Assembly (NCBI GenBank): GCA_017447165.1 | Contig: JAFSOD010000004.1 | Span: 62,001 to 126,000 of the forward strand | Origin: Bacilli bacterium | Lineage (GTDB): Bacteria; Bacillota_I; Bacilli_A; RFN20; CAG-826 | DNA: 64,000 bases | Reading direction: 5' to 3' | Shown here: in pieces, positions 1 to 64,000 of the stretch | Layout: every line of letters starts with the position of its first letter | How positions within the stretch are numbered: position 1 is the stretch's first letter | Made by a program: the position numbers and the translations under genes | The notes under the pieces: generated by a model | Databases searched by the model: none | The model's input: only the letters and a program-made list of their open reading frames with translations | What the model was told of the DNA's origin: nothing

Positions 1-86
1 ATGCCGGCAGAAGCGAGTTTTGGTCCTGGTTTGGCATCGCCACCAGGGAGTTCCATTTTCAACACTTTTGCGATTTTTTTACTCAC
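1..86 (-). CDS. rplK: 50S ribosomal protein L11, 5' end only
   Basis: The first 28 codons, from a GTG start at 86, read VSKKIAKVLKMELPGGDAKP and onward, which matches the L11 N-terminus (basic start, short strand, then the glycine/proline-rich loop). A strong AGGAGGAAA ribosome binding site lies just upstream at 92-100. The gene runs off the left edge of the window. L11 forms the GTPase-associated stalk base of the large ribosomal subunit. Its usual neighbours secE and nusG lie at 2558-3388 on the same strand, but a plus-strand potassium-transport pair separates them here. Too short an overlap for certainty, but motif and neighbourhood agree. Confidence 0.85.
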   Translation of the reverse strand, partial: MSKKIAKVLKMELPGGDAKPGPKLASAG

Positions 87-117
87 GTGACTTTCCTCCT
101 TTTTTAGATTGTCCGTG

Positions 118-151
118 CCGTGGTATGAGTGAATCACCACTCTTCCACAGG
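118..151 (-). promoter_or_regulatory. Probable L1-binding autoregulatory leader of the rplK operon
   Basis: On the minus strand this stretch folds as an outer helix GTGG/CCAC and an inner helix GAGTG/CACTC, separated by an asymmetric internal loop (AA against ATA). It sits about 30 bases before the rplK start. This shape resembles the L1 protein target that controls L11-L1 operons in many bacteria. The structure is seen; the regulator is inferred. Confidence 0.55.
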
Positions 152-203
152 CTTTGCGTGTGCGATACACTCTCTCATACGTGTGAAGGCAACATGCTTG
201 TAC

Positions 204-233
204 ATACTATCAAAATTACGTATACGAACGCAA
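204..233 (-). promoter_or_regulatory. Candidate rplK promoter
   Basis: Minus-strand -35 box TTGCGT (228-233), an 18-base spacer and -10 box TAGTAT (204-209). Transcripts would start near 197 and carry the folded leader at 118-151 ahead of rplK. Because nusG is separated from rplK by opposite-strand genes and a terminator, rplK needs its own promoter. Confidence 0.5.
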
Positions 234-304
234 GGACTTTTTTTAATTATTTTTTCAAAAGATATGAAACGAGCAGGACAAAATCGATCAACTAGAAAAT
301 ATAT

Positions 305-384
305 TTTACCAGTAAAATATTTTTATGTTATAATTTCGACATAAATAAGAGCAAATTTGCTTTTATTTTTGCTAAGAGTATAAT
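305..384 (+). promoter_or_regulatory. Two candidate promoters for ktrBA
   Basis: Plus strand: TTTACC (305-310), 18 bases, TATAAT (329-334); and TTGCTT (357-362), 16 bases, TATAAT (379-384). The second would start transcription only about 7 bases before the ktrB ATG at 399, and no Shine-Dalgarno sequence precedes that ATG. A 10-base palindrome GCAAATTTGC lies between the two boxes (351-360). Confidence 0.5.
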
Positions 385-398
385 ACAAGCAGATTAAT

Positions 399-1784
399 AT
401 GAAGAGTGAAAGAAAGTCTAAAGCCAAACAAGTATCTCCATATTTATTAGTCATTCTCTCATTCGTGGGAGTCATTTTCTTTGGCTCTTTTTTACTTACC
501 TTACCTTTTGCCCATCAAGACGGTAACTGGGGCAACTACATGGATGCCTTATTCCATGCCACTAGTGCTACCTGTGTGACGGGCTTATCTACTTATACTA
601 ACGGCATCGGTAACGAGCTCACATTATTTGGGCAAATTGTCATGCTAGTGATGATTCAAATCGGTGGCCTTGGATTTATTACAATTCTTACGTTCTTTGT
701 ATCTCTGATACAAAAGAAGATTCAATTTAAAGATCGATATATGCTCGCTCAAGCGGTTAACTCCACCTCTATTGCCGATGTCACTAAATTCGTTAGAAGA
801 GTGATTATTATTGTCTTCACTGCTGAAACAATTGGCTTTGGTTTAGGATTACCTGTTTTCTTAAATGTCCCAGGATACTCTACTGGTAAGGCGATTTGGG
901 CATCTATTTTTACTTCTGTATCAGCGTTCAATAATGCGGGATTTGATATCTTTGGTGCAGCCAGTTTAATTAGAGGGGCTGGCACTATTATCGATACACT
1001 TCCTAACTGGGCATATTATTATATGCAGGCGTATATTATGATTCTTATTATAATGGGTGGATTATCATTCCTCACCATTATTGAACTTACATTTGCTAGA
1101 AAGAAAGTGAAACAATTATCTTCCTTTGCAAGAATAACCTTATTAATGAGTTTTTCATTAATTGTTTTAGGATTTGGAATATTGATGTTAACTGATGGAA
1201 TTAGCGGTAACATTTCTCCTTTAGAAGCGCTGTTCCAAAGCGTTACTACTAGAACTGCAGGATTCTCAACATTTGATCAAGCCACCTTATCTCCTGGAGG
1301 CAAGACAATGAGCTGTATTTTAATGTTTATTGGAGGTTCCCCAATTAGTACTGCTGGTGGTATTAAAACCACCACCATCTTCATTTTAATCCTTTGCTTT
1401 GTAAGATTCTTACAAGGAAGAAAAATCTCTGCGTTTAAACGAGAATTTACTAATTCTTCTATTATTAAAACTATGACTTTAGTGTTCTTATCCGTTGTGG
1501 TTTTATTAATCGGGTATGTATGTATTGCGTCTTTTGAAAAAGGAAATCAATACGCGACTACAGACGCGGTATTATATGAAACATTCTCCGCATTTGGTAC
1601 AGTTGGTTTAACAGAAAACTTCACCACTACTGGACTTGCAATCGGAAGTAAAATTACACTTTGTTTATTAATGTTCTTTGGTAGATTAGGTCCAATCACT
1701 TTGTTCCAAATCTTCCAAACAAATCTTGATAATGAGAAAAACACCCACTATCGGGAAGTTCCAACAGATGTTATTATAGGTTAG
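399..1784 (+). CDS. ktrB: Ktr/Trk-type potassium uptake channel subunit
   Basis: KtrB-type ion-conducting membrane subunit for K+ uptake (often Na+-dependent); 461 residues, close to the usual length of about 450. The four selectivity-loop segments of the family can be read in order: ATCVTGLSTY, FNNAGFD, TTRTAGFSTF and FGTVGLTENF, each between paired hydrophobic segments. A charged N-terminus (KSERKSKAKQ) precedes the first membrane helix. It is followed after 12 bases by ktrA, its regulatory partner. The start has no Shine-Dalgarno sequence and lies 14 bases after a TATAAT box, suggesting a very short leader. KtrB-type rather than TrkH-type is inferred from the adjacent single-RCK KtrA. Confidence 0.93.
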   Translation: MKSERKSKAKQVSPYLLVILSFVGVIFFGSFLLTLPFAHQDGNWGNYMDALFHATSATCVTGLSTYTNGIGNELTLFGQIVMLVMIQIGGLGFITILTFFVSLIQKKIQFKDRYMLAQAVNSTSIADVTKFVRRVIIIVFTAETIGFGLGLPVFLNVPGYSTGKAIWASIFTSVSAFNNAGFDIFGAASLIRGAGTIIDTLPNWAYYYMQAYIMILIIMGGLSFLTIIELTFARKKVKQLSSFARITLLMSFSLIVLGFGILMLTDGISGNISPLEALFQSVTTRTAGFSTFDQATLSPGGKTMSCILMFIGGSPISTAGGIKTTTIFILILCFVRFLQGRKISAFKREFTNSSIIKTMTLVFLSVVVLLIGYVCIASFEKGNQYATTDAVLYETFSAFGTVGLTENFTTTGLAIGSKITLCLLMFFGRLGPITLFQIFQTNLDNEKNTHYREVPTDVIIG

Positions 1785-1796
1785 GAGGAAAACTCT

Positions 1797-2474
1797 ATGG
1801 CACACAAATCATTTGCAGTTATTGGCTTAGGACAATTTGGACGATCAGTAGTTAAAGAATTAACTGATAACGGTATGGACGTTATCGCGATTGATAATAA
1901 CGAACAAATCGCTAAAGAAGTCGCGGTTGATTTACCAACCACATTTATCGCCGATAGTACTGATGAAAAAGCATTAAAAGAATTAGGTATTGGTGAAGTT
2001 GACGCTGCTATTGTCGCCTTTGGCGATAATCAAGAAGCCAGTGTTTTAACTACTGTTATCTTAAGAGAATTAGGCGTGAAAAATATTATCGTCCGTGTTG
2101 ATGATGACTACTACGTCCCGATTATGAAAAAGTTAGGCGCTACTGAAGTTATCACTCCACAAAAAGCAGCGGGATCAGCTCTAGCTAACCGTATTGGTAA
2201 CGAAGACTTCCAAGAATACTATAAATTAGATAATAAATACTCAGTTGTTTCTATTATCATTAATCCAGGCTTCTTCCCACAAACATTAAAAGATATGAAT
2301 CCTAAAAATGTTTATGGTGTGAATGTTGTTCTTATTAGAAGAGCAAATAAATCATTTGTCCCTGGCGGTAATGATTCCTTACTTCCAGATGACATCGTTT
2401 ACGTTGTTGGTACCACCAAAGAAATCTACGCTTTTAGAGAAGCCATTAACGGAAATAAAGCAAAGAAGAAATAA
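1797..2474 (+). CDS. ktrA: Ktr potassium uptake regulatory subunit (RCK protein)
   Basis: Cytoplasmic RCK (TrkA-N plus TrkA-C) gating subunit that binds nucleotides and controls KtrB. The N-terminal Rossmann motif is AVIGLGQFG, followed by the acidic end of strand two (AIDNN) and ADSTDE. The C-terminal half from about residue 135 fits an RCK_C domain, which in Bacilli relatives can bind c-di-AMP (known for the family, not shown here). Length 225 residues matches KtrA. A GGAGG ribosome binding site precedes the ATG, 12 bases after ktrB, so the pair is co-transcribed. A hairpin terminator follows. Confidence 0.93.
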   Translation: MAHKSFAVIGLGQFGRSVVKELTDNGMDVIAIDNNEQIAKEVAVDLPTTFIADSTDEKALKELGIGEVDAAIVAFGDNQEASVLTTVILRELGVKNIIVRVDDDYYVPIMKKLGATEVITPQKAAGSALANRIGNEDFQEYYKLDNKYSVVSIIINPGFFPQTLKDMNPKNVYGVNVVLIRRANKSFVPGGNDSLLPDDIVYVVGTTKEIYAFREAINGNKAKKK

Positions 2475-2492
2475 TCTATTTGTTTTTAAAAC

Positions 2493-2522
2493 AAAAGCGG
2501 CTCCATTGAGAGTCGCTTTTTT
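2493..2522 (+). terminator. Terminator of ktrBA
   Basis: Stem AAAGCG-CTC / GAG-CGCTTT around a CATTGA loop, followed by a T run on the plus strand. Confidence 0.8.
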
Positions 2523-2524
2523 CT

Positions 2525-2550
2525 TAAAAAACTCCCACGTATGCGGGAGT
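2525..2550 (-). terminator. Terminator of rpmG-secE-nusG
   Basis: Minus-strand stem ACTCCC/GGGAGT followed by TTTTTT, directly downstream of nusG. It sits back to back with the ktrBA terminator between convergent operons. Confidence 0.85.
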
Positions 2551-2557
2551 AATTAAT

Positions 2558-3178
2558 TTAGATTTTATCGATTTCGGAGAAGTCGACTTCCACTCTGGTT
2601 GGTCTACCAAAGAAGACGGTTTCAAGTTCAACAGCACCAGTTTCCTTATTGATAGAAATAATTCTACCTTCGGTACCTTCAAGAGTGCCGTGGATAACTT
2701 TAACATAGTCACCTTCAGAGTATCTATCATACATAGAGTCATCGACCATACCCATTCTCTTAAGTACTGGTTCAATTTGTTCTCTTGGAACTGGGAATGG
2801 TTTTGTACCTTTACCAGCGGATCCAACGAAACCAGTAACACCTGGAGTATTTCTTACGATATACCAAGCGTAGTCAGTCATAATCATTTCCACGAAGACA
2901 TAACCTGGATATAAGTTTTTCATTCTCGTTTTGCCAGTTGGTAAGCCATCTTTCATCACTGGAACTTCTTGTTCCACAACAATAATTCTGAAGATTAAAT
3001 CATCAAGGCCCATAGATTCCACACGTTTTTGTAAGTTATAGGCAACTTTTCTTTCGTGAGTGGAATAAGTAGAAACCACGTACCAGGCTTTATCACCTAA
3101 TTTAACTTCTTTATTAGCTTGCGCTTCATCAGCGATATCAGTGTTAGTATCGGAGAAGGCTGTTTTCTTATCTACCAT
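2558..3178 (-). CDS. nusG: Transcription termination/antitermination factor NusG
   Basis: NusG binds the RNA polymerase clamp, modulates pausing and links to ribosomes or Rho. The N-terminal NGN domain starts at WYVVSTYSTHE and contains the family hallmarks KNLYPGYVFVE and VRNTPGVTGFVG; a C-terminal KOW domain includes EGDYVKVIHGTLEG. At 206 residues it is slightly longer than the usual ~180 because of an acidic N-terminal extension of about 28 residues. It is the third gene of rpmG-secE-nusG, 15 bases after secE. The usual next gene, rplK, is displaced by ktrBA. Confidence 0.96.
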   Translation of the reverse strand: MVDKKTAFSDTNTDIADEAQANKEVKLGDKAWYVVSTYSTHERKVAYNLQKRVESMGLDDLIFRIIVVEQEVPVMKDGLPTGKTRMKNLYPGYVFVEMIMTDYAWYIVRNTPGVTGFVGSAGKGTKPFPVPREQIEPVLKRMGMVDDSMYDRYSEGDYVKVIHGTLEGTEGRIISINKETGAVELETVFFGRPTRVEVDFSEIDKI

Positions 3179-3193
3179 TAGTTAATCCTCCTA

Positions 3194-3388
3194 TTAAATG
3201 CCTTTAAAAGCATCACTTAAGATGTCAATTAATTGTTTACCTGCTAAATCTTCAGCAAAAAGTAATAATCCAGTTACCGCAGCGATAATCACAACAACGA
3301 TAATTGATGGAATTAATACTTCTCTTTTTGGCCAACGTACTCTTTTACCTTCTTTGATGACGCCGGCGAAATATTTTTTAAGTCCCAT
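3194..3388 (-). CDS. secE: Protein translocase subunit SecE
   Basis: Small essential subunit of the SecYEG export channel. The 64-residue protein has the conserved cytoplasmic amphipathic helix with RVRWPKREV and one membrane segment (IIVVVIIAAVTGLLLF). It sits between rpmG and nusG, the standard arrangement in Bacillota. A GGAGG-like ribosome binding site precedes the ATG. Confidence 0.95.
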   Translation of the reverse strand: MGLKKYFAGVIKEGKRVRWPKREVLIPSIIVVVIIAAVTGLLLFAEDLAGKQLIDILSDAFKGI

Positions 3389-3400
3389 AATATGAGCCTC

Positions 3401-3547
3401 CTATTTGCTAGCCTTATGAAGAGTTTGCTTGTTACAGTTCTTGCAAAACTTCATGAGTTCTAATCTTTTGTTATTAGATTTGTTCACTGTCGTTACATAG
3501 TTTCTAGCGAGGCACTCGGAGCAAATCAAAATCACTTTTTCTCTCAT
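3401..3547 (-). CDS. rpmG: 50S ribosomal protein L33, zinc-binding form
   Basis: 48-residue ribosomal protein starting [12 protein letters not shown]. Two CxxC pairs (CSEC and CKNC) show the zinc-binding form of L33. The start at 3547 is chosen because GGAGG lies 9 bases upstream and the family begins there; a longer frame from 3616 would run through the promoter. First gene of the rpmG-secE-nusG operon. Confidence 0.95.
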
Positions 3548-3581
3548 CTCTTGGCCTCCGCTATGTAAATTCAGTGTCAAT

Positions 3582-3610
3582 AATATATCACTATCAATTT
3601 TTGATGTAAA
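3582..3610 (-). promoter_or_regulatory. Promoter of rpmG-secE-nusG
   Basis: Minus-strand TTTACA (3605-3610), 17-base spacer, TATATT (3582-3587), about 34 bases before the rpmG start. Confidence 0.7.
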
Positions 3611-3613
3611 CAA

Positions 3614-3640
3614 CAAAAAAGCACTTTTTCAGCGCTTTTA
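3614..3640 (-). terminator. Terminator after the 8.6-3.7 kb operon
   Basis: Minus-strand stem AAAGCGCT/AGTGCTTT with a run of T. It ends the transcript that passes through the exported-protein gene at 3669, just before the rpmG promoter. Confidence 0.8.
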
Positions 3641-3668
3641 TCAATAAAATCTTTTATTTGGAGGTTAA

Positions 3669-4148
3669 TTATTTAATAACTTTCTGATTCTTTAAGATAT
3701 ATAAAACAGAAATTGCGGTTGCACCCACCAAAGCCACTACTGTTGCGATAACAATAATAGAAGATTGATCTAATTTTTGTTTCTCTTCTCTCACTTTTTG
3801 CTGATTAGGATAATATTTATTGACCAATGTTTTGATTACTTGACCAATTGTATATCCTTCTTCAAAACCATCAGGCTGAGCGTTGATATATTCTTTTTCT
3901 TCCTTTTCTAAAGATGAATAGATTCGATACATCGCTTCATAATCTTCTTTACTAATATCGCAAACCGATGGATGAGCTTCTCTAAATTCAGCCCAGTAAT
4001 CAAGGAAAGGATGCTCGCTATTATTTCTTCTAATTGCACAAGAAATTTCAGGGGTTTTCACATCAATTACGTCGGTTTTGACGATATTTTTGCTAAATGC
4101 CCCAAACAACATAGGAATGAGTAACAATGGGAGAAATAACTTTTTCAT
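3669..4148 (-). CDS. Small exported protein with C-terminal membrane anchor
   Basis: Not a family I can name. 159 residues: a signal peptide (MKKLFLPLLLIPMLFGAFS), a mostly alpha-helical charged middle with FREAHPSVCD and SSLEKEEKEYI, then one membrane helix (SIIVIATVVALVGATAISVL) and a short basic tail. The layout helical module plus tail anchor resembles the C-terminus of the starch-binding surface protein at 18827-21244, so it may be a lineage-specific surface module standing alone. It begins one base after the ECF S component gene ends and is last in that operon. Function unknown. Confidence 0.7.
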   Translation of the reverse strand: MKKLFLPLLLIPMLFGAFSKNIVKTDVIDVKTPEISCAIRRNNSEHPFLDYWAEFREAHPSVCDISKEDYEAMYRIYSSLEKEEKEYINAQPDGFEEGYTIGQVIKTLVNKYYPNQQKVREEKQKLDQSSIIVIATVVALVGATAISVLYILKNQKVIK

Positions 4149-4149
4149 A

Positions 4150-4920
4150 TTATCCTTTTTGTTTGATGAGTTTATTAGATAAATACATTATATACGAAAC
4201 TAAGAAAGTATTTAACGGAATATTAAAGAAAGCGACGATAATTTGACTTACTAAAATGATAATAAAAGTCGATCCAGAGAACGCCCACCACTTCATTAAA
4301 ACCCCAAAAGCTATCATAATAGTCATCTCGATTACAAAACAAGCAAATCCAATTGAAGAGACATTAATATTTATCTCGCGTTTTTTGAAATATCTGGACA
4401 CAAATAACTGCGTGAATAATGTTAGAGCAAGTAGGATAAGAGAACCAAGTGGAATTAAAATACGATAAACAATAGCCAAATCCACCTGATAATCAAGCGC
4501 CGAGAACAAAGTTAAACCAATTAATAAAAGGGTGAAAACCACCACTTCAATCGTTAATAGCAACTTCTCATTCTTAACAACTTGAAAGAATTTATAAATA
4601 AAGAAACTAGCGAACCCTAATAATGCATAGATAAATGTGATTTGAAAAAATGGTGCGCTACCAAACATCTTTGGATCAAAGATATAGAATCCCACAATAT
4701 CACTCGCCGCTCCTACTAATAGACCAAACCAAGGACCTAATAAAATAGAAGAAAAAATAATTAAGGCCGGACCACCAAAAGAGATACGCACAAATGGAAG
4801 AACAGGAATATAGTTCACTGCGAAAATCTTTTGAAATAAAGCAATGAGAATAATAAAAATGCCCGCTAGAGCGATTTTTTGAACCATTGAAAGATTATAG
4901 ACTCTTTTAAATCTCAGCAT
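4150..4920 (-). CDS. folT: ECF transporter S component, probably folate-type
   Basis: Substrate-binding membrane subunit of an energy-coupling-factor vitamin transporter. The 256-residue protein has about seven hydrophobic segments; the second region VRISFGGPALIIFSSILLG and the following GPWFGLLVGAASDIVGF are typical of ECF S components. It overlaps folC by 14 bases, which points to folate or a precursor as substrate (inference from context). It is longer than usual S components (~170-200), with extra helices. The shared EcfA/EcfT module is not in this window. Other vitamin specificities remain possible. Confidence 0.75.
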   Translation of the reverse strand: MLRFKRVYNLSMVQKIALAGIFIILIALFQKIFAVNYIPVLPFVRISFGGPALIIFSSILLGPWFGLLVGAASDIVGFYIFDPKMFGSAPFFQITFIYALLGFASFFIYKFFQVVKNEKLLLTIEVVVFTLLLIGLTLFSALDYQVDLAIVYRILIPLGSLILLALTLFTQLFVSRYFKKREININVSSIGFACFVIEMTIMIAFGVLMKWWAFSGSTFIIILVSQIIVAFFNIPLNTFLVSYIMYLSNKLIKQKG

Positions 4921-6127
4921 TGTTGATCTCTTTTTTTACTAAGTTAGCAAAAGCTAAACTTCCAGTAACTAAGATGATATCTTCTGGATAAGCTTCTTTA
5001 AGTGACTTAATTAAAGCTTTATGGTCACTATTAAATTTATAGTCCTCTAAATAGAGGAAATAATCGCTTTCTTCTCTGGCTCTAACATGATCAAAAGTTG
5101 TTAATAATAATTCTCCTAATAAGCCAATCTCCGGAAGCATAGATGTGATGTTTTTATCTTTAAAAGAGGCAAAGACAATATGAATTGTTTTATCAGGGAA
5201 CACTAATTCCATATCTTTTCTTAATTTCGCTATCGCGTCAGGGTTATGAGCGCCATCAATAACAAAAGTTGGATTGCCTTTCATTATATTAAATCTACTA
5301 TCTAAGATTGAATTTCTTAACCCAGCTTTGATGGCTTCTTCTGAGACTGGATACTCTTCTTTTAAAATATTTATCGCTTCTAAAGCAATTGAGGCGTCCA
5401 TGACGCTAGAAAGTGACTTAGAAGGGATAATAAGTCCATCATAAGGGAGATAATTAAATGTATATCCTTCTTCAGTCAACTGAAGAGCGTGATAATGATC
5501 AACTTTAATAATCTTGCTTTTAGTGGTTTTACATTTATTCACCAAAACATCTAAAGCGTCTCCTTCAATTTCTCCAATTAATAAAGGAGTATCGTTTTTA
5601 ATAATGCCCGCTTTATGTAGAGCAATTTCACTAATAGAAACCCCTAGGAAATTGGTGTGTTCACTAGAAACATTAGTGATAATACTTAAAATTGGTTTAA
5701 AGATATTGGTCGCGTCTACTTCTCCGCCCATACCGCATTCAATAATCGCAATATCCACTTTTTGATCAATGAAGTATTTAAAAGCGATAAAAGTAATAAT
5801 TTCAAAAGAAGATAAATCATATTTATCAAAATACTTTTTATATTCGTTGAATATCTCTTCGACGTAGCTAAGAGAGATAAATTCATTATTCACTCGAATC
5901 ATATCTACCATAGATTCGTAGCAAGGGGATAAAAATAATCCTACTTTTCTACCGCTGTTAATGTAGATGTTATTGATATAGTTACAAGTACTACCTTTAC
6001 CGTTAGTCCCAGTCACATGAATAGATGGGACATCATATTTAAAAGAGACTTTCTTTAAGAAAGAATCGAAGTTATCTCTTTGATAATCATTACGATTATA
6101 GTTACTAATCTCTTCTAGAACGCTCAT
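4907..6127 (-). CDS. folC: Folylpolyglutamate synthase / dihydrofolate synthase
   Basis: ATP-dependent ligase that adds glutamate to folates, keeping them in the cell. The P-loop TGTNGKGSTCNYI (residues ~40-52), the MGGEVDATN motif near residue 132 and DGAHNPDA in the C-terminal ligase domain are all present. Length 406 residues is normal. Its stop lies directly after smpB's coding region begins downstream of it in the operon order (smpB-folC-folT), with one base between smpB and folC and a 14-base overlap with the S component, so translation is probably coupled. Confidence 0.95.
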   Translation of the reverse strand: MSVLEEISNYNRNDYQRDNFDSFLKKVSFKYDVPSIHVTGTNGKGSTCNYINNIYINSGRKVGLFLSPCYESMVDMIRVNNEFISLSYVEEIFNEYKKYFDKYDLSSFEIITFIAFKYFIDQKVDIAIIECGMGGEVDATNIFKPILSIITNVSSEHTNFLGVSISEIALHKAGIIKNDTPLLIGEIEGDALDVLVNKCKTTKSKIIKVDHYHALQLTEEGYTFNYLPYDGLIIPSKSLSSVMDASIALEAINILKEEYPVSEEAIKAGLRNSILDSRFNIMKGNPTFVIDGAHNPDAIAKLRKDMELVFPDKTIHIVFASFKDKNITSMLPEIGLLGELLLTTFDHVRAREESDYFLYLEDYKFNSDHKALIKSLKEAYPEDIILVTGSLAFANLVKKEINNAEI

Positions 6128-6577
6128 TTAGATATCCTTATCTAATTCTCTTTGTAAATCACGTTTCTTAATCGTTTCACGTTTATCGTAGTTTTTCTTA
6201 CCTTTTGCTAAAGCAATCTCCACTTTAGCCTTGCCTTTAGAAAAATATATTTTAGTAGGCACAACTGTGTAGCCTTCAGTTTTAATCTTTTGGGCTAGCC
6301 ATCTAATTTGATGCTTATGTAAAAGAAGTTTCCTACTTCTTAATGGATCATGGTTAAATAAATTTCCATGATCATAAGGTTTAATATACATATTAATGAT
6401 TTCCGCTTCTTCGTTTCTAATAACGACATAAGAATCATTAATGGTCGCTCCAGTCACTCTTAAAGATTTTATTTCTGTGCCTTTAAGTTCGATACCCGCT
6501 TCCATAAAGTCACTTAAGAAATAATTGAAATGCGCTTTTTTATTGCTAGCAATCAACTTAATCCCTGCGCTTTTCAT
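6128..6577 (-). CDS. smpB: SsrA-binding protein
   Basis: SmpB carries tmRNA to stalled ribosomes for trans-translation. The 149-residue protein shows the family blocks GIELKGTEIKSLR, YVVIRNEEAEIINMYI, DPLRSRKLLLH and the C-terminal lysine-rich tail with YDKRETIKKRD. It overlaps the upstream membrane protein by 20 bases. The tmRNA gene (ssrA) that often lies nearby was not found in this window. Confidence 0.97.
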   Translation of the reverse strand: MKSAGIKLIASNKKAHFNYFLSDFMEAGIELKGTEIKSLRVTGATINDSYVVIRNEEAEIINMYIKPYDHGNLFNHDPLRSRKLLLHKHQIRWLAQKIKTEGYTVVPTKIYFSKGKAKVEIALAKGKKNYDKRETIKKRDLQRELDKDI

Positions 6578-8636
6578 TATAATCTCCTAATCGGTCTTTT
6601 AAGACCTCTAGTTTAAGTGAATATAAAAGAGATTCGTTATAAGAATTAATAAAGGCTTTTTGGTCTTTAAATGGCACTAAGTAACTTGCTAGATAGAACG
6701 CTACTAAAGCAATAGCAGCGTAAAGAATATAAGAAATAGGTGACACTAAATCTAAGTAATTAATAGCAACATAACTACAAACAACAATGATTCCTACTCC
6801 AACTAACCCCATAAATGAGTTTTTAGACATTCCTACCAAAGTGGATAAGTAGTGTCTAAACTTCATACGTTTGCCAACACCAAATATAAGTGCTTCACCC
6901 ACTAAAATTAAGATGACCATTACTGGTAATATCCATTCTGCTCCACTGGCAAACCATGTGCGATGGAAATAATATCTTAAAGCGAGATAGACTACTGGGC
7001 TAGCCACAATTAAGAAATTCACAGTGCTTAAAATAGCAGCAGCTTTACGAGAATGGTTTTTCGCAATGCAAGAAATAATAAATGGCACAAATAAAGCACA
7101 GATGAATAAAAGAACAATGATGTTAACTAGTAAATACATCCCATGTCTATTTTCTCTAAATAGAGGGAAGATAAACATCGCTGCTGTAACTGCAATTAAA
7201 GCCATAAATAGTTTCGCTAATGATTTAGAAATGGAACTACTTGGCATTGGTTTAGGTTTATTCACTTCAATAACATCATCACCTAAACGAGGATACTTAT
7301 AATGCTTCCACTTGTTCATAATTGGTAAATAGAAGAAAGCAGCAATTAATAACCCCATAGTTCCTGTTCCAAGGAACATAAGACTTTCCATGACGGCATA
7401 ACCAAATAAGGCAAATCCCATAAGAACAAATATAAAGGCAAATCTCGCATCTTTTTTGATAAGGCGGATAAAACAGTATAAATAATAAACAACAAATAAG
7501 AAGAGGAATAATACACCCAAAATGCCAAAATTCATTAAGGCTTGAATATATCCTGAATGAGCAGATAATGTGGTAAATGACACTCCTTTATAAGCGTTCC
7601 AGAATCCACCAATAACGTGATTAGAGTTCTTAAACCCAAAGCCAAAAATTAAATTCATTGGGTGCTCTCCAATATAATTAATGGAATTGCTCCAAGTAAA
7701 TGTTCTTAAAGATAAAGTATCGTAATGAGCTTGTGCAAAATTTAAATATAAAAATCTTAAGAATGAAGATAGTCCACCAAGGTTATAATTTAGTCCGCAC
7801 GCCAACAAAACAACTAAAGAGCACATTATAAATAAATAAATTGTTAAGAATGCCAATCCTCTCGCTCTACGCTTTCTAATGGTAAAGATGATTTCGATTA
7901 AGAAATATAAGCTTAAAGAGGCAAACATTACGGCGACCGCAGTTAAAGAAACAACGACACACACAAAGAATCCTAAATAGAACATTGAAATATAAGAAAG
8001 AACATTTTTCTTGTAGTAATTAAGGCCAAAGCAAGAGAAAATGCCTAATAAAAGCATCAAACTAAACATGTTAGGATTCCAGAATAGTGATTTAACGTCA
8101 GCAGGACGACCACTAGCGGTTAAATTATAAATAATCTTGTCTGTTTCCCTAATCCAGGAATAAACAGTAGATAATAAACAGAAAATAACAATAATAAAGT
8201 AAACAACCTTAATCTTTCTGATAGAAGGATGGTTTTTATTAAAATAAAAGAGTATTGAATAAACGGATACTAAATAAACCATTAAAGATAAAGTCTGCAT
8301 AACTTTATCCCAATTAGTGACATTATATTCGTAGTGTTTCACTCCATCTAAACTAACTCCAGAGAATTGCCAGATAGCAAAACAACCTCCAGCAAAGGCA
8401 ATTAACAATATCGAGGAAAGCACATAATCTAACGTAACTTTATTCTTAATATGCTCAATGAGAAAATATGATAAATAGCAGCCCATCGCCAAAGTAAAGA
8501 ACATGAAAAAATGAGCGTTTGATAATGGACCAGTAGGATTACTTGACAAGAATCCTACGTCCTCTAAAATGAGGCAAGTCGCAATTAAAGCAACGTATAA
8601 CAATATATTAGACAATGTAAATTTTAATTTACCCAT
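6558..8636 (-). CDS. O-antigen ligase/polymerase-type polytopic membrane protein
   Basis: Large membrane protein of 692 residues with about 14-16 hydrophobic segments. The central extracellular-type loop followed by TLSAHSGYIQALMNFGILG matches the O-antigen ligase/Wzy signature (aHNxyLqxxxexGxxG). Such proteins polymerise or ligate lipid-linked glycans outside the membrane, so a role in surface polysaccharide is likely. The C-terminal ~200 residues add further helices beyond the usual family length. It heads an operon with smpB, folC, the S component and the 3669 gene. The ATG is only 9 bases after a TATAAT box, so the mRNA would have almost no leader. Confidence 0.75.
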   Translation of the reverse strand: MGKLKFTLSNILLYVALIATCLILEDVGFLSSNPTGPLSNAHFFMFFTLAMGCYLSYFLIEHIKNKVTLDYVLSSILLIAFAGGCFAIWQFSGVSLDGVKHYEYNVTNWDKVMQTLSLMVYLVSVYSILFYFNKNHPSIRKIKVVYFIIVIFCLLSTVYSWIRETDKIIYNLTASGRPADVKSLFWNPNMFSLMLLLGIFSCFGLNYYKKNVLSYISMFYLGFFVCVVVSLTAVAVMFASLSLYFLIEIIFTIRKRRARGLAFLTIYLFIMCSLVVLLACGLNYNLGGLSSFLRFLYLNFAQAHYDTLSLRTFTWSNSINYIGEHPMNLIFGFGFKNSNHVIGGFWNAYKGVSFTTLSAHSGYIQALMNFGILGVLFLFLFVVYYLYCFIRLIKKDARFAFIFVLMGFALFGYAVMESLMFLGTGTMGLLIAAFFYLPIMNKWKHYKYPRLGDDVIEVNKPKPMPSSSISKSLAKLFMALIAVTAAMFIFPLFRENRHGMYLLVNIIVLLFICALFVPFIISCIAKNHSRKAAAILSTVNFLIVASPVVYLALRYYFHRTWFASGAEWILPVMVILILVGEALIFGVGKRMKFRHYLSTLVGMSKNSFMGLVGVGIIVVCSYVAINYLDLVSPISYILYAAIALVAFYLASYLVPFKDQKAFINSYNESLLYSLKLEVLKDRLGDYNEKRRD

Positions 8637-8645
8637 TTGAATATG

Positions 8646-8674
8646 ATTATAATGAGAAGAACACTAATTGTCTA
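8646..8674 (-). promoter_or_regulatory. Promoter of the 8636-3669 operon, near-leaderless
   Basis: TAGACA (8669-8674), 17-base spacer, TATAAT (8646-8651). Only 9 bases separate the -10 box from the ATG, leaving a leader of two or three bases and no room for a Shine-Dalgarno sequence. Confidence 0.7.
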
Positions 8675-8727
8675 ATTATTATTTAATAATTGTCGAATTA
8701 GTAGATTATTCAAGAGATAAACAAAAA

Positions 8728-8753
8728 GAAGCGCTAAGGGGGATTAACGCTTC
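8728..8753 (-). terminator. Terminator of the CarD-like gene
   Basis: Minus-strand stem GAAGCG-TTA / TAA-CGCTTC followed by TTTTTGTTT. Confidence 0.8.
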
Positions 8754-8780
8754 TAAGGGGATTTATAAGATACGATGATC

Positions 8781-9266
8781 TTATACAATTAATTGTGTGA
8801 CAACTTCTTCTACTTTTTCTCTATCGCAGTGAAAGGAGATTGCGAATTCATCAAATAAAATTGATTCTGCGTCTTTTAACATTTGTAAATCAGTAGGGCC
8901 TAATTTTACAAGTTGTCCGTGAGAATTGTAATAATTGAAGAAATATAATTGTCTAGATAAATAGGCGAGATCGTAGACATTACCGCTTAATAGCTTCTTC
9001 TTATACAAATCTCTTCTTTGTTTTGTGTTGCTGATAAATCCAGCTTCAACGGTCTTCATATAGTTAATGACTTCTTTAGCTTCCACTTCATTCATCACAG
9101 GACGAATGATATTGTCAGTGCGAGTCTTTAAAACATAGATATTCTCTTTTGGGTTTTTACGAGACACAATCACAAAATATGCGTTTCCCGCAATCTCGGT
9201 TTCACCTACAATCGTGGACAATCCTTCGCGGCAATGAACCACAACTTCATTAACTTTGAATTCCAT
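8781..9266 (-). CDS. CarD/CdnL-like transcription regulator
   Basis: CarD-family proteins bind the RNA polymerase beta subunit through a Tudor-like N-terminal domain and stabilise open promoter complexes, often at rRNA promoters. Residues 1-70 fit that domain: FKVNEVVVHCREGLSTIVG, then NPKENIYVL and IIRPVMNEVEA. The C-terminal ~90 residues are helical, as in the family. I chose the ATG at 9266, giving 161 residues: a perfect promoter (TTGAAA, 17, CATAAT) ends 6 bases before it, so the mRNA would start at the ATG itself. A longer frame to 9389 would need translation of the promoter. Monocistronic, with its own terminator. Confidence 0.85.
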   Translation of the reverse strand: MEFKVNEVVVHCREGLSTIVGETEIAGNAYFVIVSRKNPKENIYVLKTRTDNIIRPVMNEVEAKEVINYMKTVEAGFISNTKQRRDLYKKKLLSGNVYDLAYLSRQLYFFNYYNSHGQLVKLGPTDLQMLKDAESILFDEFAISFHCDREKVEEVVTQLIV

Positions 9267-9272
9267 ATATAG

Positions 9273-9301
9273 ATTATGCCAAAAAAATACTATTTTTTCA
9301 A
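9273..9301 (-). promoter_or_regulatory. Promoter giving a leaderless CarD-like mRNA
   Basis: TTGAAA (9296-9301), 17-base spacer, CATAAT (9273-9278). Six bases later comes the ATG at 9266, the expected transcription start. No Shine-Dalgarno sequence is present. Confidence 0.75.
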
Positions 9302-9397
9302 TTACTTTTTTTAGCGCCGCGTATAAAAGTTTCGATGTAGTCAATACTTTTTTGATGTTTTTCATTGACTTTAATATACTACATTTCATAAAAGAAA

Positions 9398-9418
9398 AGG
9401 CCTAATTTTTATAGGCCT
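9398..9418 (-). terminator. Terminator of glgB-glgP
   Basis: Perfect minus-strand stem AGGCCTA/TAGGCCT followed by TTTCTTTT, 26 bases after glgP. Confidence 0.85.
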
Positions 9419-9443
9419 AATGAGAACTTTTTTGAATTCTAAA

Positions 9444-11849
9444 CTACGCGATTTTAGGAAGTTTCCAAATATCTTTAACGTAAGACTCGATAGTTCTATC
9501 ACTAGAGAAGAATCCACTACTGGCAATATTAATCAAACACATAGTGGCCCACTTATCTTTATCTTGATAAAGTTTGCTAGCTCTTTCTTGCGCTTCAATA
9601 TAGCTTGGTAAATCCTTAAGGATGAAATATTGATCGTTATTGTTCATAATCTCATCAAAAATCATTCTAAATTTATCAGGTCTATAGCTGGTCCATTCAC
9701 CTTCAAATAAGGAATCCATAATCGCTTTGATTCTGCTATCAGAGTTATACATATCCCATGGGGAATAACTTCCATTACGATAAAGTTCTTCAACTTCTTC
9801 GTTTCTTAAACCAAAGATAACAGCGTTTTCTTCACCTGCTAAATCAACGATTTCAATATTCGCTCCATCTAGAGTTCCTAAAGTAATAGCGCCATTCATC
9901 ATAAATTTCATATTACTAGTTCCACTAGCTTCTTTACCAGCAGTAGATATTTGTTCAGAGATATCGGCAGCAGGAATAATCATTTCCGCTAAAGAGACGC
10001 CATAATTTTCAATAAAGACAACTTTTAAATATGGAGAGACATCTGGGTCATTATTCACGACTTTAGCGACCGCTAAGATTAATTCAATAATCTTTTTGGC
10101 ATAAGTATAGCTAGGGGCAGCTTTCGCGCCAAAGATATAGGTATGAGGATAGATTCTAAAATTAGGATCGCTCTTCATTCTTTGATATAAGTAAATGATA
10201 TGGAAAACATTCATTAATTGTCTCTTATAAGCGTGTAAACGCTTAACTTGGACATCAAAGATGGAATTCACATCAACATCAATACCGTTATGTTCTTTAA
10301 TATAAGCAGCGAGTTTCTTTTTATTCTCAAGTTTGATATCTTGGAATTCTTTAATGACTTTCTTATCGGTCGCATATTTCTTAAATTCAGAAATCTTAGA
10401 CATATCTAAAATCCATTTATCACCAATCTTAGAAGTAATTAAATCAGCGAGTTTAGGATCAGAATTTAATAACCATCTACGGTGAGTGACGCCGTTGGTC
10501 TTGTTATTAAACTTTTCAGGCATATATTTATAGAATTCTTTGAACGTTGTGTTTTTTAAGATTTCAGTATGTAAAGTAGCAACACCATTCACTGAGAAAG
10601 CGGTATAAATCGCTAAGTTAGTCATATGGATTTGTCCATCTTTAATAATGTTCATCGCATAACGATCCCAATCAGGAACTCCGGCCGCATTCATTTCAAT
10701 ATTAAATCTACGATTTATTTCTTCAATAATCATGAAGATACGTGGAATTAAAGTTTGGACATAAGTAATTGGCCACTTCTCTAAAGCTTCCACCATAACA
10801 GTGTGATTAGTATAGGCCATACATTTAGTAACTTCTTCCCAAGCATCAGACCACTCCATGTCATATTCATCTAACATGATTCTCATCATTTCCGGAATCG
10901 CTAAAATTGGATGAGTGTCATTCAATTGGAAGACATATTTTTGATGAATACCCTTAAGGGTACCGTGGTGTCTATAATAAGAATTTAAAGCACTTTGTAA
11001 ACCAGCGGACACTAAGAAATATTGTTGTCTAAGTCTTAAGATACGTCCGGCTTCTGTAGAGTCATCTGGATATAAGCCGTGGCATAACTCTTCAATGGCG
11101 TTACAGTACTCTTTAAAGGCCATATTCTTTGGTAAAGAATGGTTACTTGGTTCAGCATTCCAAAGTCTTAATGTGTTAGTGACGTTATTTCTATAACCAA
11201 TAACCGGCATATCATATGGAACTGCTCTCACACAAACTGCGTCTGCAGTTCTAATACCATATGTTCCATCTTTCTTTTGATAGCTTTCAGGGTGTCCATA
11301 GAACTTCACTTCGACCGCATATTTAGAACGTCTAACTTCCCAAACGTTACCGTTAACTAACCATTGATCTGGTAATTCGAGCTGTTTGCCGTCTTTAATT
11401 CTTTGTTTAAAGAATCCATATTCATAGCGGATACAGTTGCCGTTACCGATATAGCCAAGGGAAGCAATAGAGTCTAAGAAACATGCTGCTAAGCGACCTA
11501 AACCACCATTACCAAGGCCAGCGTCACTTTCTTCATCTTCTAAGGTATTGATATCAATACCTAATTCTTCTAAGCCTTCTTTGATCATTTTATATAAGCC
11601 AAGATTTTGAATATTGTTATTAAGCATTCTCCCCATTAAGAATTCCATAGAGAAATAAATTAAGACCTTCTTTCCCTTAGTGGTACTTTCTAAGTGGGTG
11701 TTGTTCCAGTCGACGTTCGCGTAGTCTCTAATCATTTCACCTAAAATGGTGTATTGTTCGTTGACTCCACTATTTTTTACTTCCACACCATAACGTTGAA
11801 GTAAACGATCTTGGAATTCCTTCTTAAAATTTTGTTTACTACTAAACAT
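9444..11849 (-). CDS. glgP: Glycogen/maltodextrin phosphorylase
   Basis: GT35 phosphorylase that releases glucose-1-phosphate from alpha-1,4-glucan ends; cytoplasmic and PLP-dependent. The PLP-lysine segment GKEASGTSNMKFMMNG and the glycine-rich DAGLGNGGLGRLAACF near residue 105 are intact; RVQ-type glucan-binding HAYKRQLMN is also present. 801 residues is the normal length. AAGGAG precedes the ATG and the gene follows glgB by 42 bases, so the two are co-transcribed. In this setting it could degrade stored glycogen or imported maltodextrins. Confidence 0.97.
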   Translation of the reverse strand: MFSSKQNFKKEFQDRLLQRYGVEVKNSGVNEQYTILGEMIRDYANVDWNNTHLESTTKGKKVLIYFSMEFLMGRMLNNNIQNLGLYKMIKEGLEELGIDINTLEDEESDAGLGNGGLGRLAACFLDSIASLGYIGNGNCIRYEYGFFKQRIKDGKQLELPDQWLVNGNVWEVRRSKYAVEVKFYGHPESYQKKDGTYGIRTADAVCVRAVPYDMPVIGYRNNVTNTLRLWNAEPSNHSLPKNMAFKEYCNAIEELCHGLYPDDSTEAGRILRLRQQYFLVSAGLQSALNSYYRHHGTLKGIHQKYVFQLNDTHPILAIPEMMRIMLDEYDMEWSDAWEEVTKCMAYTNHTVMVEALEKWPITYVQTLIPRIFMIIEEINRRFNIEMNAAGVPDWDRYAMNIIKDGQIHMTNLAIYTAFSVNGVATLHTEILKNTTFKEFYKYMPEKFNNKTNGVTHRRWLLNSDPKLADLITSKIGDKWILDMSKISEFKKYATDKKVIKEFQDIKLENKKKLAAYIKEHNGIDVDVNSIFDVQVKRLHAYKRQLMNVFHIIYLYQRMKSDPNFRIYPHTYIFGAKAAPSYTYAKKIIELILAVAKVVNNDPDVSPYLKVVFIENYGVSLAEMIIPAADISEQISTAGKEASGTSNMKFMMNGAITLGTLDGANIEIVDLAGEENAVIFGLRNEEVEELYRNGSYSPWDMYNSDSRIKAIMDSLFEGEWTSYRPDKFRMIFDEIMNNNDQYFILKDLPSYIEAQERASKLYQDKDKWATMCLINIASSGFFSSDRTIESYVKDIWKLPKIA

Positions 11850-11891
11850 AATAAAACTCCTTTATTTATAAATATAAATAATTAAAGATAA

Positions 11892-13706
11892 TTATTTTCT
11901 TTTCTCTTTAAGTTTGAAGATACATGCTCCCATAGAAGCAAGTTTGATATTTAAATAGCCGTAGAAAGTATTAATAGGGCCACCATTATATTGATTTGCA
12001 CCACCATAAATATCTTTATCAGTATTAAAAATCTCTTCATAGATTCCTTCGACTTCCACAGGAATACCAAAGTTATCATAGTAGTTGGTAGTCATGTTAA
12101 AGACGAATATTAAAACTTCATCATCCACTCTACGAGTGAATGCGAAAACACTATCAACATTATTATCAACGATTAACCACTTAAATCTTTCTGGGTTATG
12201 TTCTTGATAATACATCGCCTTATGAGCGCGATAGATTAAGTTAAGGTCATGATATAGTCTAGAAATAGAATCATGCGCTGGGAATTGTTTTAAATGCCAT
12301 GGAAGGGATTTATTTTCATTCCATTCATCAAAGCTTGCAAACTCGTTACCCATGAAGTTAAGTTTCTTACCTGGGTGAGCGAATTGATAAGTAATTAAGT
12401 TTCTTAAAAACGCAAACTTTTGATAGTAATCTCCCCACATCTTATTAAGTAAAGTACCTTTACCATGCACGACTTCGTCGTGAGAGAATGGGAGCATAAA
12501 GTTATCACTATAGAAATAAGCCATCGAGAATGTAAGTTTATTATGGTCATATTTCTTATAGATTGGGTCTAATGCATAATACTTTAAAGTATCATTCATC
12601 CAACCTAAATCCCACTTATAGTCAAAGCCTAAGCCATCATTTTCCGTTGGTCTAGTAACGCCTGGGAAATCACTACTATCTTCGGCGATCATCATCACTT
12701 GGTCGTGATATAAATGCATCTTGCCGTTAAGACGTTTAATGAATTCGACAGCACCTTCATTACGACCATCGTTTTTATTACCATTCCAGAAGATTAAGTT
12801 ACTTACTGCGTCGATTCTGATACCGTCAGCGTGGAAATATTCGACAAAGTAATTAACCGCACTCATTAAGAAGGATCTGACAGGATCTTTTCCTAAATCG
12901 AATTGGTAACTTCCCCAAGGGGAAACACGGTGTTCATTGTTATATTCGAATAAATATCCACCATCATAGTTAGCTAAGCCCCAACTATCAGTTGCGAAAT
13001 GTACAGGAGCAAAGTCGATGATAATGCCAATACCTTCTTGGTGTAATCTATCGATTAAGGACATTAATTGATGAGGGTTACCGTATCTAGGGTCAACTGA
13101 ATAGAATCCAGTAGCTTGATAACCCCAGCTACCAGTAAATGGATGAGCAACAACAGGCATCACTTCAATATGGGTAAAACCCATACCTTTAATATAAGGG
13201 ATTAATTCATCAGCGATTTCTTCATAAGATGAGAATCTTTCTCCGTGGCTTCTAAGCCAGCTTCCTAAATGCATTTCATAGATAGATACTGGTCTATCAA
13301 AGTTTCTATCTCTACCTTTTAAGAATTTCTTATCATGCCAAGCAAAGTTTTCGATATCGAATGTTCTACTACATGTATTAGGGGCGATTTCGCAAAAGAA
13401 GGCGAATGGGTCAATCTTATCAACATATTCTCCATTAGCGTTTTTAAAATGATATTTATATGATTGATAATTTTGTGCGCCAGGAACAAATACTTCCCAA
13501 ACTCCACAACTATCAACCTTATTCATCTTACAAGAATAAATATCCCAGTTATTGAAATCACCAATAACAGAAACATCATCCGCCATTGGAGCGTATAGTC
13601 TAAAGACGACACCATCAACTCCGTCTTGTTTAACAAAGTGCGCACCAAAATATTTGTAGGCATCAATACTTTGGCCCATTAAGTAGTTAGAAAAATCATA
13701 TCCCAT
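11892..13706 (-). CDS. glgB: 1,4-alpha-glucan branching enzyme
   Basis: GH13 enzyme that makes alpha-1,6 branches in glycogen. An N-terminal CBM48-like domain (VFRLYAPMADDVSVIGDFN) precedes the catalytic barrel. Active-site motifs visible: DGIRIDAVSN (nucleophile Asp), MIAEDSSDF (acid/base Glu) and PFSHDEVVHGKG. 604 residues is normal for the shorter bacterial form. A GGTGAT ribosome binding site precedes the ATG. No glgC or glgA lies in this window, so glycogen synthesis genes must be elsewhere, or the enzyme remodels imported glucans. Confidence 0.97.
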   Translation of the reverse strand: MGYDFSNYLMGQSIDAYKYFGAHFVKQDGVDGVVFRLYAPMADDVSVIGDFNNWDIYSCKMNKVDSCGVWEVFVPGAQNYQSYKYHFKNANGEYVDKIDPFAFFCEIAPNTCSRTFDIENFAWHDKKFLKGRDRNFDRPVSIYEMHLGSWLRSHGERFSSYEEIADELIPYIKGMGFTHIEVMPVVAHPFTGSWGYQATGFYSVDPRYGNPHQLMSLIDRLHQEGIGIIIDFAPVHFATDSWGLANYDGGYLFEYNNEHRVSPWGSYQFDLGKDPVRSFLMSAVNYFVEYFHADGIRIDAVSNLIFWNGNKNDGRNEGAVEFIKRLNGKMHLYHDQVMMIAEDSSDFPGVTRPTENDGLGFDYKWDLGWMNDTLKYYALDPIYKKYDHNKLTFSMAYFYSDNFMLPFSHDEVVHGKGTLLNKMWGDYYQKFAFLRNLITYQFAHPGKKLNFMGNEFASFDEWNENKSLPWHLKQFPAHDSISRLYHDLNLIYRAHKAMYYQEHNPERFKWLIVDNNVDSVFAFTRRVDDEVLIFVFNMTTNYYDNFGIPVEVEGIYEEIFNTDKDIYGGANQYNGGPINTFYGYLNIKLASMGACIFKLKEKRK

Positions 13707-13825
13707 AAAAAATCACCAGGATAATTATATAATATGCTTCTTATTTTTTTAATAAAAATAATATGAAAGTATATATTTATAAAACAAATAATATACACTT
13801 ATTTTATAGTTATAAAATACCTGTG

Positions 13826-13850
13826 AACTTGTGCGGAAAACGCACAGGTT
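13826..13850 (-). terminator. Terminator of the DUF234 ATPase gene
   Basis: Long minus-strand stem AACCTGTGCG / CGCACAAGTT with a TTTTC loop; the following T run is weak, so efficiency is uncertain. Confidence 0.55.
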
Positions 13851-13884
13851 GAGTTTTCAAATATTTATAATTCGCAGAAAATCG

Positions 13885-15267
13885 TTATTCGAAAAGATTA
13901 TCTATGAGAACAATATTAACTTGAGGATAAGCCACTTTAATGTTTTTAGCAACTCCACTTTTGGAAAAAATATAGTAGTTTGTATTATCAATATTAATCG
14001 CTTTTGCGTTTTCGATTAATTCATCCAAATCACCCATGTCAAATTGCTTGTTGGTGAATTTACATTCAGCACATATTGCGTCATGCTCATCTTTAAGCAC
14101 CGCATCAATATCAAACGTTCCACCATTTTTATGCTTTCCATAATATTTGCCGTATTCAAGCGGAACAAAATCCAATTTTCCTTGTAAGGATTGATTTAGA
14201 AGATACTGTTCGCAAACGCCTTCAAATTTCAAACCAACATAGGATGACAAATCATTTTCTATAAAACGATTATAAAACGTTTCGGGACTAACAAGAATAT
14301 TTAAGATATTCTTTCTCTTATAAACAAATCTGAAATAAAAGGAGAAAAAGTTATCTTGAATATAATAACGATAGTCTTTGCTATTTCTAGCATTTATCAT
14401 CTTAACTTTTTCCACGATACGTGCATTAACTAATTTTTTCATATATGTGGATACCTTAGCAGCCTCAACATTAAGTTGAGTGGAGATATCGTTAAAAGTT
14501 GTGTTGCCTAAACTAAGAACATACAAAAGTTCTTTGTAAAAAGTTGTGTCTCTAAAATCATCTTTTAATAAAAGATCAATTTCGTCTGCAAGAGCGCCAC
14601 CAGGGGTTAAAATTTCGTTTATTACATTTTCCTTAATAGAAATGGAAGGATTTATAGAGGCTAAATTCTTTCCTTTACCGCCAAACACAGAATATGCAAT
14701 TATTTTATCTTCGCTAGAATAAGATGAATAAAAACTCGAAGCTTCCTTATAATCAAATTCATTAAGTTTGATACTAAGATTTCTTCTTCCATATAAAGGC
14801 GAATTCGTATCTAAAATTTCTTTTTCAATTGATGACACATTTGATCCACAAACAATCAACAAAACGTTTTTATTTTTTAAATGATTATCAATTTCATTTT
14901 GAAGTTGTGATGCGAATGTGTTGTCCGCTCTAAAAATATAATTTATTTCATCAATGCAAATAACTAATTTCTCGTTTCCAACATTATTGTTAATATAGTT
15001 AAAACAATCCTTCCAAGAATTTAAATTAACATCAAATTTAGAAGGATATACATCAAGTATCGAATCTTTAAAGGCTTCAATTGACAAAGAAGCGCTATTT
15101 TCAATTGCCTGAAATGCTATGATATTTGCTGATAACGATTCAAAAAAATGTTGTAACAAATAAGATTTGCCCACTCTTCTTCTGCCATAAACAACAACCA
15201 TTTTAAACCCGTGATAATTATAATTATCATTTAATAGTTTTAATTCTGATTCTCTACCATAAAACAT
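13885..15267 (-). CDS. ATPase with DUF234-type nuclease-like C-terminus
   Basis: Archaeal-type ATPase family (ATPase_2 plus DUF234). Walker A is YGRRRVGKSYLL near residue 28 and Walker B is LVICIDEINYI. A winged-helix region (TTFNDISTQLNVEAAKVSTYMKKL) lies near residues 240-290. The C-terminal ~100 residues hold FDIDAVL and ECKF, which fit a PD-(D/E)XK-like fold. Biological role in bacteria is unknown; they occur as isolated, frequently transferred genes. It interrupts malQ and glgB, has its own promoter and terminator, and three identical palindromes over its promoter suggest self-repression through its winged helix (inference). A GGAGGT ribosome binding site precedes the ATG. Confidence 0.85.
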   Translation of the reverse strand: MFYGRESELKLLNDNYNYHGFKMVVVYGRRRVGKSYLLQHFFESLSANIIAFQAIENSASLSIEAFKDSILDVYPSKFDVNLNSWKDCFNYINNNVGNEKLVICIDEINYIFRADNTFASQLQNEIDNHLKNKNVLLIVCGSNVSSIEKEILDTNSPLYGRRNLSIKLNEFDYKEASSFYSSYSSEDKIIAYSVFGGKGKNLASINPSISIKENVINEILTPGGALADEIDLLLKDDFRDTTFYKELLYVLSLGNTTFNDISTQLNVEAAKVSTYMKKLVNARIVEKVKMINARNSKDYRYYIQDNFFSFYFRFVYKRKNILNILVSPETFYNRFIENDLSSYVGLKFEGVCEQYLLNQSLQGKLDFVPLEYGKYYGKHKNGGTFDIDAVLKDEHDAICAECKFTNKQFDMGDLDELIENAKAINIDNTNYYIFSKSGVAKNIKVAYPQVNIVLIDNLFE

Positions 15268-15278
15268 AATCTACCTCC

Positions 15279-15319
15279 ATTTACTAAATCGTGATTTACT
15301 AAATCGTGATTTACTAAAT
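15279..15319 (-). promoter_or_regulatory. Triple palindromic operator
   Basis: Three exact copies of the 11-base palindrome ATTTACTAAAT at 15279-15289, 15294-15304 and 15309-15319, each separated by CGTG, giving a 15-base period. The array runs from the -10 box to the ribosome binding site, a position suited to repression. Confidence 0.75.
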
Positions 15320-15345
15320 TATACAACATCAGTTTTGGATTGCAA
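15318..15345 (-). promoter_or_regulatory. Promoter of the DUF234 ATPase gene
   Basis: TTGCAA (15340-15345), 16-base spacer, TATAAT (15318-15323). The -10 box overlaps the outermost palindrome copy. Confidence 0.7.
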
Positions 15346-15352
15346 CAAAAAA

Positions 15353-15379
15353 GAGTTAACGAGCAATTCTCGGTAACTC
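15353..15379 (-). terminator. Terminator of malQ
   Basis: Minus-strand stem GAGTTACCGAG / CTCGTTAACTC followed by TTTTTT. Confidence 0.85.
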
Positions 15380-15390
15380 AATTTTTAATT

Positions 15391-16821
15391 TCATTTAAAC
15401 CATTTATAATCTGGATATTTAATTCTCTTAGTCCAATTATGGTCTTTAAGTTTCCATTCCCAGTTAGGAGATCCTACTGTTCCAGGATAATTCATTCTTG
15501 CTTTATTATCTAACTTCAATAAGTCTTGAAGTGGGAAGATAGTCATCATGGACGGAATAGTGAATATATATTTCACTATCTCATCATATAATTTCTTATC
15601 ATTAGTGACCCCTAATCTCTTTTTAATAAACGCTTTTTGTTCATCATTAAGATTTAAAAACCAGCCATATAATGTTTCATTGTCGTGAGTACCTGGATAG
15701 ACAATTTGTCTATCAGTAGATAAATTATTCAAATCAAAGATGGTGAATTCACTAATAAACATACCAGGTAAATTAAAGCGATCTCTAAGCTCTAACACTT
15801 CAGGTCTTAAATCACCTAAATCTTCGGCGATTAAGTCGGTATTTGGATACTTTTTATAGAGCTCATTAAAGTATTCATCTTGAGGTCCGATTTTCCATTC
15901 ACCGATTCTCGCGTCAGTGGCGTCTCCTGGAATGACGTAATATGTATCAAAGGCTCTAAAGTGGTCGATTCTTAAAACATCACATAAGTTCATTAAATAG
16001 CCCACTCTATCGACTAATAACTTATAGTTATCTTCTTTCATTTTCTTGAAGTTATAAATTGGAGTTCCCCACAATTGACCGACATCACTAAAAGCGTCAG
16101 GCCCCACTCCACCAACTTCAAATAATTTGTTATCTGGACCGATGGAGAATTGGTCGCGATTAAGCCAACATTCCACTCCATCAAATCCAACATAGAACGG
16201 CATATCACAAATTAGTTTAATGCCTTTTCTTTTCGCATAACTTAAAACATGTTTCCACTGCTTTAAAGCAACGTATTGCATATAAATAACAAAATTAATT
16301 TCGTCTAATAATTTTACTGGTGGACAAGTATGAGTTAAGTAGTAATCTCGATCTTCCGGCCTCCACTCATTCCACTGCTTATTATCGTTATGCCATTTGA
16401 ATACTTCAAATGTGGCATAAGGCATCACCCATTTATTTCTCACTTTAAATTTATGAAGTGTTTCTGGTTGTTTCTTCATAAATTTCTTATAAGCTTGATA
16501 TAAGTATTTCTTCTTATATTCCCCAACATTAAAGAAATCCACACTACTAGATTTTTCTAAATACGCTGGTACTCTTTTAATTAATCCTTGTTTAGCAAGC
16601 ATATCTAAAGATATGTATCTAAACTCTAAGGCATTAGAGCAAGTAGACATATAAGGAGAATATCCTGGTCCTAAAGGATTAAGAGGAAGAACCTGCCAAT
16701 ATTGATATTTGTTCTTATGAAGCCAATCAATAAACTTATAACATTTCTCACCAAAATCACCAATGCCGTGTCTAGATGGTAAGGAAGACACCGCAAGTAA
16801 AACACCTAATTTCTTTTCCAT
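15391..16821 (-). CDS. malQ: 4-alpha-glucanotransferase (amylomaltase)
   Basis: GH77 enzyme that transfers glucan chains between maltodextrins and releases glucose. Seen: the N-terminal SSLPSRHGIGDFG, the nucleophile region VLRIDHFRAFD, LIAEDLG (acid/base Glu) and YPGTHDNETLYGW. 476 residues is standard. It would disproportionate maltodextrins imported by the 34.9-41.7 kb transporter into substrates for GlgP. It stands alone with its own terminator; only a weak AAGGA lies upstream of the start. Confidence 0.96.
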   Translation of the reverse strand: MEKKLGVLLAVSSLPSRHGIGDFGEKCYKFIDWLHKNKYQYWQVLPLNPLGPGYSPYMSTCSNALEFRYISLDMLAKQGLIKRVPAYLEKSSSVDFFNVGEYKKKYLYQAYKKFMKKQPETLHKFKVRNKWVMPYATFEVFKWHNDNKQWNEWRPEDRDYYLTHTCPPVKLLDEINFVIYMQYVALKQWKHVLSYAKRKGIKLICDMPFYVGFDGVECWLNRDQFSIGPDNKLFEVGGVGPDAFSDVGQLWGTPIYNFKKMKEDNYKLLVDRVGYLMNLCDVLRIDHFRAFDTYYVIPGDATDARIGEWKIGPQDEYFNELYKKYPNTDLIAEDLGDLRPEVLELRDRFNLPGMFISEFTIFDLNNLSTDRQIVYPGTHDNETLYGWFLNLNDEQKAFIKKRLGVTNDKKLYDEIVKYIFTIPSMMTIFPLQDLLKLDNKARMNYPGTVGSPNWEWKLKDHNWTKRIKYPDYKWFK

Positions 16822-16899
16822 AAAATTATTTATATATCCTTATTAACAATAAAATATTAAATCTATTTAAAAATAATATCAATATGGTTGGGACAAAAA

Positions 16900-16927
16900 T
16901 TAAAGGCAGCCCCTTTAAAAGCTGCCT
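16900..16927 (-). terminator. Terminator of the 74-residue protein gene
   Basis: Minus-strand stem AGGCAGC/GCTGCCT followed by TTAATTTTT. Confidence 0.8.
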
Positions 16928-16948
16928 AGTTATAGAACTCACTAAGTA

Positions 16949-17173
16949 TTAATTTCTAGTGATAATGAAACGGTTGTTGAAGTTACAGTAATATTCAATG
17001 CGGTGTTTGTTGTCATCGATTGGATACTCGTCTCTGACTTGTAAGTTGTAGAGATAATGTGCCTCGTAGTAATCAAACATATAGTTTACTGCGTCGGATC
17101 TAGAGGCGAACATCGACCTCTTAAGTTTAACAGGTCTTCCCTGAACAATCGCTTCAAGGGTGTAGTATTTCAT
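16949..17173 (-). CDS. Small conserved-looking cytoplasmic protein
   Basis: Unrecognised 74-residue protein without membrane segments or cysteine motifs, rich in Tyr, Asn and Arg (DYYEAHYLYNLQVRDEYP). It looks real because it has a good promoter (TTGACT, 16, TAAAAT), an AGAGG ribosome binding site and its own terminator. Its ribosome binding site lies in one arm of a perfect 10-base inverted repeat in the leader, so translation may depend on unfolding. Function unknown. Confidence 0.7.
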   Translation of the reverse strand: MKYYTLEAIVQGRPVKLKRSMFASRSDAVNYMFDYYEAHYLYNLQVRDEYPIDDNKHRIEYYCNFNNRFIITRN

Positions 17174-17175
17174 TT

Positions 17176-17226
17176 GTATTACCTCTCTTTCAGTAGTTTA
17201 ACGTCGTGCTTAGGACGAGGTAATAC
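17176..17226 (-). promoter_or_regulatory. Leader hairpin that hides the ribosome binding site
   Basis: On the minus strand GTATTACCTC (17217-17226) is the exact complement of GAGGTAATAC (17176-17185), which contains the ribosome binding site three bases before the ATG. A smaller stem (CGTC/GACG) lies in the loop. The arrangement is typical of thermosensors, riboswitches or protein-controlled leaders. Confidence 0.6.
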
Positions 17227-17241
17227 CAATGAAGAACTCCT

Positions 17242-17269
17242 ATTTTAGTCTCTTTTTTTAAATAGTCAA
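17242..17269 (-). promoter_or_regulatory. Promoter of the 74-residue protein gene
   Basis: TTGACT (17264-17269), 16-base spacer, TAAAAT (17242-17247), giving a leader of about 60 bases that contains the hairpin at 17176-17226. Confidence 0.7.
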
Positions 17270-17337
17270 TAGACACTTAAAAGATTTTTATCTATATATA
17301 GATAACATAAAATAATTTAAAAATATTTTTTCATATT

Positions 17338-17360
17338 AAAAGCGATCCTTATGGACCGCT
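17338..17360 (-). terminator. Terminator of the 240-residue exported protein gene
   Basis: Minus-strand stem AAGCGGTCC / GGATCGCTT followed by TTAATAT; moderate T run. Confidence 0.7.
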
Positions 17361-17388
17361 TATTTAATTATATTAAATAATATGATAA

Positions 17389-18111
17389 TTAGTTTCCAGA
17401 TCTTGAGGCCATTGCATCAACATAATCTTGAATAGTGTATACATCTTGACCGTAAACTTTAGTAGAGAAGGCCGAACTGTCTGTTTTATCAAAGAAATTA
17501 GTTTTCATTTGAGAATAAGCGTTATAACCATTAGTTGTGTTGCTAGAGCATGTATTATACTTAGACATAACGACAGACAACTGTGCTCCACTAAATCCAT
17601 TTGTCGTACCAATAGAAGCATTTCTACTATTTCTGTTTTCTCCGCTGTCCCATGTTACGCCGTCGTTAAGCCAAATTGTATCTGCTGTTCCTAGAGCTCC
17701 GAGTGATTGAGTAAATGTTTGGTTGTTATTGCCCCAACTATATGGTCCATCGCTGTTACCAACACGAACAATAATATTAAGACTTGTAGTCACATTAGCA
17801 AGTGTAATATCAACATACCATAAGCCTTTATAATAATCAGATAGTACTTCTTCCGAGACTTTAATTTCTCCGGAACCACTCGCATTCCAATAATAAACAT
17901 ACATAGTGCTTCCAGTCCACCAACTAGTAGAACCAGAACTACCATTATTATCAATAATCCAAAGTCTTCTTTGATTTGTTGGAACAGCAGCTTTAGAGAC
18001 ATAAAGTAAAGAAGGGCTAGAAGAAACAACGCCTTGACTTAAAATAGCTATTCCTGTAGATAAGGCAATAGCACCCGTTATCGCTGAATACAAGTAGTAT
18101 TTCTTCTTCAC
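17389..18111 (-). CDS. Exported protein, possible carbohydrate-binding module
   Basis: 240 residues with an N-terminal signal sequence (AITGAIALSTGIAIL, residues ~9-23). No lipobox and no C-terminal anchor, so probably secreted. The middle has Trp/Tyr-rich beta-type sequence (TSWWTGSTMYVYYWN and LWYVDITLA) resembling starch-binding CBM26-like modules, but the match is weak. The C-terminal ~50 residues (YSQMKTNFFDKTDS, TIQDYVDAMAS) look helical. It lies next to the starch-binding surface gene at 18827. Function not assigned. Confidence 0.65.
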   Translation of the reverse strand: MKKKYYLYSAITGAIALSTGIAILSQGVVSSSPSLLYVSKAAVPTNQRRLWIIDNNGSSGSTSWWTGSTMYVYYWNASGSGEIKVSEEVLSDYYKGLWYVDITLANVTTSLNIIVRVGNSDGPYSWGNNNQTFTQSLGALGTADTIWLNDGVTWDSGENRNSRNASIGTTNGFSGAQLSVVMSKYNTCSSNTTNGYNAYSQMKTNFFDKTDSSAFSTKVYGQDVYTIQDYVDAMASRSGN

Positions 18112-18353
18112 AATGAGTCTCCTTGATTAAGATAGATTTTTTTTACTATACATTATTATAATCCAAATAGCAACATATAATTTGTAAACTACTGATGATT
18201 AAGTTTTTATTTTTAATAACATTATTCAAAAATATCATATAAACCATATCTCTTGCATTACTTAGTTTTAACATATTGCGCACTTATTATTTTAGTTATA
18301 TCTACTTTTTTCAGTTATTGATATAATCCAAATGGATTATGATAATATTTGAT

Positions 18354-18488
18354 TATAACAAAAAAGTTCTTCTGGACGTTATTATTTGTCAGCCAGAGCA
18401 GTTATCATTCTGGATCACTACATCCGTTCCGATTAGGGAATACGTTGTGGTCGTACACTGATTCTCCAACTCTGACAGCTTTGTTATA
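18354..18488. ncRNA. Candidate structured RNA
   Basis: A 135-base island less AT-rich than its flanks folds end to end. Closing helix TATAACAAA (18354-18362) with TTTGTTATA (18480-18488); inner helix TGTCAG (18387-18392) with CTGACA (18472-18477); apical hairpin TTCC-GATTAG-GGAA (18427-18440). A plus-strand promoter TTGATA (18318-18323), 17, GATAAT (18341-18346) would start transcription at about 18353, the first base of the closing helix. A minus-strand promoter TTGTCT-17-TATAAC also exists, so strand is undecided. The rod shape recalls 6S RNA, but I could not confirm that. Confidence 0.45.
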
Positions 18489-18734
18489 TGAATATTTAAA
18501 TTTTTAGACAACTGCTTTATTTTATATGTAATGAATATAGTTTTTGCCATTGCTTATATGGAGTCTATGTCACTAATTCTAATAGATACTTTATGAAACC
18601 TTTATTCATACATTTCCTGTCAATATAGCAATTGTATTTGTTTGGATATATAGGAGTTTTTAAAAGAGAAATATTTTTTTATTTTTTCGCTATTTTTAGA
18701 CACGATTTATTTTCAAATGTGATTTTATCCATTT

Positions 18735-18762
18735 AATCGCTTAAAATCGCTTAAATCGCTTA
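18735..18762. repeat. Three close copies of AATCGCTTA
   Basis: Exact copies start at 18735, 18745 and 18754. A fourth copy lies at 21304-21312, about 60 bases before the start of the starch-binding surface protein gene. Only nine bases long, so a binding site is possible but not shown. Confidence 0.5.
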
Positions 18763-18778
18763 TTTAATGTCTCCATTA

Positions 18779-18803
18779 TAAAAGCGGACCCAAAGGCCCG
18801 CTT
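18779..18803 (-). terminator. Terminator of the starch-binding surface protein gene
   Basis: Minus-strand stem AAGCGGGCC / GGTCCGCTT followed by TTAT. Confidence 0.75.
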
Positions 18804-18826
18804 AATAAACTAGATTAACTAGTTAA

Positions 18827-21244
18827 TTATTTTTGTTTCTTCTTTTTGAAGACTAATAATAATGTGAATGCTAAAGCGGATGCAGCAGCAATAGAGATTA
18901 CGATAATCATTGCTGAATTATTGCCAGTAACGCCTAATTCAATATAGAAACGAACGTTAGGAACAATGCCAGATTCTAAGAAGTCTTCTAATTCGTATTT
19001 GCCGCCAAGTTGTTTATAAATGCCAGCATATCTTTGACCAAATTCAATAACTTCGTCAACTAAAGAAGATTCACCGAGTTTGAGTTCGTCTTTAACTTCA
19101 TCTTCTAATGCTGCAAAGGCAGTAGCTTGAAGTTCCCAAGCAGCCTCAACAGCGGCTTGCTTGCCTTCTTCTGCTGAACAGGCGGTAGCCATCGCAGATT
19201 TGAATCCATTTGCGAATTCAATAGCCTTACTAACGTATTCTGGGACATCGCCGAAGTACACTTCGTCAACACCTGATTTAATCTTTAAGTAAACAGCAGC
19301 ACTACAAGCAGCAACACATTTCATTTCGTCTTTTTCACTATCGTAAACGAATTTGCCTGCTAAAGCGGTACTAGTAGCAACGATATCTGGACACCAGACG
19401 ACAGCATAAGAGTCATCGGCACCAGTATTAAGAACTTTAATTGTATCGTTAGCAGCGAATGTTAACATACCAGAGGCATATTGATCATAATCACCAAATG
19501 GATCGGTGTGATGCATTTCGATAGCGGTATTACCATTCTTTAATAAGTGTTGACCAGCTGCTGGTAAACCAGAAATCCATAAATTCTTGGCTTCGGTATC
19601 ATAATAAATATCTGCAGAAGCAACATTTGCAAGAATAGTCTTGTCTTCTTTTAAGTTGTTATTTGCAACTTTCTTAGAAGTAACAGCAACAGCTTCGCCT
19701 TCAATGGTATAAGCAGTAACTGCATCACCAGCGCTTAAAGCAACACCATGAGCAACATATTGATTTCCTTCACCTTTGCTTAATGCAACGTTTTGTCCAC
19801 CAATAGTGAGAACATGAGCTTCTTCATATCCACCAACATAGAGGAATAATGCTAAGTCTGTTTTTCTTTCTTTAACATAGATAACTTCGTTACAATCATT
19901 ATGAACTTTCCATGCTGAAGATTGGAATGCTTGTCTAGCATTATTAGTGGCACCTGCTTCTGGAGTTACATCTTCGCCTAAGCCAGAGCAATCTAAGCTA
20001 AAACTTGTGTCCCAATTAGTACCCGCTAATGCTTTAATAGCAATAGCAGATGAAGTTTTATATTGTCTAATATATGTTTCATCTGGTTCAAAGGTTGTGT
20101 CTAAAGTTAAAGTAACATTTTGTCCACTACCTTGGCCATCTTTAATATAACTATAGAATTCGTTATTTTGATATCCATTTGCCCAAAGGGAAATGCCACC
20201 ATCTTCATAAGTTTTTAAATAAATCTTTGTTAAGCCAGTGTAATTGACTGTATGAGCAAGATAGAATCCATTGGTAACATCACCATATACGTTGTTTCCT
20301 GCTACTGGTTTTTCTTGTTCGGAATCCCAATCTACACCGATACCAGAAGTAATTTCTACTCCATCAGCGTAAAATTTTAAATCTCCGCCACGCTTAGCAT
20401 ATTGAACTTCAGCAGAGTATTGATGTTTAACGCCTGCAGGTTTTTCATCTTCATCAAGAACAAATGTTACAGGAGCGTTTCCACGATTAACAATTGTGTA
20501 AACAGGTTCAACAACTTGTTTTGTTAAAACGATATGTACATTATTATCAGCGTTGACATAGAAATCAACGTCATAGGTTCCGCCTTCAGCAACAGAAACA
20601 TTACCATCGCCATTATCGAACCAATCATCGTTTTTAACATCACATACTTTTAATTCAGCATTAGCTTCTAATTCGAGACTAGAGAATGTAAAGTGATTGG
20701 CATCTTCACCATCAACAGTGAGTATATAATCATCATCAGGATCGTTCCATAAATTAAACGAACCAAGAAGATGATATTCTGGAGCAACTACTGGATATAC
20801 CGACCATACGCCTTGAGCTTTATTTCCGTCACCAGCCCATTGAGCAGTTTCAGAAGTGATAGTAAAACAATTCTTTTTAGATTGAATTTGTAAATCTTCT
20901 GTTTGGGCTCCCCAATTTGCAACAGTGCCTTCACCATTTACTCTAGTAAAAATTACAGAATCAGCTCCGCTTGGCACACTTGCAGACCATAAATCAGTTT
21001 GGCCTTCAACAACAGTCATTCTATCTCCTGGCCAAGTATTTACCCCTGTTGAAGTAGATGAATTAAAGAAATATGCACCAACAGCAGCGCCATCTGCCTT
21101 CCACCAAGATTGCGTATTTTTACAATACACAGTAGAAACGGTTGCCGCCTTAACTTCAGCGGCCTTGCTTTGATGTGCACCAACGGCTACACCAACACCT
21201 AAAGCCATTGCTAAAGTCGTAGCAAAAATTAATCCTTTCTTCAT
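18827..21244 (-). CDS. Starch-binding surface protein with C-terminal membrane anchor
   Basis: 805 residues. Signal peptide at residues 1-30. Residues ~36-140 fit a CBM26-type starch-binding module (WWKADGAAVGAYFF, WPGDRM, SVPSGADSVIFTRVNG). Residues ~155-245 form a second beta module (HLLGSFNLWNDPDDDY) related to those in the 1125-residue lipoprotein. More beta-rich sequence follows, then a helical region (~680-770) and a tail anchor: a membrane helix IIVISIAAASALAFTLLLVF and KKKKQK. There is no LPXTG motif, so it is probably held by the membrane helix. No catalytic domain seen, so it is a likely glycan-capture protein. It has an AAAGGAGA ribosome binding site and its own terminator. Confidence 0.8.
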   Translation of the reverse strand: MKKGLIFATTLAMALGVGVAVGAHQSKAAEVKAATVSTVYCKNTQSWWKADGAAVGAYFFNSSTSTGVNTWPGDRMTVVEGQTDLWSASVPSGADSVIFTRVNGEGTVANWGAQTEDLQIQSKKNCFTITSETAQWAGDGNKAQGVWSVYPVVAPEYHLLGSFNLWNDPDDDYILTVDGEDANHFTFSSLELEANAELKVCDVKNDDWFDNGDGNVSVAEGGTYDVDFYVNADNNVHIVLTKQVVEPVYTIVNRGNAPVTFVLDEDEKPAGVKHQYSAEVQYAKRGGDLKFYADGVEITSGIGVDWDSEQEKPVAGNNVYGDVTNGFYLAHTVNYTGLTKIYLKTYEDGGISLWANGYQNNEFYSYIKDGQGSGQNVTLTLDTTFEPDETYIRQYKTSSAIAIKALAGTNWDTSFSLDCSGLGEDVTPEAGATNNARQAFQSSAWKVHNDCNEVIYVKERKTDLALFLYVGGYEEAHVLTIGGQNVALSKGEGNQYVAHGVALSAGDAVTAYTIEGEAVAVTSKKVANNNLKEDKTILANVASADIYYDTEAKNLWISGLPAAGQHLLKNGNTAIEMHHTDPFGDYDQYASGMLTFAANDTIKVLNTGADDSYAVVWCPDIVATSTALAGKFVYDSEKDEMKCVAACSAAVYLKIKSGVDEVYFGDVPEYVSKAIEFANGFKSAMATACSAEEGKQAAVEAAWELQATAFAALEDEVKDELKLGESSLVDEVIEFGQRYAGIYKQLGGKYELEDFLESGIVPNVRFYIELGVTGNNSAMIIVISIAAASALAFTLLLVFKKKKQK

Positions 21245-21332
21245 ATAAAAATCTCCTTTTTGTTTTTATTAAAAAAACGATTGTATTATTATTTTAGAAC
21301 ATTAATCGCTTATATAAAACTATTTTTATATA

Positions 21333-21366
21333 TAAAAAATGACCAACCCGTTCGGGATGGCCATTT
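21333..21366 (-). terminator. Terminator of the starch operon
   Basis: Strong minus-strand stem ATGGCCATCCCG / CGGGTTGGTCAT followed by TTTTTT. It lies beyond the anchor remnant and is the first terminator downstream of the 1125-residue protein gene. Confidence 0.9.
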
Positions 21367-21384
21367 TAATTTGATTTAATCAAA

Positions 21385-21490
21385 TTATTTTTGTTTCTTC
21401 TTTTTGAAAACTAATAACATTGTGAATGCTAAAGCAGAGGCTACAGCGATTGAAATAACAATGATAACGACTTTATTATCTGTTAAGGCC
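21385..21490 (-). pseudogene. Remnant of a surface-anchor gene (3' end only)
   Basis: On the minus strand this reads LTDNKVVIIVISIAVASALA, FTMLLVFKKKKQK and a TAA stop, nearly identical to the tail anchor of the 805-residue protein (IIVISIAAASALAFTLLLVF, KKKKQK). A TAG stop lies in frame just upstream and no start codon is present. It is in a different frame from the 1125-residue gene ending 20 bases away. The rest of the parent gene is gone; most likely a deletion removed it and left the tail. Confidence 0.8.
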
Positions 21491-21509
21491 CGCTATAAAC
21501 GATTGATAA

Positions 21510-24500
21510 TTATTTATTCCAGAAACCAACTTCAGCATGGTTGGTGTAAGCGTTTTGGCTAACATAACAAGCATTGTTAGTGCCAAACTCACTTAAGGCG
21601 ATGTCTCTGGTTTGATAACTTCCAGAATTGAAGATAATCATATCGTATTTAGAAGTATCAATAGTGATAGAGTACACTGGTTGATTATACTCGTTAACCC
21701 CAGCATAGGACATTTCACATCCTGGCCATTCACCCATATTTGCTTTAGATGTATCATTCCAGACATAAGCTCTTAAGGTGCTCCAGGAATTACCACCTTC
21801 AGAATTTGGAAGGGTAAAATAGAATACTTTTTCTGTTGTTGGCTCAGGTCCAGTTTTATGTTCAACAACATAGAATTTACCTTCGCTATTGAGGTAGACA
21901 TCTAATGATTCAACATCTTCACCAACGACATAATTATCGTCTTCATGTCCTTCAGCAGCGTCGCCCCAGTTATACCAAGTATCTGCACTAGAATGGTAAC
22001 CGCGGACTCTAAACTCTTCGCCTTCTACAGGTACATAGCCTTCTAATTTAGCTAAGTCAGTACCTTCGCCAGCGCTCATTTTGGTCGCGCCTTCATATTT
22101 CCAACTGGTTTTGCTACCAACTAAGTAGTAACCATCTTCAGCTGGAACATCTTCACTAGGGGTTACTGATTTATGTTCAACGACATAGAATTTACCTTCA
22201 CTATTGAGGTAGACATCTAATGTTTCAACATCTTCACCAACGACGTAATTGTCATCTTCATGTCCTTCAGCGGCATTACCATAGTTATACCAGGTAGATG
22301 TTGCAGCGTGATAGCCGCGAACTTTAAACTCTTCGCCTTCTACAGGTACATAGCCTTCTAATTTAGCTAAGTCAGTACCTTCTCCAGCACCCATTTTAGT
22401 AGCACCTTCAAACTTATAGTTAGTTTTACTACCAACAATGTAGTAACCTTCTTCGGCTGGAACATCTTCACTTGGAGTAGATCCATTATGTTCGACAATA
22501 TAGAACACTCCAGCAGCGCTTAAATAGACATCAATGGTTTCAACATTTTCACCAACAACATAGTTAGCTTCACCATGTTCAGCCCAGTTATGCCATGATT
22601 CTACTTCGTTATGATAGCCACGAACCTTAAATTCTTGACCTTCGCTAACGGCAAAGCCTTCTAATTTAGCAAGGTCAGTACCTTCGCCAGCTTCCATCTT
22701 AGTAGCGCCTTCAAACTTCCAATTGGTGTAGCTACCAACTAAGTAGTAGCCGTCTTCTGCAGGAACATCTTCTCCAGGAGCTTCACCATTATCGTAATAT
22801 AACTTGATGTGGTTATCGTTAAGCGCGTCGAGATATAAATCAATATAGAAGCTACCTTCGACTAAGGTCTTGAGGTTACCTTCACTGGTTGTGGTCCAAT
22901 AAGCACCTTGTTCGGTATAGCCTTGAGTGGAACCAAACCATTTATCGTTAACGACGTCATAAATTTTAATTTCAGTATTTGCTTCTAAGGTTAGAGGTCC
23001 TAAGTAGAAGTGATTTGGATCAGTTGAATCTTCATTCATACCATATTGTTCTTCAGCTTTCCAAACTCCACCAATACCTTCAGCGTAATATCTATGCGAA
23101 TAAACAGGATCATCTTCAGTACCGTTATAGTAGAGCTTGATGTGGTTGTCATTCATCGCATCGATATATAAGTCAACATAGAATTCACCTTCGATGAGGA
23201 CTAATAAGTTACCTTCGCTGGTGGTCTTCCAGTAAGCACCTTGTTCGGTATAGCCTTCACTAGAGCCGTACCAAGTATCATTAACATAGTCATAGACTTT
23301 AATTTGTGTATTAGCGGCTAAGAAGATAGGTCCTAAATAGAAGTGATTAGAATCGCCTAAATCTTGTTTTAAGGCATATCTTTCGTCAACTTCCCAGACT
23401 CCACCAATACCTTCAACGTAGAATTGACTTTGTGGTAATGGGTTCTTAACGCTAATAGCGTATACTTCCTCACAACCAAATGCGGAAACAGTAATTTCCA
23501 CTTCGCCTGCACTAACACCAGTCACAACACCGTTATTAGTAACAGTAGCGATATTTTCATCACTACTAGAGTAGGAGAATAATTCTTTTGGTACTCCAGC
23601 AGGATCAGAGGTAGCACTTAAGGTAATAGAATTACCAATAGTGACTTCAGTTAATCCAATAACAGAAATACTATCGACTTCATAACCAACAGTTAAATTA
23701 ACAGTTTTAGAAGCGTTACTTCTAGTTTCTGTAACATTTAAGGTTGTACTTCCAGTAGCAGCAACCGCGTATAATTTGCCATTACTAACAGTAGCGACTT
23801 CTGGATCACCCACTGTATAAACAAAGTTAGGAATAGAAGCTTTTTCATATCCAGCTTTGTCAGTGGTATATGTCATAGGAATTTCGATATCGCTTCTTCC
23901 GTTTCTATTGGTGAGTTCGATATCTTCTAAAATAATGGATTGAACTTTAACTTCAAAGACAGTAACGGTCTTAGATTCACTAGTAACTAATCCTTCTTTA
24001 CCTTGAGCAGTCGCATAAATATTAGCACTACCAGTAGCTAAAGCGTGGACAACACCAGTATCTTCTTCAACAGTTAAGATAGTGGAATCACTAGAATAAT
24101 ATTTAACTTCTGGATGGGTCACTTGAACTTCAGGATCAGCAGCTCTAACAGCTTCAGCCTTCATGGTGAAGTTATGACCGATTTCTACTTCACTTTCGAA
24201 TTCAGTCACGTTAACTGTATCTGGATATATTGTACGGTCAGCGACTTCCACAGTTAATTCAATAATTTTATTAATACGTTCACTACTAGCGGTAATTGTG
24301 ACGCTACTAGTGACATCTTTAGTAGTTAAAATACCATCATCACTAACTGTAGCGACTTCTTCATTAGAAGAATGCCAAGATAAACCGATTTCTGTAGTGT
24401 CGCTTGGTTCATATCTTACTAAAGTATCTAAATGATATTGATGATTAAAGTCCGCAAGTAATGTTTCTTGAGCAAAACGAATATCAGTTACTGGAACAAT

Positions 24501-24887
24501 AACCTCAACACTTAAACTAATTGGATCAAATGATCCTTCTTTGTTAAAGCAAGTAATTGTGGTTTTACCAACTTCTAAGGCGCTCACAACACCTTTACTA
24601 ACAGTAGCAACAGTTTCATCACTACTAGACCAACTTAAAGCGGCTTTCACAGCTTTAGCAGGTTCAATTGAGTATTGATATTCGTGAGTTTCCCCACGAG
24701 GAATAGAGATGGATTTTTCTCCACTTTCAAAACTAACTTTTGTAATAGGGACACTATATTCGACCCATTCGGTATCGATATCTAAATCAGACTCATCATA
24801 ATTAAGTCCAACTGAACCGTTACCTCCACAGGATGTAAGAACTAGTCCCGTAAAAGCTAAAGCAAATAAGTAGTATTTCTTCTTCAT
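21510..24887 (-). CDS. Multi-domain starch-binding lipoprotein
   Basis: 1125 residues. Lipoprotein signal with lipobox LTSC at residue ~20. About five bacterial Ig-like (Big2) domains span residues 45-480 (WSSSDETVATVSKG, WHSSNEEVATVS). Two starch-binding-type repeats start near 487 and 599 (YVEGIGGVWEVDE, YAEGIGGVWKAEE). Three tandem ~105-residue repeats start near 702, 804 and 911 (GYYLVGSYTNWKFEG and variants). A CBM26-like domain ends the protein (WPGCEMSYAG, IIFNSG). No enzyme domain. It should display several glucan-binding sites above the membrane, comparable in role to Bacteroidetes SusE/SusF but on a different scaffold. Last gene of the starch operon. Confidence 0.85.
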   Translation of the reverse strand: MKKKYYLFALAFTGLVLTSCGGNGSVGLNYDESDLDIDTEWVEYSVPITKVSFESGEKSISIPRGETHEYQYSIEPAKAVKAALSWSSSDETVATVSKGVVSALEVGKTTITCFNKEGSFDPISLSVEVIVPVTDIRFAQETLLADFNHQYHLDTLVRYEPSDTTEIGLSWHSSNEEVATVSDDGILTTKDVTSSVTITASSERINKIIELTVEVADRTIYPDTVNVTEFESEVEIGHNFTMKAEAVRAADPEVQVTHPEVKYYSSDSTILTVEEDTGVVHALATGSANIYATAQGKEGLVTSESKTVTVFEVKVQSIILEDIELTNRNGRSDIEIPMTYTTDKAGYEKASIPNFVYTVGDPEVATVSNGKLYAVAATGSTTLNVTETRSNASKTVNLTVGYEVDSISVIGLTEVTIGNSITLSATSDPAGVPKELFSYSSSDENIATVTNNGVVTGVSAGEVEITVSAFGCEEVYAISVKNPLPQSQFYVEGIGGVWEVDERYALKQDLGDSNHFYLGPIFLAANTQIKVYDYVNDTWYGSSEGYTEQGAYWKTTSEGNLLVLIEGEFYVDLYIDAMNDNHIKLYYNGTEDDPVYSHRYYAEGIGGVWKAEEQYGMNEDSTDPNHFYLGPLTLEANTEIKIYDVVNDKWFGSTQGYTEQGAYWTTTSEGNLKTLVEGSFYIDLYLDALNDNHIKLYYDNGEAPGEDVPAEDGYYLVGSYTNWKFEGATKMEAGEGTDLAKLEGFAVSEGQEFKVRGYHNEVESWHNWAEHGEANYVVGENVETIDVYLSAAGVFYIVEHNGSTPSEDVPAEEGYYIVGSKTNYKFEGATKMGAGEGTDLAKLEGYVPVEGEEFKVRGYHAATSTWYNYGNAAEGHEDDNYVVGEDVETLDVYLNSEGKFYVVEHKSVTPSEDVPAEDGYYLVGSKTSWKYEGATKMSAGEGTDLAKLEGYVPVEGEEFRVRGYHSSADTWYNWGDAAEGHEDDNYVVGEDVESLDVYLNSEGKFYVVEHKTGPEPTTEKVFYFTLPNSEGGNSWSTLRAYVWNDTSKANMGEWPGCEMSYAGVNEYNQPVYSITIDTSKYDMIIFNSGSYQTRDIALSEFGTNNACYVSQNAYTNHAEVGFWNK

Positions 24888-24900
24888 GATTAACTACCTC

Positions 24901-25920
24901 CTATGCTGGTAAAACTGGGACATCAAACCATTGTCCGTATAAAGACACGGAATAACTCATCATTGGTAAATCTGCAATGGTGTCTTTATTCATATCCCAT
25001 AAGTTTTCTTTTGTATCAATGATTGGGTGAGTGGACCAACCGATAAAGTATGGGAAGGCAGGATCCATAGCCTGAGAATCAGAAACTGTAGGAATTAAGG
25101 AATTGCCTTGAGCATCTTTAGCTTCGATAAGAGGTCTATCATAGTACCAATCAAATTTCGCTAATAATTTGGTTTTAGTTGTATCTTTAGGATCAGCGTT
25201 ATTGTAATCAATGTAGAAATAGACAGTATAGTCTTTATCGCCTTCTTCTTCGCTACCTAAAACGGTAACGTGACATTTAGCACTTGCGTCTCCAGCAGTA
25301 ACTAAAACATCAGCTTCACCTTTATTTTTTGCTTTAACAACACATGCTGAGGCAGTAGATTCTGTAATTTCTATAACAGTGGTATTGCCAGCGTCAAATG
25401 TCGCGTCCGCTAAAGGAGAAACAGTCGCGGATAAGTTAAATTCTTCTCCGACTGAAAGAGTTCTACTATTTGTAGATAAAGTAATTGTGGTTGTTGTACC
25501 TGGGCCTGGCTCTGGTACTGGACCTGGGCCTGGAGTAGGATCAGCGGCCACATAAATCTCACAAGTTGCCATACGATAGCCAGCAATAAAGGAGATTTGA
25601 GTAGTGCCACTACCAACAACCTCGACAAAGCAGGTGTCCGCCTCATAATCAGGAGCGATTCTAGCGACACTAGTCTTGCTAGAGGCCCATCTCTTAGAGA
25701 TTTCCACTTCTTCATCATCTTTAAATTTAATATCGGCTAAAAGTTCAAAAGTATCACCGATACTACATGACATATATTCCTCTGATAATGTCACAGCTTC
25801 CACTAATTTGTTGTTGTGGGAATAATCTGTTCCGCTTGGAGCAGGTGATTCACCACAAGAAGAGATACCAAACGCTAATAAAGCGAAGGATGATAATGCT
25901 AATCTAATAATCTTTTTCAT
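24901..25920 (-). CDS. Ig-like domain lipoprotein of the starch operon
   Basis: 339-residue lipoprotein (lipobox ISSC near residue 22). A first Ig-like domain (~40-130) contains the Big2-like core RWASSKTSVARIAPD; a proline/glycine linker (PGPGPVPEPGPG) follows, then a second Ig-like domain (~145-225). The C-terminal ~110 residues (YTVYFYIDYNNADP, FIGWSTHP, LYGQWFDVP) resemble Listeria-Bacteroides-type repeats. It lies 17 bases after the pullulanase and 13 before the 1125-residue gene. Probably an accessory surface protein; substrate unknown. Confidence 0.75.
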   Translation of the reverse strand: MKKIIRLALSSFALLAFGISSCGESPAPSGTDYSHNNKLVEAVTLSEEYMSCSIGDTFELLADIKFKDDEEVEISKRWASSKTSVARIAPDYEADTCFVEVVGSGTTQISFIAGYRMATCEIYVAADPTPGPGPVPEPGPGTTTTITLSTNSRTLSVGEEFNLSATVSPLADATFDAGNTTVIEITESTASACVVKAKNKGEADVLVTAGDASAKCHVTVLGSEEEGDKDYTVYFYIDYNNADPKDTTKTKLLAKFDWYYDRPLIEAKDAQGNSLIPTVSDSQAMDPAFPYFIGWSTHPIIDTKENLWDMNKDTIADLPMMSYSVSLYGQWFDVPVLPA

Positions 25921-25937
25921 CGTTCTATCCTCCCTTA

Positions 25938-28900
25938 TTAACCGTTTAGTTTATAACAGACGAAGCCATATTTTGGCATCGCGATATTGTCTCCACTACG
26001 TGGAATATCCATATTAGAGAAGACAACGTTTTTAACGTTAATGCCGCCCCAGTTAAAGGTACCGCCGCTTCTACCTGCAAATAAGAAACCATATCCTTCA
26101 GTAGAGGAAATTCTGCACCATCCAGCAACAACAGATGAACCATTTCCATCGCCCCAAGCGTTATAGATAGAATCATCATGGAGTTCCCACATAGTGTGGT
26201 AGTCAACTCTAGTCATAGACTCTCTAGCTTTAATCATGTTTTTCCAAACTTCGTTATAGCCAGACACATCTAAACCATTAACTTCAATCTTACGGTCCCA
26301 TTTGAAGGAGTTCACGTAATCTGGAGCTTTATAGGAGTTATGGGAAATAATATCACCATACATATCAACGTCTTGAGTAGCTGTGACCACGTTAGGATCT
26401 GAATCATAATGTTTATATTGTGGGTATGGTCTAACAGTAGCAGGAGAACCATCAGCCTTTTCTTTACTTTGAACGTTGTTATAATCGTCTAAGTCATAAG
26501 AATAGGTCTTAGTTCTATATAATTCTTCGCCACCTTGCATAAAGGCCACGCCGTTAGACATCATAACCGCACCATGACATGCTAATGTAGCTTCAACAGT
26601 CTCTTTAATGGTTGGAGCCACTGTAGCAGAGTGAGATGGGAGATTATGACCACTACCAAGGGTGTATCTTAATTGATCCCATAAAGTATAGTTATCATGA
26701 CAGCTCATGTAGTTAATTGTTTGTTCAGGGTTAGCGCCTGGCGCTCTATTATTCGCACCTTTAAGCATAGACACGACTGTTGATGATTTAGTACCAACGT
26801 GATCGTAACCCATAGAAATATATCCAAATTGTGGATATGGGTTATTGTTATATCCATCATCGTTACGTCCTTTAGTCTCATCACGTCCGTCATCGTTAAA
26901 TCCACCGACTTGTCCGTGAGAAGTAGAGGAAGCATATAAATTCGCGTAAGCTTGTTGGCTACTAGCGCCACCTTTAATTAATGTAAAAGCACGAGTATCA
27001 GAGAAATATGGTTGAATGGTTTCCCATTCGCCATTGTCTTTTTGTAATGTATACCAGTTATCACTCTTTCCACCATAATCCAATACTTCGAATTCATGAT
27101 CAGAGAAGTTATCTCTTAAGATAGCGCGACCATGATATCCACCACTAGTCCAACCTTCTCCATAAAGAACGATATCTGGATCAACGTTATCGTATAAATC
27201 TTGTTTAACTGCATCTAAGGTCCAGCAATCAATTAATCCCATTAAGTCGAAACGGAATCCTTTGACTTTATATTCTTCGGCCCACCAATGCATAGAATCA
27301 ACAACGAACTTAGTACCCATCTTAGCGTCGGTTTTAAATTCGTTATTACATCCGGAACCATCGTAATATTCCCAGTTAGGTGTATAACGGAAATAGTATT
27401 TAGGCATTATTTTATTAAATGAGGATTGAGAAGCGCTACTAACGTGGTTATAAACAACGTCCATAATCACGCGGGTGTGATGGTCGTTATTAGCAAAAGC
27501 CATAACCATATTCTTGAAATCTCTAATTCTTTCAAGTGGATCATAATCAACCCAGTTGCCTTGCTCATCATAAATGAATGATTCTGGAGAATATCCACCT
27601 TCAACACAGTTATAGTTAAGAGGATTATAACCCCAGTTAAATTTCATCTTTTCTGGTCTTTCATCATTATCTTGGTCAAAGACAGGTAAAATTTGTACAG
27701 CCTTCACACCTAATTCGTTAATGTGATCAAATCCAGTAGTGACAGTCTTATTATTTTTAGTATAAGTTGTACCCTTTTCAATAAAGGCTTTATAAGATCC
27801 TCTTTCATTATTGGCTTTACTAACCCAAGTCTCGTCCATAGTTAAATCACGGATATGGATTTCATAAATTGATAAATCTTGAGGAGTATTAATATCGTAT
27901 CCGGCTTTGCCGTTCCACACTAATGGAACATTATCCCAGCCATCAGGATTGGCGTCTGCGCCATCTTTATCATAGATAAATCCTCTAATACCATTAACGC
28001 CACACGCTTTAACGTATGGATCAACAGTCTCGATAGTACCAGCGCTATGAGTTAAGGTGAAGGTATAATAGCTACCAGCCATATTTCCTTCAATTGTGGT
28101 TTCCCAAACTCCACCAGCTTGATAAGACATCTTGTAGATATCTCTATCATCGTTACCACCATAAGATTTTGGGGTACCAGTATCATAAATGTTAAGTAAC
28201 ACGTTAGCGCTAATTGGGGACCAAATTCTAAATGTGGTTCTTTGAGGAGTATAAATCATTCCAAGTTCACCATCATATGTGTAGTATTGGTTAAATCTAC
28301 CTTGAGTGTAGAGGTTTTCAGCACCAACGATACATTTTTGCCATCTATCAAATCCAGGGAATTTTGTTTCTACAACATATTGGATATTGATTTTAGCGGT
28401 TGCGTTAAAGACGATATCAAATTCATTACCAGTAGGAACACCAGATTTGATTTGATAATAATCTTTATTAGATGCTTGAGCAGCTTCTGACATATTTAAG
28501 TAGTTTTTGTCATAAGCAAATAAACGATATTCGCTTGGCACCCACTTTTTACCTTCAGCATCGATTGTGGATGTACAGTGAATAGTTTTGAAATCAGTAA
28601 ATTTCGCTGTTTTGACTTTTGGAAGCTCACTTTCAGCTTTGGTTTTATAAATTTCAATAGAGGTTCCTTCTCCAGGAATGGTCCATAATTCAAGAACACC
28701 GTTATTCTCGATAATTAAGTCTTGATATAAAGCATAATCAACAATGGTATCTTCGGATTGTCCAGCCCAAGTACCAGCAACTTTAATAATGAAATAAAGC
28801 ATTGGTGCGTCTGCGTATTCGGTAATGACAGAGAAATCTAAAGTGATTTCCATATCGACCGCAGTCCATTCACCATTAGGTTTTCTTTCAATACCATCAA

Positions 28901-29192
28901 TACCAGTAACCCAAGTATAGAACCTACGGGAATTACAGGCGTTATCATCATTATGGTAATGAAGAATAACTTTGCTTGGTAAGATTAATTCGTCTTCCCC
29001 ATCCGCTGCTCTTATGGAGCGGAATGGTTGACCCTTGATGTTTGTTAAATCATCGTCATCAGCTTTTTCCACTGGTGGGTCATAATTCTCGACTTCCCCT
29101 TTTTTAGGGACATCGAAAGCACTACACGCTGGTAAGACTAACGCTCCACCAGCAAGTAATACAGTAAATAGTGATAATGCTTTATTTTTCAT
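25938..29192 (-). CDS. pulA: Lipoprotein pullulanase, type I
   Basis: GH13 debranching enzyme that cuts alpha-1,6 bonds of pullulan, amylopectin or glycogen. 1084 residues with a lipoprotein signal (ALVLPACSAFD). N-terminal beta modules (~50-330) and a CBM48-like domain (~335-440) precede the barrel. The pullulanase hallmark appears as FNWGYNPLNYN (~520). Active-site motifs: GFRFDLMGLID (nucleophile Asp, ~644), LYGEGWTSGG (Glu, ~678) and MSCHDNYTLWD (~832). As a lipoprotein it acts outside the membrane, next to the amylase encoded upstream in the operon. Confidence 0.93.
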   Translation of the reverse strand: MKNKALSLFTVLLAGGALVLPACSAFDVPKKGEVENYDPPVEKADDDDLTNIKGQPFRSIRAADGEDELILPSKVILHYHNDDNACNSRRFYTWVTGIDGIERKPNGEWTAVDMEITLDFSVITEYADAPMLYFIIKVAGTWAGQSEDTIVDYALYQDLIIENNGVLELWTIPGEGTSIEIYKTKAESELPKVKTAKFTDFKTIHCTSTIDAEGKKWVPSEYRLFAYDKNYLNMSEAAQASNKDYYQIKSGVPTGNEFDIVFNATAKINIQYVVETKFPGFDRWQKCIVGAENLYTQGRFNQYYTYDGELGMIYTPQRTTFRIWSPISANVLLNIYDTGTPKSYGGNDDRDIYKMSYQAGGVWETTIEGNMAGSYYTFTLTHSAGTIETVDPYVKACGVNGIRGFIYDKDGADANPDGWDNVPLVWNGKAGYDINTPQDLSIYEIHIRDLTMDETWVSKANNERGSYKAFIEKGTTYTKNNKTVTTGFDHINELGVKAVQILPVFDQDNDERPEKMKFNWGYNPLNYNCVEGGYSPESFIYDEQGNWVDYDPLERIRDFKNMVMAFANNDHHTRVIMDVVYNHVSSASQSSFNKIMPKYYFRYTPNWEYYDGSGCNNEFKTDAKMGTKFVVDSMHWWAEEYKVKGFRFDLMGLIDCWTLDAVKQDLYDNVDPDIVLYGEGWTSGGYHGRAILRDNFSDHEFEVLDYGGKSDNWYTLQKDNGEWETIQPYFSDTRAFTLIKGGASSQQAYANLYASSTSHGQVGGFNDDGRDETKGRNDDGYNNNPYPQFGYISMGYDHVGTKSSTVVSMLKGANNRAPGANPEQTINYMSCHDNYTLWDQLRYTLGSGHNLPSHSATVAPTIKETVEATLACHGAVMMSNGVAFMQGGEELYRTKTYSYDLDDYNNVQSKEKADGSPATVRPYPQYKHYDSDPNVVTATQDVDMYGDIISHNSYKAPDYVNSFKWDRKIEVNGLDVSGYNEVWKNMIKARESMTRVDYHTMWELHDDSIYNAWGDGNGSSVVAGWCRISSTEGYGFLFAGRSGGTFNWGGINVKNVVFSNMDIPRSGDNIAMPKYGFVCYKLNG

Positions 29193-29222
29193 TGGACGAC
29201 CTCCAAATATTTAATTGTGTGA

Positions 29223-30068
29223 TTAGGCAAGTTGAATATAGAGCCTATCTTGTTGATATAAGATTTGAATATATAAATCAGCAGTAAAGTCTTGGACTAC
29301 TGTGTAATCTGTAGTGTTTTTAATAACGTAAGAGGCAACTCTTTCTGGATCGCTAGTACCGTGTTCTGGGTCTGGTGAGAAGGAATATGGATTAATATTC
29401 ACAGCCCACTTACCTAAGGTAGAAGGATCATATAATGAGAATGTTTCTCCAGTAGTAAAGGTAACGCCTTCAACAAAATATTCATCATATCCTTCGAAGT
29501 TTTTACCTTTTGCGACACCTAAATGTACGGTGCCATCGCCTTTGATAATACCAAAACCAGTTGTGACAGTACCACCGCCGCCTCCACCTCCGGAGCCGCC
29601 GCCACCACCACCGGTGTTACCACCAGCGTCAGTGCCGTCAAAGATAGCCTTTAATGCTACTCCACTCTTAGTAGGTACGTTTGTGTAATAATCAGGCCAG
29701 ACATGATCGTTATCTTCATCATAATAGGCCCAACCTCTAAAGGTAGAACCACTTACAGTAGTTTTAACGATTGTGGCATCTGGTAAAGCAGTACCAGCTG
29801 CACCAGTCCAAGTAATGGTGTTTTCATAGAATAATTCATCAACAGATCCCTTCACAGGAACCCCATCCGCGGAAAGATATCCAAATGGACCAATCATTAA
29901 ATAGGTCACGAAGCTGGAATCACTTCCTCTAAAACCAAGGGCAGTACGACCGTTAATCTCTGAGCGGTCAAAGAATGGTTCAGGATCTTTAACTGGGGCT
30001 TCAGGAGTTGAAGCGCAGCCAACTAAAGCAAATAAGCTAAGAAATGCGAGTAAAGATTTTGCTTTCAT
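29223..30068 (-). CDS. Lipoprotein with glycine-rich linker
   Basis: 281-residue lipoprotein (ALVGCAST). Residues ~30-150 form a beta-type domain ending STFRGWAYYDEDND, which recalls Listeria-Bacteroides repeats. A pure Gly/Ser linker follows (~155-172), then a ~105-residue C-terminal domain (FGIIKGDGTVHLG, LYIQILYQQDRLYIQLA) that could be a carbohydrate-binding module by context. No family assigned. It lies between the amylase and pullulanase genes. Confidence 0.7.
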   Translation of the reverse strand: MKAKSLLAFLSLFALVGCASTPEAPVKDPEPFFDRSEINGRTALGFRGSDSSFVTYLMIGPFGYLSADGVPVKGSVDELFYENTITWTGAAGTALPDATIVKTTVSGSTFRGWAYYDEDNDHVWPDYYTNVPTKSGVALKAIFDGTDAGGNTGGGGGGSGGGGGGGTVTTGFGIIKGDGTVHLGVAKGKNFEGYDEYFVEGVTFTTGETFSLYDPSTLGKWAVNINPYSFSPDPEHGTSDPERVASYVIKNTTDYTVVQDFTADLYIQILYQQDRLYIQLA

Positions 30069-30082
30069 CGTTCTTATCCTCC

Positions 30083-33000
30083 TTATTTTTGAACCACAAC
30101 AAATCCATAAGCTGGAACTGTTGTATCAGTGCTACCATAGGAACCACCAATTTTTGGTCCTTGGTTATGAGCTTCAATTTCTTTAGCCATTGGGCTGGCG
30201 TTAATAAAGACGATAACGCTTCTAGAGCCATCAGAAATCTTCATAGAGATGGAGTTAGTGTCTCCACCCATTGTGCCGGTCCATTCTAATGAACCGTAAG
30301 TTGGGAATCTAGAATCACCCTTCACATGACATAAAGCCTTGAAGAAGTTATACATAGAATTTGGATCTTGTTGTTGTGCGCTGACGATTGGGGTTTGAGC
30401 GGAAATAGAATCCCATAAGACATCTAATCCACCAAAGCCGTATTCTACGACTCCGTCTTTGCCGTATTCAGTAGACCATCTCATTGGTTGACGATACCAT
30501 CTATCGGTATTATTACCGTGGTCATCAACATCTTGAATCTTATCGTTTAAGTTACCACATAAGCCGATTTCATCACCGTAATAGATCCAGCTTAAACCTG
30601 GACTTAAGATAGTGACAGCCGCAAACCACATAGCACGTTTTTTCGCAGCATCCCAGTTAGAAGAATTAACTTCTGCGTGATGTGCGGAAACATTAGTAGA
30701 AGCAGCGTGGTTAAGTAATCTAGCAACGTCGTGGTTAGAAGTAAAGGCACCATTAATTGCCTTACCACGGAAAGCAGCGTTATAACCTAAGGTTGCCGTG
30801 ATATCTCCGCCCATCGCGGTAATGCCACCACCAGTAATTGTGGATTCGTGTAAGTGATAATAAGTTGAGAAGTCAAATTGAGAATCGATCGCTTCATAGA
30901 ATGGAGCAATTCTTTCATTCCAACCATCGAAGTTTTCACCGACTAAGAAGCAGTTTGGATAAGCCGCTTTAATGGTGCCGGCGAATTGTTTCCAGAACAT
31001 AACGTTGAGATCGCGGTCATAAGTGTAGTCGTTCATGACTCTGATGTCTCTTCCGAGTTCTGGGTTATAGTAAGTACGATATCCAACGTCATAAGTGACA
31101 TAGTCACCAGAATAGTTATATGTTGGATCTAATTCAGATAATAAGTAAATATGTTTAATCGCGTCTAATCTGAAACCATCTAGACCAAAGCTTAACCAAT
31201 ATTTACACATATCGGTCATATATTCTCTAGTGGCTTTGCAAGAATAGTTAAGTTCTGCCATACCACTACCGAATTTACCGTAATAGTAATAATTAGATGT
31301 GCCATCTCTATACCAGTCAGAAGAATCTTCGACATTCTTGGTAATAAATTTAGCAGGATTATTTGGTCCATATGGAGTCTTTGGATCTGGTGCTTCTACA
31401 CCATCCCATTCTAAGATCTTATCGCCTTTATATTTCCAGACGTACATATCACGGTAGGAGAACTCTTCACCACTTGGTAAAACTCCTGTTTCCGCTCTTT
31501 GAGACTTCTTATATAAGACGTTACTCTTAGAGGTATGGTTAATAACCATATCCATTAAGACTTTCATACCCTTCGCATGGGCTTTATATAATAATTCTTG
31601 GTAATCTTGTAAGGTTCCGAATCTTTGGTCAATCTTATAGTAGTCGGTAACATCATATCCGTGATAAGAGTTACTTTCTTGAATTGGAGTTAACCATAAA
31701 ACGTCGATTCCAAGATCTTCTAAGTAATCTAATTTAGAAGTAATACCTTTAATATCGCCATAACCATCACCATTGCTATCGCAGAATGATGGGACAAAGA
31801 TTTGATATCCAGTACCTGGACGATCATTTAAGAATGAAGTTGAAGTTGCAACTCCAGCACTAAAGGCATCGTATTTTAAGTTGGTAATATCATTCTTAGA
31901 ACGATATTGGCCAGTGGTATCAGTAGCAGTTGGGTTAACAATGGTTTGAGTTCCACTGGCGGTCTTGAAGTCACTAACAGCGCCTTCAACAGCGTAAACG
32001 TGTAAATAACCATCTTTACCAGCAGGCATAATTCTACCGATACGTTTGATATAGCTTTCTGCACCACCATCAGATGTCCACATATCACTACCATCCATCT
32101 TGGTTTGGTCAACGACTAAGAATCCAATCGCTGCAGATAAATATAAATCTTTATATTCTTCGGTCCAGAGATAATCACCAATAAGAGGTGCTGGTTTGCC
32201 GGTTCTTCCACCAACAACACCACCAGGAATTAAGGATTGATCAAGGACTAAATCCATAACTTGTCCGTATTCATCGGAATATGGTTCGGTACCTTGTCCG
32301 CCACAATCAGCGTTAGTCATCCAACCCCAAGTTTGTGGAGTAATACCTTTTTGGTCATAGTTATGAGAAGCACCCCATAAGCTACCTTCTCCATCGTCTG
32401 GATAGTTTGGCCAAGCCCAGATAGCCCATTTATCGTAGTCACTATCAGTTTTTCTTAGATAGTGGAAATATAAGTGGCCTGGTTTGGACCATGCTTTAAT
32501 TTGTTCATCGTAATCGGATTCACCGCCACTACCAGTAACAGTCACGTGACAAGTTGCAGTACGATTATCGCCTTCATGGCTAACAGTAGCAGAAATATCA
32601 GCGCTACCAGCTTTTAAAGCATGAATGGCGCCGTTAGTAACGGTCACAACACTTGAATCACTTGTACCCCAAGTAACAGTGGCACCTTCAGGTCTATATG
32701 TAGCGGTTAATTTATCGCTAGTGCCTTCGGTCATAGTTAAATTAGATTTATCTAAAGAGATATAAATATCACTTGTTGGGTCTAATACTGTAACCGCACA
32801 AGAAGCAGTTTTGGTTCCGACTTTAGCAATAATAGTCGCCAAGCCTTCAGAAAGAGCTTTAACCTTAGCGGTTGTATTATCTCTTGGTTCAACAGTGGCC
32901 ACTAACTCATCAGAGCTTGAGAAGCTAACAGCGCTACTAGAACCAGTTACAGAAGCAGTAAGAATAAATTCATCATTAATTAATAATTGTTTAGCGGATG

Positions 33001-33367
33001 GAGAAAGAGCAAGGGTAATGGTAGGTTCAGCGTTACCTCCACCAACAGTAACAGTACAAACAGCACTCTTACCACCGTGGACAGCTAAAACATTAGCGGT
33101 ACCTTTAGCTAAACCTGAGATTGTAGCAGTATTGCCTTGAGCGGATACTTTAACGACTGTAGAGTCACTATTGACCCAGTTAACGTTTTGACCGTCAGAG
33201 CTAACCGCGGTAATGGTCTTAGATTCACCAATTGCTAAATCTAAAGATACATCAGAAACATCAACATACTCCACTTCTGCCCCAGGACCAATATTAATTG
33301 TGTCTCCGCCACAGGCAGTTAATGAAAGGATGCTGATTATTAATGGAATTAGTAATCTTTTTCGCAT
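30083..33367 (-). CDS. Lipoprotein alpha-amylase with Ig-like and CBM41-like modules
   Basis: 1094 residues; lipoprotein signal (LSLTACGG). Three Big2 domains lie at ~35-275 (NWVNSDSTVVKVSAQG, TWGTSDSSVVTVTNG). A CBM41-like glucan-binding domain follows at ~285-400 (LYFHYLRKTDSDYDKWAIW). The GH13 barrel starts near 517 (IFVPSFCDSNGDGYGDIKGI) with GFRLDAIKHIY (nucleophile Asp), LVGENFDGW (Glu) and FTSNHDVARL (Asp). It would hydrolyse alpha-1,4 bonds of starch at the cell surface. Exact subfamily (alpha-amylase or neopullulanase-type) is not decided by sequence reading alone. Confidence 0.9.
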   Translation of the reverse strand: MRKRLLIPLIISILSLTACGGDTINIGPGAEVEYVDVSDVSLDLAIGESKTITAVSSDGQNVNWVNSDSTVVKVSAQGNTATISGLAKGTANVLAVHGGKSAVCTVTVGGGNAEPTITLALSPSAKQLLINDEFILTASVTGSSSAVSFSSSDELVATVEPRDNTTAKVKALSEGLATIIAKVGTKTASCAVTVLDPTSDIYISLDKSNLTMTEGTSDKLTATYRPEGATVTWGTSDSSVVTVTNGAIHALKAGSADISATVSHEGDNRTATCHVTVTGSGGESDYDEQIKAWSKPGHLYFHYLRKTDSDYDKWAIWAWPNYPDDGEGSLWGASHNYDQKGITPQTWGWMTNADCGGQGTEPYSDEYGQVMDLVLDQSLIPGGVVGGRTGKPAPLIGDYLWTEEYKDLYLSAAIGFLVVDQTKMDGSDMWTSDGGAESYIKRIGRIMPAGKDGYLHVYAVEGAVSDFKTASGTQTIVNPTATDTTGQYRSKNDITNLKYDAFSAGVATSTSFLNDRPGTGYQIFVPSFCDSNGDGYGDIKGITSKLDYLEDLGIDVLWLTPIQESNSYHGYDVTDYYKIDQRFGTLQDYQELLYKAHAKGMKVLMDMVINHTSKSNVLYKKSQRAETGVLPSGEEFSYRDMYVWKYKGDKILEWDGVEAPDPKTPYGPNNPAKFITKNVEDSSDWYRDGTSNYYYYGKFGSGMAELNYSCKATREYMTDMCKYWLSFGLDGFRLDAIKHIYLLSELDPTYNYSGDYVTYDVGYRTYYNPELGRDIRVMNDYTYDRDLNVMFWKQFAGTIKAAYPNCFLVGENFDGWNERIAPFYEAIDSQFDFSTYYHLHESTITGGGITAMGGDITATLGYNAAFRGKAINGAFTSNHDVARLLNHAASTNVSAHHAEVNSSNWDAAKKRAMWFAAVTILSPGLSWIYYGDEIGLCGNLNDKIQDVDDHGNNTDRWYRQPMRWSTEYGKDGVVEYGFGGLDVLWDSISAQTPIVSAQQQDPNSMYNFFKALCHVKGDSRFPTYGSLEWTGTMGGDTNSISMKISDGSRSVIVFINASPMAKEIEAHNQGPKIGGSYGSTDTTVPAYGFVVVQK

Positions 33368-33394
33368 AATTTCTTTCTCCTTTTTTCGATGAAT

Positions 33395-34063
33395 TTAATC
33401 ATGGACGACAACGTCCGTTTTTCTTGAATTGTTTTTGCTTTGTACGTGCGCATGGTTTTCAACAAGCATTCCCATTTTGTTTACGGAATAATGTTGTTCA
33501 TATGTCACTTTCTCTCCCTTTTGAATTCCTTCGGTTTCATAGTTACAGAGGTAGAGTTCTTGATCCTGATCGATAGTGATATAGTTTTGTAACATTGGAG
33601 CGACTTGTAAGATATAGTCTCCGTAATACATCCCTTGAGTGTGATATTCACCCTCGATCTGGGTCTTTTCATAGAAGAAGTTGTTAATGAGTTCACTACA
33701 TTCTTTTAAAGAAGATTCTTTTAATTCTCCGTTAGTGGATACATAGTATTTGCTCTCGATTTCCACAAATTCGACTTCTTCTTTTGACGATTCCACATCA
33801 TCAACGAATTTTGTGGTGGTCTTTGTATAAGACGGATGAGCGGCATCTAGATAAGAGAATTCCATCTCGATGCGTTCTAATGTTTTCTTTTCTCCATTAA
33901 TCTCTTCAATCTCTTTGATATAGCCACCTTTTTTATAGGTGTTCATTGCTTCTTCTAAAGAGAATTTAGAGATGAATTCTTTAATATCCGCTCTAAGTTC
34001 TGGTTTAGTACTACAGCTACTTAAAGTAATAAGAAGAATCACAGGGAAAAGAAACTTTTTCAT
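33395..34063 (-). CDS. Lipoprotein of unknown function
   Basis: 222 residues from the ATG at 34063, which gives a clean lipoprotein signal (MKKFLFPVILLITLSSCS). The start is one base after the stop of the previous gene and has no ribosome binding site, so translation is probably coupled. The mature protein is acidic and lysine-rich with beta-type patches (MYYGDYILQVAPMLQNY). No recognised domain. Position after the transporter genes and before the amylase suggests a role in the starch system, unproven. Confidence 0.7.
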   Translation of the reverse strand: MKKFLFPVILLITLSSCSTKPELRADIKEFISKFSLEEAMNTYKKGGYIKEIEEINGEKKTLERIEMEFSYLDAAHPSYTKTTTKFVDDVESSKEEVEFVEIESKYYVSTNGELKESSLKECSELINNFFYEKTQIEGEYHTQGMYYGDYILQVAPMLQNYITIDQDQELYLCNYETEGIQKGEKVTYEQHYSVNKMGMLVENHAHVQSKNNSRKTDVVVHD

Positions 34064-34064
34064 A

Positions 34065-34877
34065 TTAAGGGTTTGCTGGTCCAAATTCGTAAGAATAGAC
34101 AGCTTCTAACGCCACTTGGTCAGCAGCAACCTTATAAGGATCATAGCCAACAGTGTACATACTTTCCTTAGTTAACCAACCATCTTTGTTATATTCAAAA
34201 TAGATGTTAACTTTTGCATCTACAGAGTTGGAATAACATGGAAGTGGATTGTACTCTTTCCATGGGTAGAGTTCTGGGTGGGTATTATAATCTGGATAAA
34301 ATGGGTAATTATCGATAGTCACTTTAGTGTGAACTTCTTTACCACCAAAACGGATTCCACCATCTGGAAGAGCTTCAATATACATATGCATGCTACTTGG
34401 ATTCGCGTTTGCAGCTTGACCAAGATATGAAGTAATTAAGTGTTCAATCAAATAGTGAGCACATGTGTTATTTTCACTATCAGTGTATTCACCTGTAGTC
34501 TTGTTTTTGCCATACGCAAAGAAGTTTTCGGAATTGATTCTGAGCGGAGCTCTTAACCAATAACTTCTTGATGCCATAGCGTAAATAATAATGTCGAAAT
34601 CACTACTTCTTGGATCGATTGATTCATTGAAGAATCCTTCGTTATAACGGGCATAAGGAACAAATGTGTCCGTGGAAGGAGTTTGATCGAATGTCGCATC
34701 TACTGGAGTGGTTTCACCATTAAAATCTAATAATCCAATTACTTTATAGTAAGGATAAACAGTCTCAGTGGAATATTTTGAGACTATTTCCTTGGCTTGC
34801 TCCATGGAAATAGAATCCTTACCACAGCTAGTAAGTAATAAAGGAATTAGTAAAAATGGGATAAATCTTTTGCTCAT
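34065..34877 (-). CDS. Lipoprotein of unknown function
   Basis: 270 residues with lipobox LLTSCGKD. Its start overlaps the last base of the ATPase gene. Tyr/Pro-rich mature part (YYKVIGLLDFNG, FYPDYNTHPELYPW) without catalytic motifs that I recognise. It and the following lipoprotein share overall layout (short, two-part, ending with a statement-like KDGWLTKESM / NKMGMLVENH strand), so they may be distant paralogues. Role unknown. Confidence 0.7.
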   Translation of the reverse strand: MSKRFIPFLLIPLLLTSCGKDSISMEQAKEIVSKYSTETVYPYYKVIGLLDFNGETTPVDATFDQTPSTDTFVPYARYNEGFFNESIDPRSSDFDIIIYAMASRSYWLRAPLRINSENFFAYGKNKTTGEYTDSENNTCAHYLIEHLITSYLGQAANANPSSMHMYIEALPDGGIRFGGKEVHTKVTIDNYPFYPDYNTHPELYPWKEYNPLPCYSNSVDAKVNIYFEYNKDGWLTKESMYTVGYDPYKVAADQVALEAVYSYEFGPANP

Positions 34878-37435
34878 TAGTACAACCTAATATTGCGTTC
34901 ATCTTCGTAAATTTGTGTTTTCTCAACCGCTGGTGCGAGATGGATTACGCTTCCTAAAGCAATATCCCTTTCTTGTTTAATGTAGGCGGTCACTTTCTCA
35001 CCATAGAGAGCTCCCGCGCACTTATAGAGTTTGACATCACCATAGTTAACAAGGGACATGACTTTGAATTCCAAAGCACCTTCTTGTTCAACAAATCCAT
35101 CATGTGGAACTTCGATACGGAAGACCTTGGTAAAGACTCTTTCGCCCATACCTTGAATAATCTTATTGGTAATATCATCAGATAATAATTGATAGAAGTA
35201 ATCATATTTAAAGAAGAATAATAATTCCGCGCGTCTAAGAGCGTCGCTTTCTTCTTTATCAAATTCCTTAGTTTTCTTTTCATATTCTTTAGAAACGGTT
35301 TCAAGTGGATAACACTCTTCTTTAAAGAGTCGCTCTTCTTCTTTAATCTTGTCTTTGCTTAAAGCGACAAATTGAGAATAACGAGCTTTTAATCCGTTTA
35401 ATTCAGTTTCTTTATCGAAGTCTAAAGAATTCATTCTTCTTTCGATTTCACTTTGCTTCATTTGTGGGAAGTTTTCACGGAAGACGCTATAGGATAAACG
35501 ACGAGAACGACGAGATTCTTTATCTTTATTCTTCATCATGAAGTCTTTATAATCAGCGGCTTCATCTTGTTTGATTTGACGATATTGTTCGTTAATCTTC
35601 GCCATTTCTTCTTTTCTAATTTGTTTATGTCTAGCTTTTGCTTCCTTAGAATCAGCTTTATATTTAGCTTTTGCTTCAGAAAGTTGTTCTTTAGTTTCGG
35701 CTTTCTTAGCTTCCATTTCTTCTTCTTTTTGAGCCACCATTGGATCAATAGCTTGTTGACGTGCTTCGGCGTCTTTTAAAGCTGCTTCTTTTTCTTCTTC
35801 AAAAGCTTTACGTTTTTCAGCGTATTCTTCTTGGACTTTAGAGACTTTTTCACTTCTTAAGACTTCAAAACGTGGGTCTTTAGTAACTTCGGAGACTGTC
35901 TTGAAGTTGACGAATGTCGCAAAGACGTTATCTCTATCCGCTAATGGTTCAGCAACGACTTGGTCGTTTTCATCTCTAAATGTCGCTCTAGAATAGTCGA
36001 CTGTGAATTTCACAGAATCGCCCTTCTTCACTTCTTCGCCGACTTTTAAGAATAGTTTCTTATCACCGACTTTAACTAAAGCGATAGAGCATTCTCTATG
36101 TTTTTCCACTAATTCGACTTTGCCTTCTACACTACCAGCTTCACAAACTTCAGTAGCGTCTAATGGTAAAGCGATTGTGCCATTAAGTAAGTAATCAACA
36201 GGAATGGATTGAGGTTTTGTTCCAGTTCCAAATAAAGTCATCTTTTCATTTTCAATACTGACTGGTAAGACGTTTCTTTCAGGGACTTGAGGAATAATGG
36301 TAATTTCAGTTTCCGCATCAAATAAGTGAATATGTTCAACATCAACACGGGCTTTAATCACATCACCAGCAACGTGTCCCATTTTGCTAGGAGCCTTAAT
36401 AATGACTGAGGTCTTGCTTTCAGCACCTAATCCTTCGACTTCTTTTAAGTCACCATAGATAAGGGTTTCGTTACCGAGTTCTTCAAAGTGAGAAATAGTA
36501 ACATCAACAACGTTATCACCTTTAGCGACTTCTACTTCATCCGCAGAGATTGCTTCGCATCTAAAACCTAAGACGATATCTTTTTCGCCAGTTAAGTATT
36601 TTCTTTCAGCTTTTAAGACTTGGTCGTGGCTGAGTTTTAAGGCAGGTTGCTCACAATCTTGCCAAATAACATCCACGTCTTTTCCATTATCTTTAAGTTT
36701 GACGTTAAAGAAGTTCATTTGTGGGGTTCCAATGAATCCCGCGACGAATTTATTAACTGGGTGATCATATAAGTTTTGTGGGGTGTCGATTTGTTGGACT
36801 CGACCTAACTTCATAACGACGACTCTAGTACCAAGGGTCATAGCTTCGACTTGGTCGTGAGTAACGTAAATGAATGTAGTTTTTAATTGTTGATGGAGTT
36901 TAGAGATCATACTTCTCATTTGACCTCTTAACTTCGCGTCTAAGTTAGATAATGGTTCGTCAAGTAACATGACTTTAGGATTACGTAAAATCGCACGTCC
37001 TAAGGAAACACGTTGTCTTTGACCACCAGACATCGCTTTTGGTTTTCTGTCTAAGTATTCTTTTAAACCTAAAACTTCAGCGGCCCACATGACCTTTTCG
37101 TGAATTTCGGTTCTTGGGGTTTTACGAAGTGTAAGACCAAAGGCCATATTTTCATAAACGGTCATATGTGGATAAAGAGCATAGTTTTGGAAGACCATGG
37201 CGATATCTCTATCTTTTGGCTGCATATCGTTAACAAGGGTGTCACCGATATAAAGTTCACCAGTGGAGATTTCTTCTAAGCCAGCGATCATTCTTAAGGT
37301 AGTAGATTTACCACATCCAGAAGGACCGACGAAGACGATAAATTCTCCATCTTGAATGTTCATATTAAAGTCACTAACAGCTTTATGTCCGTTAGGATAA
37401 ACTTTGTAAATGTGTTCTAATTTTAAAGAAGCCAT
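34877..37435 (-). CDS. malK: MalK/MsmX-type ABC ATPase with long coiled-coil extension
   Basis: ATPase of the maltodextrin importer. The first ~376 residues are a normal MalK: Walker A GPSGCGKST (37-45), MSGGQ (135-139), Walker B VMLLDEP (155-161), THD switch (192-194) and a regulatory TOBE domain ending IHLFDAETE. The protein then runs to 852 residues. Residues 385-515 look like another OB/TOBE-like beta region, 525-735 are a highly charged Lys/Glu coiled coil, and 770-850 return to a TOBE-like beta fold (ALYGEKVTAYI). The coiled coil is therefore flanked by beta halves. A single continuous frame with similar codon use suggests a true fusion. It follows malG by 17 bases. Confidence 0.92.
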   Translation of the reverse strand: MASLKLEHIYKVYPNGHKAVSDFNMNIQDGEFIVFVGPSGCGKSTTLRMIAGLEEISTGELYIGDTLVNDMQPKDRDIAMVFQNYALYPHMTVYENMAFGLTLRKTPRTEIHEKVMWAAEVLGLKEYLDRKPKAMSGGQRQRVSLGRAILRNPKVMLLDEPLSNLDAKLRGQMRSMISKLHQQLKTTFIYVTHDQVEAMTLGTRVVVMKLGRVQQIDTPQNLYDHPVNKFVAGFIGTPQMNFFNVKLKDNGKDVDVIWQDCEQPALKLSHDQVLKAERKYLTGEKDIVLGFRCEAISADEVEVAKGDNVVDVTISHFEELGNETLIYGDLKEVEGLGAESKTSVIIKAPSKMGHVAGDVIKARVDVEHIHLFDAETEITIIPQVPERNVLPVSIENEKMTLFGTGTKPQSIPVDYLLNGTIALPLDATEVCEAGSVEGKVELVEKHRECSIALVKVGDKKLFLKVGEEVKKGDSVKFTVDYSRATFRDENDQVVAEPLADRDNVFATFVNFKTVSEVTKDPRFEVLRSEKVSKVQEEYAEKRKAFEEEKEAALKDAEARQQAIDPMVAQKEEEMEAKKAETKEQLSEAKAKYKADSKEAKARHKQIRKEEMAKINEQYRQIKQDEAADYKDFMMKNKDKESRRSRRLSYSVFRENFPQMKQSEIERRMNSLDFDKETELNGLKARYSQFVALSKDKIKEEERLFKEECYPLETVSKEYEKKTKEFDKEESDALRRAELLFFFKYDYFYQLLSDDITNKIIQGMGERVFTKVFRIEVPHDGFVEQEGALEFKVMSLVNYGDVKLYKCAGALYGEKVTAYIKQERDIALGSVIHLAPAVEKTQIYEDERNIRLY

Positions 37436-37452
37436 ATAATATCTTCCTCCTA

Positions 37453-38325
37453 TTAACCTTTAACCGCACCACCAGCGATACCTTCAACGTAATAACGTTG
37501 TAACCAGAAGAATAACGCGGTGATTGGAATGGAGACGAGCACTGCGCCAGCGCAGAACGCTCCATATAAATCATTAGTAGCCATTGTGGTTAAACCTTGT
37601 AAACCAACAGCGATGGTATAACCTTGTGGTTGAATACCAGCGGACTGAATGATGTATTTACCAAACATAAAGTCGCCCCAAGGTCCGGTGAATGACACTA
37701 AGATGGTGTAGATGATAATTGGTTTTGAAAGCGGAATAATAACTCTCCAGAAAACGGTGTTCTTGGTTCCACCATCAATCATAACCGCCTCATCTAGAGA
37801 TTTAGGAATCGTATCAAAGAATCCTTTTGCGACGTAATAACTCATCGCACTAGATGCGGTGTAAACCAAGATTAATGAATAAATTGATGTATTTAATCCT
37901 AATAATTCAAGAATATAGTAAATAACTAACATTCCAAGGAATCCAGGGAACATACCAAGGATAAGGATTAATTTCATCAGTCCTTGTCTACCTTTGAATC
38001 TAAGTCTAGATAACGCATATGATGTCATTAAGACTAAGATGGTTTGTAATAAAGCAGTAAAGAAAGCAATAATCAAAGTGTTAAACCACCAGTTCATAAA
38101 TGGAACTCGTGAATCAGTGAATAATGCTTTGTAGTTATCAAAGGTCCAAACATTAGGAATGATACTCTTTGAGTTATAGGCAGTATTTTGAATATCTGCG
38201 AATGATTGAAGAATTAAATAGAAGAATGGGAAAAGCCAAATAATAGAAATGATTGTCAAGATGACATAAGTTGTAATCTTTGAGCTCTTTTCCGCAAATC
38301 TTTTGGAAGCATGAATCTTTGCCAT
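37453..38325 (-). CDS. malG: Maltodextrin ABC transporter permease, MalG type
   Basis: 290-residue inner permease with six hydrophobic segments. The ATPase-contact EAA loop reads EAVMIDGGTKNTVFWRVIIP, close to the consensus. The C-terminus (VEGIAGGAVKG) matches MalG/GanQ-type proteins, where it contacts the ATPase interface. Its start overlaps the last base of the malF stop. Sugar specificity (maltodextrin) follows from the operon. Confidence 0.93.
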   Translation of the reverse strand: MAKIHASKRFAEKSSKITTYVILTIISIIWLFPFFYLILQSFADIQNTAYNSKSIIPNVWTFDNYKALFTDSRVPFMNWWFNTLIIAFFTALLQTILVLMTSYALSRLRFKGRQGLMKLILILGMFPGFLGMLVIYYILELLGLNTSIYSLILVYTASSAMSYYVAKGFFDTIPKSLDEAVMIDGGTKNTVFWRVIIPLSKPIIIYTILVSFTGPWGDFMFGKYIIQSAGIQPQGYTIAVGLQGLTTMATNDLYGAFCAGAVLVSIPITALFFWLQRYYVEGIAGGAVKG

Positions 38326-39842
38326 TATTGGAAATCCTCCTCATTTTTAACAGAATTACTACGTCCGTAGAAGATAAGTGAGAAGACAGCGATAATCGCG
38401 AAGACTAAAACACCAAGGGCACAGGCCACAGCGTAAGCCTTGTCTTGTCCTTCCATAGACATTTTATAAATCCAAGTAATTAATAAGTCGGTTTCACCAA
38501 CATCGCCGTATCCGAGTGAGGCCATACCCATCGATGGAGCACCTCTAGATAAGAGATAGACGATATTGAAGTTATTGATATTACCAATAAATTGCGATAA
38601 CAAATATGGTCCGGTAATAAAGAGCATATATGGTAAGGTAATGGCGGTGTACATCTTAAATGGAGAAGCACCATCAATACGAGCGGATTCATATAAATCC
38701 TCAGGAATGTTCATTAAAATACCAGAACAGATAAGCATGGTGTATGGAACACCAACCCAAGTGTTAACGATAATAATCAATACACGAGATAAGATTTTGT
38801 TATCAAATGCGCTTTCAGCACCACTAATCCAACCCCAGTCACGGAATAAGTTAGTGAGAACGCCACTACCGGCGAGCATTTGATTAATCAAAAGTAACGA
38901 AACGAATTGAGGAACAGCGATTGTTAAAATTAAGACTGTTCTCCATAACTTCTTTAATTTAATACCTTTTTTATTAATTAATAAGGCAACAATCATGCCT
39001 AAGAAGTAATTGGTGAAGGTCGCTAATAAAGCCCATAAAAGCGTCCAGGCTAAGACTTTAAAGAATACACCAACTAATCCCGAGGAGCTTGAACCTGAGA
39101 AGAATCCTGCATAGTTATCAAAACCAACCCAGTCGAAGAGATAGAACTGAGTACCACTATAGTTAGTGAAACCAGTAACGATCATAAAGATAACTGGAAT
39201 AACAGTGAATCCCACAAGTCCAACGATTGGAACTGCTAATAATAATGTGTGATATTTAGAATCGAGGATATCATGGAAGAATTCTGAATCCTTCGCATAA
39301 CGTCCAACGCGGTTGTTATCTTGAAGTGATTTTGCGTCTCTAATAGAGAAATACCATAACGCGACGAAGATTAACATTAAGATAAGTGTGGCGATTGAAT
39401 AAAGTAAGATTGAGAAGGATCTATCACCACCTTGAATAACAAGTGGCATACCGATAGATGGATCATCAATGTATGTATTACTCTTAGCCGCAAATGTGCC
39501 TAAGTTTCCTAATTTTGCTAAATATGGGCCACCAGCAGCGATCATAAACCAGATGAAGACGGCCTCAAACAAAAGATAGAGAACTCCACGAATTATTTGA
39601 TGATGGGTAATCTGATAGAAGCCCATAAACAAGAAATTCGCTCTTACACCCCAAGAACCCTTTTTCCAGGCTTGAATAATGGTATCGAAAGGTGAAAGGA
39701 TTTTGTGCCAAAGTTTTAATAACTTATTTGGGATACGTTTAAAGAAATTGACAAAACCAATGCCAATGCCTCTAAAGAAATTCCCAAAGTTGACAAGGAA
39801 TCTCTCAAATTTTGTTAATGACAAATATTGAATTGTTGTCAT
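38325..39842 (-). CDS. malF: Maltodextrin ABC transporter permease, MalF type
   Basis: 505-residue permease. The first ~210 residues hold an amphipathic/basic start (NFFRGIGIGFVNFFKRIPNK) and two extra membrane helices, as in long MalF/GanP proteins. The C-terminal transport core carries the EAA loop (YESARIDGASPFKMYTAITL). It pairs with MalG to form the channel. Start lies 17 bases after the binding-protein gene. Confidence 0.93.
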   Translation of the reverse strand: MTTIQYLSLTKFERFLVNFGNFFRGIGIGFVNFFKRIPNKLLKLWHKILSPFDTIIQAWKKGSWGVRANFLFMGFYQITHHQIIRGVLYLLFEAVFIWFMIAAGGPYLAKLGNLGTFAAKSNTYIDDPSIGMPLVIQGGDRSFSILLYSIATLILMLIFVALWYFSIRDAKSLQDNNRVGRYAKDSEFFHDILDSKYHTLLLAVPIVGLVGFTVIPVIFMIVTGFTNYSGTQFYLFDWVGFDNYAGFFSGSSSSGLVGVFFKVLAWTLLWALLATFTNYFLGMIVALLINKKGIKLKKLWRTVLILTIAVPQFVSLLLINQMLAGSGVLTNLFRDWGWISGAESAFDNKILSRVLIIIVNTWVGVPYTMLICSGILMNIPEDLYESARIDGASPFKMYTAITLPYMLFITGPYLLSQFIGNINNFNIVYLLSRGAPSMGMASLGYGDVGETDLLITWIYKMSMEGQDKAYAVACALGVLVFAIIAVFSLIFYGRSNSVKNEEDFQ

Positions 39843-39859
39843 AACTACTTCCTAATAAA

Positions 39860-41668
39860 TTAGCTACCTTTAGTTAAGCTCTTATCTAAAGCTTTTAAGA
39901 CAGCGATATAGGCTGCATCATCAGCACCTGCTGGAATAGCTTTGATACTGGTGTAAGCAACCATGGCTTCACTCCAAAGAGAAGAGGAAACAGCTTTCAT
40001 TGGAACGACGCCACCGTTTTTAGATTGTTCGGTTATTGCCTTGATGTGTGGTTCATTAGATGCAGCCACGATAAATTCATCATGCATTTTGGATTGTAAT
40101 AATGTAGGTCTCACATTGTATTGTGTAAATCTCTTGAACTGAGCATATTCAGAACATAAGAATTTAGCAACATCACATGCTTTGGTCATGTCTTCTTTAC
40201 TTAATTGTAAATTGACACCATAGAATTTATATCCTAAGAAGCTACCTAATCTGGCAGTCTTATTAGCATCAATATATGGGAGAGGGGCAACAGCATAATC
40301 GTCACCTAAGGCTTTCTTAAAGTTTTCAACTTTAGAACAGTCTGTGATGGTAGCGAATACGTAATCAGAGAGTTTTGGAGCAGAGTTGGCATTTCTAATC
40401 GCCTTGTGGTTAATAGCATCCCTTAAATCTTTAGCAGCTTTTAAACCGACATCAGAGTTGAAGTTACTAGTAGCGGTATAAGAGTTACCGTCTGGTTCAA
40501 CAACGTAAAGTGGTTCACCACCGTTATAAGACATAAGGGCTGGAGCCATATAGAAGCCAGAGTTTAAGCTATAATCAACTTCATAGCCTTGGCTGAATGC
40601 ATAGTCTAATAAGCCAGGAAGAGTATCAAGAACTCCTTCAGGGGCACCTGCTAAAGCGCTCTTACTATAAAACATAACTAAGCCGTTATCGGCAGCAAAT
40701 GGATAACCAACAACTTTATTTAAAGATGCAGCTTTACGCACATCATTACCCATGTTGTCCATAATCCATTCAACATCACTATTTGGAACATTAGCTAAAG
40801 CACCAAATTGATAAAGTGTCATGGTTTGGTCACTAGCGTACGGGAAGACAGCTGGCATACCAGAAGCATCTTGATAGCCGGAAGTACCGTTATCTTCTTC
40901 AAAGTCCATGATGGTCCAAGAAAGGTTACTACCAGTAAATGTATTGAAGTCCGCTAATAAACCTTCCATGAATGTTCTTTGATTCTTAGGGGATCCAATC
41001 TTTAATGTTCCCGCATAACCAAGATTAGTATCAACAGCGATATCGTAATCTGTTGATGGAGCGCTACCATTAGAAACGGTAACTTGGCAAACCTTAGTAA
41101 TGCCATTGGAACCAGTAACAGTTACAGCAGTTGAACCTTCAGCTTTACCAGTGACTGTAACAGATTTTTCACCAGCTTGAGCGAGATTAACAATATTTGT
41201 ATCTCCAGCGCTGAATGACACTGTAGTATCGCTTGGATTAACAGAAGTAACAGTTAAAGTAAATGAGCCATCAACCTTAATAGTTTGGCTATAAGTACTT
41301 AAATTGATTTTTGGAGTATCGGATGGTCCTGATCCACCATCACTGACGGTGACTTTGCAGTAAGCATATCCACCACCATAACCAGCGGTAATTCTTGCTT
41401 CACCTTCACCAACACCAAAAACGTAACCGTTATCAACGTAAGCTACGGAATCATTCGAACTAAACCATACTAGTTGCGAATCGTATCCTTTGCTAACGCT
41501 GGCGGTAAGTTTTTCTCTTTCTCCAACTTCCATTTGGATTTCGCTTTTATCTAGTCTTACAGTTGCAGACTTAAAACCAGAGGAGTCACAAGCAGTAACA
41601 CCTAAAGATCCAAATAGCAAAAAACATGCGGTTGGAAATAAAGACCACTTAAAAATTCTTTTTTTCAT
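39860..41668 (-). CDS. malE: Maltodextrin-binding lipoprotein with N-terminal Ig-like domains
   Basis: 602-residue solute-binding lipoprotein (GSLGVTACDSS). Unusually, two Big2 domains (~33-110, LVWFSSNDSVAYVDNG; ~118-200) precede the binding domain, which starts near 210 (YAGTLKIGSPKN) and shows family-1 binding-protein features (GYPFAADNGLVMFYSKSAL, LGSFLGYKFYGVN). Usual MalE proteins are ~400 residues without Ig domains. The Ig pair may lift the binding domain above the cell surface. First gene of the operon; promoter and inverted repeats lie at 41698-41760. Confidence 0.9.
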   Translation of the reverse strand: MKKRIFKWSLFPTACFLLFGSLGVTACDSSGFKSATVRLDKSEIQMEVGEREKLTASVSKGYDSQLVWFSSNDSVAYVDNGYVFGVGEGEARITAGYGGGYAYCKVTVSDGGSGPSDTPKINLSTYSQTIKVDGSFTLTVTSVNPSDTTVSFSAGDTNIVNLAQAGEKSVTVTGKAEGSTAVTVTGSNGITKVCQVTVSNGSAPSTDYDIAVDTNLGYAGTLKIGSPKNQRTFMEGLLADFNTFTGSNLSWTIMDFEEDNGTSGYQDASGMPAVFPYASDQTMTLYQFGALANVPNSDVEWIMDNMGNDVRKAASLNKVVGYPFAADNGLVMFYSKSALAGAPEGVLDTLPGLLDYAFSQGYEVDYSLNSGFYMAPALMSYNGGEPLYVVEPDGNSYTATSNFNSDVGLKAAKDLRDAINHKAIRNANSAPKLSDYVFATITDCSKVENFKKALGDDYAVAPLPYIDANKTARLGSFLGYKFYGVNLQLSKEDMTKACDVAKFLCSEYAQFKRFTQYNVRPTLLQSKMHDEFIVAASNEPHIKAITEQSKNGGVVPMKAVSSSLWSEAMVAYTSIKAIPAGADDAAYIAVLKALDKSLTKGS

Positions 41669-41697
41669 ACCTTGTCCCTACTTTTGAAATATTTTAT

Positions 41698-41760
41698 GTT
41701 CGGCATATCGCCCAACATGGTTACGTAAATAATTATATACACGTTCGCCTAACAATAAAA
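41698..41760 (-). promoter_or_regulatory. Candidate promoter and operators of the starch operon
   Basis: Minus-strand TATAAT at 41732-41737 with a weak -35 (TTTTAT) 17 bases away. GTTCGGC-ATATC-GCCCAAC (41698-41716) is a near-perfect inverted repeat downstream of the start, and the related GTTCGCCTAAC (41743-41753) lies in the spacer. The pair looks like sites for one repressor (LacI-type by analogy with other mal operons; the regulator is not in this window). Confidence 0.5.
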
Positions 41761-41768
41761 CAATAGTT

Positions 41769-41796
41769 TTGAACTTTTTTAAACTTGATATAGAAT
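41769..41796 (+). promoter_or_regulatory. Promoter giving a leaderless mRNA
   Basis: TTGAAC (41769-41774), 16-base spacer, TAGAAT (41791-41796). The ATG follows after exactly six bases, so transcription should begin at or next to the start codon. Confidence 0.65.
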
Positions 41797-41802
41797 AATG
41801 CC

Positions 41803-42279
41803 ATGAACTTCAGAGTAAGAAAAATCAAAATCTATCGAATTGTATCATCAATTTTGCTTTTATTAAGTGTAGGTTTAACTGCTTTTTGTCTTTCTCAAGT
41901 CATTTTATCTTGGCCCGAGAACATTGTTTTAGATATTATCGCTTTAGCCTTAACTGCCTCTTTTGCGATTGCCCAAATCGTCTTCATTTTAAGGGGTAAG
42001 AAAAAGGAAAGTCATTTACTTGATATTGCTTTAAATACAGACGGGACAATTAACAAAGTATTTCTTGTTTTTGTTCTTGTTGGTTTAGCTCTTGGAATAG
42101 GCTTAGATATTTTAACAATTGTTGTGATTTTTACTCGCATTAATACTTTACAAGTATTATGTTCGATGTATATCATCATGTCTATCGCTACATATTTATT
42201 ATTAAACTGTTTGATTTATATCTTATTTATTTTCCTATTCAAAAAACGCGAATTAACCTTAGAAGATTACGCAAAATAG
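41803..42279 (+). CDS. Four-helix membrane protein of unknown function
   Basis: 158 residues with four hydrophobic segments (SSILLLLSVGLTAFCLSQVI; IIALALTASFAIAQIVFIL; VFLVFVLVGLALGIGLDIL; MSIATYLLLNCLIYILFIFL) and a basic N-terminus. No family recognised. It stands alone on the plus strand, opposite the starch operon and ending at a bidirectional terminator. The promoter geometry suggests a leaderless mRNA, and no Shine-Dalgarno sequence is present. Confidence 0.7.
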   Translation: MNFRVRKIKIYRIVSSILLLLSVGLTAFCLSQVILSWPENIVLDIIALALTASFAIAQIVFILRGKKKESHLLDIALNTDGTINKVFLVFVLVGLALGIGLDILTIVVIFTRINTLQVLCSMYIIMSIATYLLLNCLIYILFIFLFKKRELTLEDYAK

Positions 42280-42292
42280 GAGCTAACAACGA

Positions 42293-42327
42293 CAAAAAAT
42301 TCCCACCGAAATGGGAATCTTTTTTTA
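42293..42327. terminator. Bidirectional terminator
   Basis: Stem ATTCCCA/TGGGAAT (42299-42318) with T runs on both strands, between two convergent genes. Confidence 0.85.
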
Positions 42328-42343
42328 TGCATTTTTATTTGCT

Positions 42344-43093
42344 TTATGGTTTATCAATTTCAATTTGATCATCTTCGTCTTTTTTGCCCAAAGCTTTATT
42401 AATTGAACCAATGACTCCATGATAAACAGGTATGGCTAAGAATACTGTCCACATTGGATGCCATAAATGAGCAGGAAATCCCACTACATGAGTAGGTAAG
42501 AAAAGACAAATAAAGAAGAATGTAAAAATAGAAAGGAATGCTACATTTACGTTATTCGCGTTCTTTTTATAGATTGCTCTAATGATGGAACATAAGAATT
42601 CTGGAACAAAGAAGAAGATCCAGGCAGTAGACCACATATTTAAGAAAGCGCCTAAGAAGATATAAGTCACTAAAGCTAAGCCAGAAAGAATACCGTCAAC
42701 CGCATCAAGCCATAATAAGAATTTGGTTTTTGGCTTCTTTTTGATGATATGTCCGTCTTTATCTAAGCATTCCATGTGACTGCCTTTAATCACCACTTTA
42801 GAGCCATCATCATCTTCTAAGGTAATGGAGCTATCTTTCTCTTCTTTAGCCTCCTTCTTAACTTGCTCTTTGACGATTGTCTCTACATCTTCATCAGTAG
42901 ATAATAATTCATCAAGAGACACTCCGTATAATTTAGCTAAGCAGATTAGATTGTCTGTATCAGGAGATGCTTCTGCGCGTTCCCATTTACTAACTGCTTG
43001 TCTAGATAAGCCTAACTTATCCGCGAGTTCTTCTTGGGAATAGCCATTCTTTTTTCTTAATTTGATTAATCGATCAGCGATTTCAATTGTCAT
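42344..43093 (-). CDS. XRE-family regulator with membrane-embedded C-terminus
   Basis: 249 residues. Residues 5-65 are a helix-turn-helix domain of the XRE/Cro type (GYSQEELADKLGLSRQAVSKW). A charged linker follows, then from ~125 four hydrophobic segments (GILSGLALVTYIFLGAF, WIFFFVPEFLC, VAFLSIFTFFFICLF, VFLAIPVYHGVIG). Such membrane-tethered XRE proteins are common in Bacillota; the signal sensed is unknown. A GAGGA ribosome binding site lies 13 bases upstream. A near-palindrome ACCAACTTTGGT (43151-43162) just upstream of its TATAAT box could be its own operator. Confidence 0.85.
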   Translation of the reverse strand: MTIEIADRLIKLRKKNGYSQEELADKLGLSRQAVSKWERAEASPDTDNLICLAKLYGVSLDELLSTDEDVETIVKEQVKKEAKEEKDSSITLEDDDGSKVVIKGSHMECLDKDGHIIKKKPKTKFLLWLDAVDGILSGLALVTYIFLGAFLNMWSTAWIFFFVPEFLCSIIRAIYKKNANNVNVAFLSIFTFFFICLFLPTHVVGFPAHLWHPMWTVFLAIPVYHGVIGSINKALGKKDEDDQIEIDKP

Positions 43094-43135
43094 AATTCAA
43101 GTCCTCAACTTTCACAGGAACAATCTAACATTTTT

Positions 43136-43162
43136 ATTATAGTTGCCTCTACCAACTTTGGT
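43136..43162 (-). promoter_or_regulatory. -10 box and possible operator of the XRE regulator gene
   Basis: Minus-strand TATAAT (43136-43141) and the palindrome ACCAA-CT-TTGGT (43151-43162), positioned in the promoter spacer. Autoregulation is inferred from position only. Confidence 0.45.
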
Positions 43163-43206
43163 TAGAATTTTGTCAACTATCGGTTGCAAAGCGCGGTTGC
43201 GGCTAA

Positions 43207-43230
43207 TAAAAAAGACTTTTTCAAGTCCTT
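43207..43230 (-). terminator. Terminator of the sugar transferase gene
   Basis: Minus-strand stem AGGACTT/AAGTCTT with TTTTTT. It overlaps the last codons' flank at 43232 closely. Confidence 0.75.
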
Positions 43231-43231
43231 C

Positions 43232-43906
43232 TTACTTCGCCCCGCTACCTTTAAGTACAGCAGGAATAACTCTAAACATTAGACCTAAATCAAACCAAAT
43301 TCCTCTTAGTTTAAAATAGTCTAATTCTAGTTTTTGTCTAACTCCATCGGCAAAGGCAACATTACTTCTACCTTTAACCCCCCAATAACCAATTAAGCCT
43401 GGTCGAGCGGAAAGCATAATATCTTGTTGCTCTTTAGTGAAGTTATTTGTTAATTCTCCTTCGGTAATAGGCCTAGGACCAACAAAAGACATGGAACCAA
43501 ATAAAATATTAAATAATTGTGGTAATTCATCGATAGAGGTCTTTCTTAAAATCTTACCAAAAGGAGTGATACGTGGATCGTTTTGTACTTTACGTTCTTT
43601 CTTCCACTGTTTCTTTTGGGCTTTATTTAAATATTTATCAACATTAGTTTCCGCATCATAATACATGGAACGATATTTATAGACGTTTATCTTTTTATGG
43701 TCTTTGCCAATACGTTTATCAAAGAAGATTGGATGACCTCTAGTATAAATCGCATTAATTAAAATAAATAAGATATAAAAAGGTGATAAAACAAGGATAG
43801 CGATAAAAGAAACGAAGATATCAAAACTTCGCTTCACAAAACGATACCACCAGGTAACTTTCTTATATGGTAGGGAGTCTACCATCGCTTCTTTTTTACG
43901 ACTCAT
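43232..43906 (-). CDS. Undecaprenyl-phosphate sugar transferase
   Basis: Bacterial sugar transferase (PF02397 type) that attaches the first sugar phosphate to the lipid carrier for surface polysaccharide. 224 residues: one N-terminal membrane segment (FDIFVSFIAILVLSPFYILF) and the cytoplasmic catalytic part with INVYKYRSM, ITPFGKILRKTSIDELPQ, MSFVGPRP and SARPGLIGYWGV, all family hallmarks. It could serve the O-antigen-ligase-type protein at 6558-8636. Single gene; the ATG is 14 bases after a TATAAT box without a ribosome binding site. Confidence 0.93.
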   Translation of the reverse strand: MSRKKEAMVDSLPYKKVTWWYRFVKRSFDIFVSFIAILVLSPFYILFILINAIYTRGHPIFFDKRIGKDHKKINVYKYRSMYYDAETNVDKYLNKAQKKQWKKERKVQNDPRITPFGKILRKTSIDELPQLFNILFGSMSFVGPRPITEGELTNNFTKEQQDIMLSARPGLIGYWGVKGRSNVAFADGVRQKLELDYFKLRGIWFDLGLMFRVIPAVLKGSGAK

Positions 43907-43920
43907 AATGCGTTACTATC

Positions 43921-43948
43921 ATTATAACTTAGTTATATTTTTAAGCAA
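43921..43948 (-). promoter_or_regulatory. Promoter of the sugar transferase gene
   Basis: TTGCTT (43943-43948), 16-base spacer, TATAAT (43921-43926). A 15-base palindrome TATAACTTAGTTATA (43923-43937) covers the -10 box. The same TTGCTT-16-TATAAT plus 14 bases to ATG layout is seen at ktrB. Confidence 0.6.
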
Positions 43949-43952
43949 GAGA

Positions 43953-43983
43953 CAAAAAAATAATCGAGATGTGCCCGATTATT
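43953..43983 (-). terminator. Terminator of the TrpXYZ-like operon
   Basis: Minus-strand stem AATAATCG/CGATTATT followed by TTTTTTT. Confidence 0.75.
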
Positions 43984-44000
43984 ATTGTAGTTTAGATATC

Positions 44001-45008
44001 TTATTGTTCCGCTTTCTTGTCTGCGTCTTCAAACATTTTTAAGAGATCTTCGACGGTTAACTTATTTTTCTTTTCTCCAGAGACGTCTAAGATGATGTGG
44101 CCAAGATGGAACATAATTAATCGATCTCCATAAGTTAAAGCGTCTTTCATATTATGAGTAACCATTAAGGTAGTCATATGGTTATCTCTAACCGCCTTAT
44201 CAGTTAACTCTAAAACTTTTCTAGCGGTCTTAGGGTCTAACGCTGCGGTGTGTTCATCAAGAAGAAGAATTTGTTTAGTTAAATCAAATCTAGAGATTTT
44301 AGAAGTATATTCATTTCTAATTTCAACTTTTCTTGCTTTTCTTTCTTCTTTAGAAAGAGATTCATTATTTAAAGCAGTTAAAGCTTGCTTTCTTTCTTCT
44401 TTGGCGTCTTTAAAGCCCTTTAAGACTTCTTCTTTGGCTTTTGACTTATTGCCTTCGCAGAATCTCACATAATCGCGTTTAATGATTCTCTCGCTTGGCA
44501 TTTGTCTCATCGTCGCCATTAAAAGGGTTAAAGCTTGTCTTTGTCCTCCAGACATCACACCAACTTTTTGATTTAATCTATCTTCAAGGTTAAGTCCGAA
44601 CTTTTTAAGTTCTTCAATAAAGTATTTCTTATGGCTTGCGGAGAATCCCCATTTCCATGGTTTATGAGTTCTACCCCTTGCATAAGCAATCTCTAAATTT
44701 TCATAAACAGACATATTCGCAGCAGTACCCACCATAGGGTCTTGGAAGACTCGACCAAAATAGCCTGCTCTTTTATATTCCGGCATATGAGTAATATCAA
44801 AGCCGTTAATCGTGACTTTACCACTATCAGGAGTTAAAGAACCACTAACGATATTTAAGGTTGTGGATTTACCACTACCATTACCACCAATAATAGTGAT
44901 AAATTCACCTGGCTTAACTTGTAATGAGATATGGTCTAAAGCGGTTCTTTCATCTTCTTTGTTGCCGCTGATGTTAAACTTCTTTACAACGTTAACTAAC
45001 TCAAGCAT
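44001..45008 (-). CDS. ABC transporter ATPase (TrpZ-like) with insertion before Walker B
   Basis: 335 residues from the ATG at 45008, which has GGAGG upstream; an earlier start would add eight residues translated from the permease. Walker A GGNGSGKST (41-49), Q-loop FQDPMVG (~88), signature MSGGQ (152-156), Walker B ILLLDEH (247-253), H-loop VTHN. Signature and Walker B are about 90 residues apart instead of ~20: a charged Lys/Glu-rich helical insertion fills residues ~170-242 (KSKAKEEVLKGFKDAKEERK). The rest is standard for the ABC_sub_bind-linked importer family. It overlaps the permease by 8 bases. Confidence 0.88.
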   Translation of the reverse strand: MLELVNVVKKFNISGNKEDERTALDHISLQVKPGEFITIIGGNGSGKSTTLNIVSGSLTPDSGKVTINGFDITHMPEYKRAGYFGRVFQDPMVGTAANMSVYENLEIAYARGRTHKPWKWGFSASHKKYFIEELKKFGLNLEDRLNQKVGVMSGGQRQALTLLMATMRQMPSERIIKRDYVRFCEGNKSKAKEEVLKGFKDAKEERKQALTALNNESLSKEERKARKVEIRNEYTSKISRFDLTKQILLLDEHTAALDPKTARKVLELTDKAVRDNHMTTLMVTHNMKDALTYGDRLIMFHLGHIILDVSGEKKNKLTVEDLLKMFEDADKKAEQ

Positions 45009-45936
45009 GTTTCTCCCTCCTTTCTTTAACAAGGTAGATAATACCTCGTTTGATTAAAGGTAAGGATAAGGCAAAGACAATTAACACTGCATAGAGCAAG
45101 TTAAGCAAGTTGCCGTTTAAGCCTAATTCAATCGCAACATTAATAATGACAAAGTAGATAATCGCACCAATAGAAATAGCGATTAAGCTACGTTTAAAGG
45201 TCTTATTGCCAAAGATTGTTTCTCCAATGATAATGGAGGCTAAGCCCACTACTAAGTAGCCAGTAGAATAGCCAACTGAGCAACCTCTATTTGATTGACA
45301 AATAAGTGCGCCTGCTAAACCGATTAAAGCATTAGATATTACTAACGCCACAATAGAGGCTTGTTTCGTGTTAATGCCTTGCGCTCTAGACATCTTCTCA
45401 TTGATACCAGTCGATCTAATAGCGATACCGTATTCAGTTCCAAAGAAGAAATAAATAATAACAAAGATAAGAACCACAAAAGCAAGCATAATGCCAGTTT
45501 TAATAAGTGGTCTAAAGATAGGATCTCCATAATAAAATAAGGAGAACACTGTTTCATTGTCAGTGTCTAAAGATACAATATTAATAAATGAACTATCTTT
45601 ACTTGTTAATCCTAAGATTAATAAAGCGATTGAACTTGTCGCGGTCATAGTGATAATACCGCATAAAATCTTCGGAATTCTAAGTTTAGTGTAGAACACG
45701 GAAGTTAAATAACCACATAAACCTCCACCAAGAGTCGCTACTAAAGTAGCAACGAATGGATTAACACCAATCTTGATTAAGGCAATGGCAAAGGATCCAC
45801 CAATTAACAAACTTCCTTCAGCGGTTAAATCCGCAAAATCGAGAATTCTAAAAGTGAGGTAGATACCAAGGGCTAATAAACAGCAAGGTAATCCGCTAGT
45901 TAATATGTTGAAAATAACACTAACTATATAAGGCAT
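45001..45936 (-). CDS. ABC transporter permease (TrpY-like)
   Basis: 311-residue permease of the branched-chain/ribose-type superfamily (BPD_transp_2), with eight or nine hydrophobic segments. LRILDFADLTAEGSLLIGG near the N-terminus and GTEYGIAIRSTGINEKMSR are hallmarks of the family paired with ABC_sub_bind proteins. It ends with a TGA inside the next gene's start region (ATGCTTGA), showing that TGA is a stop here. Begins three bases after the binding-protein stop. Confidence 0.9.
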   Translation of the reverse strand: MPYIVSVIFNILTSGLPCCLLALGIYLTFRILDFADLTAEGSLLIGGSFAIALIKIGVNPFVATLVATLGGGLCGYLTSVFYTKLRIPKILCGIITMTATSSIALLILGLTSKDSSFINIVSLDTDNETVFSLFYYGDPIFRPLIKTGIMLAFVVLIFVIIYFFFGTEYGIAIRSTGINEKMSRAQGINTKQASIVALVISNALIGLAGALICQSNRGCSVGYSTGYLVVGLASIIIGETIFGNKTFKRSLIAISIGAIIYFVIINVAIELGLNGNLLNLLYAVLIVFALSLPLIKRGIIYLVKERREKHA

Positions 45937-45939
45937 ATA

Positions 45940-46983
45940 TTAATCAATAGAAACGTCTGTAAAATCTGCTAAAACATCAGCAGGAATGGTAAATCCTAAT
46001 TGAGCGTCTTCGATATTTGAGGAATTATAAACTTTATTCCAATCATCTTCGTCTAATGATTTTTCAATATCGATTTCGTGAGTTTGTTTAGTGCCAGAAA
46101 TAATTTCAGCTGCCATTTCTCCAGCTCTAGTTCCTAAGTAATTATAAGAAACACTATATGTAATGTGTCCACCATTAAGCATTCCTTCTTCTCCGACGAT
46201 ACATAAGACATGGGCGTTATCAAGAATTGGCTTAATAATGTTCATATTACTTGCGCATAAATTATCGGTAGGAATATATAAGACATCAATCTTATTACAT
46301 AAGGATGTACATTTTGCTTGCAAGTCAGCAATACTGGTACATGGCTCATCAAAGATATTAGCAGCAGATAAACCTTCACTTAAAGCTGCAGCTTTTGCTC
46401 TTCTAGCTTGAACAGCGGAATTAGACTCACTGTTGGTGTAGAAAATACCAAATCTAATTTGAGATGCTTCTTTATGAGGCATACACTTCTTGATTAATTT
46501 GACTTGTGATTCTACTGGGTTATCATCGCTAGTACCAGTTACGCTACCATCGTGATGTGGAAATGCTTTTGCTAATTTTGCATCAACTGGATCAGTAACC
46601 GCAGTAAATAAGATTGGTTGTTTTTTACCAGCTTCATCTCTTTCATTTTTTAAATGAATTGCACTTGGAGTAGCAATGCCAAGCATGATGTCACAACTTG
46701 CCACTAAAGATTTAGCATAGGTCACATCATCAACATCTTTAACAAAAGAAAACTTCTCAATATAATTGATTTGTTTTCCTGCCACTAGTGGTGAACCACT
46801 TAAAGCTGCTTTAAAACTTAATCTAGCAGTCTCTAATGCATCCGCAGGAGCGTATTGCAAGATACCAACATTAAATGATGACTTACTTGGGTCAATCTCC
46901 GCTCTATCTGGACCAGCATCTTTACTACAAGAAGCTAAACCCATTAAAGCGACAAGGGGAATGATGAATAAACTTTTTCTCAT
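45940..46983 (-). CDS. ABC transporter substrate-binding lipoprotein (TrpX-like)
   Basis: 347-residue lipoprotein (LMGLASCSKD) of the ABC_sub_bind family (PF04392). Visible family blocks: PILFTAVTDPVDAKL, VTGTSDDNPVESQ, DVLYIPTDNL and GGHITYSVSYNYLGTRAGEMA. In streptococci this family imports tryptophan or tyrosine-like compounds; other members move different substrates, so the ligand is open. A strong AAGGAGG precedes the ATG. The mRNA leader (47012-47190) can form alternative hairpins, suggesting ligand control. Confidence 0.88.
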   Translation of the reverse strand: MRKSLFIIPLVALMGLASCSKDAGPDRAEIDPSKSSFNVGILQYAPADALETARLSFKAALSGSPLVAGKQINYIEKFSFVKDVDDVTYAKSLVASCDIMLGIATPSAIHLKNERDEAGKKQPILFTAVTDPVDAKLAKAFPHHDGSVTGTSDDNPVESQVKLIKKCMPHKEASQIRFGIFYTNSESNSAVQARRAKAAALSEGLSAANIFDEPCTSIADLQAKCTSLCNKIDVLYIPTDNLCASNMNIIKPILDNAHVLCIVGEEGMLNGGHITYSVSYNYLGTRAGEMAAEIISGTKQTHEIDIEKSLDEDDWNKVYNSSNIEDAQLGFTIPADVLADFTDVSID

Positions 46984-47011
46984 AGGATATAAATCCTCCT
47001 TCTAAATAAAA

Positions 47012-47145
47012 TCGGTGTTTTTCGCACCGACAACTTATTTATTTTATTTCGGTGCTCGATTAACATTCTTTGTAACCAACACACCTACTAGCTAAAAAGC
47101 CAAGATCTATTGATTACCTCTTGGATAGAAATAGCTAAAGTAGAA
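47012..47145 (-). promoter_or_regulatory. Candidate riboswitch/attenuator leader of the TrpXYZ-like operon
   Basis: In minus-strand order: an aptamer-like stem CTAC..TAGCTA (47132-47143) with TAGCTAGTAG (47085-47094), enclosing CCAAGA/TCTTGG (47100-47105, 47119-47124); then GCACCGA (47049-47055), TCGGTGC (47024-47030) and CACCGA (47012-47017). The middle segment can pair with the first (antiterminator) or the third, forming a hairpin followed by TTTTATTT (terminator). No T-box AGGGUGG motif is present and I do not recognise a known riboswitch class. Confidence 0.55.
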
Positions 47146-47188
47146 ATAATACTTGTTAAACATATAATTTCTCGTTTTCTTGTTTAAA

Positions 47189-47217
47189 AATATATCACTA
47201 TAGGGTGTTATCAACAA
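47189..47217 (-). promoter_or_regulatory. Promoter of the TrpXYZ-like operon
   Basis: TTGTTG (47212-47217), 17-base spacer, TATATT (47189-47194), about 205 bases before the first start codon, leaving a long structured leader. Confidence 0.6.
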
Positions 47218-47241
47218 TTATTTTTTAATAAAATGTTATAT

Positions 47242-48693
47242 ATGCGTAAGGAAATTATCATCATTGGAGGCGGTATAGCTGGTCTTAACGCTGGTATCGA
47301 ACTTCTCCAAAAGGGACACAAAGTCACAATCATTGAAAAGAATAGTAACGTTGGCGGGTTATGCTCTGGATATGACGTTAATGGTTTTTATATTGATGCT
47401 TGTATTCACTGGCTAATGGGTACTCAAAAAAGTAATGCATTATATGAGTTGTGGAATAATATCGACGCTTTTAACGATGATGTTAGAATCATCCGTTTAG
47501 AAAATTTTGTCACTATCGACTATAACGGAACAAAAGTCAGGGTGGGTCGTGACTTAGAAAAAACTAGACTAGAGTGGATTAACATCGCTCCTGAAGACAA
47601 AAGAAACATTAATAAATTCTTTTCAATTGTAAAGGCGATGGAAAAGCTAATGAGATATGCCCTTAAATGCAAAACCAAAAAAAGTTTTATGGACTTAGTA
47701 AAAATTATTTATAAATCTCCATCCATCATCAAGTCAATGACTATGTCTAGAGAAGAATACGCGAAAAGATTTAAAAATCCAGCTTTAAAGTTTGCGGTCA
47801 CAAACATGATGACTGGCTATAACAATATGTTCTTCTTATTTGATGTTTATAGCATCTTCTCTCAAGGTAATGCCGACGTTCCAAGCGGCGGAGCCAAATA
47901 CATGGTAGAGCGAATTAAAAATCGCTTCATTTCTCTAGGAGGAATTCTCCATCTAAACGAAGAAGTTACAGGCCTAGAAATGGAAAAAGGCAAGGTTTTT
48001 GCCGTAAAAACTAGCAAAAATAACGTATTTTCATCAGACGCTGTTATTTCTACTGTAGATCCTAGATATATCCTTAAAAAACTATTAGGCAATAAATATA
48101 AAGTCAATAAACTTGAGAGAGCAAATAAGCGAGTTAAATTAAATCCAATCTCTTCTTGCTTCAATGTTTATGTTACTATTGAAGGAGACATCTCTTGTAT
48201 TGATGGGCCTACCATATATAATATCGATCCTATTCAAGTTGGTAACACTAAAGTTGATTACTTATTAGTGAGACCTTATAACTTTGATCTTGATTATTTT
48301 GTTAAAGACAATAAAACTGTTGTCTCTTTATTCGTTGATCAAAATCAAGAAGACTATCACTACTATAAATTACTAGGCGAAGAAGAATTGAAAAAAACCG
48401 AACAAAGAATATGCGATGACTTAATCGCTGCTTTAATTGATAAAAATCCAAATCTCAAAGGAAGAGTTGATTATCTCACTTACTTTGGGCCAGTAGAGTT
48501 AGAAAAAAGAACCAATACTTCTTATGGAGCCTTGCAAGCATATTCATTAACAGACTTAAAGAGCTTCTACTTCACAGAAGGTAGAGTTAAAGGGATTAAA
48601 AATCTATATTGTTGTGGTCAATGGACAAGATGTATTGGGGGAACCCCTACCGCACTACTCACATCACATCAAATTGCTAAAAAGATTAAATAG
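47242..48693 (+). CDS. CrtI/phytoene desaturase-family FAD-dependent oxidoreductase
   Basis: About 483 residues. The N-terminal dinucleotide-binding motif IIIIGGGIAGLNAGIEL with EKNSNVGGLC, and the C-terminal IKNLYCCGQWTRCIGGTP (FAD contact) match the phytoene desaturase/all-trans-retinol saturase family. No other carotenoid genes are near, so the substrate is unknown; many gut Bacillota have lone copies. I prefer the ATG at 47242 over 47233: a TAAAAT box spans 47229-47234 and overlaps the earlier ATG, and the protein family starts with the beta strand. No Shine-Dalgarno sequence; probably leaderless. Divergent from the TrpX-like gene. Confidence 0.85.
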   Translation: MRKEIIIIGGGIAGLNAGIELLQKGHKVTIIEKNSNVGGLCSGYDVNGFYIDACIHWLMGTQKSNALYELWNNIDAFNDDVRIIRLENFVTIDYNGTKVRVGRDLEKTRLEWINIAPEDKRNINKFFSIVKAMEKLMRYALKCKTKKSFMDLVKIIYKSPSIIKSMTMSREEYAKRFKNPALKFAVTNMMTGYNNMFFLFDVYSIFSQGNADVPSGGAKYMVERIKNRFISLGGILHLNEEVTGLEMEKGKVFAVKTSKNNVFSSDAVISTVDPRYILKKLLGNKYKVNKLERANKRVKLNPISSCFNVYVTIEGDISCIDGPTIYNIDPIQVGNTKVDYLLVRPYNFDLDYFVKDNKTVVSLFVDQNQEDYHYYKLLGEEELKKTEQRICDDLIAALIDKNPNLKGRVDYLTYFGPVELEKRTNTSYGALQAYSLTDLKSFYFTEGRVKGIKNLYCCGQWTRCIGGTPTALLTSHQIAKKIK

Positions 48694-49905
48694 TTATTTA
48701 TTTAAGTGACTAGCAAGATCATCTAAAGAATTCACTAAAGCGGGATATAGTCTTTCCGCCGATAAGACAATTAAAGTATCACCCGCTTTTAATTTAGCGA
48801 TTTCGTTTTGAGCGTATTCACTATACAAATACTCAAAGTGAATACAAGTTAAGTTCTCGTAGTCTTTAGCAGCGTATGGTACTAAAGCGTTTCTAAAAGA
48901 ATCACCAATTAAAACACATCTACTGCCATCAGCTAATGAGGATTTAGTTTCAATATATTTACGGTCCCCATCCGCGACTACTTCATAAGTAACATCTTCT
49001 TTATAAGAAACATTATAAGAAGTATAGATTGAGCCACTACTAGATAATAGGCTTGCTAAATCTCCTCCTTGAACAGTGGTCTCACTATATGTATATGTCG
49101 GAGCGGATCTATTTAATCCTTTTAAGATATCTATATAACCTTGCATTGCCCCAAGAGGATTCCAATGGGTATCTTCTTTTAAGTAAACATCTCCTAATTC
49201 TCTAGAATCAATAATCTCATCAATTGGATAAGAGAATGGAAGACTACTATTTTTAGAGAAATAATGTTCCACTCTTTGAAGTTTCTTGGCTCTATTAGTA
49301 ACTCTTATAGAAGGCATTTTATCTGCATAGACTTGTTCTTTATTTGGGAAGATATTAAAGCAGACATCAATATTTCTATCATTACAGATATCATTAATCG
49401 TATTAAATTTCTCCATATGCTTATTCATTTCATAGTCCGTATAGATATCACTACCCTTATAGTTTTCTAAAGAACCATCACCGCTATAAAATAGCCAGTC
49501 ATCTCTACCATATATAACATAACCATCATATCTAGGCGCATAATATGGCTGTCCTTTATCTAAAAACGGGTCAGTAATATCTTCGATAGAACCACTACTA
49601 GGGTAATTAAAATCACTATTTCCAGAAAGCATAAGTAAGAACTTAAACCACGCATCTTCAATCGTCTGTTCACAGCTCTTATAGAAGGAAATAAAAGCGT
49701 CTCTAAACGGCACATTATCGTTAAACCATTCATCAAAATTAGTGAAGAAATTATTATCAAAAGATGTTGGGAAAGCTACCGGATCAGTTTTTTCCACTCT
49801 ATTAGATTTAAAGGCAAATGAAATTGGAAGCGAAACCGCAAGTAGAGGTACAAAAGCAAAAACGATAACTTTCTTAAATTTCCCTAACATATTAGAACGC
49901 TCCAT
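48694..49905 (-). CDS. AlgJ/DHHW-type exported acyltransferase partner
   Basis: 403 residues with one N-terminal membrane segment (VIVFAFVPLLAVSLPISFAF). The extracellular part shows the AlgX/AlgJ-like SGNH-related features KEDTHWNPLGAMQGY (the DTHW equivalent of the DHHW motif) and CVLIGDSFRNALVPYAAK (GDS serine block). Such proteins work with an MBOAT protein to acetylate exopolysaccharides. Its start overlaps the upstream MBOAT gene by 14 bases, forming the expected pair. Confidence 0.85.
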   Translation of the reverse strand: MERSNMLGKFKKVIVFAFVPLLAVSLPISFAFKSNRVEKTDPVAFPTSFDNNFFTNFDEWFNDNVPFRDAFISFYKSCEQTIEDAWFKFLLMLSGNSDFNYPSSGSIEDITDPFLDKGQPYYAPRYDGYVIYGRDDWLFYSGDGSLENYKGSDIYTDYEMNKHMEKFNTINDICNDRNIDVCFNIFPNKEQVYADKMPSIRVTNRAKKLQRVEHYFSKNSSLPFSYPIDEIIDSRELGDVYLKEDTHWNPLGAMQGYIDILKGLNRSAPTYTYSETTVQGGDLASLLSSSGSIYTSYNVSYKEDVTYEVVADGDRKYIETKSSLADGSRCVLIGDSFRNALVPYAAKDYENLTCIHFEYLYSEYAQNEIAKLKAGDTLIVLSAERLYPALVNSLDDLASHLNK

Positions 49906-51280
49906 AAATTGATGGGGAGAAGCTATTAGAGGTAATAAAGAATATGACCACGACCACTAATGCTAAAGCGCTAACCGCCTTAATAACTTCAAATACTTTA
50001 TTTTCATTCTTTAAAAAAGAAATCTTAGGTTTGATAAGTGGGTAAATTAAAGCAAAGAACAAACCAAAGAAAGTCGCTAAGAAAACTTTAAAGGTGAAAA
50101 TACCAATAAAGCTTAAGTCGGATTCATTACCGATGATGCCAAATAAGTTCTTAAAATAATGACCCATATCAGAGAAGTTAGGGCAAATAAAGAATACCCA
50201 ACCCATCATCACCACAAAGATTGTGTAAAGCCAGTTAATAAACTTGAATTTATTTTTTGCAAGTAACTTGCCTAAGAATAGTTTTTCTAAGATTGAGAAT
50301 AATGCAAAATATACACCCCAAATTAAGAAGTTAAGGGTGGATCCATGCCATATACCAGTTAAAAGGAACACCACGAATAAGTTCAGACAAGTTCTTGGAG
50401 TGCCTTTTCTATTTCCTCCTAAAGGAATATAAATATATCTTTTAAACCAATTGCCTAAAGACATATGCCATCTTCTCCAGAAGTCACCAATAGATAAAGA
50501 TAAATATGGAGCGTTAAAGTTTTCGGCAATGTCATAGCCAAACATCTTGCCTAAACCAATGGCCATATCACTATATCCAGAGAAATCAAAATAGAGCTGT
50601 AAAGTAAAGGCTAATAAACCAAACCAGGATAACCCTGTACCTACTGTGGAAATATTTCCTAAAGTAAGAGAAACCACCAAAGCTAGTGAATCGGCAATTA
50701 ATATCTTTTTTGCTAAGCCAAAAGCAAATCTAATAATTCCTTGATAGAATTTCTCAACACTTGGATTATCTTCTTTTATTTGATTATATTCCGTAATTGG
50801 ACCTTGGGTAAGTTTCATAAAGATAAATAGATAAAGGAAATAAGAAAGAATATTCACTTCTTTGGAGTCAATTTCTCCTTTATAAACATTCACCATATAA
50901 GAAATACTTTGGAAGGTATAAAAGGATAACGCTAATGGGAAGATAATTGTAAAAGATGAACCTGCGATTAAATTTATATATTTAAAGAATAATAACGTTA
51001 AAGCTGATAAAGATATATCTATCCACATATAAGTGAGTCTAGAATTCTTCTTATCGCTTTTTGAAACTAAATAAGCGAATAAATAATGGATTAAAGACAC
51101 TCCAATTAAAACTCCAAAATAGATAAATCCTGAAGCGTAGCAATAAAAGAATAAACTAAGAACTAACAAAGTTATCCTTTTAGCAACAACATTCTTCTTA
51201 GAAAAATAACTCACTCCATAATAAATAAGAAGTGAGGCTGGAAGAAACACTAATAAAAAGAATAATGAATTAAAACTCAT
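49892..51280 (-). CDS. MBOAT-family membrane O-acyltransferase
   Basis: 462-residue polytopic protein of the AlgI/DltB group, which moves acyl groups across the membrane to surface polymers. The core motif WRRWHMSLGNWFKRYIYIPL and the catalytic-histidine loop LTGIWHGSTLNFLIWG are intact. DltA and DltC are absent and the partner is AlgJ-like, so polysaccharide acetylation is more likely than D-alanylation of teichoic acids. TATATT followed by six bases and the ATG suggests a leaderless mRNA. Confidence 0.92.
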   Translation of the reverse strand: MSFNSLFFLLVFLPASLLIYYGVSYFSKKNVVAKRITLLVLSLFFYCYASGFIYFGVLIGVSLIHYLFAYLVSKSDKKNSRLTYMWIDISLSALTLLFFKYINLIAGSSFTIIFPLALSFYTFQSISYMVNVYKGEIDSKEVNILSYFLYLFIFMKLTQGPITEYNQIKEDNPSVEKFYQGIIRFAFGLAKKILIADSLALVVSLTLGNISTVGTGLSWFGLLAFTLQLYFDFSGYSDMAIGLGKMFGYDIAENFNAPYLSLSIGDFWRRWHMSLGNWFKRYIYIPLGGNRKGTPRTCLNLFVVFLLTGIWHGSTLNFLIWGVYFALFSILEKLFLGKLLAKNKFKFINWLYTIFVVMMGWVFFICPNFSDMGHYFKNLFGIIGNESDLSFIGIFTFKVFLATFFGLFFALIYPLIKPKISFLKNENKVFEVIKAVSALALVVVVIFFITSNSFSPSIYGAF

Positions 51281-51365
51281 ATATTAAATATACTTCAAAT
51301 TTTCAATCATGTATGAGTTATTTCTTTTTATTACCAAGTTATTTCATTCGTGACTAGATCTTGCT

Positions 51366-52187
51366 TTATTTCTTCTCTATTCTTTTAATGCTCTTAACGT
51401 TGTTTTTATTGAATAACTCTTTTTCTCTATTTGCTTCTTTATTAAGAAGAACTAGTCTTTCTAGCTGCGATAACTTTTGAGTGATTAGCATTGAGTTTAA
51501 ATATTCAAGATTACTAAGAATTGCTAATTCAATGGTGTTAGCATAATCTCTGATATTTCCTTCTTTAGTTAGATTAATATCTCTCCACTCTTTTGCAGTT
51601 TTCCCAAATAAGGCAACATTTAATAGATCTGCTTCATTTGCATAAATATAACTTTTTTGTTGAGATGATAATTCAACGGGAACTAGATATTCTTTAACAG
51701 CTTCGGTGTGTATCAAATAATTCAACTTAGTTAATAGTCTCTTCCCTTGCCACTCAATTTGTTCTGACTCTTGGATCTTTAATCTTTGAAATTCTTTGAT
51801 TATATATAGCTTCACCTCGGGAGAAATCCAAGACGCAAATTCAAGAGCAATATCACGATGGGCAAAAGTACCACCATTTTTAGTTGGTTTTGTTCTAATT
51901 CCAATTGCGTTTAATTCGTTAATCCACCTAGTAGGGGACATTGTAAATGCATTCTTGCCAGATTCAGATAATAGGGGGTCGAATTCGACCCTTTTAAAAT
52001 TTGAATTATTTAATGTTTCCCATATCCCAAGGAACTCAAGCGTTGACCTAAGTCTCATCCAGTTCTTAACAACATCTTTTGGTTCTTTTGGATTTTTAAT
52101 CCTCGCAATATCGGTTAGGCTAACAAAGTCTTCGTCGCCTATTCCTGTGACATTAATTTCGATGCTTTTTATGGTAATCTTTTTCAT
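51366..52187 (-). CDS. KilA-N domain protein
   Basis: 273 residues. The N-terminal ~110 residues carry a KilA-N DNA-binding domain (FVSLTDIARIKN, WMRLRSTLEFLGIWE, PTKNGGTFAHRDIALEFASW). The C-terminal half is helical and charged. KilA-N proteins come from phages and large DNA viruses; stand-alone copies in bacterial chromosomes are usual signs of horizontal transfer. A 9-base perfect inverted repeat sits at its promoter, suggesting self-control. An AGGAGAG ribosome binding site precedes the ATG. Confidence 0.9.
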   Translation of the reverse strand: MKKITIKSIEINVTGIGDEDFVSLTDIARIKNPKEPKDVVKNWMRLRSTLEFLGIWETLNNSNFKRVEFDPLLSESGKNAFTMSPTRWINELNAIGIRTKPTKNGGTFAHRDIALEFASWISPEVKLYIIKEFQRLKIQESEQIEWQGKRLLTKLNYLIHTEAVKEYLVPVELSSQQKSYIYANEADLLNVALFGKTAKEWRDINLTKEGNIRDYANTIELAILSNLEYLNSMLITQKLSQLERLVLLNKEANREKELFNKNNVKSIKRIEKK

Positions 52188-52208
52188 AAAACTCTCCTAT
52201 TATATATA

Positions 52209-52229
52209 GGAAAATACAAAGTATTTTCC
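52209..52229 (-). promoter_or_regulatory. Operator-like palindrome before the KilA-N gene
   Basis: GGAAAATAC-AAA-GTATTTTCC, a perfect 9-base inverted repeat, immediately upstream of the TATAAT box (about 22 bases before the ATG). Binding by the KilA-N protein itself is inferred. Confidence 0.6.
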
Positions 52230-52353
52230 AGAGGGCATATTATTGAAAATTTGCGAAAATTTTATTATTAATATTTTTTAATTCAAAGAATTAGACCATA
52301 TTAAAAATTTTTGCATTCCAGAATTTTAAATACGTAAACAAACATAAATGCAA

Positions 52354-52380
52354 TAAAAAATCCTGACTATGAACTCAGGA
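52354..52380 (-). terminator. Terminator overlapping the end of the 70-residue gene
   Basis: Minus-strand stem TCCTGA/TCAGGA followed by TTTTTTATTG. Its upstream arm lies inside the last codons of the small membrane protein gene. Confidence 0.8.
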
Positions 52381-52579
52381 CATTTTTTCGTTTTGGATTA
52401 ATAATGTGACCACCATTATAGTAGGTGGAAACTAATGCGACAGCGATAAATAAGAAAGAGGCAAAGGTTTTAATAAGTACAGATTTCACTGTATACGCTT
52501 TTACTTTTTTGCGCACATAAATGCTAACCACGATAGCGGCAAGAATAATTATTCCAATATTAAGCCAAAACATATGCAC
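52367..52579 (-). CDS. Small two-helix membrane protein
   Basis: 70 residues with two hydrophobic segments (IGIIILAAIVVSIYV and VLIKTFASFLFIAVALVSTY). The second segment and its position recall the start of YhhN-family proteins, so this could be a truncated copy: its last codons lie inside the terminator hairpin. A good GGAGG-like ribosome binding site (AAGGAGGACG) supports expression. It follows the broken aldehyde dehydrogenase by 7 bases. Function unknown. Confidence 0.55.
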   Translation of the reverse strand: MHMFWLNIGIIILAAIVVSIYVRKKVKAYTVKSVLIKTFASFLFIAVALVSTYYNGGHIINPKRKNVLSS

Positions 52580-52586
52580 GTCCTCC

Positions 52587-54002
52587 TTATTTTAAGAATT
52601 TAGAAAAGAGTTTCTTCTTCTTTTGAGTGTATGGATGTTCTCTTAAAGACAAATTGAAATGTGTGTGTCCAAATAGGACTGTAGATGGATGGGTGAATTC
52701 TTTAAATCCCCATACCCCATGATATGCCCCCATACCAGAATGACCAGTTCCATTAAATGGCACTCCTTTAACCATAATTTGCAGGCATACTTCGCTGACA
52801 CAGCCACTACCATATTGTTGGGAGCTCATAACTTTCTTGGCCCACTTCTTATTTTTAGTAAATAGATATAAAGCTAAGCCGTGTTCTCTTCTAGCAATAA
52901 TATCTAATAGTTCATCAATCTTATCATTATTAAATGGCACAACTGGGAGTAATGGTCCAAAGATTTCATGATTCACAATTGGCTCATCAATATTGACAGG
53001 ATAGATAATTGTTGGGGAGTATTTATTCTTTTCTTCATCACCTTCTCCGCCGAAGACAATGCGGTCACGATATTATTCTGCTTCATTAGCGATATTCACA
53101 TATGCAGAGTGGTCGATAAGCTTAGGATATTCTTCATTTTGATAAGCGCGTTCACCAATTTGCTTAGTGATTGCGAGTTTAAGTTCCACAATAAGCTGAG
53201 GAGCAACTTCTTTGGCCACTGCAACTCGGTTAATATTGATACAAACTTGACCAGAGTTACAAATCTTAAAGAAGGCGATTTTTCTCGCTGCGTCTTTAAT
53301 ATTTGCGTCATTTCTAACGATACACCAGTTACCAGTTTCTCCACCTAATTCAAGAGTGACAGGAGTTAAGTTTTTAGATGCCATTTCCATCACATGTTTA
53401 GCAACTTTTGGAGAACCCGTGTAGAAGATTTTATCTACTCTTTCTTCTAAACAATAATCAGCAACATCATGTCCACCATCAATTACTGCGATATATTCTT
53501 TTGGGAAGGTGTTAGATACCATCTTTTTCACTACTTCAGTGATTTTTTTAGATTTAGACGACATCTTTATAAGTGCGGTGTTGCCTCCGGCAATAGAGGA
53601 CGCTAATACACCAAGAGATAATAAAACTGGGAAATTAAATGGTGAAATAATTAAAGAAACACCGTAAGGCAACTTATATACCTTTGTAAATATAGATGGG
53701 AAAGCCGCTAAACCAGAAAAATGAATCTCTGGGCGATTCCATTTTGATAAACCTTTTAGATATTCGTTTATCTCCATGACTGTGTTGCCGATATCGCAGA
53801 AAAATGCTTCTGCTTCTGAGCGACCCAAATCTTCATATAATGCTTCTTCTAGTATCTGTTGATTATCTAGAATCATTTTTTTAAGCTTTTTTAATTGTTC
53901 TTTTCTAAACTTTACTGGCAACGTTTTGCCACTAAGAAAATATTCTCTTTGAGATAGCACAAGATCATGTATCTCGGTTTTGGTGTATTCCATAAAAACC
54001 AT
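52587..54002 (-). pseudogene. Aldehyde dehydrogenase interrupted by one in-frame stop
   Basis: The frame from 54002 to 52587 would encode a ~471-residue NAD(P)-dependent aldehyde dehydrogenase. Codon 310 is TAA (53073-53075); on both sides the same frame reads normal family sequence: VSLIISPFNFP, TLELGGE (general-base Glu), CNSGQVC (catalytic Cys) before it, and RIVFGGE, VNHEIFGPLLPVV and FNGTGHSGMGAYHG after it. A CAA to TAA change would explain it. Translation from 54002 alone gives 309 residues with the active-site Cys but without the C-terminal closing part. Recent inactivation, strain variation or a sequencing error are all possible. Confidence 0.85.
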
Positions 54003-54145
54003 CTATAAATATTTTACCTAATTTATAAGATAAAACGCTAAGAAGGTTTAAATTTTTACATGATAATAATTAATGTAATATTTAACCTTAAAGTGATGAT
54101 AATAAATAAAAATTATTAAATGCCAATTACAGTTGAAAACAATAA

Positions 54146-54787
54146 TCAAAAGATAAACAATGTATTACGTAATATGTTTCTTATATAACAGCAACTTCTA
54201 TTATTAATGTCGAGACTTTCAGTTTTTAAATTATCGTTAGTCAAATAATCTAACAAGTAAGAGGTTGCTAAAGAGGCAATCGTAGCCACCATCGGGCCAC
54301 TTACTCCATCTTTGGGAGAAGAAGTAACGTTATCACTAACTAAATCTTGTAGCGATCTAATTTTAAATAAGCAGTCAAGAACATCGGTAAGGGCAAAATA
54401 CATAAAATGCAATACATCAAAATGAATAAGTATTTTATTATTGAGTAAATATTCAAAAAGTATTCTCAACCTCGATTGTTTAATTGCTTCCACGAATTTG
54501 TTCTTTTTAAAGGCAAAAAATGAAAATTTAGAATCGGTAGGAACTTGTCTTGCTCCAACATATTTAAGCAAATCATCGAAGTCAATACTGCCGTTGACAG
54601 CTATGCCACCTAAAACAAAATACAAATTTTCTAAATCTCCATTATTGTCTTTGTCTTGTCCAATAATGCCTTTTTTAATATTGTTACTTTCATCAAAATA
54701 AAACGTCTTGTTAATTTTTATTTTTTTAACACTTATCTTATTTAAACTTTCGCTACAAAAATTTATGTAATCGTCTAGTTTTGACAT
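54146..54787 (-). CDS. DUF3800-like protein
   Basis: 213 residues. FYFDESNNIKKG followed by LYFVLGGIAVNG near the N-terminus fits the DUF3800 family, predicted RNase H-fold nucleases that begin with a YxDESG strand and are often linked to mobile elements or defence. The rest (ILIHFDVLHFMYFALTDVL) is compatible but not diagnostic. It lies 58 bases downstream of a HipA-like kinase gene and in the same direction. The AT content is higher than in housekeeping neighbours, suggesting transfer. Function unproven. Confidence 0.6.
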   Translation of the reverse strand: MSKLDDYINFCSESLNKISVKKIKINKTFYFDESNNIKKGIIGQDKDNNGDLENLYFVLGGIAVNGSIDFDDLLKYVGARQVPTDSKFSFFAFKKNKFVEAIKQSRLRILFEYLLNNKILIHFDVLHFMYFALTDVLDCLFKIRSLQDLVSDNVTSSPKDGVSGPMVATIASLATSYLLDYLTNDNLKTESLDINNRSCCYIRNILRNTLFIF

Positions 54788-54845
54788 TTAAATTTCCTTT
54801 TAATTAGCACTGCACATAATCTGAATTAATTAAAACACATTGCAA

Positions 54846-55823
54846 TTAAAGAGTCTTAATCAATTTTTCAAATCTTATTTCCATAGTTTTAATGAAAAAT
54901 TGTTTTTGAATATCACTAATTATCCTTATACCATTTTCCTCACAAGGTAAATCATTTATAAAAGATTTAATATCGGCCCATTTAGTTGTTATCTTAGAAA
55001 CAACAGATTGCAGTGCTGCCTTAAGTTGCTCATCAAGATGGTTTTCTTTCAATTTTCTAAAAAAGTTTCTAAAGTTTAATAGTTCATTATTAACTGTGTA
55101 ATAGCACATTCCGTTTAAAGCGGAATTTTCTAACGCTGATTGATCGGATAAAAGTTTCAAAAGTTTTTCATCACTATGTTTTGAAACAAATGAGGCACCA
55201 TTATCATATATGGGCGCTGGGCTGTAGGTATTTAAAGAAGGGTCATATAAGAATCCCCAGTTATTTTTGTTTCGGTCATTGTTGTTAATTAGGCAATCAA
55301 TTATTAAAACTTCCCAAAACAATTTTTGCGATTCTGGATTATTAATAAAAATGCTATTTTCCTTAAATTGGAGAATAATTTCTTCTATTGGAACGGTGTG
55401 AGAAGAAATGCCTTTTGATTTATATTCAGGCAAGGACATCTTCAATTCAGATAATTTGATTTGAAGTCCATCGCTGTAATTATTTTTGATAGCTTCGTAA
55501 TCGATTAATTTTAAACGACCGTTGTTAGTAAAATCTTGACAGGCTACAACCAATTGTTTTCGATTAATCTTTTCATTGTTAAAAATTCCTAATGATGCTT
55601 TATGCACATTGTATCCAAGTATTTCAAATATATGACTACCAACATACTCGCTTAATGGCGAGGTGGTAAAAGATATATCAACTTTATCAAATGTAGATGT
55701 TTCTTGTGGAAATTTAATGAGCCAGTGTGAGCCATTCCAAATGACGCCACGCTTTAAACCGGCGTTGCCGCCATATAAAAGATTACTTTGTGGCAATTTA
55801 GTAAAATCCATTAAAAACGACAT
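54846..55823 (-). CDS. HipA-like serine/threonine kinase (CtkA type)
   Basis: 325 residues. The catalytic loop LINNNDRNKNNWGFLYD and the metal-binding SPAPIYDNGASF match HipA/CtkA-type kinases; the N-terminal LLYGGNAGLKRGVIWNG is the phosphate loop region. Family members phosphorylate tRNA synthetases or other targets and act as toxins. No HipB-type antitoxin gene is adjacent. Expression seems guarded instead: a hairpin terminator (55838-55861) stands just before its GGAGG ribosome binding site, and two direct repeats lie upstream. It may form a unit with the DUF3800-like gene. Confidence 0.8.
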   Translation of the reverse strand: MSFLMDFTKLPQSNLLYGGNAGLKRGVIWNGSHWLIKFPQETSTFDKVDISFTTSPLSEYVGSHIFEILGYNVHKASLGIFNNEKINRKQLVVACQDFTNNGRLKLIDYEAIKNNYSDGLQIKLSELKMSLPEYKSKGISSHTVPIEEIILQFKENSIFINNPESQKLFWEVLIIDCLINNNDRNKNNWGFLYDPSLNTYSPAPIYDNGASFVSKHSDEKLLKLLSDQSALENSALNGMCYYTVNNELLNFRNFFRKLKENHLDEQLKAALQSVVSKITTKWADIKSFINDLPCEENGIRIISDIQKQFFIKTMEIRFEKLIKTL

Positions 55824-55837
55824 ACAACACCTCCATA

Positions 55838-55861
55838 AAAATAAAAAGCCGTTAAACGGCT
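55838..55861 (-). terminator. Attenuator-like hairpin before the HipA-like gene
   Basis: Minus-strand stem AGCCGTT/AACGGCT followed by TTTTATTTTT, ending about 10 bases before the ribosome binding site. It would stop transcripts entering the kinase gene unless it is prevented from folding. Confidence 0.7.
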
Positions 55862-55873
55862 CCTAATTAAGGC

Positions 55874-55941
55874 ACTACCTGTGAGGTCTTAATAAGTAAT
55901 CAAGAGCATTATTTAATCGGTATACATTTACTACCTGTGAG
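55874..55941 (-). repeat. Two direct repeats upstream of the HipA-like gene
   Basis: ACTACCTGTGAG occurs at 55874-55885 and 55930-55941, 56 bases apart. Likely regulatory sites; too few and too short for a CRISPR array. Confidence 0.6.
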
Positions 55942-56075
55942 AAATAATTGCCGTAATTCTCTTGACGCTTATATTATTTCATAATTATTTGTTTCTTACA
56001 AATGATTTTATTAGTATTTATCAGTTATCTGGGTGGTTCACAGTCATCCAAAAATTACAAAAAAAGATGATATAT

Positions 56076-56109
56076 AAAAAATGGCAGATTATAAATTCTG
56101 CCATTTTTA
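56076..56109. terminator. Bidirectional hairpin terminator
   Basis: Stem ATGGCAGA/TCTGCCAT (56081-56104) flanked by A run and T run, so it can work on both strands. Confidence 0.65.
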
Positions 56110-56235
56110 GTTTTTTCACAAGTTTGTCCTTATTGTACGCCTTAAATGCCTTGACAAAACAAATTTTTGTGTGATTTAAAACCCATTTTTCTTCCTTTTG
56201 CGGGGCTCGATCACGTTTTCTTTCCACAACAAATA

Positions 56236-56287
56236 AAAAAGAGAGCCTCTCGACCTAGATAGTAGCTATACCGAGAAGCTCTTTTTG
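56236..56287. terminator. Long hairpin, probable bidirectional terminator
   Basis: GAGCCTCTCG pairs with CGAGAAGCTC around an 18-20 base loop that itself can fold (TAG..CTA). A runs and T runs flank it on both sides. Confidence 0.6.
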
Positions 56288-56467
56288 TTTTATTTAGTTT
56301 GCACCACTAGAACACCCTATTTTCAGTTCAAACACATAAGTATTAATGCAAAGTGCAAAATTTAGGGGTGCGAACATTTTAACGATAATTTCAGTATCCA
56401 ATGAATACTTTTTACCTGTTGCCTTAATGAAAAATCCGTAAAAAACATAATAAAACAAGAAAAAAAG

Positions 56468-56492
56468 CGAATTTGCCTAGGCATTTTTGCTG
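56468..56492 (-). terminator. Terminator downstream of tRNA-Ala
   Basis: Minus-strand imperfect stem centred on TGCC-TA-GGCA with AGC/GCT ends, followed by TTTTTTTC. Confidence 0.6.
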
Positions 56493-56503
56493 TTTCTTCA
56501 TTA

Positions 56504-56579
56504 TGGTGGATCCGACGAGGATCGAACTCGCTACCTCCTCCATGCCATGGAGGCGCTCTCCCAGGTGAGCTACGGACCC
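56504..56579 (-). tRNA. tRNA-Ala (anticodon GGC)
   Basis: 76 bases with encoded CCA. Acceptor GGGTCCG/CGGATCC, D arm AGCTCACCTGGGAGAGC, anticodon stem CCTCC/GGAGG with loop ATGGCAT (anticodon GGC), T loop TTCGATC. Reads GCC and GCT codons. The accessory genes at 51.4-55.8 kb lie on its 3' side, a common place for integration, although no duplicated 3' end was found. Confidence 0.95.
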
Positions 56580-56632
56580 AGCGCTATAAATTATATATAT
56601 AAGAGGAAGAAAATATCAACAAGATAATTAGA

Positions 56633-57457
56633 TTATTTGCGTTTACTCAAAGCGTAATCTTTCATATTTGAAAATGTATAGCCATGTTCCTTTAAAGTAT
56701 TAATCATTTCTTTTATAGAATCCAAATAGGTTTCTCTATTTTTGGTTAAATACTTTCTTTGTCCACTCACAATTCCTTTTTTAGGAACTGGCAAATACCC
56801 TTTATGAATTTCAAATGGATGGAAATATATCATAAAAGTATCATGCTTTTTCATGTGCTTAAGTAGGACTCTATTTAAAGCGTTTCCTTTAAGGAAGCGA
56901 TAGAACCCTCCTCCAGAAAGTAAAACTGTCTTAAATGGGAATTTGTAAATATTAGGAGCAAATTCATATAGTCCGTTTCTTATATAAATATAACCATATT
57001 CCTTTTTAAAAGATCTATTTGGTTTGATAACGCTTGAATCATAAACAAAACCTTCTTCCAATAAGACATCAAATAATTCTTTTTTATATTCCCATCGTGG
57101 GAAACGGAAGCCAACTGGTACAACACCTAATTCTTCTTTGATAATTTTTTTAGACTCCTCTATCTCTTTTCTAAAATCTTCTTTACTAAATTTCTTATAG
57201 CTTCGATGATGTAAACAGTGAAGAGCGATTTCGTGACCTTGTTTAATAGCCTCTAATAAATAAGGCTTACAGTATTTGATAAAATCTACAGTCACAAAAA
57301 ACGTACCTTTAATATTGTGCTTAGATAAAAAATTCGCGTAAATTAAAACTTCTTCTGCGCAGTTATATTTTTGGTCTCTATCAATATCAGTATTATTTAA
57401 ACAAGACGTATCAAAATAAGATTCTACGTCCATGGTTAAAAAGGCTAATTTATTCAT
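56633..57457 (-). CDS. Polysaccharide deacetylase (NodB family)
   Basis: 274 residues. Metal-dependent deacetylase of surface glycans or peptidoglycan. Motif 1 TMDVE (catalytic/metal Asp), motif 2 HEIALHCLHHRSY (metal His pair) and GFRFPRW are visible; the C-terminal FHPFEIH is the later catalytic His region. No signal peptide, so a cytoplasmic or lipid-linked substrate is possible. Last gene of the plsC-fakB-fakA-hydrolase operon; it overlaps the hydrolase by one base. Confidence 0.88.
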   Translation of the reverse strand: MNKLAFLTMDVESYFDTSCLNNTDIDRDQKYNCAEEVLIYANFLSKHNIKGTFFVTVDFIKYCKPYLLEAIKQGHEIALHCLHHRSYKKFSKEDFRKEIEESKKIIKEELGVVPVGFRFPRWEYKKELFDVLLEEGFVYDSSVIKPNRSFKKEYGYIYIRNGLYEFAPNIYKFPFKTVLLSGGGFYRFLKGNALNRVLLKHMKKHDTFMIYFHPFEIHKGYLPVPKKGIVSGQRKYLTKNRETYLDSIKEMINTLKEHGYTFSNMKDYALSKRK

Positions 57458-58395
57458 TAGAAGAATTCCTTTAAGAATCTCATAATCGCTTCATCATATT
57501 CTTTGGTGTTGTGGAAGCGGATATGAGAATGTTCACCAACAGGGAACCACTCCAAACGTTTAGGGGCAGTAACTTTATTAAACAACTTTTCAGATTGATC
57601 AGGTTTAGCAAAGCTATCTTTCTTACTATATAGGAATAAAACTGGAACTTTAACTCTATCAATCTCTTTAATAGGACTATTTCTTTTTAAAGATTTGCCC
57701 GCTCTTAAAGACACTAAACCTAATACTTCAGCGGTATGTGGGAATGTTGGCTTATTTCTTTTTCTTAATTGGTTATTAAATAACTCTTTAAAGGTTGTAT
57801 ATGTTCCTTCACAGGTAATTCCTTTAAGATTATTTGGATAATCTTTTTGGGCTAATAAATGAATACCGGTGGCACTGCCAATACAAATGCCGTGGATATG
57901 AACATGTTTAATTCCAAACTCTTCGTCTAAGAATTTTGCCCAATTAGCGATATCTTGATATTCCTTTAATCCTATAGTGTTATATTTTCCTTCGCTTAAC
58001 CCATGGCAGCGGTTATCAATTGCTAAAACGTTATAACCACTTCTTTTATATGGCTCAGAGAAATAATATGAATAAGTTCCAGATTCACTTCTTCCAGGAA
58101 TAACGATAACTGCCTTATCAAAACCAAAATCAAAATATTCACCAACTAAATGAAAACCACAAGAATCAATCTCAACACGTTTACGGTATTTTTCATTATC
58201 TTCACCCCATTTTTTGCCTTCATCAAACATTGTTTGAAGTTCAGAGTCTGGCCAAGAAACTGTTCTAGACCATTTTTCCGGGGATGTTCTTACGAATAAT
58301 TTTGTGTAGATGATACAAGAAATAATAAAAGTTAGGAGGAAATACATGAATATGCCTCCTACTACTAGACCAACAATTAACCAGATCCACCACAT
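57457..58395 (-). CDS. Alpha/beta hydrolase with apparent Cys nucleophile, membrane-anchored
   Basis: 312 residues. One N-terminal membrane helix (LIVGLVVGGIFMYFLLTFIISCI) then an alpha/beta-hydrolase fold: VIVIPGRSESGTYS (oxyanion strand), AIDNRCHGLSEGKY, nucleophile elbow HGICIGSATG, acid SKKDSF and histidine GEHSH. The elbow has Cys where Ser is usual (GxSxG becomes GICIG). Substrate unknown; position in a fatty-acid and phospholipid operon suggests a lipid ester. Start overlaps the FakA stop. Confidence 0.8.
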   Translation of the reverse strand: MWWIWLIVGLVVGGIFMYFLLTFIISCIIYTKLFVRTSPEKWSRTVSWPDSELQTMFDEGKKWGEDNEKYRKRVEIDSCGFHLVGEYFDFGFDKAVIVIPGRSESGTYSYYFSEPYKRSGYNVLAIDNRCHGLSEGKYNTIGLKEYQDIANWAKFLDEEFGIKHVHIHGICIGSATGIHLLAQKDYPNNLKGITCEGTYTTFKELFNNQLRKRNKPTFPHTAEVLGLVSLRAGKSLKRNSPIKEIDRVKVPVLFLYSKKDSFAKPDQSEKLFNKVTAPKRLEWFPVGEHSHIRFHNTKEYDEAIMRFLKEFF

Positions 58396-60029
58396 TAGAA
58401 TAGACCTATGAGGACATCGTAAATATCTTGTCCGCCTTTCGTAATTTGATAATCTATATTTCCGATTGAAGATAAGGCATTTCCTAAATCTTCTTCTAAC
58501 TCATCAGAAACGTCATTTGATAGATAGATAACCATTCCTGTTTTTTCAGTTAAATCAATACTTTCTATTGCCTTTTGTAAGCATCCAATTAATGTATCAG
58601 AAACAGCGACTAATTCATCATTAATTAAGGCGATTTTGTCATTAATTTTACAGCAAAACCCATCTTTTTCATAGTTTTTGGTTGCGTTAGTCACTCCGAT
58701 TGTAGTAGCTAATTTTATATTGGTATGGAAGGCGTTTAATCTATCATTAGTGTTCCCATCGGGTAAATCCATTTGAAGAGCGACGATGCCTTCAATCATG
58801 GTTTTAGTTGGAACGATAAATACACGATCTTTTGCTCTAGCAATATCAATCGCCTGATGAGCAGCTCCAAAGGTATTGATGTTATTAGGGAATATCACAA
58901 TCTTTTCGGCATTAACTGCTTCAATCGCATCTAAAAATTCGCTACTAGAAGCATTCATATTTCCAGAAGCAGAAATAACATAATCACATCCTAGTTCACG
59001 ATAAACATTTTCGATTTCATTTCCGTTAACAACAGCAACGATGCCTAACTTTTTAGCAGGCTTATCGCTTTTTGCTTTTACAACAGAAAACTCATTATGT
59101 TGAAGTTGCATATTCTCTAGTTTGAAACTAATGAATTCACCAAATTTCTTTGCAAAATCAATTATAGGAGATGGGTTTAAAGTATGAATGTGAACTTTGA
59201 CAATAGTTCCTTCTTTTAGGCAGACTATTGAATTTCCAAGTTCCTTGATGTGATTTATAAAATTATTGAGATTAAATTCTTTAACACTACCTTTTTGATT
59301 GAGTAGTTGGAGCAAAAACTCCATGCAATATCCTTCAACAAATTCACTATTCTCATCAAAGTATAAAGGCTCCACTGGTTTTGGTTGAGTGTTTATCAAA
59401 CTTTCATCAGCCTCAACTGAATCACCAATAAGGTATTTATAAATACCTTCAAAGATAACAATATAGCCATAAGCACCGCTATCAACGACATTTGATTCTT
59501 TTAAGACTTCTAGTTTTTCTGGAGTTTGTTGTAAAGAACGATACATGGACTCTAAATATAGTTTTATGGATTGTTCAAAAGATATTTTTCCTCTGATTTG
59601 CGATTTAATATTTTCAATGCCTTCCCTTGTTACCGTTAAAATTGTGCCTTCAACAGGATTCACCACTGCTTTATAAGCAGTTCTATAGCCAGTAATTAAA
59701 GCATCTCTAAATTCGCCAGGGTTAACAATTCCTTTCTTTTCTAATTCAACGGACATACCTTTGAATAATTGAGAAAGAATAACTCCAGAGTTGCCTCTAG
59801 CACCAAGTAACATTCCAGCAGCTAAATCGCATAAATATAAACCTAAGTGTTTTGATTTTTGCGTTCTTTTAAAACCGTTTTCTAAAGTTAAACGCATATT
59901 AGTTCCAGTATCGCCATCCGCCACAGGAAAAACATTCATGCTGTTTATTCTTTGTTCAGCAAGACGAATGTTATTCAATCCGTTTTGGATCATTGACTGA
60001 AAGTCATATCCGTTTATACTTTGTCTCAT
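58395..60029 (-). CDS. fakA: Fatty acid kinase catalytic subunit
   Basis: FakA/YloV phosphorylates FakB-bound fatty acids so they can enter phospholipids. 544 residues: N-terminal DAK2-like kinase domain with VFPVADGDTGTNMRLTL (metal-binding Asp residues near 38-40) and LLGARGNSGVILSQLF, a middle domain (~240-320, with HIHTLNPSP) and a C-terminal DegV-like domain. Directly after fakB with overlapping stop/start, and downstream of plsC, forming a coherent fatty-acid uptake route. Confidence 0.93.
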   Translation of the reverse strand: MRQSINGYDFQSMIQNGLNNIRLAEQRINSMNVFPVADGDTGTNMRLTLENGFKRTQKSKHLGLYLCDLAAGMLLGARGNSGVILSQLFKGMSVELEKKGIVNPGEFRDALITGYRTAYKAVVNPVEGTILTVTREGIENIKSQIRGKISFEQSIKLYLESMYRSLQQTPEKLEVLKESNVVDSGAYGYIVIFEGIYKYLIGDSVEADESLINTQPKPVEPLYFDENSEFVEGYCMEFLLQLLNQKGSVKEFNLNNFINHIKELGNSIVCLKEGTIVKVHIHTLNPSPIIDFAKKFGEFISFKLENMQLQHNEFSVVKAKSDKPAKKLGIVAVVNGNEIENVYRELGCDYVISASGNMNASSSEFLDAIEAVNAEKIVIFPNNINTFGAAHQAIDIARAKDRVFIVPTKTMIEGIVALQMDLPDGNTNDRLNAFHTNIKLATTIGVTNATKNYEKDGFCCKINDKIALINDELVAVSDTLIGCLQKAIESIDLTEKTGMVIYLSNDVSDELEEDLGNALSSIGNIDYQITKGGQDIYDVLIGLF

Positions 60030-60961
60030 TAATTCTCTAATAATTCTTTCATGGCAGCGCTTTCTTCAACTAAGCCTTCAGAAATAGGTTTGCCATAATA
60101 ATATGCCGCCATTAATCCAGGACCAATATTGATACCACAGTTAGAGTAGACATCACAAACATACGCTCCTTTAGGGTGGAACTTTTCAACAATTAAATTC
60201 TTAAATTTCTCGGCTTGTTTATGTTCGTTACTAGTCGCAATAAATATTAATTGCTTTTCTGGTTCTTCGATGTGTCTGGCCATATATTCTAAAAGAATAT
60301 TCATAGTCTTATCTTCACCTTTGCCTTTGCCAATAACAGTAGTCATACCATTATAGTCAAATTCTCCAATTGGTTTGATTCCAATTAAAGTGCCAAAGAA
60401 CGCTTTAGCATGTGTGATTCTTCCTTTTTTAGCAACGAAACTTAAATCATCCATCCAACCAGTTTGATGGAATCTATTTTTGTTTTCTTCTAACCAGTCA
60501 AAAGCTTCCTTAGCGGATTTACCCTCTTTTCTTAATTCAGATAAGTAAACACACATAAGTCCTGCAACTGGACCAAATCTTCTCGAATCACAAATATATA
60601 TTTCTGCTTTAGGATATTCTCTTAACACTAATTCTTTTGCAGAATTCATAAATGAATATGTTCCACTTAACGCTCCAGAAATACAAACAGCGATCACTGC
60701 CTCTTTTGCTTCAGCGTGTTTTTTAAAGACTAATCGGAATTCTTCAATACTAGCAGGTGAACTTTGAAATCCCGATGGGTTCTTTTTAAGTTCATTATAA
60801 AATGTTTCTCTATCAAATTCATCCCATGTGCAGTCTCCTACATGTTCTTTACCATCAGGTGTAGTAAAGTGACCAGGAATTAGTTCAATATCATATTCTT
60901 GTCTAAATTCTCTAGATATGTCACATGTGACATCCGCTGAGATAATAAATTTTTTATCCAT
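60029..60961 (-). CDS. fakB: Fatty-acid-binding DegV family protein
   Basis: 310 residues, DegV fold: binds a fatty acid and presents its carboxylate to FakA. SADVTCDIS near the start, GFQSSPASIEEF (ligand-binding Ser), VCISGALSGTYSF and NCGINIGPGL at the C-terminal end are family blocks. An AGGGG ribosome binding site precedes the ATG. Which chain types it prefers cannot be read from sequence. Confidence 0.93.
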   Translation of the reverse strand: MDKKFIISADVTCDISREFRQEYDIELIPGHFTTPDGKEHVGDCTWDEFDRETFYNELKKNPSGFQSSPASIEEFRLVFKKHAEAKEAVIAVCISGALSGTYSFMNSAKELVLREYPKAEIYICDSRRFGPVAGLMCVYLSELRKEGKSAKEAFDWLEENKNRFHQTGWMDDLSFVAKKGRITHAKAFFGTLIGIKPIGEFDYNGMTTVIGKGKGEDKTMNILLEYMARHIEEPEKQLIFIATSNEHKQAEKFKNLIVEKFHPKGAYVCDVYSNCGINIGPGLMAAYYYGKPISEGLVEESAAMKELLEN

Positions 60962-60997
60962 AATCTATCCCCTGCTTTTAAATAAAATCATTTAAAA

Positions 60998-61654
60998 TTA
61001 TGCTCTTTTTTGTCCTTTAGAGCAAAGAATTTCTAATTCTTTTTCTTTATTTTGTAATTCTTTAGCTACTTCCTTAACAGTATTTGTATTTAATCCTCGA
61101 CCATTTAAATACTCTTTTACATCAAACTCTTTGCCAACATATAAACGTAATCTTGAATACCAATGTTTTCTTTTTTCTAGATAAACTGGTCTAATAGGGA
61201 CATTTGCCTTAAACGCCATCATTACTATTCCACCTTTAAATTGGTTTAATTCTTCTTGTTCGACATTAATATGTCCCTCAGGAAACATTGAAACCATATT
61301 GCCTTTTTCTAAATTAGAAGTGATTTCTTTAAACGATGACATAGAGAAACTTTCTCTATTAATCTCAATACATAAAAAACATGTTTTAAATAAGAATCTT
61401 TTCCACTTAGTAGAACACACTTCATTCGTGGTCACAAAGTGATGTCTTCTTCTAAATAGACAGCAGATTAAATAGAATGGGTCTTTCATACTGTTATGAT
61501 TAGCCATTAAGATAAAACCACCTTTAAATCCTGTCTTAGCCTCGCTTGATACATAAATCTTTTTAGGCCTAAAGAACAATAAAAGTGGCCATCCTGTTAA
61601 TCTAATAAAATCGTAGAAGAAGTATCTAAATGAGAATAATGGTGCCTTTTTCAT
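60998..61654 (-). CDS. plsC: 1-acyl-glycerol-3-phosphate acyltransferase
   Basis: 218 residues. The acyltransferase HX4D motif is present in MANHNSMKDPF; motif III is MFPEGHIN. It adds the second acyl chain in phospholipid synthesis. First gene of an operon with fakB and fakA, which produce acyl phosphates from host or environmental fatty acids. Promoter TATCAA-17-TAAAGT ends eight bases before the ATG, so the leader is one or two bases long; a 14-base palindrome fills the promoter spacer. Confidence 0.92.
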   Translation of the reverse strand: MKKAPLFSFRYFFYDFIRLTGWPLLLFFRPKKIYVSSEAKTGFKGGFILMANHNSMKDPFYLICCLFRRRHHFVTTNEVCSTKWKRFLFKTCFLCIEINRESFSMSSFKEITSNLEKGNMVSMFPEGHINVEQEELNQFKGGIVMMAFKANVPIRPVYLEKRKHWYSRLRLYVGKEFDVKEYLNGRGLNTNTVKEVAKELQNKEKELEILCSKGQKRA

Positions 61655-61662
61655 TATTTAAT

Positions 61663-61691
61663 ACTTTATCACATAAATGTGAAAATTGATA
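61663..61691 (-). promoter_or_regulatory. plsC-fak operon promoter with operator palindrome
   Basis: TATCAA (61686-61691), 17-base spacer, TAAAGT (61663-61668). TCACATAAATGTGA, a perfect 14-base palindrome, occupies 61669-61682 directly against the -10 box, an ideal position for a repressor that senses lipid status. The protein is unknown. Confidence 0.65.
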
Positions 61692-61782
61692 AATGAACAT
61701 AAAGAATATCAGTGTTCTTATAATCATAAAAAATTTATTAAGAATGTTAATAACTTGACACTCGATAATTTTTTTCACAAGT

Positions 61783-61810
61783 TTTACGTTTTTGCCAGTC
61801 TTTATATATA
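61783..61810 (+). promoter_or_regulatory. Candidate promoter of the small toxin-like mRNA
   Basis: TTTACG (61783-61788), 16-base spacer, TATATA (61805-61810). The transcript would start near 61816 and carry a ~150-base structured leader. A consensus TTGACA also lies at 61755-61760 but lacks a good partner. Confidence 0.4.
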
Positions 61811-61815
61811 TGAGA

Positions 61816-61964
61816 GGACATTACTAGGTTCACTGGAATCGGGGTGTCTTCCACTTCTAGGCTGGCCAGTGCCAGCTAAAAAAATGTTCTTTATTGGTTT
61901 ACTTCTGTTTCTTTGGTAAGCACTTAGTGATGACCTAGAAGTAAACTGGAAAGGAGGATTATCA
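61816..61964 (+). promoter_or_regulatory. Structured leader of the small toxin-like gene
   Basis: Hairpin GCTGGC-CAGT-GCCAGC (61861-61876). CCTAGAAGTAAAC (61934-61946), just upstream of the ribosome binding site, can pair either with CTTCTAGG (61854-61861) or with GTTTACTTCT (61898-61907). Such competing stems beside a ribosome binding site fit translational control as in type I toxin mRNAs. Confidence 0.5.
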
Positions 61965-62039
61965 ATGAAGCTCATTGTGATTCTCACTTTATTATCAACG
62001 CTAGTCAGTATAATAAAGGCCCTAAGCCGTAAGGACTAG
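61965..62039 (+). CDS. 24-residue hydrophobic peptide, type I toxin-like
   Basis: Starts MKLIVILTLLSTLVSIIK and ends with a short polar tail (ALSRKD): one membrane-spanning segment with a charged C-terminus, as in Fst/TxpA/Ldr-type toxins of type I toxin-antitoxin loci. A perfect AAGGAGG lies seven bases before the ATG, stronger than for most genes in this window. Structured leader upstream; a hairpin GCCCTA/TAGGGC (62019-62042) overlaps the stop codon. On the opposite strand, TTGACA-17-TACTTT (62056-62084) could drive a convergent antisense RNA. Too short for homology to be certain. Confidence 0.55.
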   Translation: MKLIVILTLLSTLVSIIKALSRKD

Positions 62040-62042
62040 GGC
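62019..62042. terminator. Hairpin at the end of the toxin-like gene
   Basis: GCCCTA-AG-CC-GTAA-GG-AC-TAGGGC. On the minus strand it is followed by CTTTATTAT and could end a short antisense RNA; on the plus strand no T run follows. Confidence 0.45.
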
Positions 62043-62055
62043 TCCACTCATCATT

Positions 62056-62084
62056 AAAGTAAACCAATTCTAGCAAATTGTCAA
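62056..62084 (-). promoter_or_regulatory. Candidate antisense promoter
   Basis: Consensus TTGACA (62079-62084), 17-base spacer, TACTTT (62056-62061). It would produce an RNA running into the 3' end of the toxin-like gene. Confidence 0.45.
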
Positions 62085-62101
62085 TAATAGTAAAGCTTTT
62101 T

Positions 62102-62129
62102 TAAAATTAAAAGTGGATAAATCCACTTT
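62102..62129 (-). terminator. Terminator after tRNA-Arg
   Basis: Perfect minus-strand stem AAAGTGGAT/ATCCACTTT with a two-base loop, then TTAATTTT. Confidence 0.8.
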
Positions 62130-62138
62130 ATTAATAGA

Positions 62139-62215
62139 TGGCGCGCTTGAGGCGATTCGAACGTCCGACTTTCACCTTAGGAGGGTGACACTCTATCCAG
62201 CTGAGTTACAAGCGC
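62139..62215 (-). tRNA. tRNA-Arg (anticodon CCT)
   Basis: 77 bases with encoded CCA. Acceptor GCGCTTG/CAAGCGC, anticodon stem TCACC/GGTGA with loop CTCCTAA (anticodon CCT, reads AGG), T loop TTCGAAT. It begins 10 bases after galE ends and is probably transcribed with gatB-galE. Confidence 0.93.
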
Positions 62216-62225
62216 ATATAAGAGA

Positions 62226-63242
62226 CTACTTATCGTAGCCTTTAGGATTGTTCTTTTGCCAATTCCAACTATCGCGACATGCGTCAACGATATCTAGTTC
62301 TGCTTTCCAGCCCATTTCCTTAAGAGCTTTTGTTGCATCAGCATAGTTTTCATCAACATCACCAGGACGTCTGTCTTTAATTTCGTATTTAATTGTTAAT
62401 CCATTTGCCTTTTCAAAAGCATGAACCAACTCTAAAACAGATGTTCCTTTACCTGTTCCTAAGTTATAAATAACTAAGCCTGGTTTTTCTTCTAACTTTT
62501 TAAGAGCAGCTAAATGTCCTTTGGCAAGGTCCACTACGTGGATATAATCTCTTACACCAGTGCCATCTGGGGTATTATAGTCGTCTCCAAAAACATTTAA
62601 AAATGATCTTTTACCCACAGCAACTTGAGTGATGTAAGGCATCAAATTATTAGGGATACCTTGAGGATCTTCGCCAATTAATCCTGAGGCATGAGCACCA
62701 ATAGGATTGAAATATCTTAAGATGGCGATGTTGGCATCCTTGTTCTCGTTAGCAAAATCACAAAGCATATACTCGATTTCTAATTTGGTTTGTCCATATG
62801 GGTTAGTGCAGCCACCAATTTTGTCATCTTCTTTTAATGGGACGTGATCAGGTACCCCATACACTGTAGCGGATGAAGAGAAAACAATGTTGTGCACACC
62901 AAATTCTTTCATTAAGTTAAGCAAAACAATGCTAGACCCAATGTTGTTTCTAATATATAAGCCTGGTTTTTGTGTTGATTCACCAACACTTTTAAGTCCA
63001 GCGAAGTGAATAATGTCAGTAATCTTTTCCTTTTTGAATACTTCTCTCATTTTTTCTTCATTACAGACGTCCACCTCATAAAATCTAGGGGTTTTGCCAG
63101 TAATTTTTGCGATTCTAACTAAAACTTCAGGTTTTGAGTTTACATAGTTATCGACGATGACAACGTCGTAATTTTTGTTTAAAAGTTCCACTACTGTGTG
63201 GCTACCAATATATCCTGTACCACCTGTCACTAATATTGCCAT
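62226..63242 (-). CDS. galE: UDP-glucose 4-epimerase
   Basis: Interconverts UDP-glucose and UDP-galactose for galactose use and surface glycans. 338 residues, short-chain-dehydrogenase fold: NAD motif VTGGTGYIGSHTV, FSSSATVYG (Ser/Thr of the triad), NPYGQTKLEIE (YxxxK catalytic pair), and the family blocks GVRDYIHVVDLA and RRPGDVDENYAD. GGAGAT lies upstream of the ATG, three bases after gatB. Confidence 0.97.
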   Translation of the reverse strand: MAILVTGGTGYIGSHTVVELLNKNYDVVIVDNYVNSKPEVLVRIAKITGKTPRFYEVDVCNEEKMREVFKKEKITDIIHFAGLKSVGESTQKPGLYIRNNIGSSIVLLNLMKEFGVHNIVFSSSATVYGVPDHVPLKEDDKIGGCTNPYGQTKLEIEYMLCDFANENKDANIAILRYFNPIGAHASGLIGEDPQGIPNNLMPYITQVAVGKRSFLNVFGDDYNTPDGTGVRDYIHVVDLAKGHLAALKKLEEKPGLVIYNLGTGKGTSVLELVHAFEKANGLTIKYEIKDRRPGDVDENYADATKALKEMGWKAELDIVDACRDSWNWQKNNPKGYDK

Positions 63243-63245
63243 AAT

Positions 63246-64000
63246 TTATCTCCTGTTAATTTCTTCTAAAACAAGTTTAGAGGCTAAACCTGGATTAGCC
63301 TTACCTTGTGTTTTCTTCATAATTTGACCAACAATAAAGCCTAATGCTCGATCTTTACCGTTTTTATAATCTATAACTGATTGTTCGTTTGCATCGACGA
63401 CTTCTTTAACAATAGCTTTCAAGGTCTCTTCATCACTAATTAAGGAAGTACCAGATTCTTCTAATAATTTCTTTGGAGAAACTGGATTTTCAAGCATCTT
63501 CGCAAACATTTCTCTAGCTTGTTTATTAGAAACTTTTCCTTGCTCAATTAGTAAAACTAATTCCGATAAATAAGAAGGACTAATTTTAAATTCTTTAATA
63601 GAGATTCCTTCCTTATTTAAAATAGATTGAACATCACCAATTACCCAGTTGGCTAATAGCTTTGGATTAGCGCCACTCTTACTTGCTTCATCAAAATAAT
63701 TAGAAACATCTTTATCAGCAATTAATAAAGAGGAATCATAATCATTTAAGCCGAGCTTTTTATATCTTTCTAATTTAACTTCGGCGAGTTCAGGGGAAGT
63801 TTTAATTGCTTCTTCAATAAATTCTTTGGAAAGTTTAATTGGAGCAATATTTGGCTCAGTGAAGTATTTATAGTCGACAGCGTCGGTCTTAACACGCATT
63901 AACACTGTTTCTTTAGAACCTTCATCAAATCTTCTAGTCTCTTGTTCGATAACTCCACCAAAATCTAAGATTATGGATTGCCTAGAGATTTCAAAATCAA
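63246..64000 (-). CDS. gatB: Asp/Glu-tRNA amidotransferase subunit B, 3' part
   Basis: The frame is open to the right edge, so the gene is truncated at its 5' end. The visible ~251 residues contain RVKTDAVDYKYFTEPN preceded by QETRRFDEGSKETV, the standard GatB kinase-domain end, followed by the helical tail domain (YqeY-like) ending QGKANPGLASKLVLEEI. GatCAB converts Glu-tRNA-Gln (and Asp-tRNA-Asn) to the correct amide. A GTG at 63905 is inside the gene, not its start. Confidence 0.95.
   Translation of the reverse strand, partial: DFEISRQSIILDFGGVIEQETRRFDEGSKETVLMRVKTDAVDYKYFTEPNIAPIKLSKEFIEEAIKTSPELAEVKLERYKKLGLNDYDSSLLIADKDVSNYFDEASKSGANPKLLANWVIGDVQSILNKEGISIKEFKISPSYLSELVLLIEQGKVSNKQAREMFAKMLENPVSPKKLLEESGTSLISDEETLKAIVKEVVDANEQSVIDYKNGKDRALGFIVGQIMKKTQGKANPGLASKLVLEEINRR

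Follow-up and report, generated by a model that had tools for sequence, protein, structure and literature searches.

A leader ahead of a TrpX-like ABC importer in Bacilli is very probably a ribosome-mediated transcription attenuator that senses tyrosine tRNA charging

In the stretch of Bacilli DNA analysed here (64,000 nucleotides, hereafter the window), the three genes of an ABC importer are preceded by a structured leader, which raises the question of what signal this leader reads and which substrate the importer carries. An earlier note on the same DNA had suggested an attenuator or a novel riboswitch controlling a TrpXYZ-like transporter. We conclude that the leader is very probably a ribosome-mediated transcription attenuator, which senses the charging of Tyr-tRNA, possibly of Phe-tRNA too, and controls an ABC importer for tyrosine or possibly for Tyr/Phe. 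The importer genes and the leader are both on the minus strand and the element must be read there (Table 1). The fold of the plus strand (z -3.6) was rejected as a mirror of the same inverted repeats, the transporter being on the other strand.

Table 1. Features of the leader and of the importer genes, in positions of the window
Feature	Position	Strand	Basis or remark
Possible leader promoter TTGATA-16-TATTTT	47187..47214	minus	weak; consensus scan only
Leader peptide ORF MFNKYYFYFSYFYPRGNQ, then stop	47107..47163	minus	read directly; 18 aa, 5 Tyr and 5 Phe
Segment P (GUAAUCAAUA-G-AUCUUGGCU)	47098..47117	minus	holds the leader's last codons and stop; P:Y z -10.4; fold
Segment Y (AGCUAGUAGGUGUGUUGGUUAC)	47072..47093	minus	partner of P or X; P:Y z -10.4, Y:X z -11.0, pair counts
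Segment X (UAAUCGAGCACCGA)	47049..47062	minus	partner of Y or A; Y:X z -11.0, X:A z -7.3, pair counts
Segment A (GUCGGUGC)	47024..47031	minus	pairs with X (antiterminator) or B (terminator); permutation tests, pair counts, terminator scan
Segment B (CACCGA) and U tract (UUUUAUUU)	47004..47017	minus	3' half of the terminator; terminator scan, A:B z -12.8
Shine-Dalgarno AGGAGG of the substrate-binding protein gene	46995..47000	minus	3' of the terminator; read directly
Substrate-binding lipoprotein gene	45940..46983	minus	PF04392, Pfam 1.3e-35; CD0873 tyrosine-pocket residues (Glu, Tyr)
Permease gene	45001..45936	minus	PF02653
ABC ATPase gene	44001..45032	minus	PF00005; ORF listed from a TTG

For the ATPase gene, an in-frame ATG at 45008, eight codons past the listed TTG, is the likelier start. 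The promoter consensus scan gave 3 promoter-like sites against 1.8 expected, which is the background level in the window and counts against our reading. Three further observations concern the surroundings of the leader. Between 46984 and 47000 on the minus strand, the Shine-Dalgarno AGGAGGAU is able to pair with AUCCU directly 5' of the ATG (AGGAU-UUAU-AUCCU), a pairing that is kept in the closest relatives and might provide extra translational control. On the plus strand, a divergent gene for a phytoene-desaturase-like FAD oxidoreductase (47233-48693) lies some 70 nt away from the leader ORF; the promoter of this gene must consequently overlap the leader region, on the opposite strand. Finally, an aldehyde dehydrogenase at 52587-54002 (minus strand) appears split between two ORFs, 53073-54002 and 52587-52976, that do not share a frame, reflecting a frameshift, a pseudogene or an assembly error.

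The upstream half of the leader, previously described as a two-stem aptamer-like element, turns out instead to hold the Tyr/Phe codon run of a leader ORF and a P:Y hairpin, the leader stop lying within its 5' arm. We gathered homologues of the binding protein from the genus, the family and the order and read the DNA upstream of them, accepting as a leader an upstream short ORF with at least six Tyr, Phe or Trp in ten residues. Such a Tyr/Phe-run ORF is found in 78 of the 94 homologous loci of the order that have sufficient upstream sequence, compared to 35 of 1880 dinucleotide-preserving shuffles made from the same stretches (examples are MKNFNAFYFYYYYFNLGD, MKRFAYFYYYYFI, MKNFSFNYYYYFYKA and MKRAFYYFYSYYYPRGNQ, each followed by a stop). 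The 66 family leaders that were counted first contain 349 Tyr, 189 Phe, and no Trp. A Shine-Dalgarno match of at least 4 nt is associated with 58 of 102 leader starts and with 25 of 286 other ATGs; that of the window leader itself is weak, which counts against our reading. Between clades, the composition of the peptide is kept and its sequence is not. The leader thus holds a short, putatively translated ORF enriched in the codons of the regulated amino acid, which is what the attenuator class calls for. Short ORFs with a 'YxYEYW' pattern in family f14 (L135, L146, L147, and L158) were not counted as leaders because all of them fall within a single conserved stretch common to these loci, which probably belongs to the 3' end of the gene upstream.

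The binding protein itself provides a second line of evidence on the substrate. It matches 6hni, 3lft, and 3lkv in the PDB, the best solved relative being CD0873 of C. difficile (6hni), and its score against the TrpX model NF041285 (164.9 bits) is below the equivalog cut-off of 390. CD0873 binds tyrosine via Glu-263; at this position Ala is found in VC_1101 and SP1069, its Phe- and Trp-bound relatives, and Gln replaces Tyr-279 in the Trp binder (PMC6816091). In the residue alignment, the window protein shows Glu at the 263 position and Tyr at the 279 position. The same Glu/Tyr pair occurs in 72 homologues, 63 of which have the leader. At the first pocket position, seven homologues of the order carry Ala or Val instead, and five of these have a T-box with a UGG (Trp) specifier, above the cut-off in four cases (L087, L097, L099, and L101) and just below it in one (L096); three of the five are in genomes that also hold a leader-bearing copy of the Glu type (G027, G031, and G048). 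T-boxes with a UAC or UUC specifier accompany Glu-type proteins in other families of the class, and one with UGG accompanies an Ala-type protein, the specifier codons being read by eye from alignments. Moreover, TyrA (PF02153) is absent from the genome that carries the window and present in 14 of 14 control genomes, and DAHP synthase is found, within the genus, in two of the five genomes lacking the importer compared to none of the 14 that have it.

Together, the pocket residues, the T-box specifiers, the absence of TyrA, and the DAHP synthase pattern indicate tyrosine, and possibly phenylalanine as an additional cue. We infer that the importer carries tyrosine, which the evidence favours over tryptophan, and the label TrpXYZ is therefore inexact. 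The idea that the leader could reveal the substrate proved fruitful, as its codons also point to tyrosine. One small clade (L051, L054, L056, L058, L064, and L068) has the Glu/Tyr pocket and no leader ORF, which counts against this explanation; no Rfam element was found in the five members scanned (L051, L054, L058, L064, and L068).

The strongest competing explanation is a leader-peptide attenuator cued mainly by phenylalanine, or by both amino acids equally, and serving a general Phe/Tyr importer. Tyr and Phe codons are interleaved, so the leader alone fits either tRNA as the cue. Phe codons are also frequent in most leaders (mean of 2.4 among the best 12 residues), and the UUC (Phe) specifier occurs in several relatives that share the pocket residues and are under T-box control. 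Nevertheless, Tyr never falls below three in the best 12 residues of any dereplicated leader, whereas Phe goes down to 0, and the Glu that forms a hydrogen bond with the hydroxyl of tyrosine is retained, which makes a phenylalanine cue appear unlikely, if still worth taking seriously, and leaves tyrosine as the preferred one.

The leader ORF is followed by a chain of five complementary segments, P, Y, X, A, and B, which ends in an intrinsic terminator; P spans the stop codon in most leaders. The three mutually exclusive segments reported earlier are present on the minus strand (GAGCACCGA at 47057-47049, TCGGTGC at 47030-47024, and CACCGA at 47017-47012), and correspond to the last three of the five. 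Their final pair had been described as a terminator-like hairpin before the ribosome binding site, and an intrinsic terminator is indeed scored at 47031-47011 (TCGGTG/CACCGA, then TTTTATTT), in a scan that gave 2 terminator-like sites against 0.3 expected. This terminator, with its U tract, stands directly before the AGGAGG of the binding-protein gene, as it should in an attenuator. The minus-strand leader also folds better than its shuffles, with z values of -2.0 (206 nt) and -2.6 (234 nt) that are modest when taken alone.

We assessed covariation by comparing each duplex within a species to duplexes with partners from other species, using 38 dereplicated, largely different leaders and 2000 permutations. 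All neighbouring segments co-vary (P:Y z -10.4, Y:X z -11.0, X:A z -7.3, A:B z -12.8), none of the 2000 permutations matching the native value for any pair, while the non-neighbouring pairs P:X (z -0.6) and P:A (z -0.4) are at chance in these 38 leaders. Long-range pairing between the run of Tyr/Phe codons and the A-rich loop that separates X from A is weakly supported (z -2.4, 19 of 2000 permutations) and was kept outside the model. Pairs were also counted in an alignment of 22 leaders from the clade of the window, with slid and shuffled controls. In both states, 92-94% of the cells are paired, both sides of the stems show changes, and the values are far above those of the slid controls; double-sided changes number 24 for P:Y + X:A and 30 for Y:X + A:B, compared to 8-10 in the shuffles. 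The earlier note had made its proposal depend on the conservation of both alternative stems, and more than 92% of the pairs are kept in each state among the 22 leaders. These are mutually exclusive antiterminator and terminator hairpins with compensatory change, as found in attenuators. The decisive evidence is this comparison of leaders, in which both alternative pairings prove to be conserved.

We infer ribosome stalling, tRNA dependence, and read-through of the untranslated leader, and propose the following mechanism. The 18-codon leader peptide would be translated by a ribosome that, when charged Tyr-tRNA is scarce, stalls on the Tyr/Phe codons, 5' of P. P would then be free to form P:Y, which would release X to pair with A; with X:A formed, the A:B terminator would be blocked and the importer transcribed. 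When Tyr-tRNA is plentiful, the ribosome would arrive at the stop codon and mask P, so that Y:X and A:B would form and transcription would stop ahead of the importer genes.

This mechanism was modelled, by computation only, in 38 leaders, by removing the ribosome footprint and then folding. Before B emerges, X:A is predicted to form with a mean probability of 0.66 when the ribosome sits on the Tyr codons and of 0.37 when it is at the stop. The value drops to 0.38 when the sequence of P is shuffled, the native value being higher in 32 of the 38 leaders and lower in none, and amounts to 0.57 in the untranslated leader, closer to the antiterminated state. In the window leader with B present, the full minimum-energy fold switches from P:Y + X:A to Y:X + A:B once P is masked; the equilibrium ensemble before B hardly separates the two ribosome positions in this leader (0.86 and 0.85), which is a limitation of the model. 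On the whole, the position of the ribosome is predicted to switch the fold, as in the attenuator class.

A nascent peptide that arrests the ribosome, sensing free tyrosine in a TnaC-like manner and requiring no tRNA scarcity, might be considered instead: the leader is short and aromatic, its stop codon is within P, and arrest at this codon at high tyrosine would yield the same logic. Arrest peptides retain specific residues, however, and only composition is kept between clades here, so that we regard this as improbable.

The riboswitch half of the original proposal fares worse than the attenuator half, which the conserved exclusive hairpins uphold. In a small-molecule riboswitch, binding of the substrate to an aptamer in the upstream stems would govern termination. 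In favour of this reading, stems do form in the upstream half, and riboswitches use expression platforms of this type; but the sensor appears to be a translated Tyr/Phe-rich ORF, and between clades no aptamer core is conserved upstream, only this ORF and the complementarity. No Rfam family, known riboswitch classes included, reaches its gathering score in the leader, a match to a known leader class being one of the refutations named in the earlier note; the best weak match, SAM-II, was rejected as being at chance level (17.3 bits against a cut-off of 44). A riboswitch is thus very improbable, and we reject this reading. Least probable of all is a divergent T-box sensing uncharged tRNA directly. 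T-boxes do regulate homologues of the gene in relatives, and the genome that carries the window has one before valS. However, RF00230 has no match in the leader even at a permissive threshold, in agreement with the earlier note, and does match elsewhere in this genome; the T-box sequence and stem I are missing, and the leader spans only some 180 nt, a large part of which is coding. The T-box before valS scores well (L080, 1501-1690), and T-boxes and leader peptides coexist in this genome.

How far does the attenuator extend beyond the window? A covariance model built from 22 leaders matches 44 of the 220 genomes of the family, once each, and all matches are by their coordinates directly upstream of the binding-protein gene, except for a weak one (G095, E 0.005). 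A single match per genome beside this gene indicates an element dedicated to it. The gene also follows a comparable leader ORF in another three families of the order (f2, f6, and f8) and in families of other orders (f12, f16, and f23). In two other families, the leader of the same gene is matched by RF02863, 'Enterococcus sRNA_2410', above the cut-off in G285 and just under it in G305 (L164, L165; L143 561-742). These two leaders end in SYFR and SYFRCCL before the stop, and the RF02863 model sets in at the final codons of a Tyr/Phe leader ORF (SYFR and stop). The model has no match to the window leader or in the genome that carries the window (G000), matching only relatives of other families. 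In E. faecium, sRNA_2410 has 195 nt and gives two transcripts by Northern blot (PMC5593968), which is suggestive, as two transcripts would fit terminated leader RNAs. RF02863 may be a mis-filed leader-peptide attenuator. Weaker matches of the same model (L166, L167, and L168) occur before a BrnQ-like transporter, with the Tyr-rich leaders MNSNLTTRFYYSYYC and MNSTLTNLYDYSYYC, and before an SNF-family symporter, with the Trp-containing leader MNTFNVQLNNWRNWSY, each followed by a stop; the gene names were given by eye. These leaders are possibly Tyr and Trp attenuators of one design.

Taking these observations together, we consider it reasonably likely that the leader represents a new, tyrosine-specific class of attenuators across several orders of Bacilli, with a five-segment RNA that is ON by default and OFF only with a ribosome at the leader stop, which replaces Tyr/Phe T-boxes before the same importer and whose Enterococcaceae-like form is filed as an sRNA (RF02863). 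Leader-peptide attenuation as a kind is already known, and the anatomy read from the sequence places the leader in it; what looks new is the specificity for tyrosine, the logic of the five segments, and the occurrence in several orders of Bacilli. Our literature search, whose coverage is incomplete and which does not prove absence, found no tyrosine leader peptide.

A transporter family of uncultured gut and rumen Bacilli that is usually annotated just as 'TrpX-like' or 'sugar-family' gains a likely substrate, tyrosine, because the sensor is written in the codons of the leader. One gene family appears to use three sensors, a Tyr leader peptide, a Tyr/Phe T-box, and a Trp T-box, in step with the pocket residues, which makes leader ORFs a practical predictor of substrate. 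In addition, one Rfam 'sRNA' family may need re-annotation, and, with its five segments, the leader departs from the textbook trp and his attenuators in a way that can be tested.

Leader-peptide attenuation is a textbook mechanism. As in the proteobacterial attenuators (trp, his, phe, leu, ilv, and thr), we find a short ORF rich in the codons of an amino acid, alternative hairpins, and an intrinsic terminator, with a stalled ribosome leading to read-through; here, however, the amino acid is tyrosine, the target is a transporter, and, of the five segments, the first would be left free when the ribosome stalls and covered when it reaches the stop codon. The classic trp (four segments) and his (six segments) schemes have the first segment masked during stalling, and termination in the absence of translation, whereas here an untranslated leader is predicted to favour read-through.

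Closer to the window, the uORFC-13-1 motif upstream of Acholeplasma aroF, from a related low-GC lineage, is likewise a candidate attenuator based on a uORF with Phe codons and concerned with aromatic amino acid metabolism, but it precedes a DAHP synthase gene, has at least one Phe codon and no Tyr run, and is known from 24 examples in one genus and environmental sequences (PMC8632094). Attenuation by leader peptides in place of T-boxes is shared, within the Firmicutes, with the His attenuators of Erysipelotrichales, Peptostreptococcaceae, and bacilli (PMC9413887, PMC2965389) and with the BCAA attenuators of S. aureus and Listeria (PMC6123439), which differ in responding to other amino acids and in controlling mostly biosynthetic or synthetase genes. 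RF02863 recognises the leader of this gene in two other families, but is filed as an sRNA and differs from the window leader in its sequence and stem details (PMC5593968). Finally, the Trp T-box of Streptococcus trpXYZ likewise controls an orthologous kind of ABC importer by transcription attenuation, but does so with a tRNA-binding RNA that has no leader peptide and responds to tryptophan (UGG specifier) (PMC9382623).
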